Below, in pieces: positions 1-28,465 of a stretch of DNA of 28,465 nucleotides (its first letter is position 1; each line of letters begins with the position of its first letter). A program made the translations under genes and the position numbers. The notes under the pieces were generated by a model. The model was not told where the DNA came from, did not search any database, and was given only the letters and a program-made list of their open reading frames with translations. The stretch covers positions 1 through 28,465 of the forward strand of contig JAMOTN010000050.1 of assembly GCA_027062325.1 (NCBI GenBank). The letters run 5' to 3'. The stretch is from a bacterium (GTDB lineage: Bacteria > JAMOTN01).

Positions 1-918
1 TTTAAGGGGAAACTTGTTGTTTTTAATAATACGCGAGTTGTTAGAGCAAGGCTTTTGGGAAAGAGGTTGACAGGTGGAAAGTCTGAAATATTTTTGTTGA
101 GAAAACTTGGGGAGTGGCCAAATGAGGAAAGTAGCCCAAATAGCCCAAAAGAAGAAAAAATTATTCAATGGGAAGCTTTAGTAAGGCCGGCTAAGAAATT
201 GAAAGAGGGGACAGCAGTTGTATTTGGAAATTGGCATGGTTGGGCTGTTATTGAAAAAGTTTTAGATGAAAAAAGGAGAGTTGTTAGTGTTGATGAAGAT
301 ACTGTTGAGTTGTTTGGAAAAGTGCCGCTTCCTCCTTACATAAAGAGAAAAAGTGATGAAGTTGACGGTAGAATGTATCAGACTGTGTTTGCTAAGAAAG
401 ATGGAAGCGTTGCAGCGCCTACTGCTTCTCTGCACTTTTCGGAGGGGCAGATAGATAGGATAAGGCAGATTGCAGATGCTTGTTATGTTACTCTTCATGT
501 CGGTTGGGGGACTTTCAAAAAGCTTGAAAAGGAAGATTTTGAAAAGGGAAGGTTGCATTTTGAAATGTGCTATGTATCAGAGGATAGTGCCAGTAAAATT
601 TTAAAGGCGAAGTCTCAAGGAAAAAAGGTACTTGCAGTTGGAACAACGGTTGTAAGAACTTTAGAAAGTGCTGCTTACTTTGAGGGAGAGGAATTAAAGT
701 TGAAGGTAGGGAGTTTTGAGACGGATCTATTTATAAAGCCAGGTTATAGATTCAAAGTGGTTGATTATCTTTTCACTAACTTTCATCTTCCTCGTTCTTC
801 ACTGCTTGCTTTGGTGTACGCCTTTGCAGGAAAAGATCTTGTTAGAAAAGCTTATAAATATGCTATAAGTAAACGATTTAAATTCTTCTCATATGGTGAT
901 GCTATGCTTATAATTTAA
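1..918 (+). CDS. queA: QueA, tRNA ribosyltransferase-isomerase (5' truncated by window edge)
   Basis: S-adenosylmethionine:tRNA ribosyltransferase-isomerase, a cytoplasmic enzyme that moves the ribosyl part of SAM onto 7-aminomethyl-7-deazaguanine in tRNA to form epoxyqueuosine. The reading frame is open from base 1. The first 18 codons (FKGKLVVFNNTRVVRARLLG onward) match the conserved QueA N-terminal stretch around NDTRV-ARL, so the gene starts upstream of the window and the in-frame TTG at 55 is not its start. The family signatures QTVFAKKDGSVAAPTASLHF (about 400-460) and TNFHLPRSSLL, and the C-terminal FFSYGDAMLI, are present. About 305 residues are visible of a usual 340 or so, so roughly 35-45 are missing. 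No neighbour in the window belongs to queuosine synthesis. Confidence 0.95.
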   Translation, partial: FKGKLVVFNNTRVVRARLLGKRLTGGKSEIFLLRKLGEWPNEESSPNSPKEEKIIQWEALVRPAKKLKEGTAVVFGNWHGWAVIEKVLDEKRRVVSVDEDTVELFGKVPLPPYIKRKSDEVDGRMYQTVFAKKDGSVAAPTASLHFSEGQIDRIRQIADACYVTLHVGWGTFKKLEKEDFEKGRLHFEMCYVSEDSASKILKAKSQGKKVLAVGTTVVRTLESAAYFEGEELKLKVGSFETDLFIKPGYRFKVVDYLFTNFHLPRSSLLALVYAFAGKDLVRKAYKYAISKRFKFFSYGDAMLII

Positions 919-941
919 TGGATAAATTTGTCGGTTTTCTG

Positions 942-971
942 TTTACAAATGCTGGGGCTGTAAATTATCAT
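942..971 (+). promoter_or_regulatory. Candidate sigma-70-type promoter of the pseudopilin gene
   Basis: TTTACA at 942-947 (5 of 6 to TTGACA) and TATCAT at 966-971 (5 of 6 to TATAAT) are 18 bases apart in the gap after queA. Transcription would begin near 978, upstream of the GGAGG at 990-994 and the TTG start at 1003. Match by eye only; AT-rich sequence gives chance matches. Confidence 0.4.
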
Positions 972-1002
972 CTAAGTGAAGCTGTGTGTGGAGGTTTGGA
1001 GT

Positions 1003-1872
1003 TTGATAGAAGTTGTCTTGAATGTAAAGGGTAGAAGGGCATTTACTCTTGTAGAATTAATGGTTGTAGTAGTAATAATAGGGATACTAGTTGCAATCAT
1101 TATTCCGAATGTGGCAGATACTATAAGAGATGCGCGCTATGAACATGCAAAAGATGTTGCTCACAATCTTGTAAAGTTGGTAAAGCAGTACATAATGGAT
1201 AACGGGGTTCCACCATCTAATTTGAATGTTCTATTTGATGAAGGTTACATAGAAGATAAAAGTATTTTGACGTCTCCTTGGGGAACTCCATATTTGATCG
1301 ATCATCACCGTGTTTATACCGTATTTGAAGATATGGGTAGGACTGTGACAATAGAGGCGTACTGGCTACATCCAAATGTTGCAAGTTTTAGAGAGAAGGT
1401 TTGGAGTTTCCAGAATGCTTATCCTACTTCAGAGGGAATATGTGTTTTGCAAGATGCGGCTAGAGTTATCTTACTCTCGTATGGGACGAATGGAGTATGG
1501 AAAGCTTCAACTTGGGAAGTAGAGATGAAGATCAGGAAAAGTGGAAGTGCTTCTGCTGAGATTGATTTTGGAGATGTAAAGTTAGTATTGGATGATTTGT
1601 ATTGGAAAGTGCTTGATAAAGAAGGGAATTTTTTGACTAACTCTGAGGGAGCAGAGTGTATTGGTGGTTGGGTTGATGAGATAAGGTTTGTAATGAAGAG
1701 GATAAAAAGAGCGGATGGGTGGTATTACACAGGAGAGGTTAACAATGCGTTTGATTTTGAGTATGGGCCGGTAGAGAGACCTTTTACAAAGTTTTGGGTG
1801 GTAGGGCGGGGGATCATGATCACCAATTTGATATTGAATGATATTGATTTTTCTAAAGCGAAGCTGCGTTAA
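1003..1872 (+). CDS. GspG-like type II secretion / type IV pilus pseudopilin
   Basis: An envelope pseudopilin of 289 residues. It has a short basic leader ending GRRA, then the prepilin motif FTLVELMVVVVIIGILVAII with Glu at position 5, the substrate for prepilin peptidase. The processing site is therefore A/F rather than the usual G/F. A motif near residues 90-100 (SPWGTPYLID) matches the GspG C-terminal domain. I chose TTG 1003 because GGAGG at 990-994 lies 8 bases upstream and the likely promoter would exclude the GTG at 976. After the GspG-like part comes about 190 residues with no family I recognise, including two Trp/Gly-rich beta-like segments, which is long for a major pseudopilin. 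No other secretion genes are nearby. Pseudopilin is secure; the exact system is not. Confidence 0.8.
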   Translation: MIEVVLNVKGRRAFTLVELMVVVVIIGILVAIIIPNVADTIRDARYEHAKDVAHNLVKLVKQYIMDNGVPPSNLNVLFDEGYIEDKSILTSPWGTPYLIDHHRVYTVFEDMGRTVTIEAYWLHPNVASFREKVWSFQNAYPTSEGICVLQDAARVILLSYGTNGVWKASTWEVEMKIRKSGSASAEIDFGDVKLVLDDLYWKVLDKEGNFLTNSEGAECIGGWVDEIRFVMKRIKRADGWYYTGEVNNAFDFEYGPVERPFTKFWVVGRGIMITNLILNDIDFSKAKLR

Positions 1873-1891
1873 CTTGGTGGGTGGGGTGTAG

Positions 1892-2716
1892 ATGAGAGAT
1901 TCGGTAGAGTGGTATTTGAAAAAGTTGAAGGATAAGAAAGTTTTAACTAGAGAAGAGGAGCAAGAATTGTTGCGCATAATGAAGGAAGGAGATGAGGAGG
2001 AGAGAAAGAAAGCTCGTGAAATTTTGATACTAGCAAATTTGCGTCTTGTTGTAAGCATTGTTAAGAAGTATACGAGTAGGGTTTTGCTATTTTTAGATCT
2101 TGTTCAGGAAGGAAATTTGGCTTTGATGCATTCTCTTGAAAAGTTTGAATACAAGTATGGATTTAAGTTTTCCACGTATGCTACTTGGTGGATAAGGCAA
2201 GCTGTTAATCGTGCTATGGCAGATTACTTTCATTTAACCAAACTTCCTGTTCACGTTTTAGAGCAGTTTAATAAGTTCAAAAAAGTTTATGCCCGTTTGA
2301 GAGAAGACTTGAAGAGAGAACCGACGTTTGATGAGCTTGCAAAGAAACTTAATATAACAGTTGACAAGGTTAGGGAGTACTACAATTTAATGAATACTCC
2401 TGTTTCTACTGATGAAAAAATAGGAGAGGATTCGGAGCTTGCTGATTTTATAAAGGCTGATTATAGTGTTGAAAAAAATGTAATGAGAAAGTTTTTGGAA
2501 GAGCAGCTTGAGGAGATTTTAAAGGTGTTGACTCCTCAAGAAAGAGAGGTCATAGAATTAAGATTTGGTTTAAGGGGTGAAGAGCCTCTTTCTTTTAGAA
2601 AAGTTGCTGAGAGAATGGGAATATCTGCTTCCACAGTTAGAAGAGTTGAGGCAAGAGCATTGGAAAAGTTGCGAAAAGAGGCTCGAAAGAGAGATATAGA
2701 AAGCTATGATGTTTGA
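1892..2716 (+). CDS. Sigma-70 family RNA polymerase sigma factor with diverged promoter-contact residues
   Basis: A 274-residue sigma factor, too short to carry region 1.1, so probably an alternative (group 2-like) sigma. Visible parts are region 1.2 (residues 3-35), region 2 with [18 protein letters not shown] (67-85) and [18 protein letters not shown] (94-111), region 3 (125-175) and region 4 (203-262). Aligned by eye to E. coli RpoD, Q437 is kept as Q103 but T440 is N106. In the helix-turn-helix of region 4.2, R584, E585, R586 and Q589 become A246, S247, T248 and R251, while R588 is kept as R250. Both -10 and -35 recognition may thus differ from the housekeeping sigma. The gene follows the pseudopilin gene by 19 bases and is likely cotranscribed. 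No anti-sigma gene is adjacent. Confidence 0.9.
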
Positions 2717-2733
2717 GTTTTTAATCTGTAATT

Positions 2734-2762
2734 TTGTTAATGTATAGGGCATTTGTTATTAT
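2734..2762 (+). promoter_or_regulatory. Candidate promoter of the rnf operon
   Basis: In the 125-base gap before rnfC, TTGTTA (2734-2739) and TATTAT (2757-2762, 5 of 6 to consensus) are separated by the ideal 17 bases. This would give a leader of about 70 bases before the GTG start at 2842. It is a reasonable start for the rnf transcript but is based on eye matching alone. Confidence 0.4.
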
Positions 2763-2841
2763 CAAATGATGATGAGGCTGGACTTGTGATATTGGTATGC
2801 TCTACAAAGTTTTCTAGGAGATGTTAAAGGGGGGAGACGTT

Positions 2842-4140
2842 GTGGGAAGAACTTTTGCATACGGTGGAATTCACCCCGAGTACAACAAACACTTAAGTAG
2901 GGACAAGAAGATTGAAGTATTTGATCTTGTTGATGAGTACTACGTTCCTATGCAGCAGCACATAGGGAAGCCTGCTCGCTGCCTTGTTAAGAAAGGAGAT
3001 AAGGTAGAGGTTGGACAAAAGATTGGAGAGGCAGATGGATTTATCTCTGCAAACATTCATGCTCCTGTTACAGGAACTGTGGTTGACGTTGTTCGTTGGC
3101 CAACTCCCGTTGGATTTGAAGTTGAAACTGTTGTGATAGAGAGAGATAAGGCTTACAAAGGTGAGATGCAGCTGCGTGACAGAAACTGGAGGACTTTAGC
3201 TGTAAAAGAGCTTTTGGAGATTGTAAAAGAGGCAGGAATTGTTGGATTGGGTGGAGCTACGTTTCCAACCCATGTTAAGTTGGCTCCACAAGATCATGTG
3301 GATGTGCTACTTCTGAATGGAGCGGAGTGTGAGCCGTATTTGACGTGTGATCACAGGATAATGGTTGAGCGTGCTGAGGATATAGTAACAGGTGCTCAGA
3401 TAATGGCAAAAATTTTGGGTGTGGAAAGAATAATAATTGGAGTTGAAGATAACAAGCCTGATGCAATAGATGCATTGAGGCATGCAAGTTTAAAAATTCC
3501 AAGCATAAAAGTTGTAGAATTGGAGACGGCGTATCCTCAGGGAGCTGAGAAGCAGCTCATATATGCTTGTACAGGAAGAGTTGTTCCTAAAGGGGCACTA
3601 CCTTCCAAAGCTGGTGTCGTTGTAAACAACGTTGGAACTGCACTTGCTGTTTTTGAGGCTGTTGTATTTGGGAAACCCCTTATTGAACGAGTTGTAACAG
3701 TTACTGGAAAAGTAGGGATGCCTGCAAATCTGCTTATAAGAATAGGAACGCCGTTTGAGAAAGTGTTGAAGGTTGCGGAGATTGCAACAGAAACTCCCAA
3801 GATTATATCCGGTGGTCCAATGATGGGAATAGCGCAATCAACACTTTCTGTTCCAGTTGTTAAGGGAACTAGTGGAATACTAGTTTTAGATGAAGGAGAG
3901 GCTGCAAACTGGGAAGAGTGGAATGATTGTTTGAACTGTGCAGCTTGCATAGATGCATGTCCTATGAATTTGTTGCCTTCTGTGTTTTCAAGAGGAGTTG
4001 AGCTTGGTAAGATTGAGGATCTTAGGAAATTGGATGTGATGAGTTGTATAGAGTGTGGATGTTGTTCTTATGTGTGTCCAGCAGGAAGGCCAATTGTCCA
4101 ATTTATAAGGGTTGCTAAGGCAATTTTAAGAAGAGGATAG
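2842..4140 (+). CDS. rnfC: RnfC, NADH-binding Fe-S subunit of the Rnf complex
   Basis: Peripheral subunit of the Rnf ferredoxin:NAD oxidoreductase; it carries the nucleotide/FMN site where NAD is reduced. 432 residues. The N-terminal GGIHPEYNKHLS matches RnfC, followed by a biotinyl-lipoyl-like segment (about 45-100) and a Complex I 51 kDa-like domain with GLGGATFPTHVKL and NGAECEPYLTCDHR. Two CxxCxxCxxxCP motifs (C363/366/369/373 and C402/405/408/412) bind two [4Fe-4S] clusters. The GTG at 2842 is preferred because GGGGGGAG at 2829-2836 is well placed; for the ATG at 2821 the only purine-rich stretch touches the start codon. First gene of rnfCDGEAXB. Confidence 0.96.
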   Translation: MGRTFAYGGIHPEYNKHLSRDKKIEVFDLVDEYYVPMQQHIGKPARCLVKKGDKVEVGQKIGEADGFISANIHAPVTGTVVDVVRWPTPVGFEVETVVIERDKAYKGEMQLRDRNWRTLAVKELLEIVKEAGIVGLGGATFPTHVKLAPQDHVDVLLLNGAECEPYLTCDHRIMVERAEDIVTGAQIMAKILGVERIIIGVEDNKPDAIDALRHASLKIPSIKVVELETAYPQGAEKQLIYACTGRVVPKGALPSKAGVVVNNVGTALAVFEAVVFGKPLIERVVTVTGKVGMPANLLIRIGTPFEKVLKVAEIATETPKIISGGPMMGIAQSTLSVPVVKGTSGILVLDEGEAANWEEWNDCLNCAACIDACPMNLLPSVFSRGVELGKIEDLRKLDVMSCIECGCCSYVCPAGRPIVQFIRVAKAILRRG

Positions 4141-4196
4141 TCGTTATTTATGGTAATAGAAGAAACATGATTTTGTAAGAGGGGAGGGAGGAGATT

Positions 4197-5219
4197 GTGA
4201 GGATACCTTACAACTTGGAAGAGCGATTTAAAGTTAGTTCATCACCACACGTTAGGAAATCTTGGACTGTTAGAAGTGTCATGCTAGATGTATTGATAGC
4301 TCTTATTCCAGCAGTGCTTGCAAGTTGGTACTTTTTTGGAATAAGAGCCATGCTTGTTGAGCTTGTTTGTGTATTAGCCGCTGTTTTATCTGAAGCAATT
4401 GTTCAATACCTATTTTTTGAAAAAGTTACAGTTGATGATTTGAGCGCGGTTGTTACAGGTTTATTGCTTGCAATGTGTTTGCCTCCAAGTTTGCCGTTGT
4501 GGATTGCGGCTGTTGGTTCGATTGTAGCAATTATAATAGGAAAGCAGGTGTTTGGCGGGTTAGGAAATAATCCATTCAACCCGGCACACGTTGGTAGGGC
4601 AGTGTTACTCGCTTCTTGGCCTGTTTACATGACTACTTGGATGGTGCCAACAAAACCTGGAACTAGTCAGTGGTTGGGGACAGATATTGTCACTTCAGCA
4701 ACTCCTCTTGGAATGTTGAAAGAGAGTGGTTATAACTGGGCAGTTGTTGCTAAAAAGGTAAGTTTGTGGGATCTTTGGATTGGGAATGTGGGTGGATCCC
4801 TTGGTGAAACAAGTGCCATAGCTATTTTGATTGGAGGACTTTACCTATTGTGGAGAGGTGTTATAACTTGGCATATCCCAGTAACTTATTTGGGAACGGT
4901 ATTTCTATTGTCGCTCATATTTGAAGGACCTGCTAAGCACATTGCTGATGCTGTTGTGTATCCTCCTCTATTTCATTTGGCAGCTGGTGGTTTGATGATC
5001 GGTGCTTGGTTTATGGCCACCGATATGGTTACTACTCCTTTGAGCAAAGGTGGGAGGATTGCGTTTGGAATAGGTGCTGGTGTTTTGGTCTTCTTGATAA
5101 GAAAATTTGGAGGATATCCAGAGGGAGTTTGTTATTCAATTTTGATAATGAATGCTTTCACACCGCTTCTTGATAGGATATTCAAACCTAAAACTTTTGG
5201 TGAGGTGACTCAGGGATGA
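4197..5219 (+). CDS. rnfD: RnfD, membrane flavoprotein subunit of Rnf
   Basis: Integral membrane subunit of Rnf, 340 residues, with repeated hydrophobic helices and a covalently bound FMN. The flavin attachment motif TSATPLG gives acceptor Thr169. Other RnfD/NqrB-like signatures are GNNPFNPAHVGRA (123-135), GNVGGSLGETSA near residue 200, and the late MATDMVTTP with GGYPEGVCYSILIMN. The GTG start follows a strong GGGGAGGGAGGAG. The gene ends with ATGA shared with the rnfG start. A 56-base gap separates it from rnfC, with no visible terminator. Confidence 0.96.
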   Translation: MRIPYNLEERFKVSSSPHVRKSWTVRSVMLDVLIALIPAVLASWYFFGIRAMLVELVCVLAAVLSEAIVQYLFFEKVTVDDLSAVVTGLLLAMCLPPSLPLWIAAVGSIVAIIIGKQVFGGLGNNPFNPAHVGRAVLLASWPVYMTTWMVPTKPGTSQWLGTDIVTSATPLGMLKESGYNWAVVAKKVSLWDLWIGNVGGSLGETSAIAILIGGLYLLWRGVITWHIPVTYLGTVFLLSLIFEGPAKHIADAVVYPPLFHLAAGGLMIGAWFMATDMVTTPLSKGGRIAFGIGAGVLVFLIRKFGGYPEGVCYSILIMNAFTPLLDRIFKPKTFGEVTQG

Positions 5220-6175
5220 AGGGAATATGGCCTATATTGGCGTTGACTATAGTGGCTGTTATCTCTGGAGCAGTTTTGAGTTGGATTTGGGATAAAACCA
5301 ATCCAATAATTACCAGAATGGATAGAGAAAAAGAGGAGATAGCGCGCCGCATGTTAGTTGTTCCAGAGGATATAGACTTATCTATGATTCCGTCTGGCGT
5401 TTATTCATGGCCAAATTTGGGAGTGAAAGACAGAAATGGGTTTGAAAGTTTTAAGGGAAAAGAAGGAGTCCAAGAGTACTTATTGATTTGGATAGACGAT
5501 TTGAAGAAAGTCCATGTGAAGTACAACGTGCCGAAAGATAAGGCAAAGTTTATTGAGAAAGCTGTTGAAGCCATAAATAAAAGCATGAAGATCACACCGC
5601 AAATTTGTGGGGATTGGGATGTCTATCAGCTGTTTAAAAAGGCTATAAGCTCTACTGTTAACTTTAAAAAAGTCCTTGTGTTAGCTGATGGCACCAAGAT
5701 TGAAGCTAGTAAAGATGGATTTATAGGTAAGGATGGACAAAAATACGTGGTAAAAGGTGATAAGGTGTTCTGTAATGGTAAAGAGGTAAAAGGAAAGGTT
5801 TACTACATAGCTTATTTAGGGGGGAAGCGAGTTGCTGCGGTATTTAAAGTTGAGCCTGTTGGATATTCTAGTAAATTGCCGACACTTGTTGCTGCAACTT
5901 TTGATGGAACAGTTCTTGGTATCAAAATTCTCTCTCAGAGTGAGACTCCCGGCCTTGGAGCACGTTGCGTGGAGATAAAAGAGGGAGAGCACGAACCATG
6001 GTTCCAGAAGCAATTTTCTGGTTTGAAGGTTGACGAGATTTACTTGACTGAAAAAGATGAAAAACCCGGTAAAATTCATCAAATTACGGCTTCTACTATC
6101 ACCTCTAGGGCAGTTACCAAGGGAGTAAGAGAAGGTGTGCAGGAGTTTCTCAAAATGTTTGGTAAGGAGGGATAA
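5216..6175 (+). CDS. rnfG: RnfG, flavin-carrying subunit of Rnf, enlarged
   Basis: Rnf subunit with one N-terminal membrane helix (about residues 4-25) and an extracytoplasmic FMN domain. The flavinylation motif is TASTITSRA, acceptor Thr294, and SETPGLGARCVEI is the family hallmark. It has 319 residues whereas family members are usually near 200; the extra material sits between the first helix and the FMN domain, roughly residues 60-180. It includes a helix-rich stretch (KDKAKFIEKAVEAINKSMK) and a Gly/Lys-rich hairpin-like stretch (DGTKIEASKDGFIGKDGQKY). The motif order is otherwise intact, so I read this as an inserted domain rather than a fusion error. The start codon overlaps the rnfD stop by four bases. 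Confidence 0.93.
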   Translation: MKGIWPILALTIVAVISGAVLSWIWDKTNPIITRMDREKEEIARRMLVVPEDIDLSMIPSGVYSWPNLGVKDRNGFESFKGKEGVQEYLLIWIDDLKKVHVKYNVPKDKAKFIEKAVEAINKSMKITPQICGDWDVYQLFKKAISSTVNFKKVLVLADGTKIEASKDGFIGKDGQKYVVKGDKVFCNGKEVKGKVYYIAYLGGKRVAAVFKVEPVGYSSKLPTLVAATFDGTVLGIKILSQSETPGLGARCVEIKEGEHEPWFQKQFSGLKVDEIYLTEKDEKPGKIHQITASTITSRAVTKGVREGVQEFLKMFGKEG

Positions 6176-6177
6176 GA

Positions 6178-6762
6178 ATGAGGTTTTTTAGGATAATATG
6201 GGATGGAATTACAAAAGAAAATCAGGTTTTCAAAGCAGCCCTTGGTTTGTGTCCAACGCTTGCAGTTTCTACCTCTGTTGAAAATGCTATTGGAATGGGT
6301 GTAGCTGCTACTTTGGTTTTAATTGGTTCAAACTTTGTTGTATCTCTTATAAGGAATTGGGTGCCCAAGCAGGTTAGAATTCCAATATTTATTGTTGTTA
6401 TTGCAACTTTTGTGACCGCTGTTGATTTGACGATGCATGCTTATTTTCCAGCTCTTCATGAAAAACTTGGAATATTTGTTCCATTGATAGTTGTTAACTG
6501 TATAATCTTGGGAAGGGCAGAAGCTTTTGCTTCTAAAAACAATCCTTTTTATTCAATAGCGGATGGAATTGGAATTGGAATTGGTTTTATGTTGGGATTA
6601 ATGCTTCTAGCAACTTTTAGAGAAGTATTAGGAGCTGGGACTTTCTTGGGTAAAAGCTTAGGAATAAAGGAACCTGCTCTCATTATGATTTTGCCACCTG
6701 GAGCATTCTTAACAATAGGATTCTTGATGGCATTCTTCAACTGGGCAGGAGGGGATAAGTAA
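6178..6762 (+). CDS. rnfE: RnfE, membrane subunit of Rnf
   Basis: 194-residue integral membrane protein with about six helices, part of the ion-translocating core. ALGLCPTLAVS places Cys25, and VPLIVVNCIILGRAEAFAS places Cys108, the half-helix cysteines that, with those of RnfA, hold the intramembrane [2Fe-2S] cluster in this family. Late motifs DGIGIGIGFMLGL and FREVLGAGTF are typical. AAGGAGG overlaps the end of rnfG, 7 bases before the ATG, indicating coupled translation. Homologous to RnfA and NqrD. Confidence 0.95.
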   Translation: MRFFRIIWDGITKENQVFKAALGLCPTLAVSTSVENAIGMGVAATLVLIGSNFVVSLIRNWVPKQVRIPIFIVVIATFVTAVDLTMHAYFPALHEKLGIFVPLIVVNCIILGRAEAFASKNNPFYSIADGIGIGIGFMLGLMLLATFREVLGAGTFLGKSLGIKEPALIMILPPGAFLTIGFLMAFFNWAGGDK

Positions 6763-7343
6763 TGGAGTTGAAAGAGTTATTTGCAATATTTATGGCTAGT
6801 GTTTTTTCTCAAAATATTGTATTAACTCAGTTTTTGGGAATATGCCCGTTTATGGGAGTTTCCAAGAAGCTGGAGACGGCTGTTGGAATGTCAGGAGCAG
6901 TTTTGTTTGTTATGCTGCTTGCAAGTATTGTTACGTATTTCTTGCAGTATTATGTTTTAGTTCCGTATGGGATAGGTTATCTTCAAACTGTTACGTTTAT
7001 ATTGGTTATAGCAAGTTTAGTGCAGTTTGTTGAGATGGTTATGCAGAAGTTTTTCCCAGCTCTTTATGCAGCGTTGGGAATATTTTTGCCGCTGATAACA
7101 ACTAACTGTGCTGTTTTAGGTGTTGCGCTTTTGAACATAAAGAAACACTATAACTTTGTGGAGATGATAGTTCACACCGTGGGAATAGCAACTGGTTTTG
7201 CACTGGCATTGGTTTTGCTTGCGACTTTGAGAGAGAGATTGGAATTTGCTAAAATTCCGAAGCCATTTCAGGGCTTACCTATAGCTTTTATTACTGCAGG
7301 TTTGCTTGCAGTTGCCTTTATGGGTTTCATAGGATTGTTCTAG
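6762..7343 (+). CDS. rnfA: RnfA, membrane subunit of Rnf
   Basis: 193-residue integral membrane partner of RnfE. NIVLTQFLGICPFMGVS with Cys28 and LPLITTNCAVLGVAL with Cys116 are the expected cluster-binding half-helices, and the paired RnfA/RnfE fold is inverted in the membrane. The start ATG shares one base with the rnfE stop, so the two are translationally coupled. Length and motifs are normal. Confidence 0.95.
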   Translation: MELKELFAIFMASVFSQNIVLTQFLGICPFMGVSKKLETAVGMSGAVLFVMLLASIVTYFLQYYVLVPYGIGYLQTVTFILVIASLVQFVEMVMQKFFPALYAALGIFLPLITTNCAVLGVALLNIKKHYNFVEMIVHTVGIATGFALALVLLATLRERLEFAKIPKPFQGLPIAFITAGLLAVAFMGFIGLF

Positions 7344-7367
7344 TTATTGGGTATCTTAGGAGTGGTT

Positions 7368-7802
7368 GTGTTGAAAGATATTAAGAGTAGGTTGGTTTTT
7401 GCAGTGTTTGTAATTGCGTTATTAGTGTTTATAGGATATGAGCAGGGGAAGAGAAGTAGTTGTGAGAGGGATTTTTTGATAGGGGAAACTGTTGCTGAAA
7501 AAGTTACGAAAGAGGTTGCGATTAGTGAAGGAGCCTTGAATAGAAAAGTTGATACTGATGAAGTGAAAATATGGCCCACCCAAAAAGATCTTCCCTTACT
7601 AATAAAGCACTTGCCGAGGTTTGATTGTGGTGCGTGTGGATTTCCTACGTGCCGGGCTTTTGCAGAGGCTGTAATTGAAAAAAAGGCTTCTTACAGGGGA
7701 TGCTTCATAGATATGAGAAGGGGTGGAAGATTTGTTAGATGGTTTGAGGAGAAGTGGTTAAAAAATGCTAAGGGTGAGAAAGCTTTTAAAAAGGCTAAGT
7801 AA
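7368..7802 (+). CDS. Membrane-anchored single-cluster Fe-S protein between rnfA and rnfB (RnfX, provisional)
   Basis: A 144-residue protein with one N-terminal hydrophobic helix (about residues 9-23), a linker, and one motif C87-xx-C90-x4-C95-x16-C112. This spacing, and the residues FDCGACGFPTCRAFAEAV, copy the N-terminal cluster domain of RnfB (C45/48/53/70 in the rnfB of this operon). It looks like the N-terminal third of RnfB as a separate protein with a basic C-terminal tail, and lacks ferredoxin-type motifs. Within the operon, 24 bases after rnfA and 31 before rnfB, it is probably an extra electron carrier or an assembly factor of Rnf; that is inference. TTAGGAG at 7356-7362 supports GTG 7368 or TTG 7371 as start, rather than the TTG at 7347 that lies upstream of it. 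Confidence 0.8.
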   Translation: MLKDIKSRLVFAVFVIALLVFIGYEQGKRSSCERDFLIGETVAEKVTKEVAISEGALNRKVDTDEVKIWPTQKDLPLLIKHLPRFDCGACGFPTCRAFAEAVIEKKASYRGCFIDMRRGGRFVRWFEEKWLKNAKGEKAFKKAK

Positions 7803-7833
7803 AAGAGGGAATACTAAAAAAGGGGTGGTATAG

Positions 7834-8796
7834 ATGGCTGCTGTGATAACTATGGCAGTTTTAGGAATCTTCTTTGGAGGTGTTTTAGCCTTAAGTGCTA
7901 AGTATTTGAAAGTTGAAGAGGATCCACGTGTTGAGAAGATAGCTGAAATTTTACCACAAGCTAACTGTGGAGCTTGTGGATATCCTGGATGTAGTGGATT
8001 TGCTAAAGCTGTTGTGTCAGGGGAGGCTCCTGTAACTGGTTGTTTGCCCGGTGGAAAAGAGGTGGCTAAGAAGATAGCTGAAATTTTGGGAGTTGAAGCC
8101 GGAGCAATTGAAGAAAAAGTTGCTTTTGTTTTCTGCTCAGGGGGAGATAGAGCTAAGGATAAAAATAGATATGCAGGGATTGAGTCTTGTACGGCAGCTA
8201 AGGCCTTGGGGGGAACTAAGGCATGCTACTTTGCATGTTATGGTTTGGGAGATTGTGTTGAGGCATGTCCATTTGATGCGATTCACATTGTTGATGGGCG
8301 TGCTGTGGTTGATTTTGAAAAGTGTACAGGTTGTGGTGCTTGCGTTAAGGCATGTCCACAAGGAATCATAGAGCTTATTCCTCGTAGTAAAGCTGTAGTG
8401 TTTGTCGCTTGTTCTTCATGTGATTCCGGAGCTATTGCTAGGAAGTACTGTGCAAATCCATGTATAGGGTGTAAAATGTGTGAGCGAGTATGTCCCACAG
8501 GTGCTATAAAAGTTGAGGGAAATCTTGCACGCATAGATTATGAGAAATGTATAGGTTGTGGAGCATGTGCTGCTGTGTGTCCAACAAAGGTCATAAGATT
8601 TGATGGAGTCCATAAGGTGGCAAAAATTAACGATGACTGTGTTGGGTGCACTCTTTGTGCTAAAGTATGCCCTGTTAAAGCAATTACGGGTGAGGTTAAG
8701 GAGAAACATGAGGTTGATCCAGACAAATGTGTTGGTTGTACGAAGTGCGTTGAAAAGTGTCCTAAGAATGCAATAGAGATGGTTGAGAAGCAATAG
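7834..8796 (+). CDS. rnfB: RnfB, multi-cluster ferredoxin-like subunit of Rnf
   Basis: Electron-entry subunit that accepts electrons from ferredoxin; 320 residues with an N-terminal membrane helix (2-21). C45/48/53/70 form the N-terminal cluster site. Ferredoxin-type motifs follow at C131/135/141/145, C164/167/170/174, C210/213/216/220, C239/242/245/249, C269/272/275/279 and C299/302/305/309, giving room for seven [4Fe-4S] clusters. The extra cysteines C193, C196 and C206 in the third block are usual for the clostridial type. Shorter RnfB proteins lack the last pair. The ATG follows AGGGGTGG. It is the last gene of the Rnf run; the radical SAM gene follows after 23 bases. Confidence 0.95.
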   Translation: MAAVITMAVLGIFFGGVLALSAKYLKVEEDPRVEKIAEILPQANCGACGYPGCSGFAKAVVSGEAPVTGCLPGGKEVAKKIAEILGVEAGAIEEKVAFVFCSGGDRAKDKNRYAGIESCTAAKALGGTKACYFACYGLGDCVEACPFDAIHIVDGRAVVDFEKCTGCGACVKACPQGIIELIPRSKAVVFVACSSCDSGAIARKYCANPCIGCKMCERVCPTGAIKVEGNLARIDYEKCIGCGACAAVCPTKVIRFDGVHKVAKINDDCVGCTLCAKVCPVKAITGEVKEKHEVDPDKCVGCTKCVEKCPKNAIEMVEKQ

Positions 8797-8819
8797 CTTA
8801 CTTTTGCAGGTGAAGGTTT

Positions 8820-9821
8820 ATGAAAGAGATAAATGATAAGTTTTGGACAAGAGAGGGAGAAAGAGTAAGGTGTGATATATGTCCTGCTCGTTGCAGTTTA
8901 AAGGATGGGGAGATAAGCCGTTGCTTGACTAAGAAAAATGTTGATGGGAGATTAGTGGAGTTGAATTATGGTGAAGTTACTGCTCTTGCAGTAGATCCAA
9001 TAGAAAAGAAGCCTCTTTATCACTACAAACCAACTACCCAAATTCTATCGATTGGAAGTTGGGGTTGTACTTTGAAGTGCAAGTTCTGTCAAAATTGGCA
9101 AATTTCAACCCAACGGCCTGCTCTAGTTGAAAAGATTGAACCAGAAAATCTTGTAGCTTTTGTTGTGAATAACGGAGTCAAAGATATTGCTTTTACTTAC
9201 AATGAACCGTTTGTGTCTGTTCAATGGCTGATTGATGTGCTGCCTCTGCTTGTGGAAGAAGGGGTGGATATCGTTCTTGTAAGCAATGGAGTGGTTAATA
9301 GAGAGGTTGCAGAGGCTGTTTTACCCTATGTAAAAGCGGTTGCGCTGGATTTGAAAGGAGATAGAGATTTTTACAAAACATTCTGTGGTTTGAATGCTTT
9401 TGACACGGTTATTGATTTTGCAAAGATGTGTTTGGATATGGGAGTTTGGCTTGAGGTGATATGGTTGCTTATAGAGGGGGCTAATGATGATTTCTTTTCG
9501 AAGCTAATGGGGGTTTATGAGAGTTATTTGAAAGAGTGGGTTCCACTTCACATAAGTGCCTATTATCCGGCTTATAAGCTTCATTTTCCTCCAACTTCTC
9601 CGGCTGCAGTAATGCGATTTGCAGAGGAAGCTTCCAAAAGTTTAAAGTTTGTTTACTCTGGAAATATATTGGATAAAGAAAAGAGCTCTACATATTGTCC
9701 AAAATGTGGAGCTCTTTTGATAGAACGTGTTGGGTATGAAGTATTAGTGAAAAATTTGGATATGGAGTCTGGTAAGTGTTTAAAGTGTGGAGAGAAGATA
9801 GAGGGAGTTTGGGGATTTTGA
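8820..9821 (+). CDS. amrS: AmrS-type radical SAM protein (AmmeMemoRadiSam family)
   Basis: Radical SAM enzyme, 333 residues. C83-xxx-C87-xx-C90 within WGCTLKCKFCQNW binds the catalytic [4Fe-4S] cluster. The N-terminal CDICPARC (C18/21/25, then C35) and the C-terminal zinc-ribbon-like pairs C293/296 and C320/323 ending GVW are features of the AmrS (AmmeMemoRadiSam) subgroup, which is related to pyruvate formate-lyase activases. The physiological reaction of this subgroup is not established to my knowledge. Its usual partners, Memo and AMMECR1, are not in the window. It starts 23 bases after rnfB and may belong to the same transcript. The alternative reading is a PflA-like activase, less likely because of the C-terminal ribbon. 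Confidence 0.8.
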   Translation: MKEINDKFWTREGERVRCDICPARCSLKDGEISRCLTKKNVDGRLVELNYGEVTALAVDPIEKKPLYHYKPTTQILSIGSWGCTLKCKFCQNWQISTQRPALVEKIEPENLVAFVVNNGVKDIAFTYNEPFVSVQWLIDVLPLLVEEGVDIVLVSNGVVNREVAEAVLPYVKAVALDLKGDRDFYKTFCGLNAFDTVIDFAKMCLDMGVWLEVIWLLIEGANDDFFSKLMGVYESYLKEWVPLHISAYYPAYKLHFPPTSPAAVMRFAEEASKSLKFVYSGNILDKEKSSTYCPKCGALLIERVGYEVLVKNLDMESGKCLKCGEKIEGVWGF

Positions 9822-9850
9822 GAGAGGCTTAAACTTATGGAGGGAAAAGA

Positions 9851-10786
9851 GTGGCTTTTGCAAGGTTTGTTATTAAGGCGTTGACCGTGTTAACAATTAT
9901 AAGTATGGTGATTTATGCAGTAGTGATTATTAAAGTAGCTTCTTACAAGGAGTATGTGAAAGGAGCTACTGTTCCTAAGGATACTTTGAACTTGAAAGAG
10001 TTTAATAAAGTTAAAGATTTGACAAATGTTTACCTTACGGTAGAAGTAGATAACAAGGAGAGAGCTGAAGTTTTAAAGGGATTTTATACTTTTGAGGGGG
10101 TAAAATCGTTTATTTGGAAAAATGGAGAAAAGTGGAAGGTTGCTTTTAAGGGAGAAAGTGATAACTTGAACTATCTTGCTCAAGTGTTTGAGTTAGCAGG
10201 GTACATCTACAAATTTGAGAAACTGCCGCAAATGGAAGCTTCTTTCGAGATAAAGAATGTATATTATAAGGAAAATAGCATGAATATTAGCTCTTCTAGT
10301 TTGGCGGAAACTGGAAGCACTGCTGTTAGTATAAGGGATATTGTGGGAATGGACATTGATAAAAAAGCAACTGAAGAATTTAAGGTTGGAGATTCAGAAA
10401 AAAGCGTAAATAATACTGCTTCGGCTAAAAGGGTTAAGGAGAATGTTACTGTAATAGTTAAAAATGGAAGCGTTAAAAAATTACTTCAAGTGGGGGAAAG
10501 TTCAACTGAGAAGAAAAACTCTTCAAAAATTGTGGCTTTGCAACGAGTGAAGTGGCAGAATTTGCCCAAGGGAAAGTATGTTCAAATAGCTAGTTATAAG
10601 GATCCCGAAATTGCTAAGATGCTTTGCTCTGTAGCTGTTAAGGAGACTAAATTGCCGTTTTTTGTGCTTGAAAAAAGTGGAATGTATAAGGTAATTGCAG
10701 GACCTTACTCTAGTGATAAGGTTAAAGATGTTCTTAAAACTTTAAAAAATTACAGTTACAACGACTATTTTATTTTTGAAAAGTGA
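9851..10786 (+). CDS. SPOR-domain membrane protein
   Basis: 311-residue protein with one N-terminal transmembrane helix (about 8-27), a Ser/Lys-rich linker and a C-terminal SPOR domain (about 235-309) marked by GKYVQIASYKDPEIAKML and YKVIAGPYSSDKV. SPOR domains bind denuded septal peptidoglycan and are often found in FtsN-like or cell-envelope proteins. The middle region contains another beta-rich block (residues 60-120, YLTVEVDNKERAE and SFIWKNGEKWKVAFKG) that could be a second, more diverged SPOR-like fold. No catalytic motif is visible. GTG start with GGAGGG 6 bases upstream. Function in division or envelope binding is inferred. Confidence 0.75.
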   Translation: MAFARFVIKALTVLTIISMVIYAVVIIKVASYKEYVKGATVPKDTLNLKEFNKVKDLTNVYLTVEVDNKERAEVLKGFYTFEGVKSFIWKNGEKWKVAFKGESDNLNYLAQVFELAGYIYKFEKLPQMEASFEIKNVYYKENSMNISSSSLAETGSTAVSIRDIVGMDIDKKATEEFKVGDSEKSVNNTASAKRVKENVTVIVKNGSVKKLLQVGESSTEKKNSSKIVALQRVKWQNLPKGKYVQIASYKDPEIAKMLCSVAVKETKLPFFVLEKSGMYKVIAGPYSSDKVKDVLKTLKNYSYNDYFIFEK

Positions 10787-10802
10787 TAAAATTTTTGTGT
10801 GG

Positions 10803-10829
10803 TTCAATTTCTTTCGATTTAGCCGAAAA
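10803..10829 (+). promoter_or_regulatory. Candidate sigma-28 (FliA) type promoter of the fapA-fliW-csrA run
   Basis: TTCAATTT (10803-10810) and GCCGAAAA (10822-10829) are separated by exactly 11 bases. The sigma-28 consensus is TAAAGTTT-N11-GCCGATAA; the match is 5 of 8 and 7 of 8. The start would be near 10837, 40 bases before fapA. The context of flagellar genes supports it. No sigma-28 gene is in this window. Confidence 0.35.
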
Positions 10830-10876
10830 TATATTGAGGAAAATGGGATGTGCATTTAATTTTTGGAGGAGGGTGT

Positions 10877-12646
10877 ATGGAAAGGAGAGTTGTAGTTAAG
10901 GCTAGAACTATTAAAGAAGCGGTTGCGGCAGGAGAGGTAGAGTTAAAAAAAGATAGCTCTGAGCTCGAGTGGAAGGTTATAGCTTTTAAAATGTTTCCCC
11001 AAGAGGTTACCGTTGAGATATTTGAAAAGAGAGAATGGGATATAGAATTTGAAATTCTGCCGGATAACAATGTTGTCATGAAGCTTGTTGGTGGAGCTTT
11101 GAGTTTTATGGAATTGAGAGAGGTTATTAACTTACGGAAATTACCCTTTACTGATAAGTATATTAAGGAACTGCACAAAATATTGTTGATGGAAAGAAAG
11201 GTCCTTTTGGGAAGTTTGGAGGAGTTAAAGGTTGAGAGTTTAGATTCAACTTTTTCTTTTAGAGATTTGGAAAGAGCAGTGGCTCTGGAGATAAGTTTAA
11301 CAGCACCGCGTGGCTTTGGAAAGAAACCTACTTTGAAAAAAATACTAAAGGCCTTAGAATCCAGAAAGGTTAAGAACGATTACATAGATGAAATTGGGAT
11401 AAAGAGGCTTATAAAAGAAGGAGAAGGGAAAGCAATTATTGCAGTTGGGAAAGCTCCTGTAAAAGGAAAGGATGGAAGTATAACTTGGTTTGTTTCTGAA
11501 CCAACTTATAAGCCCAAAATACTTGAGGATGGACGGGTTGATTTTAAGTCTATTGACTTTTTTAGAAATGTTAAAGCCGGGCAGGAAATATTGGAAGTAG
11601 AGAGAAGTATTCCGGGGAAGCCTGGTGAAAACATATACGGACAAGAAGTTCTCCCGCCACCTGTTAAAGAGGTAAAAGTTTTGACGGGGAAAAATGTCTT
11701 CTGGGATGGTAATAAATTAAAAGCAGAAAAAAGTGGATATTTGGTTATAGAGCCTCATGGAAAGGTTGAGATTCGAGAAGTTATTGAGTTGGATGAAGTT
11801 GGTTTAGAGACTGGAAATATAGAGTTTGATGGTTTGGTAAAGGTAAGAGGAGATATAAAAGCTGGGTACATAGTAAAAGCGGGAGTTGGAATAGAGGTTG
11901 CGGGAACTGTTGAAGAAGCAAAGCTTTACTCGGATGGGCATGTTTATATAAAGGGAGGATTTCTTGGCGGAGAAAGTGGAGAGATAGTTGCTAAGGGAGC
12001 AGTTAAAGCAAAATTTGTGAATGGAGGTAAGATTACTGCTGGTAAGAATGTGATAATAGATTCTTATGCTGTTAACTGTGAGATAAATTCTGATGCCTCC
12101 ATATATTGCGTTGGAGACAAAGGAGTGATTGCAGCTACAGCTTTTGCTCTCTACTCAATTGTAGCGAGAGAATTTGGGAGTAAACTTGGTGTTAAGACTC
12201 GCATAGAGGTTGGATTTTTGCCATCTTACAAGAAAAAGAAGGAAGAGTTAATGGATAGATGGGATAAGTTAAAAAAGACTATTGAAGCCGTAAAGATGAA
12301 GATGGATGTTCTTGTTATAAAAATAAGAGAGGGTAAAGCGACTGATAAAGAAAAGGAGGAGTTTGTTAAGATAAAAAAAGCGTGGGATGCGCTACTTGTT
12401 GAACAAGCAAATTTAAAGAAGGAGTTGGGAGAGACACTAAAGATTCTTTACGAGACTAGTGTTGTCTCACATCCTGAATGCCGTATTGAAGTTTTGAAAG
12501 TAGCTCATTTGAATACGTTTTTCCGAATAGGGGATTATCCATATGCAGTTACACGTGTTCCCCTGACCACATCTGCTCTTGTTGTGCGTGATGATGAGGT
12601 TAGAATTGCGGAGCCGTTGTTTAATCCAAAGAAGTTAATAGTTTAG
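10877..12646 (+). CDS. fapA: FapA family (DUF342) protein, flagellar assembly protein A
   Basis: 589-residue cytoplasmic DUF342 protein. The first ~55 residues (VVVKARTIKEAVAAG) resemble the Jag-N-like start usual in this family. Central residues about 190-430 form a Gly-rich beta-helix-like region with the signature AGQEILEVERSIPGKPGENIYG and repeats of the type V-GDIKAGYIVKAGVGIEV. A predicted coiled coil follows (about 450-520), then a C-terminal beta segment. In Vibrio, FapA influences flagellar assembly and polarity; elsewhere its role is unclear. The fliW and csrA genes directly behind it agree with a flagellar job. The ATG at 10877 is preserved by GGAGGAGGG (10865-10873); a GTG at 10850 upstream lacks a site. 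Confidence 0.88.
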   Translation: MERRVVVKARTIKEAVAAGEVELKKDSSELEWKVIAFKMFPQEVTVEIFEKREWDIEFEILPDNNVVMKLVGGALSFMELREVINLRKLPFTDKYIKELHKILLMERKVLLGSLEELKVESLDSTFSFRDLERAVALEISLTAPRGFGKKPTLKKILKALESRKVKNDYIDEIGIKRLIKEGEGKAIIAVGKAPVKGKDGSITWFVSEPTYKPKILEDGRVDFKSIDFFRNVKAGQEILEVERSIPGKPGENIYGQEVLPPPVKEVKVLTGKNVFWDGNKLKAEKSGYLVIEPHGKVEIREVIELDEVGLETGNIEFDGLVKVRGDIKAGYIVKAGVGIEVAGTVEEAKLYSDGHVYIKGGFLGGESGEIVAKGAVKAKFVNGGKITAGKNVIIDSYAVNCEINSDASIYCVGDKGVIAATAFALYSIVAREFGSKLGVKTRIEVGFLPSYKKKKEELMDRWDKLKKTIEAVKMKMDVLVIKIREGKATDKEKEEFVKIKKAWDALLVEQANLKKELGETLKILYETSVVSHPECRIEVLKVAHLNTFFRIGDYPYAVTRVPLTTSALVVRDDEVRIAEPLFNPKKLIV

Positions 12647-12676
12647 TTATAAGTCTTATTTATGGAGGGGATAGAG

Positions 12677-13168
12677 GTGACGGCTAATGCAAATGTTGAA
12701 TTTGAAGAGGAGATCATAAAGGTTGATACAAGGTTTGGAGTATTAGAAGTTCCAAAGTCAAAGATATTTAAATTTCCATTTGGAATAATAGGTTTTGAAA
12801 GTCATCAAGAGTACATCATGTTTGTGTTGCCAAATAAAGAGATTACTATACTTCAGGCTGTGGATTCTCCAGATATTGCGTTTCCACTGGTAGATCCTTT
12901 TGTTTTAGTGAAGGGATACAAGGTTGAGTTGAAAAATACGTGGATTTCAGCGTTAAAGGTTGAGGACAAAGATGAAATTGTTGTATTTGCGATTGCAACT
13001 TTTAGAAGAGGAAAGAATGGCTTAAAAATGACATTAAATCTCAAAGCTCCTGTAGTTGTGAACTTTACTAAGAAAGTAGGTGCTCAGATTATTCTAGAAG
13101 ATGCAAATTGGCCTATAAGGTATGAAGTTGAGTTAAAAAAGGATAAGAATGTGGAAGGTGATAAGTAG
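12677..13168 (+). CDS. fliW: FliW, flagellar assembly factor and CsrA antagonist
   Basis: 163-residue FliW. FliW binds CsrA and blocks its RNA binding; flagellin competes for FliW, so translation follows export. The signature is VDTRFGVLEVPKSKIFKFPFG with GIIGFESHQEY, then a beta barrel. The gene precedes csrA with no gap: TAG at 13166-13168 is followed at once by the csrA ATG. GTG 12677 is chosen because GGAGGGG (12664-12670) lies 6 bases upstream; the ATG at 12662 would start within 2 bases of this site and lacks its own. Confidence 0.93.
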   Translation: MTANANVEFEEEIIKVDTRFGVLEVPKSKIFKFPFGIIGFESHQEYIMFVLPNKEITILQAVDSPDIAFPLVDPFVLVKGYKVELKNTWISALKVEDKDEIVVFAIATFRRGKNGLKMTLNLKAPVVVNFTKKVGAQIILEDANWPIRYEVELKKDKNVEGDK

Positions 13169-13423
13169 ATGTTGGTTCTCACAAGGAGAAAAGATGAAAG
13201 TATAATGATAGGGGATAATATAGAAATTGTAGTTGTAGAAATAAAAGATAGTGCTGTTCGAATAGGGATAAAGGCTCCTAAAAATATACCTGTTTACAGA
13301 AGCGAAGTTTATTGGGCAATAAAAGCTGAAAACTTAGCAGCTACAGAGACCTTTGAGGTTGACTTACTTGGAGAATTTGAAGATAATAGTATTAGTCTTG
13401 TTGGAGATGACGAGTCAAAATAG
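13169..13423 (+). CDS. csrA: CsrA, carbon storage / translational regulator
   Basis: 84-residue RNA-binding dimer that represses or stabilises mRNAs at GGA loops near ribosome sites, in flagellated bacteria often flagellin m[19 protein letters not shown] and the RNA-contact Arg44 in [11 protein letters not shown] are intact. A C-terminal extension of about 20 residues beyond the 61-residue enteric protein is present, as in FliW-dependent CsrA proteins. ATG directly abuts the fliW stop; a purine-rich stretch in the 3' end of fliW (AAGGTGAT) serves as ribosome site. Part of the fapA-fliW-csrA-secG run. Confidence 0.95.
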
Positions 13424-13435
13424 GGGGGAAGGAGT

Positions 13436-13717
13436 ATGTGGACACTCTTTCTTATATTCCACTTTATTGTTGCAATTGCGCTGATAGTTTTGGTTATGCT
13501 TCAATCTGAGAAGAGTCGAGGCTTGGCGGGGGCTTTTGGAGGAGGAGAAGCTTATACTGTATTTGGATATAGAGAAGGATGGAACTTTATAAAGAAGCTA
13601 ACTGCGGTAGTGGCTGTGATATTTCTGACAACCTCTCTTGTTATTTATGTTGTGAGTACGAAAAAACATGCTGCTAGCAAGGTTCAAGCTCCTATTGAGC
13701 AGGCAAATAACAAGTAA
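13436..13717 (+). CDS. secG: SecG, preprotein translocase subunit
   Basis: 93-residue small membrane subunit of the SecYEG channel. Two hydrophobic helices (about 3-22 and 52-73) flank the conserved LQSEKSRGLAGAFGG loop. The loop contains FGYREGWNFIKKLT where many members have an FG-R-x-D/N stretch, still within family variation. ATG follows GGGGGGAAGGAG. It lies 12 bases after csrA, and its 3' end overlaps the next gene. Confidence 0.9.
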   Translation: MWTLFLIFHFIVAIALIVLVMLQSEKSRGLAGAFGGGEAYTVFGYREGWNFIKKLTAVVAVIFLTTSLVIYVVSTKKHAASKVQAPIEQANNK

Positions 13718-14354
13718 TGGACTAAAGAAAATTGTTGTTGGATGTGTTTTTCTTATATTGAGTTTTTTTTATCCTAAGGGAGTTGCAGCTCCTTTTGCTG
13801 AGTTGAAGTTTCTTTACTGGAATGAGGTGCTTTCTACTCTACCCCAAGTAGAGTTTTACTTGTTTTTTGATCCTAATAAGGTGATGTGGGATAATGGAAG
13901 AGTTGATACGTTGTTTAAATTTCAAAAGTGTGAATCTTCGATGTTGTCTTCTGAATCTTCAATTGAAGAGGTGGTGGAAGATATATTTAGGAGTTTACAG
14001 GAAGAAGAAAAGTTAAATGTGGAGAACTTACCTTTTAAAATAACACTGATGTGTTGCGGAGATACTTATAAAAGAAAATACGTTGTGAAAGGGTACGATT
14101 ATGCGGAATACAATTTTAGTTGGATAAAAGTTGGGAGGTGTTTTAAGGAGAAGGAGAGCTTTTATTACAAAGGGAAAGTTATAAAAAGCATCAAAGTTGT
14201 ATATTCTATTGGTAGAGAAGCTAGTTGGATTTCCCAAATGGTGCTTTTTGACAGTTTGAAGGAGAAGTACTATGTATATGATGTGAGATTACTTCCTTAT
14301 TTTACGGCAATTAACTACTATTTTCTTGTTGATCTTTGTGATATATGTCGTTAG
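13695..14354 (+). CDS. Exported protein of unknown function
   Basis: I do not recognise this 219-residue protein (TTG start) . It has a basic then hydrophobic N terminus (about residues 10-30, LKKIVVGCVFLILSFFYPKG) with a likely cleavage near GVAA, so it is probably secreted or periplasmic. It carries four cysteines in the C-terminal half (CC near 122, C near 150, and C-x-x-C at the end, LCDICR), which could bond outside the cell. The start is uncertain: ATG 13668 lies inside secG and lacks a clear ribosome site; TTG 13695 gives a cleaner signal. Overlap with secG of 23-50 bases and with the ribosome site of the next gene shows tight packing. Confidence 0.55.
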   Translation: MSRQITSNGLKKIVVGCVFLILSFFYPKGVAAPFAELKFLYWNEVLSTLPQVEFYLFFDPNKVMWDNGRVDTLFKFQKCESSMLSSESSIEEVVEDIFRSLQEEEKLNVENLPFKITLMCCGDTYKRKYVVKGYDYAEYNFSWIKVGRCFKEKESFYYKGKVIKSIKVVYSIGREASWISQMVLFDSLKEKYYVYDVRLLPYFTAINYYFLVDLCDICR

Positions 14355-14365
14355 GAGGGTTGCAT

Positions 14366-15751
14366 GTGAGAGCAGATGTGTTTGAAGAAGATTTGAAGCT
14401 AAAGGAGTTGGAGGAAAAGTTTCTAGCTACTCTTTTACGATATCCCGACTTAGTTTTTCCAAACGTTGCTTTATCAGGTGTTAAACCTTCTGATTTTAGC
14501 GACGAATTAAATAAGATTGTTTTCAGATTGCTCTATACTTTTTGGGAGAGTGGTGCATGGGATAAATTATTTGCTTTCTTGGATGAGTTAAAAGGGGAAG
14601 AAAAGGTTGTAGCGGAAAAGATAAATTCGCTGTTTAAAGAAAGCACATTTGATGCGGAAGAGGCTTGCTATACGTTTAAAAATGAAATTCTTGCTTTGAA
14701 GTTTATAAAAAGGTTTAGGGAATTGAATGACGAGATAAGAAAAAATTTTCATCTTGCAGTGACTAAGCTTTTTAAGGTAATTAAAGAATCTGAAGGAATG
14801 ATTGCTGGAGAAGATGATGAGTTAAAACTGGGTTTTCCAGAATTTGAGAAGAAAACATTGGGTTTGATACCGGGGTTGTATTTGGTTGCAGGAGGAACAG
14901 GGACTGGTAAGACAAGTTTTGTTTTGCAACTTGCTTGGCAGATAGTTAGTTTTAACAAAGATGTGTCTGTACTAGTTGTTAGCTTTGATTCAACGTCAGA
15001 TAAGGTTTACGATAGAATCATTGCTCAGATGACGCGTGTTTCATGGGAGAGGGTTAGATTGTCTGATTTTGAGTCTGAAATTTCTCGTATGAAGGTTCAA
15101 AGAGCTCGTCGCAAGGTTGCGAAACTTGGAGATAGATTTACTGTATGGGATGAGAGAAATTTTGGAATGATTGAACTTAATTATTTTTTAAATAGGGTTG
15201 CTACATGGAGAGCACAGCATCCTGGAAGGGCTGTTGTTGTTGTTGATCCGGTAAATATGATAAGAGTTGAAAGATCGAAAGAGATTTCTATAAATGAGAC
15301 TCTTGAAGTCGTGATCAGAGATTTTAAGAGTTTTGCGACGTTGATGGATGTTTCTATAGTAGCTGTAGCAAATGTTTCAGACGTTGGAGTGAAAAGACCA
15401 AGTTTAAAAAGTTTCTCTTCAACTCCGTCGTTGCTTTATCTCCCTCATGTTGTGATAGCTGCTTATTGTGATTTTCTAAACAATCCCGAAACGGAGTTGT
15501 TGGAATGGGAATGGGGCACAGAGGATGTTATGGTGCCAATTGTTGAGATGAAGTTTATTAAGAATAAACTTACAGGTTTTTCCGATACGTTATTCTATCG
15601 ATATTGGGGAAGTGCTGGTTACTTCAAAGAGTGTGCTATTGAAGAAATGGAGAATTATCGAGAGATGATAAAAAATTTAGAATATCACCGAAGTTTGAAG
15701 CAAGAAAGAGAAAGAAAGGACAAGGTTGGAAAAGAACTAAACTTAGATTAG
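14366..15751 (+). CDS. DnaB-like RecA-fold ATPase with degenerate catalytic motifs
   Basis: 461 residues with two parts: residues 12-105 resemble the DnaB N-terminal domain (LKELEEKFLATLLRYPD, and DFSDELNKIVFRLLY), and residues 150-430 the DnaB_C RecA fold. Walker A is GGTGTGKT (176-183) and Walker B VVVVDPVNM (Asp294). In DnaB the catalytic Glu lies in FSLEMS; here the segment reads SFDSTS, with Asp208 at that place. The distal DRESGSIEQDAD-type block is SFSSTPSLLYLPH, so helicase function is doubtful. ATP binding looks kept. It sits between csrA/secG and a FliO-like gene, not with replication genes. GTG 14366 is chosen for AGGAGGG at 14353-14359. A DNA-directed role or a flagellar/secretion ATPase role cannot be told apart here. 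Confidence 0.75.
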   Translation: MRADVFEEDLKLKELEEKFLATLLRYPDLVFPNVALSGVKPSDFSDELNKIVFRLLYTFWESGAWDKLFAFLDELKGEEKVVAEKINSLFKESTFDAEEACYTFKNEILALKFIKRFRELNDEIRKNFHLAVTKLFKVIKESEGMIAGEDDELKLGFPEFEKKTLGLIPGLYLVAGGTGTGKTSFVLQLAWQIVSFNKDVSVLVVSFDSTSDKVYDRIIAQMTRVSWERVRLSDFESEISRMKVQRARRKVAKLGDRFTVWDERNFGMIELNYFLNRVATWRAQHPGRAVVVVDPVNMIRVERSKEISINETLEVVIRDFKSFATLMDVSIVAVANVSDVGVKRPSLKSFSSTPSLLYLPHVVIAAYCDFLNNPETELLEWEWGTEDVMVPIVEMKFIKNKLTGFSDTLFYRYWGSAGYFKECAIEEMENYREMIKNLEYHRSLKQERERKDKVGKELNLD

Positions 15752-15773
15752 AAGAAAAATGGGGGATGAAAGC

Positions 15774-16340
15774 GTGAATTTGGAAAAGGTGATTGTTGTC
15801 TTGAAGAAGGTACTTATATTGGGAATAATAATTTGGATAATGGGGATGGAAGCAGTTTTTGCCAAGGCTACGTTTGAGATTACTTCAGAAATTAACCTTA
15901 AAGCTGATAATGCTTCGAAAACAATTACTCGTATTAACCGATCAAATCTTGCTCAGTCTGAGCAGAAGAAAGAAAAATCCAAAGTTTCTCATTCTCCTTT
16001 GAATGCGATTTACAACAATGCTTATCCAAATAGATTGAAAGAGTTAATACTGGATGTTGGAATGTGGTTTTTTGTAATACTTGCTTCAATACTTTCACTT
16101 GCTTGGTTGTTGAAGAAAGGGGTTGTACCAAGATTTGGAATTAGCCGCTATCAGCGTGTTGTTGATAGTATAACTTTACCCAATGGTGTTACGTGCTATA
16201 TTGTGCAGGTTGGGCAGTCTTCTACGGAGGCAAACTTTTTCTACATTGTTGTGACATCTGCAAATGCAGTATCAGTTGCCCCTCTTTCAGATTTAGATTC
16301 CCAACGTTTGTTTACGGTTTTAAATGATACATTGAATTGA
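15774..16340 (+). CDS. FliO-like membrane protein
   Basis: 188-residue protein. An N-terminal signal-like helix (about 7-25, then AVFA) is followed by a Ser/Lys-rich exposed linker, a second helix (about 90-112, GMWFFVILASILSLAWLLKKG), and a cytoplasmic beta domain containing VVDSITLPNGVTCYIVQVG and VVTSANAVSVAPLS. This is the plan of FliO, which helps assemble the flagellar export core FliP. No fliP or fliQ follows; the gene is next to a convergent minus-strand gene with 22 bases between stops. Sequence identity to FliO is weak, so this is a structural guess. GTG 15774 has GGGGGA at 15761-15766. Confidence 0.45.
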   Translation: MNLEKVIVVLKKVLILGIIIWIMGMEAVFAKATFEITSEINLKADNASKTITRINRSNLAQSEQKKEKSKVSHSPLNAIYNNAYPNRLKELILDVGMWFFVILASILSLAWLLKKGVVPRFGISRYQRVVDSITLPNGVTCYIVQVGQSSTEANFFYIVVTSANAVSVAPLSDLDSQRLFTVLNDTLN

Positions 16341-16362
16341 ACTTTGACAGTGTGTTGTACTG

Positions 16363-19300
16363 CTATCTCATCTCTATTCTGGAGCGTGGTGTAGGCCTTA
16401 CTGGAGAAGGTGCAGTGGGCGAGGGGGATATCAAGTTTATTGATCGCCTACGTATGAAACGAGATATGTTTGTGTTTGAAGCAGAGAAAACCTTGAACAT
16501 GGATTTTCCAGAGGCTTTAGCTGATAGTTTAGCTTTTCTTATGTTTAAAGTGATCTTAAGTCTTCTTTTAAAGCCGTTGAGGTCTTTTGTTTCTATTATA
16601 AGGGGCAAACTTTGCCCTGCCATTTTGTCCCAGAAAATGAATTCTAGAGCTATTATTTTGCCTTCTACAGATGCGAAAATTGGAAGCTCTGGGGTTAGAT
16701 CAGTTAATTTAACACCGCTAGTTCCTTCAATCTGATCTATATTTTCGATTCCCTTCAATATGGCACCTGTAAAAAGTGAATTTGGTAAAAACCTTAATTT
16801 TATCATTCCGGATTTCAAAGCAGAGTTTTGAATTGGGTCAAATTCTCCAAAGTTGACTTTGAGTTTGAATGGAGTGGTTCGAACGATGGATGGTGCCGAG
16901 TTGTTGACGTATATTTTTAGTTCTTTTATACCTGCATTGGATGGATCTTGTGAGTTATCGTAAGGAACTATGGTAAGTAAGTAAGGAATCTTTGTATATA
17001 TCTCGAATTCATAGGAAGCTTCTTTTTCATTGTTTGCTGCCTCTCTAAGTATTATGTCACGCCAATTATTGCCGAGCATGTCATTTAGGATGGTTTTGAT
17101 TTTGTTCATTTGATGTGCGGAAACATAAGGTAGAGAGTTTGAACTTATAAAGATTTGAGTTAACTGTTTAATCATTGATCTGTTGTTGGAAGAGTCTATT
17201 AGATTGAACATAATTTTAAATGGATTGTCGTTTTCTTCTTGATAGTAGGCTTCTAGTAATCTGTCTATATTGGAGGATATGGAGTTAACTGAGTTTTTAA
17301 TATTATCTAATGCTTGCTTGAACGAGTAAAACCAGACATCAGGAATTGTATAATCTTCTGCGGCTTTGAAAGAGGCTATCAGATTTGCTCTTACTATATT
17401 TCTGCTAAAGTCTTTTCTAAGCATACGATATAGATTAGCAATTATATTTGGTCTGTCATTGTCAAGAGAGATAACTTGAAATGCCCTTGGGAAGTAAAAC
17501 GGTAGAACTTTTGATTTAACAGTGTTGAATTCATATCTATCGGTAAATATTTCGCTTTCTTTTATTCTGAATGAAATGTTTCCTTTGATTTGGGATTTGA
17601 GTGTGTTATTTATTGGAAGTTTATAACCGTAAATTTTCTCAAATACGTCACTTGGCCTGCCTAATTGATCTAGTATTCTGTCTTTGGAACCACGAATTCC
17701 ATAGTCATAGGCTAAAAGATAGATGTAAAAATTGGTATCTCCGCACGATGAGGGAGCCATAAGAGTTGTGAATAGGGATTTAACCTTCAGTGATCCTCGC
17801 TCACTATTTACGGGACTGATATCAAAACTTCTGTCTTCTTCCCATATTAGAGGAACAGCTCCAGAATTGTGGGGAGAGACAAAGAAAGATAAAACATCAC
17901 AATTCAGTTGTTCATCTTCGGTATATCTATTGGCATCGGTGACGAACAAAGTGATGGGGATTATGTCTCCACTCGGCATAATTTCCTTGTAAGTGTAAGG
18001 ATTACCTCCATTTGATGGTCTGCTGTCTCCCATCATAAGTGGTGGAGTAATGTCTAAAATCAAAAAGCCGAAAGGAGGTGTCGTGATGTACTTGGTGTCA
18101 CGAGATTCTTCAAATCTCAGTCTTGCATCGTCATCGCCTCTTTTTTCGACGTATATATTCACCTCAGAAATTTTAAACTTAATGTAAAATTCTACTGGGG
18201 AATTTGTAGGGTACTTCATAAATTCGTCGGCAAGTTTCAGTTTTATTGTGACTTTTGAATTTTCATTATCATTCTCAACTTTGTATTTAGAAGCTCCAGG
18301 TCTTATAGTATTTGAAATTTTATAGACAATTTTATTGGCAGAACGGTCAATGGTTTCTAAATCAGCATTTTTAATAAGTGGTTTTCCAGCACTTGCCAAG
18401 TCGAAGAGGTAGGGGAATTTGGTTTTGATTATGACGTAGACTTTTTCAAGAGCCATAGCTTTCATTATTAGAATCCTCCTTCTAGAATCAGATAATCTGG
18501 CAGTAGTTATAGGATCGTCGTTTAGTTTAACTTTGGCTATTATCTCATCTCCTTCTTTGCTTGTTTCTATTGAGATATGATGATTAAAGTATTTGCGTAT
18601 GTGCGTTCTGTCTTTAAAGAATTGGGAATTCTTAAAAATTGCTTCTACCTTTAAGTTAATTTGAGAGTCTTCTACACACCAACCGTTATTGTACATTGCA
18701 TTTCTTTCGTTGATTGCATCTCGGATTATGTCTTGGGTGATCGTCGCTGCACCTCCTGCACCTGTTAAGACGGTGTATATTCCAGTTAAAAATCCCCATA
18801 CATCTGCAAATGAAGAGGTGCGACCAAGAATTGCAAAATACGATTTTTTAACTTTTACTTCTAAAGAAGGAGTGTTTTGAATAACTTTGTAAGTGTCTTT
18901 TGGTAAAAAAGTTATGTCATTTTCCAAAGTTGTAGCGGTGGTAGCGTTTATAGTAAAAGCAATTGATGGAGCACTGGTAGAAGTTAGAACTTCAAGTGTT
19001 GCAGAGACAAATGCTATTCTATCTGGTGCTGTTATTGCTCCTGGAACGGTAGAAAAAAGCGTGTAAAATTCTGTGTAATCATTGGAAGATAAGTTTTCGT
19101 AGTTTATGATTACCATTGCTTTGTAGGGTTTAGAAGATCCAGAATAGACAAGTAGGCCATTTTTGAGATTGTTGATTAGGCTGTTTGCCTCAATGTTTCT
19201 GTCAATGTATGATACCCATCTACCATCTTGAGTAAGTATTTTTGACGATAGATGAACGTCACCTGATATATTGACATTCCCTAGAGAGGGAACTTTTAGG

Positions 19301-19407
19301 TAGACGCTGCCGTTGTTTATTAAAAATGAGAATGCAGAGGAGGAGATATTTAATACTATGAATGCGAGTATTAAAAATGAGCGAGTTCTCAATTTTATTC
19401 CAGCCAT
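16363..19407 (-). CDS. Giant exported protein of unknown function (lone minus-strand gene)
   Basis: A 1014-residue protein, the only minus-strand gene in the window. Start ATG at 19407 with GGGGTGATT upstream; a signal peptide covers residues 1-27 (basic MAGIKLRTR, a hydrophobic core, SSAFS). Beyond it I see long beta-rich, Asn/Ser/Ile-rich stretches like immunoglobulin/cadherin-type folds (FLILDITPPLMMGDS, PITLFVTDANRY, YLLTIVPYDNSQDPS, LKIYVNNSAPSI), separated by helical segments (near 670-770). The tail is basic and proline-rich (PSPTAPSPVRPTP). I found no enzyme motif, repeat unit or sortase signal. It may be a cell-surface or periplasmic structural protein. It is divergent from the DASS transporter gene and convergent with the FliO-like gene. 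Confidence 0.85.
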   Translation of the reverse strand: MAGIKLRTRSFLILAFIVLNISSSAFSFLINNGSVYLKVPSLGNVNISGDVHLSSKILTQDGRWVSYIDRNIEANSLINNLKNGLLVYSGSSKPYKAMVIINYENLSSNDYTEFYTLFSTVPGAITAPDRIAFVSATLEVLTSTSAPSIAFTINATTATTLENDITFLPKDTYKVIQNTPSLEVKVKKSYFAILGRTSSFADVWGFLTGIYTVLTGAGGAATITQDIIRDAINERNAMYNNGWCVEDSQINLKVEAIFKNSQFFKDRTHIRKYFNHHISIETSKEGDEIIAKVKLNDDPITTARLSDSRRRILIMKAMALEKVYVIIKTKFPYLFDLASAGKPLIKNADLETIDRSANKIVYKISNTIRPGASKYKVENDNENSKVTIKLKLADEFMKYPTNSPVEFYIKFKISEVNIYVEKRGDDDARLRFEESRDTKYITTPPFGFLILDITPPLMMGDSRPSNGGNPYTYKEIMPSGDIIPITLFVTDANRYTEDEQLNCDVLSFFVSPHNSGAVPLIWEEDRSFDISPVNSERGSLKVKSLFTTLMAPSSCGDTNFYIYLLAYDYGIRGSKDRILDQLGRPSDVFEKIYGYKLPINNTLKSQIKGNISFRIKESEIFTDRYEFNTVKSKVLPFYFPRAFQVISLDNDRPNIIANLYRMLRKDFSRNIVRANLIASFKAAEDYTIPDVWFYSFKQALDNIKNSVNSISSNIDRLLEAYYQEENDNPFKIMFNLIDSSNNRSMIKQLTQIFISSNSLPYVSAHQMNKIKTILNDMLGNNWRDIILREAANNEKEASYEFEIYTKIPYLLTIVPYDNSQDPSNAGIKELKIYVNNSAPSIVRTTPFKLKVNFGEFDPIQNSALKSGMIKLRFLPNSLFTGAILKGIENIDQIEGTSGVKLTDLTPELPIFASVEGKIIALEFIFWDKMAGQSLPLIIETKDLNGFKRRLKITLNIRKAKLSAKASGKSMFKVFSASNTNISRFIRRRSINLISPSPTAPSPVRPTPRSRIEMR

Positions 19408-19421
19408 AGTGAATCACCCCA

Positions 19422-19434
19422 CTTCAAATTGAAG
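19422..19434. promoter_or_regulatory. Perfect dyad in the divergent control region
   Basis: CTTCAAATTGAAG is a perfect inverted repeat with one central base. Its right arm TTGAAG coincides with the likely -35 of the plus-strand promoter, and it lies 15 bases upstream of the minus-strand ATG. Candidate operator for both directions; the binding protein is unknown. Confidence 0.4.
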
Positions 19435-19456
19435 ATAATCTAATTTTTCCTATAAT
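19429..19456 (+). promoter_or_regulatory. Candidate promoter of the transporter-kdsA run
   Basis: TTGAAG (19429-19434) and a perfect TATAAT (19451-19456) are 16 bases apart. The transcript would start near 19463 and have a 130-base leader before the ATG at 19596. This is the best consensus promoter match noticed in the window, and lies in its largest intergenic space. Confidence 0.5.
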
Positions 19457-19478
19457 ATTAGACGCATGAGTGTAAGGA

Positions 19479-19538
19479 TAAATCAATTTATTGAAATTCT
19501 ATTTTTTTAGGAAAAGCTATAAATGTAAGATTGATTTA
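19479..19538. repeat. Nine-base inverted repeat in the transporter leader
   Basis: TAAATCAAT at 19479-19487 and its exact reverse complement ATTGATTTA at 19530-19538 are separated by 42 bases, inside the predicted leader of the transporter gene. It could form a long-range leader stem or be a pair of regulator half-sites, but chance in AT-rich DNA is not excluded. The rest of this 188-base gap shows nothing else I can name. Confidence 0.3.
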
Positions 19539-19595
19539 GGCGGCAGGTGAGTGCAGGGTGAAAGTGGGAAAAAACTATGATTGGAGGGATCAGTG

Positions 19596-20801
19596 ATGGA
19601 ATGGTTGCTTGCCGCCTGGATTGCGGGAATTGTGATTACTCTTGGATTTGAGTTGTTAAGCATCGGTGAGGTATCAATCCTAACAGTTGTTTTTTTGATT
19701 TTTTCAAAAATTTTGACTCCTAAAGAGGTTTTTTCAAACTTTTCTAAGGATGTTGTATTTTTAGTTATGTTTCTATTTCCAATGGGAGAAGCTCTTTTTA
19801 AAAGTGGATTTTCTGAATTTAAAGCTTCCCGAATCGTTGAATGGGCCAGAGGGAATCTTAAGTTAGCGGTAATAGGTTTGAGTTTGTTTGCTATGTTTGT
19901 AAGTGCCTTCACTACCAATACTGGTACGACGCTGTGTTTGTTGCCTATAGCTGCTTCTCTGGCTAGGAAATTTTCTGAAAGGGGAGGAAAGAATGATTAT
20001 TCTACTTTAATTTACTTATCTCTTGCGATATCTGCCTCTATTGGTGGAACACTTACCTTGATAGGAACACCACCCAACATAATAGTTGCAGGTTTTGAAA
20101 AGAGCATAGGATTCTTTGATTTTTTGAAGTTTGGGCTTCCAATGGCGCTATTTTGGCTTTTTTATCTGTATGTAGCAGTGCCTAAGACGGATGTCAAAAT
20201 TGAGTTAACTAAACCCAAAGTTGATTGGAGGGTACCTGTGGTTTTTGCTTTGTTACTCTTGGCTTTTTTATTTAAAAAGTACACAGCTTTTTCATATGCT
20301 TCTTTTGCACTTCTTGCTGTTGCAGCTTTGATATTTATGAGAGTATTGACAGTAAAAGAGGTGTATGCCTCTATCGATTGGAACGTTGTATTTTTGGTGT
20401 GGGCTATGTATGGCGTAAGTTTAGCTATGAAAAAGACAGGATTGTTGCACGACATTGTAGCAGTCCTTGTGAAGCACTTTTCTCCTACAGTAGCTATGGT
20501 GATACTATTGGCACTTGCCTACGTATTAGCAAACTTTGTTTCCCACACTGCAACGACTCTTATACTTGCTCCTATAATTGCAGCCATGCCACTTGATGGT
20601 ATGAAAGTGTTTTGGTTGATGGCTTTGGCTTTTTCTACAAGTGTTGCTTGTGCTACCCCGCTTGGAACGCCTCCGAATGCGATAGTTTACTCGGCTGGAA
20701 AGTTGAAATTTAAAGATTTCTTTAAAGTTGGAATGATAATACTTGCTTTTGCTATCGTAGAGTTGATGGTGCTTTATTGGGGATGGAGATGGATAAATTA
20801 A
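19596..20801 (+). CDS. DASS/SLC13-family anion symporter
   Basis: 401-residue inner-membrane transporter with about 11 helices. It carries the two helix-hairpin SNT-type motifs of the divalent anion:Na+ symporter family, LTLIGTPPNIIV in the first half and CATPLGTPPNAIV in the second, with SHTATTLILAP and TNTGTTLCLLP blocks before them. DASS proteins carry dicarboxylates, citrate, phosphate or sulfate; the substrate cannot be told from the sequence. ATG 19596 is chosen with GGAGGG at 19583-19588. It starts the run to kdsA (23 bases ahead), although a role in LPS synthesis is not implied. Confidence 0.85.
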   Translation: MEWLLAAWIAGIVITLGFELLSIGEVSILTVVFLIFSKILTPKEVFSNFSKDVVFLVMFLFPMGEALFKSGFSEFKASRIVEWARGNLKLAVIGLSLFAMFVSAFTTNTGTTLCLLPIAASLARKFSERGGKNDYSTLIYLSLAISASIGGTLTLIGTPPNIIVAGFEKSIGFFDFLKFGLPMALFWLFYLYVAVPKTDVKIELTKPKVDWRVPVVFALLLLAFLFKKYTAFSYASFALLAVAALIFMRVLTVKEVYASIDWNVVFLVWAMYGVSLAMKKTGLLHDIVAVLVKHFSPTVAMVILLALAYVLANFVSHTATTLILAPIIAAMPLDGMKVFWLMALAFSTSVACATPLGTPPNAIVYSAGKLKFKDFFKVGMIILAFAIVELMVLYWGWRWIN

Positions 20802-20824
20802 GTGTTGAGTTAGGAGGGAGTTGA

Positions 20825-21631
20825 ATGAAGGATTTCGTTTTTATTGCAGGACCTTGTGTAATAGAGGAAAACAGTAGTTTAGATGAGGCTGCAGCTTTTT
20901 TAAAGGAGCTGTTTGAGAAAATGGGATTACTTGATAATTTTTACTTCAAAGCCTCCTATGACAAAGCAAATAGGACAAGTTTAGATTCCTACAGAGGGGT
21001 TGGATTGGCCAGAGGTGTAGAGATGCTTGCTGAAGTTAAAGAAAAGTACGGGGTGAAAATATTGACGGATATACATCTACCACAAGAGGCTTTTATAGCA
21101 GCAGAAGTTGCAGATATTCTTCAAGTACCGGCGTTCTTGTGCAGACAGACGGATATAGTGGTGGCTGCTGCTAAAGCTTGCGCTGCCAGTGGATGCAAAG
21201 GAGTTAATATTAAAAAAGGACAATTTATGGATCCTATGGATATGAAATTTTCTGTTGAAAAAGTGAAGCGTACGAACTCAAAAGCAGAAGTATGGGTTAC
21301 AGAAAGGGGAACGTTTTTTGGATACGGAAATTTGGTTGTAGATTATAAGGGAGTTGTCAGAATGCGAGAAGCAAATTTTGCAGATAAGGTTGTATTTGAT
21401 GCTACTCACTCTGTTCAGCAGAGAGAAGGTAAGGTGACAGGTGGGAACAGAGACTATGCTCTTTATCTTGCTAGAGCTGCTGCTGCTGTGGGAGTAGATG
21501 GAATATTTGCTGAAGTTCATCCGGAGCCAGATAAAGCTCTTTCTGATGCAAAAAATAGCCTTAATTTTGAACTTTATGAGAGATTGGTTAAAGATGTTTT
21601 GGATATAAGAAGAACGCTTGGGTTTGAGTAA
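20825..21631 (+). CDS. kdsA: KdsA, Kdo-8-phosphate synthase, metal-dependent type
   Basis: Condenses phosphoenolpyruvate and arabinose-5-phosphate to Kdo-8-phosphate, a step of LPS core synthesis in the cytoplasm. 268 residues with IAGPCVIEE, KASYDKANRTS, KKGQFMDPMDM and VFDATHSVQ. Cys11, His194, Glu229 and Asp240 correspond to the metal ligands of the Aquifex-type enzyme (Cys11 in AGPC), so this is the metal-dependent class rather than the enteric Asn form. GGAGGGAG precedes the ATG. The kdsD gene follows about 30 bases later, consistent with coordinated Kdo synthesis. Confidence 0.97.
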   Translation: MKDFVFIAGPCVIEENSSLDEAAAFLKELFEKMGLLDNFYFKASYDKANRTSLDSYRGVGLARGVEMLAEVKEKYGVKILTDIHLPQEAFIAAEVADILQVPAFLCRQTDIVVAAAKACAASGCKGVNIKKGQFMDPMDMKFSVEKVKRTNSKAEVWVTERGTFFGYGNLVVDYKGVVRMREANFADKVVFDATHSVQQREGKVTGGNRDYALYLARAAAAVGVDGIFAEVHPEPDKALSDAKNSLNFELYERLVKDVLDIRRTLGFE

Positions 21632-21670
21632 AAAAATGTGTAATAACTTCTAAAAGAGTAGGTGGTAGGT

Positions 21671-22654
21671 GTGGAAAATTTAAAAAATGAGCTTTTGGAG
21701 GTTGCAAGAGAAGTTTTACAAAAGGAGTCGGAAGCTATAAAACAGCTTTGTAAAGAGAAGAAAGACATTGTTAAGGCAGCAGAACTTATTTTAGCTACTG
21801 AAGGACAGGTTATAACTTCTGGTATGGGAAAAAGTGGCTTTATTGCTCGCAAAATGGCTGCGACTCTTTCCAGTGTTGGAGTGCCAGCTACGTATTTGCA
21901 TCCTTCTGAGGCTTTGCATGGTGATGTAGGTGTTATAACATCTAAAGATACTTTGATTCTTTACTCTAAAAGTGGACGTACTTCAGAAGTGGTTCAGGTT
22001 TTGCAGCTTGCCCGAAGACTAGGAGTTGGAGTTGTAGGAATAACTGCCGAGCCTTTAAGTCCTTTGGCACAAAACAGTGATGTATTTATCAACATAAGGG
22101 TAAAAGAAGAAGCACCGCCGTTATTTGTTGCTCCAACTGTCTCCACAACTGCAATGCTTGCAGTTTCTGATGCAATTGCTATGGTAACTGTGAAGGAGCG
22201 TAATTTTACAAAACGAGATTTTGCGAAGTTACATCCCGGAGGAGCTTTAGGGAAAATGATGTTGGTTGATGTTGCAAGTTTGATGGTGACTGGAGATGGA
22301 ATACCGCGCGTGACTCCTGATGCTTCTTTTGCTGATCTTTTAGTTGAAATGTCTGTGAAGAGTTTAGGGTGTGCAATAGTGTTTGAGGATTTGAAGGATA
22401 TGAAAAGTATGATAGGAATAGTTACAGATGGAGACTTACGTCGGTTTGTTGTTAAGCATGACGATCCCTTTAAGTTTATGGTTAAAGACATTATGACTCG
22501 TAATCCAAAAGTTATTAAAAGTACCGCCCTTGCAGATGAAGCTTTGCGTATTATGGAGGATAACAAGATTACTGTGGTACCAGTTTTAGATGAAAAAGGA
22601 TTGGTGGTTGGGGTTCTCCATATGCATCACATACTTCAGGCAAAGTTAGTGTAA
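21671..22654 (+). CDS. kdsD: KdsD, arabinose-5-phosphate isomerase (KpsF/GutQ type)
   Basis: Isomerises ribulose-5-phosphate to arabinose-5-phosphate, the substrate of KdsA. 327 residues: a SIS domain (about 30-190) with TSGMGKSGFIARKMAATL, HPSEALHGDVG and SKSGRTSEV, the catalytic-loop KLHPGGALGK, then two CBS domains (about 200-325) as in KpsF/KdsD. It lies between kdsA and kdsC, so the biosynthetic rather than the sugar-alcohol (GutQ) role is likely. GTG 21671 is preferred (AGGTGG 5 bases upstream); GTG 21662 would start inside that site. Confidence 0.95.
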   Translation: MENLKNELLEVAREVLQKESEAIKQLCKEKKDIVKAAELILATEGQVITSGMGKSGFIARKMAATLSSVGVPATYLHPSEALHGDVGVITSKDTLILYSKSGRTSEVVQVLQLARRLGVGVVGITAEPLSPLAQNSDVFINIRVKEEAPPLFVAPTVSTTAMLAVSDAIAMVTVKERNFTKRDFAKLHPGGALGKMMLVDVASLMVTGDGIPRVTPDASFADLLVEMSVKSLGCAIVFEDLKDMKSMIGIVTDGDLRRFVVKHDDPFKFMVKDIMTRNPKVIKSTALADEALRIMEDNKITVVPVLDEKGLVVGVLHMHHILQAKLV

Positions 22655-22679
22655 AGTGAGTTGGTTGATGGAGGGGATT

Positions 22680-23303
22680 ATGGTGGAAGGAGTAAACTTT
22701 GAAAAGATTTTAAAAGATTGGGCTGATACTTTGAGAGACATAAAAGTTATTTTTTGTGACATAGATGGAGTTATGACTACAGGTGGTATTCAGATGATAA
22801 ATGTTGCTGGGCATATGGGGGAGTTGATGGCATTTTCAGGTCACGATGGAATAGCAACTCGTATGGCTCGGCTTGCTGGTTTGAAAGTTTGTTGGATAAC
22901 AGGTAGGGGAAATGAAATAGTATTTGCAAGGGCAAAAAGACTCTGGGTTAATGCTGTTGTTACTGAGTGTATGGAAAAAGATAAAGCAGCAGAAAGGCTT
23001 TTGAGTGAGTTTGACTTGCATTGGAGTGAGGCATGTGCAATTGGGGATGATATAATTGATGTTCCTATGGTGGAAAAGGCTGGATTTGGAGTTGCTGTTA
23101 AGAATGCTTCTATTGAGTTAAAGGAGGTTGCAAATTACGTCACAGTTAATGAAGGTGGAAGAGGAGCGGTTCGTGAAGTGATAGAGTTGATATTAAGGGC
23201 TAAGAACGCATGGGAAGAGAGCTTTGAAAGTTTGAAGGCAATTTCTTCAAAGACGGAGAGTTTTTACTGGATTGAACAGCCTGAGTTTTTAAAGGGGCGG
23301 TAA
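22680..23303 (+). CDS. kdsC: KdsC, Kdo-8-phosphate phosphatase (HAD)
   Basis: HAD-superfamily phosphatase that removes phosphate from Kdo-8-phosphate. 207 residues with DIDG (Asp27 nucleophile, Asp29), ITGR (73-76), a lysine in MEKDKAAE, and GDDIIDVPM (Asp123/124) for Mg2+. It lacks a cap domain, as KdsC does. A C-terminal extension of about 25-30 residues after the usual end (KNAWEESFESLKAI) is slightly long for the family. GGAGGGG (22670-22676) supports ATG 22680. It starts 25 bases after kdsD and precedes lptC by 8. Confidence 0.93.
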   Translation: MVEGVNFEKILKDWADTLRDIKVIFCDIDGVMTTGGIQMINVAGHMGELMAFSGHDGIATRMARLAGLKVCWITGRGNEIVFARAKRLWVNAVVTECMEKDKAAERLLSEFDLHWSEACAIGDDIIDVPMVEKAGFGVAVKNASIELKEVANYVTVNEGGRGAVREVIELILRAKNAWEESFESLKAISSKTESFYWIEQPEFLKGR

Positions 23304-23311
23304 TTTGAAGT

Positions 23312-23815
23312 ATGCGCTACTTTTTTATACTGTTTGTTCTGTTGGGAGTAATTGTTTGGTTTTCCAAAGAAAAGGAGTATAAGGGATGGAAAGGTGTAAA
23401 GTTTCGTGAAGCAACATTTTATGATGGTAAGGGCGTTGGAAGAGCAAAATGGTGCTGGCGTGATACTAACAGAAATGTATTTATTGTTTGGATGGGTACT
23501 GTCGAAATGGGAGGTCAGAAGTTTACTGCAACCGATGCGACCTATGAAGCTAAAAAATACCGTCTTTATGTTTCTGACTTTTGGGAATTCACAACGGATG
23601 AAGTTTTTTGGGCAAGGAGGGGTCTTTACAAAACTAAGATAAAAAAATTTGATGGAGAGGGGGGAGTTTTATATCGTAATTCGACGGTTGAGGTGCATGC
23701 TTCGAAGATACACGTTGAGGAAGAGTATGGAAGGTATGAGTTTTATGATAGTGTAGAGGTGGTAAGACTTAAAACTAAAGGAAGTATTGGAGTGAGAAAA
23801 AATGATGCGAAATAA
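23312..23815 (+). CDS. LptC-like LPS transport protein
   Basis: 167-residue protein with an N-terminal membrane helix (1-17) and a beta-rich periplasmic part. The pattern of YKGWKGVKFREATFYDGKG and repeated strands (EMGGQKFTATDATYE, EVHASKIHVEEEY) fits the LptC/OstA beta-jellyroll that passes LPS from the ABC transporter to LptA. Position is diagnostic: kdsC directly before, LptA-like protein overlapping behind. Identity is weak enough that I leave the symbol empty. Confidence 0.65.
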   Translation: MRYFFILFVLLGVIVWFSKEKEYKGWKGVKFREATFYDGKGVGRAKWCWRDTNRNVFIVWMGTVEMGGQKFTATDATYEAKKYRLYVSDFWEFTTDEVFWARRGLYKTKIKKFDGEGGVLYRNSTVEVHASKIHVEEEYGRYEFYDSVEVVRLKTKGSIGVRKNDAK

Positions 23816-25016
23816 GATATTTCTCACATTTATCGGATTTTTTCTCATTGTGGGTTACTTAGTATTTGCTTCTTCTGGAGTTTACGGAGTGAAACATTGG
23901 CGTCTAAAAAGTGATAGCTTACTTATCTTGAAAAGTGGAGAGTATCTGGCAAAGGGAAATGTACGAGTTTACATGGAAGATATGATGCTTCGTTGTCAGA
24001 GGTTGTTTTTCAACAACCAAAATGAGAGATTCAGAGCAGAAGGAGGAGTCTTTGCAGTACGTCAGGGAAGTAAGTTGTGGTGTAGTCGCATGTACACCGG
24101 TAAAACTACGAATGAGATAGTACTTGATGGTAATGTGAAGATTGACAGTGAAGATTATCGCGTTCAGGCTTCAAAAGCATTTTTCTACCGCGATAGAGAG
24201 ATGGTTTATATTCCCTCCTACCCCAAAGTGACAGAATTGAGTACTCGTCCGTTTAAGAATGCTGTGGTTGGGAGAGAGCTTTTTTACTTTGTTCAGAAGG
24301 AGAAAGGATATATAGAAGGAGATGTTAATGCTATTGTTTACTCTAACAATGGAGAAAAAACGCGTATAACTGGAAAAAAGTTGAACTTTTATCCCGGCGG
24401 AAAATTTGAGATGGAAGGAGACGTGAATGTTGTCCAAAAGGACCTAACGCTTTCTGGAGATAGAGGGGAATACTTTGCCACTTCTGAAATTTCGATAATG
24501 TACGGTAATGTAGTGGCGCGTACAAAAGACAGTGTATTGAGGTGTGGTTATTTAAAAAGTTTTTTGAAAGTTAGAAGACATTATGCTCAAGGATCTCCGC
24601 GCCTCATTAGATTTGAAAAGGGTAAGAAAGGCATAGTTACACTTGATTTAACGGCTGATGAGATAGAGATATACGATTCAGAGAAAAAGTTGATAGCGAG
24701 GGGGAATGTGCGTCTTGTAAGAAGTGGTGGTGGGGAGGATGCAGTTTTGACAAGTGATATGCTCGAGTACTATCAGGAACGAAATTTGACGGTTGCAATA
24801 GGTAATGTAAAGGTGGATAGAAAAAATATGACAGTTTATGGAGATAAGCTTTTTTACGATCATGAAAAGGATACAGTGGAAGTTGAAGGGAATGCTAGAG
24901 CTGAGCGAGTGGAAGGAAATAAAAAGGATGTGATATGGGGTAAGAAAATTGTTTACAATGCCCAAACTGGAAGGGTTGTGGTTCTCGGGGCATATGGAGA
25001 GATGAACGAAAAGTAG
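23802..25016 (+). CDS. LptA/OstA-like periplasmic protein with multiple OstA repeats
   Basis: 404 residues, about twice a usual LptA. A signal-like helix (about 5-28) is followed by several OstA-type beta repeats: LAKGNVRVYMEDMMLRCQRL (about 48-67), LDGNVKIDSEDYRVQASKAF, ITGKKLNFYPGGKFEMEGDV, and in the last third LIARGNVRLV, AIGNVKVDRKNMTVYGDKLF, VEGNARAE. LptA bridges the periplasm in LPS transport; an enlarged form could cover the distance with fewer subunits, or combine LptA with an LptD-like N-terminal domain. Overlaps the lptC-like gene by 14 bases. No LptB ATPase follows; the next gene is a FetA-type ATPase. Confidence 0.7.
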   Translation: MMRNKIFLTFIGFFLIVGYLVFASSGVYGVKHWRLKSDSLLILKSGEYLAKGNVRVYMEDMMLRCQRLFFNNQNERFRAEGGVFAVRQGSKLWCSRMYTGKTTNEIVLDGNVKIDSEDYRVQASKAFFYRDREMVYIPSYPKVTELSTRPFKNAVVGRELFYFVQKEKGYIEGDVNAIVYSNNGEKTRITGKKLNFYPGGKFEMEGDVNVVQKDLTLSGDRGEYFATSEISIMYGNVVARTKDSVLRCGYLKSFLKVRRHYAQGSPRLIRFEKGKKGIVTLDLTADEIEIYDSEKKLIARGNVRLVRSGGGEDAVLTSDMLEYYQERNLTVAIGNVKVDRKNMTVYGDKLFYDHEKDTVEVEGNARAERVEGNKKDVIWGKKIVYNAQTGRVVVLGAYGEMNEK

Positions 25017-25049
25017 TGTATTTGAATTTACTTGAGTGAGGAGAGGTTT

Positions 25050-25724
25050 ATGAGTGAAAGTACTCAAAGTACTATTCAGGGTGTGAATTCAGAGTTAGAG
25101 TTTGATTTTGAAGTTGATTATTTTGGTAGCTTTAAGGGAAGGTTGGAGTTGCCGTTGCTTTTGAAGGGAGATTCCGGCACGGGTAAGAGTACATTTTTAA
25201 AGTGCCTTGCAGGACTTGTAAAGTGGAAGGGGGATTTGAGCTGTTGTGGTGTTTCTTTCAGGTCAAATTTCTATAGACGAATAAGACAGCGATATATTGC
25301 ATATCTTCCTCAGGAGGTTTTATTTGCAGCGGAGACTGTGCGTGATGATGTTAAGTGGTTCAAAAAAGTGCTTGTTGGGTTTGATGGTAAAAAGTTTGAG
25401 CAGTTTATGGAGAGGTTTAAAACTTTAGAGCTTGTAGATAAAAAGTGGAGCGAATTGTCAGGCGGTGAGAAGAAGAGGATTTCGCTGTGCTTAATGTTGT
25501 CTCTTGATAGAAAAATTTATCTATTTGATGAGCCTTTGACTGGTTTGGACGAGAAAGCTATTGATGAATTCAAAAAAATTAGAAAGGAGCTATTTGAGGC
25601 TGGAAAGTTTTACGTATTAGTATCGCACATTGCTGACAGAGAATTTGATTTTGAAAAAGTGGTAAGAATTGATGAAATAATTTTTCCAAAGGCGAACACA
25701 ACGAAGATTGAACAGAGCTGTTAA
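25050..25724 (+). CDS. ABC transporter ATP-binding protein, FetA (YbbL)-like
   Basis: 224-residue ATPase with Walker A GDSGTGKST (40-48), Q-loop LPQE (Gln88), signature LSGGE (136-140), Walker B YLFDEP (Asp161), D-loop GLD and switch His in VSHI. The short length and the FetB-like permease 18 bases downstream identify the FetAB/YbbLM-type pair, implicated in E. coli in iron export and oxidative stress. It is not LptB although it follows the Lpt genes: LptB is larger in its C-terminal part and lacks a dedicated permease here. ATG 25050 is favoured by GAGGAGAGG upstream. Confidence 0.7.
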   Translation: MSESTQSTIQGVNSELEFDFEVDYFGSFKGRLELPLLLKGDSGTGKSTFLKCLAGLVKWKGDLSCCGVSFRSNFYRRIRQRYIAYLPQEVLFAAETVRDDVKWFKKVLVGFDGKKFEQFMERFKTLELVDKKWSELSGGEKKRISLCLMLSLDRKIYLFDEPLTGLDEKAIDEFKKIRKELFEAGKFYVLVSHIADREFDFEKVVRIDEIIFPKANTTKIEQSC

Positions 25725-25742
25725 AACGAGGAGTTGAAGTTT

Positions 25743-26498
25743 ATGACAGAAGTGGTAAGTATATCTTCAATTGATCTGCTATTTTCGTGGTTATTCATAG
25801 GATTTGCAGCAGCTGTTGCATGGTGGTTTTCTATTGGAAATGAAATTGACATACTCGTTGCTTCTGTCAGGGCTTTAATTCAACTGATGTTAATGGGATA
25901 CGTATTGAAGTGGTTGTTTTCTGGATTTTATGGGGTTTACGTGTATGTAGCTGTAGCGCTTGCAATTGCTGCGCACAATGCTTCAAGATACGATGATCAG
26001 AGACGATTATACTCTGTTATTGGATGTGGTGTTGCGATAACTTTCAGCGTAGTGGCAGTTTTACTGTTTTTGCGTTTTACGGGGATTGTTCCATGGAAAT
26101 CTCGATACCTGATACCGCTTTTGAGCATGGCTTTATCTAGCGCAATGTATGTAAGTGCTCAGACTGTAAAAAGAGTGGTTGAGTTCTTTAAGACTTCCTA
26201 TTCTCAGTTAGAGTGGATAATGTCAACTGGCGTAGGAGTAATAGATGCAATAAAAAGGGTCATATCTCCTCTTTTAAAGATTGCTTTGATTAATCGTGTT
26301 GAGTCATTGAGAATGGTTGGACTGATTCACCTTCCGGGTGGTATGACTGGAATGATACTGATGGGAGCGAAGTTGTGGACTGCGGTTAAGATGCAACTTG
26401 TGATAATGTATATTCTTACTACGACTGCTTTAATTTCTGCTGTTATATATGCTGTATTTTACTCTTATTTGATATTGCGTGAGAGGATGTACTTTTAG
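25743..26498 (+). CDS. ABC transporter permease, FetB (UPF0014) family
   Basis: 251-residue inner-membrane permease with about six to seven helices. The family signature LPGGMTGMILMGAKLWTAV, near residues 198-216, corresponds to the UPF0014/FetB LPGMMTG-IL-G motif, and a polar stretch RVVEFFKTSYSQLEW lies in the cytoplasmic loop. Partner of the preceding ATPase; the substrate in this organism is unknown, iron or another metal being the family precedent. CGAGGAG (25727-25733) supports ATG 25743 rather than the adjoining TTG. Confidence 0.75.
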   Translation: MTEVVSISSIDLLFSWLFIGFAAAVAWWFSIGNEIDILVASVRALIQLMLMGYVLKWLFSGFYGVYVYVAVALAIAAHNASRYDDQRRLYSVIGCGVAITFSVVAVLLFLRFTGIVPWKSRYLIPLLSMALSSAMYVSAQTVKRVVEFFKTSYSQLEWIMSTGVGVIDAIKRVISPLLKIALINRVESLRMVGLIHLPGGMTGMILMGAKLWTAVKMQLVIMYILTTTALISAVIYAVFYSYLILRERMYF

Positions 26499-26513
26499 TG
26501 GTGGAGTGGTTGA

Positions 26514-28049
26514 ATGGGTAAAAATGATGTTAGTCTTGAAGAGGGAGTTTTGGAAAGGGTAAAGGAGTTTGATGAGGCAGGGCTTGGGATTTTTAAGGGA
26601 AAGAGCTATCCTTTTAAAAAGCTTTTAACGTACAGCTATATACTTTTAGTTTTCATACTCATAACGGTTTTTTCGATGTTTATGATGTGGATATTCAATT
26701 TTTATGAGAAACAGTTGAACTTGACTGCCAATTTACTCGAAAGAAGCTTTAACACGGTTTATGCTCTTATAAAAGAACAAGCACGCCATTTTTTGAACTT
26801 TGTAGCAAGGACTAGACGCTTTGATTTACTTGACAGTGCGACTCTCTCATCCGATATATTCCCGTATTATCAGGAGGTACCACTTTTGGATAGCTTTTTT
26901 GTTTCCAGAAATAATGTGGAAAGTGAAGATGTGGTTTGCGTTGAAGGAAAGAAAGATGAGAAAAAAATTTATATTTGCGGAGTTGTATCGAGGAAGTGGT
27001 TGAGAGATAGCTTAATACCCAAAGGATTCAAGGTCATATATGCTCATGGGAAATTTAAGGTTAAGTGGAGTTCGGGGTTAAGATACAGGTTTATAGCTTT
27101 TGAAGTGGCTGTTCTCATGATTTCGCTTTTATTGGCTGTTGTCTTGGCAGAAATTTTTTCGGTTCGAATAGCAAAGTTTGTTGCTGAATTTTCACAGACT
27201 TTAAGACTATTGATAATGAGAGGAATGGGAGAGCGCTTTAATGAGGAAGTGTACTTTATAAAGGAATTTAAGGATTTAGCGGTTAACTTCAACAAGTTGA
27301 TGAATGAATTAGACAGCCTTAAGCGTGCAAAAGAAAACTTTTTAAAGGAGCTGGAGATTGCAAGTCGTGTTCAAAAAGAATTTCTTCCTACTATGAATAA
27401 GGCGCGTAAATTGAATGGTTACACCTTTTTTGCTATTACTCTTCCTGCTAAAATTGTAAGCGGTGATTTCTATGGATTTAAGGATAACAATGTATGGCTT
27501 GGAGATGTTTCAGGTAAGGGAGTTCCTGCTTCACTATTTATGGTAAAAGCAAGTGTTGCCATGGGAATGGCAGAAGGGGAAGACTTGGGGGAGATGTTTA
27601 GAGATGTGAATGAGTTTTTGGCTGAAAATAATGATGAATGCATGTTTGCCAGTATGTTTTGTGTATCTTTATCTGAAGTGGTGCAAGTTTTAAATGCAGG
27701 ATTTCCTGATCCGGTAATTGTGGAGAGTGGGAAGGGAAAGTTTTTGAGATTAAAGAGGTATCCGCCGCTTGGCTTTGATGATACTGTTATTTACGAGCCG
27801 AGCGTTATTGACTTAAAAGGAAAGGTGCTGGTTGCTTACTCAGATGGAGTGATAGAAACGGAGAATTATCGGGGGGAGCAGTTTGGTGAGGATAGGCTTT
27901 TAAAAGTTGTAGAGAATATGTGGAATTCAGCGCCGAATGATATGGCTCGTGGTATAATAAAAGCGGTTGAAGAGTTTAGAGGTAATATGCCTAAATTTGA
28001 CGATGTCAGTGTTTTAGTGATTGATGGAAGGACAAAAATTAAGGGCTAG
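26514..28049 (+). CDS. Membrane-bound PP2C (SpoIIE/RsbU-type) serine phosphatase sensor
   Basis: 511-residue signalling protein. Two membrane helices (about 40-62 and 193-213) bracket a periplasmic sensor region of about 130 residues, then a HAMP-like linker, the typical coiled EIASRVQKEFLP segment (281-292) and a PP2C-type phosphatase domain (about 305-505). Metal and catalytic motifs are SGDFYGF (Asp318), GDVSGKGVPASLFM (Asp331), YSDGVIE (Asp443) and FDDVSVLVI (Asp496/497). The usual NAGHN motif is NAGFPDP, with Phe397 instead of His. These enzymes dephosphorylate anti-anti-sigma (STAS) proteins in partner-switch systems. No STAS or anti-sigma kinase gene is in the window. Confidence 0.85.
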   Translation: MGKNDVSLEEGVLERVKEFDEAGLGIFKGKSYPFKKLLTYSYILLVFILITVFSMFMMWIFNFYEKQLNLTANLLERSFNTVYALIKEQARHFLNFVARTRRFDLLDSATLSSDIFPYYQEVPLLDSFFVSRNNVESEDVVCVEGKKDEKKIYICGVVSRKWLRDSLIPKGFKVIYAHGKFKVKWSSGLRYRFIAFEVAVLMISLLLAVVLAEIFSVRIAKFVAEFSQTLRLLIMRGMGERFNEEVYFIKEFKDLAVNFNKLMNELDSLKRAKENFLKELEIASRVQKEFLPTMNKARKLNGYTFFAITLPAKIVSGDFYGFKDNNVWLGDVSGKGVPASLFMVKASVAMGMAEGEDLGEMFRDVNEFLAENNDECMFASMFCVSLSEVVQVLNAGFPDPVIVESGKGKFLRLKRYPPLGFDDTVIYEPSVIDLKGKVLVAYSDGVIETENYRGEQFGEDRLLKVVENMWNSAPNDMARGIIKAVEEFRGNMPKFDDVSVLVIDGRTKIKG

Positions 28050-28072
28050 AAATTTGAATTGGAGGGATAGAT

Positions 28073-28465
28073 ATGAGGAGAAAAATGGAGAGGTTTATCT
28101 GGATTTTGGTTTTGATTGGTTTGGTGGCTTTTGTGGCTGTTTTCAACGCTAGATTGACAGCTTTTCAAGTAGCGGGAGGATTTGGTTTCTTGCTTTTCTG
28201 GCTGTTGGCTAACAGAATTTTATTTGGATTTTTGGGTATTGGGAGGATTTTGAAATGGGAAGATAAAGATTTTAATGTGGAGGAGAGGCAGTTTGTTTAT
28301 GAGCGGAGTACCCTTAAACTAAGTGAGTGTACAGTTTTGCCGCGTCTTGAACTTGCCCAGCTGTGGTATGCATCTTTAGAGCCTATAAAGTATGCTTTTT
28401 ATGGCTTTTACGTTCTCACAGTCGGATTTGATGTGATCTATACGATGGTTGTGGCAAGATTGGGG
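28073..28465 (+). CDS. Membrane protein of unknown function (3' truncated by window edge)
   Basis: Open from ATG 28073, with GGAGGG 6 bases ahead, to the end of the window (131 codons visible, no stop). The first ~65 residues form two hydrophobic helices (RFIWILVLIGLVAFVAVF and VAGGFGFLLFWLLANR), then a charged, probably cytoplasmic stretch with one cysteine (near residue 87), then a further hydrophobic segment. Adjacent to the phosphatase gene (23 bases). No family is recognised from the visible part. Confidence 0.5.
   Translation, partial: MRRKMERFIWILVLIGLVAFVAVFNARLTAFQVAGGFGFLLFWLLANRILFGFLGIGRILKWEDKDFNVEERQFVYERSTLKLSECTVLPRLELAQLWYASLEPIKYAFYGFYVLTVGFDVIYTMVVARLG

Follow-up and report, generated by a model that had tools for sequence, protein, structure and literature searches.

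The Rnf complex is considered an ancient enzyme of energy conservation, and electron entry via its mobile B8 domain is essential (PMC11889175). In A. woodii, this [4Fe-4S] domain of RnfB shifts its position between RnfA and RnfE and hands electrons on to an intramembrane [2Fe-2S] cluster, and its removal abolishes growth and activity (PMC11889175). The stretch of bacterial DNA analysed here (the window, 28,465 nucleotides) harbors an rnf operon with a further gene, here named X, between rnfA and rnfB. A sequence-only reading of this DNA had described the product of X as one membrane helix followed by a cysteine motif of the RnfB type, and had suggested a seventh subunit, a cluster donor or a regulator. 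The question raised by the locus is whether X takes part in electron transfer through Rnf, helps to build the complex, or is only carried along with its genes.

Gene X within a complete rnf operon

Gene X (7368..7802, forward strand) begins with a GTG codon at 7368, from which an uninterrupted reading frame of 144 codons extends to the stop at 7802. A Shine-Dalgarno sequence, AGGAG (7358..7362, forward strand), is located 5 nt before this start; alternative starts are a TTG at 7371, with a Shine-Dalgarno spacing of 8, and a TTG at 7347, which would lengthen the protein from 144 to 151 aa. The coding score amounts to 0.324 bits per codon, compared with 0.316 for rnfA and 0.279 for rnfB, and is about zero in the remaining two frames of X. 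X is a real, intact gene. Spacers of 24 and 31 bases separate it from rnfA upstream and rnfB downstream, and neither of these gaps contains a promoter-like or terminator-like consensus match. The strongest promoter-like match in the vicinity lies within rnfA (7227-7255), and shuffled DNA yields matches of this kind at least as often.

The operon is complete, with the order rnfCDGEA-X-B, and all of its genes are on the forward strand. In detail, it comprises rnfC (2821..4140; PF01512 and RnfC_N), rnfD (4197..5219; PF03116, E 1e-121), rnfG in a long form of 319 aa (5216..6175; PF04205 and a partial match to TIGR01947), rnfE (6178..6762; TIGR01948 above cut-off), rnfA (6762..7343; TIGR01943 above cut-off) and a full-length rnfB (7834..8796; NF005503 above cut-off) encoding a transmembrane (TM) helix, a PF04060 FeS domain and a polyferredoxin domain with several Fer4 matches. 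The gene downstream of rnfB encodes a radical SAM protein of the AmmeMemoRadiSam type. By eye, the cysteine motifs are kept in RnfA (LGICPF and TTNCAVLG) as well as in RnfE (LGLCPT and VVNCIILG); in A. woodii, it is these motifs that bind the [2Fe-2S] cluster within the membrane (PMC11889175).

The genome contains a single Rnf set, as judged from one rnfA match and one rnfE match, and X and RnfB are the only PF04060 proteins detected in it. Since the genome is 84% complete, absences of this kind are provisional. An ApbE flavin transferase is also encoded, and three domain matches to 2-oxoacid:ferredoxin oxidoreductase were found.

Two further features of the window were recorded. The long RnfG (5216-6175) has an insert with two cysteines ahead of the FMN-binding domain, and RnfG proteins of similar length occur at three surveyed loci (L144, L147 and L163). 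A 1014-aa reading frame with a signal-like hydrophobic N-terminal segment (16363-19407, reverse strand) is oriented opposite to its neighbours.

Domain structure of X and its relation to RnfB

From N- to C-terminus, X consists of one TM helix, a linker of 50-60 aa, one PF04060 FeS domain and a C-terminal helix rich in Lys and Arg. The TM helix is strongly hydrophobic, with a mean Kyte-Doolittle value of 2.3. The FeS domain (7611..7703, forward strand) was identified by Pfam scan with 51.7 bits against a gathering cut-off of 23 (E 6.9e-14), and this profile match is not due to chance. Its four cysteines are spaced exactly C-x2-C-x4-C-x16-C, identical to the RnfB of the same operon, and from these cysteines X is predicted to be a [4Fe-4S] protein. 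Reading frame, Pfam match and hydropathy thus bear out the arrangement of helix and motif that had been described for this gene. The same Pfam scan gave no Fer4 match in X and, at E <= 1, none to the NqrM family (PF04400).

An AlphaFold model of X, calculated from a shallow alignment, reaches pLDDT values of about 85-92 over residues 70-130 and assigns helices to residues 2-37 and 121-143 and an unstructured linker to residues 29-58. Superposition of residues 69-132 of the model and the FeS domain at the N-terminus of the corrinoid iron-sulfur protein gave an rmsd of 1.5 across 57 residues (Z 7.1). This gamma subunit, the best structural match of the model, shares the PF04060 fold with X; it differs in being soluble, fused to a corrinoid/TIM-barrel protein and encoded away from rnf. 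A Foldseek search of the model against the PDB gave nothing at E <= 0.001 (best value 0.17). The few chains that it ranked are FeS domains of corrinoid proteins, and RnfB chains were absent from them, which is uninformative since the RnfB domain is poorly resolved in Rnf structures.

The closest known counterpart of X is the N-terminal (B8) part of RnfB. There, too, a single TM helix precedes a PF04060 [4Fe-4S] domain, the cysteines are spaced identically, and the gene adjoins rnfA. A profile built from the RnfB domains of 108 survey sequences scores X at 50 bits (E 3e-17, from a search of two sequences). In contrast to RnfB, X has a longer linker, a basic tail and no polyferredoxin domain, and it coexists with a full RnfB. 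The distance from the helix to the first cysteine is about 55 residues in X and about 20 in RnfB, and a short linker with a DPR-type motif between helix and FeS domain, sought with a loose pattern and present in about 101 of 113 survey sequences (X being among those counted), is absent from X. Scores against curated RnfB models are far below the cut-offs, with 23.7 against 68.7 for TIGR01944 and 27.9 against 445 bits for NF041836. By these models, by the polyferredoxin domain (at least two Fer4) and by the linker, X is not an RnfB.

The sequence-only reading had also considered a decayed copy of rnfB. At the level of sequence, a decayed or recent partial duplicate was rejected: X has an intact reading frame and normal codon use, lacks the RnfB linker, and is like RnfB within a domain of 35 aa only. 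The identity with the RnfB of the same operon is 38-44% over about 36 residues, within the FeS domain only. Homology of the tail of X to the “GG..V...I..IL” region that follows the fourth cysteine of RnfB had seemed plausible by eye and received no support, with 836 of 1000 shuffled tails scoring equally or higher.

The tail carries a net charge of +7. It may be similar in nature to the basic “fishing hook” for ferredoxin that has been proposed at the C-terminus of A. woodii RnfB (PMC11889175); the RnfB encoded next to X has, by inspection, no basic tail. The orientation of X in the membrane is ambiguous from charges, with K, K and R in front of the helix, whereas the N-terminus of RnfB is uncharged and outside. 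These residues would be compatible with a carrier that faces the periplasm (N-in, C-out, like RnfG) and takes up electrons from the FMN of RnfG. We consider this highly improbable, as X has no twin-arginine signal, its tail is strongly basic, and the cluster of an Fe-S protein is normally inserted in the cytoplasm.

rnfA loci and searches for homologues

Pattern scanning of 84,980 named species genomes, together with searches of 386 diverse genomes and small phylum scans, revealed no full-length homologue of X among the matches listed. The collection contains no relative of its genome below domain level. The matches listed comprise the FeS domain only; they belong to RnfB, to soluble FeS proteins, to corrinoid protein gamma subunits, to hydrogenase-like proteins and to a permease that carries the domain at its C-terminus. 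The proposal to look for X-like proteins beside rnf in other genomes was followed by no full-length finding, and PF04060 itself is widespread away from rnf, as expected for a small module. Two apparent homologues were discarded. One (L193, genome G311), seemingly matching residues 22-114, is a soluble FeS protein of 122 aa, and the match upstream of its start crosses stop codons. The other (L087), the best profile-wide match in rnf loci, is explained by two FeS domains within one RnfB-like protein. In addition, a PF04060-type FeS motif was noted at the C-terminus of a protein resembling membrane permeases (L194:958-1665).

Hydrogenase-like accessory proteins and a permease carry PF04060 at their C-termini, which suggests that the domain also serves non-catalytic purposes. 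X might accordingly be a redox or iron sensor whose cluster responds to Rnf turnover and signals or gates electron entry. This role is quite improbable in our view, because no signalling or DNA-binding domain was found in X, which has a single short helical domain and a basic tail.

For comparison of gene order, 136 rnfA genes including that of the window were surveyed in 140 stretches drawn from the matches listed in diverse genomes, leaving out reading frames below 50 aa. Among these matches, rnfA is followed by an RnfB with Fer4 in 94 cases and by an FeS-only protein in eight (one cut by a contig end, another a split RnfB); nothing of the kind follows within 4 kb in 27 cases, and the contig ends in six. 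The window alone (1/136) has two FeS genes, with a separate one between rnfA and a full rnfB. The six-gene core has no such gene, as had been stated, and none of the other rnfA loci listed has one at this place.

Two other lineages have unrelated genes between rnfA and rnfB, namely one for a lipoprotein-like protein of 296 aa (L056:8239-9129) and one for a multi-span membrane protein of 241 aa (L057:4088-4813). Extra lineage-restricted Rnf components have moreover been described, with RnfH as a subunit and RnfX and RnfY as proposals (PMC4014512, PMC12174285). For both reasons, the location of the gene is by itself weak support for a subunit. The inserted genes, together with the lack of an X homologue in the genomes searched, are also in favour of X being a lineage-specific passenger, co-transcribed with rnf and acting elsewhere in the membrane or having little function. 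Such a role seems rather unlikely to us: X shares its module type with the adjacent RnfB, and no further PF04060 protein was detected in the genome; all four cysteines of X are kept and its codon use is normal.

RnfH of the Azotobacter vinelandii RNF1 system is a cytoplasmic subunit (PMC12174285). It resembles the role proposed for X in that it is an additional subunit, restricted in its lineages and encoded along with rnf, and differs from X in being soluble and free of cofactor. An additional Rnf gene as such is an already known phenomenon. What had been inferred from the operon therefore stands in part: X is a real gene absent from the six-gene core, whereas an extra Rnf-associated subunit is not in itself new. 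What appears to be new is a TM-anchored PF04060 protein beside a complete RnfB, which was found neither elsewhere in the survey nor in the family libraries and the literature searched.

Candidate roles of X

The reading that we favour, with slightly less than even confidence, is that X is a lineage-specific accessory subunit of Rnf, carrying a second copy of the mobile [4Fe-4S] domain of RnfB (B8) and donating electrons to the [2Fe-2S] cluster of RnfA and RnfE. X would present a separately anchored, B8-like cluster to RnfA and RnfE on the cytoplasmic side, and would work beside RnfB without replacing it. Electrons might reach this cluster by either of two routes, one in which X is an additional shuttle from the polyferredoxin domain of RnfB and another in which soluble ferredoxin, caught by the Lys/Arg-rich tail, enters directly. 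Cluster binding, cytoplasmic facing, membership in the complex and electron transfer are all points that we infer from sequence and from analogy to A. woodii.

In support of an accessory subunit, X is encoded intact within a complete rnf operon, and the genome codes for ApbE and for subunits of 2-oxoacid:ferredoxin oxidoreductase. The PF04060 domain with the cysteine spacing of RnfB, in a genome where these two are the sole such proteins found, likewise counts in favour of this reading. Several observations count against it. X is known from a single genome, and without a homologue no conserved linkage is seen; its helix and linker are unlike those of RnfB, homology of the tails is unsupported, and two other lineages have unrelated genes in its place. 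Besides, a second electron entry is not required, because RnfB is already complete here.

The main support for X as a second entry or shuttle comes from rnf loci with FeS-only proteins. At five of them (L050, L051, L052, L053 and L138), the protein after rnfA consists of a TM helix and one FeS domain, with nothing more and without Fer4. The RnfB-like protein next to rnfA at L087 has two FeS domains and no Fer4, and at L049:8475-9510 RnfB is divided into two adjacent genes, encoding a TM-FeS protein of 94 aa and a polyferredoxin of 249 aa with five Fer4. In one FeS-only genome (G106, 99% complete), a single PF04060 match and no second RnfB were detected. These loci suggest that one FeS domain with a membrane anchor can by itself make up the entire protein for electron entry. 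The variants at these seven loci resemble X in having a TM anchor and PF04060 without Fer4 right after rnfA, but they keep the RnfB-type linker and stand in for rnfB, whereas X is additional. The literature searched contained nothing specific on FeS-only or truncated RnfB or on a seventh Rnf subunit.

The strongest rival to an accessory electron-transfer subunit, in our opinion an unlikely one, is an assembly factor that brings iron or an Fe-S cluster to the intramembrane [2Fe-2S] site of RnfA and RnfE. The model for such a function is NqrM, a small membrane-bound Fe-S maturation protein from the nqr operon of V. cholerae that is needed for the same cluster of Na+-NQR (PMC12174285). X is likewise small, membrane-anchored and cysteine-bearing and adjoins rnfA, and a search of the genome for the NqrM family, run without a positive control and on a genome 84% complete, gave no match. 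NqrM (DUF539) thus resembles X as a small membrane-bound Fe-S related protein encoded with pump genes; it differs in belonging to another family, PF04400, to which X has no match, in its maturation role and in being found with nqr. X instead contains a redox-type PF04060 domain, which is known for electron transfer in RnfB and for which no assembly role was found in the literature searched. An NqrM-like maturation role is nevertheless more likely than a sensor, a passenger or a periplasmic orientation.

If X is an accessory subunit, a further step is possible, which we regard as doubtful: the Rnf of this bacterium would have two membrane-tethered B8-type [4Fe-4S] domains, one in RnfB and one in an independent seventh subunit. 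The latter would provide a second entry route into the [2Fe-2S] cluster of RnfA and RnfE, serving either a different donor or an exchange with ferredoxin that is faster or reversible. Such an entry point may exist in this Rnf, which is known from one genome, and the complex offers direct tests of what a B8 domain alone can do. Taken with the FeS-only and split forms of RnfB, X suggests a greater modularity of electron input than the six-subunit view of Rnf conveys. Separately from these forms, RnfB-like proteins of about 700 aa were observed after rnfA at five loci (L124, L125, L150, L155 and L171), which suggests further domain fusions.
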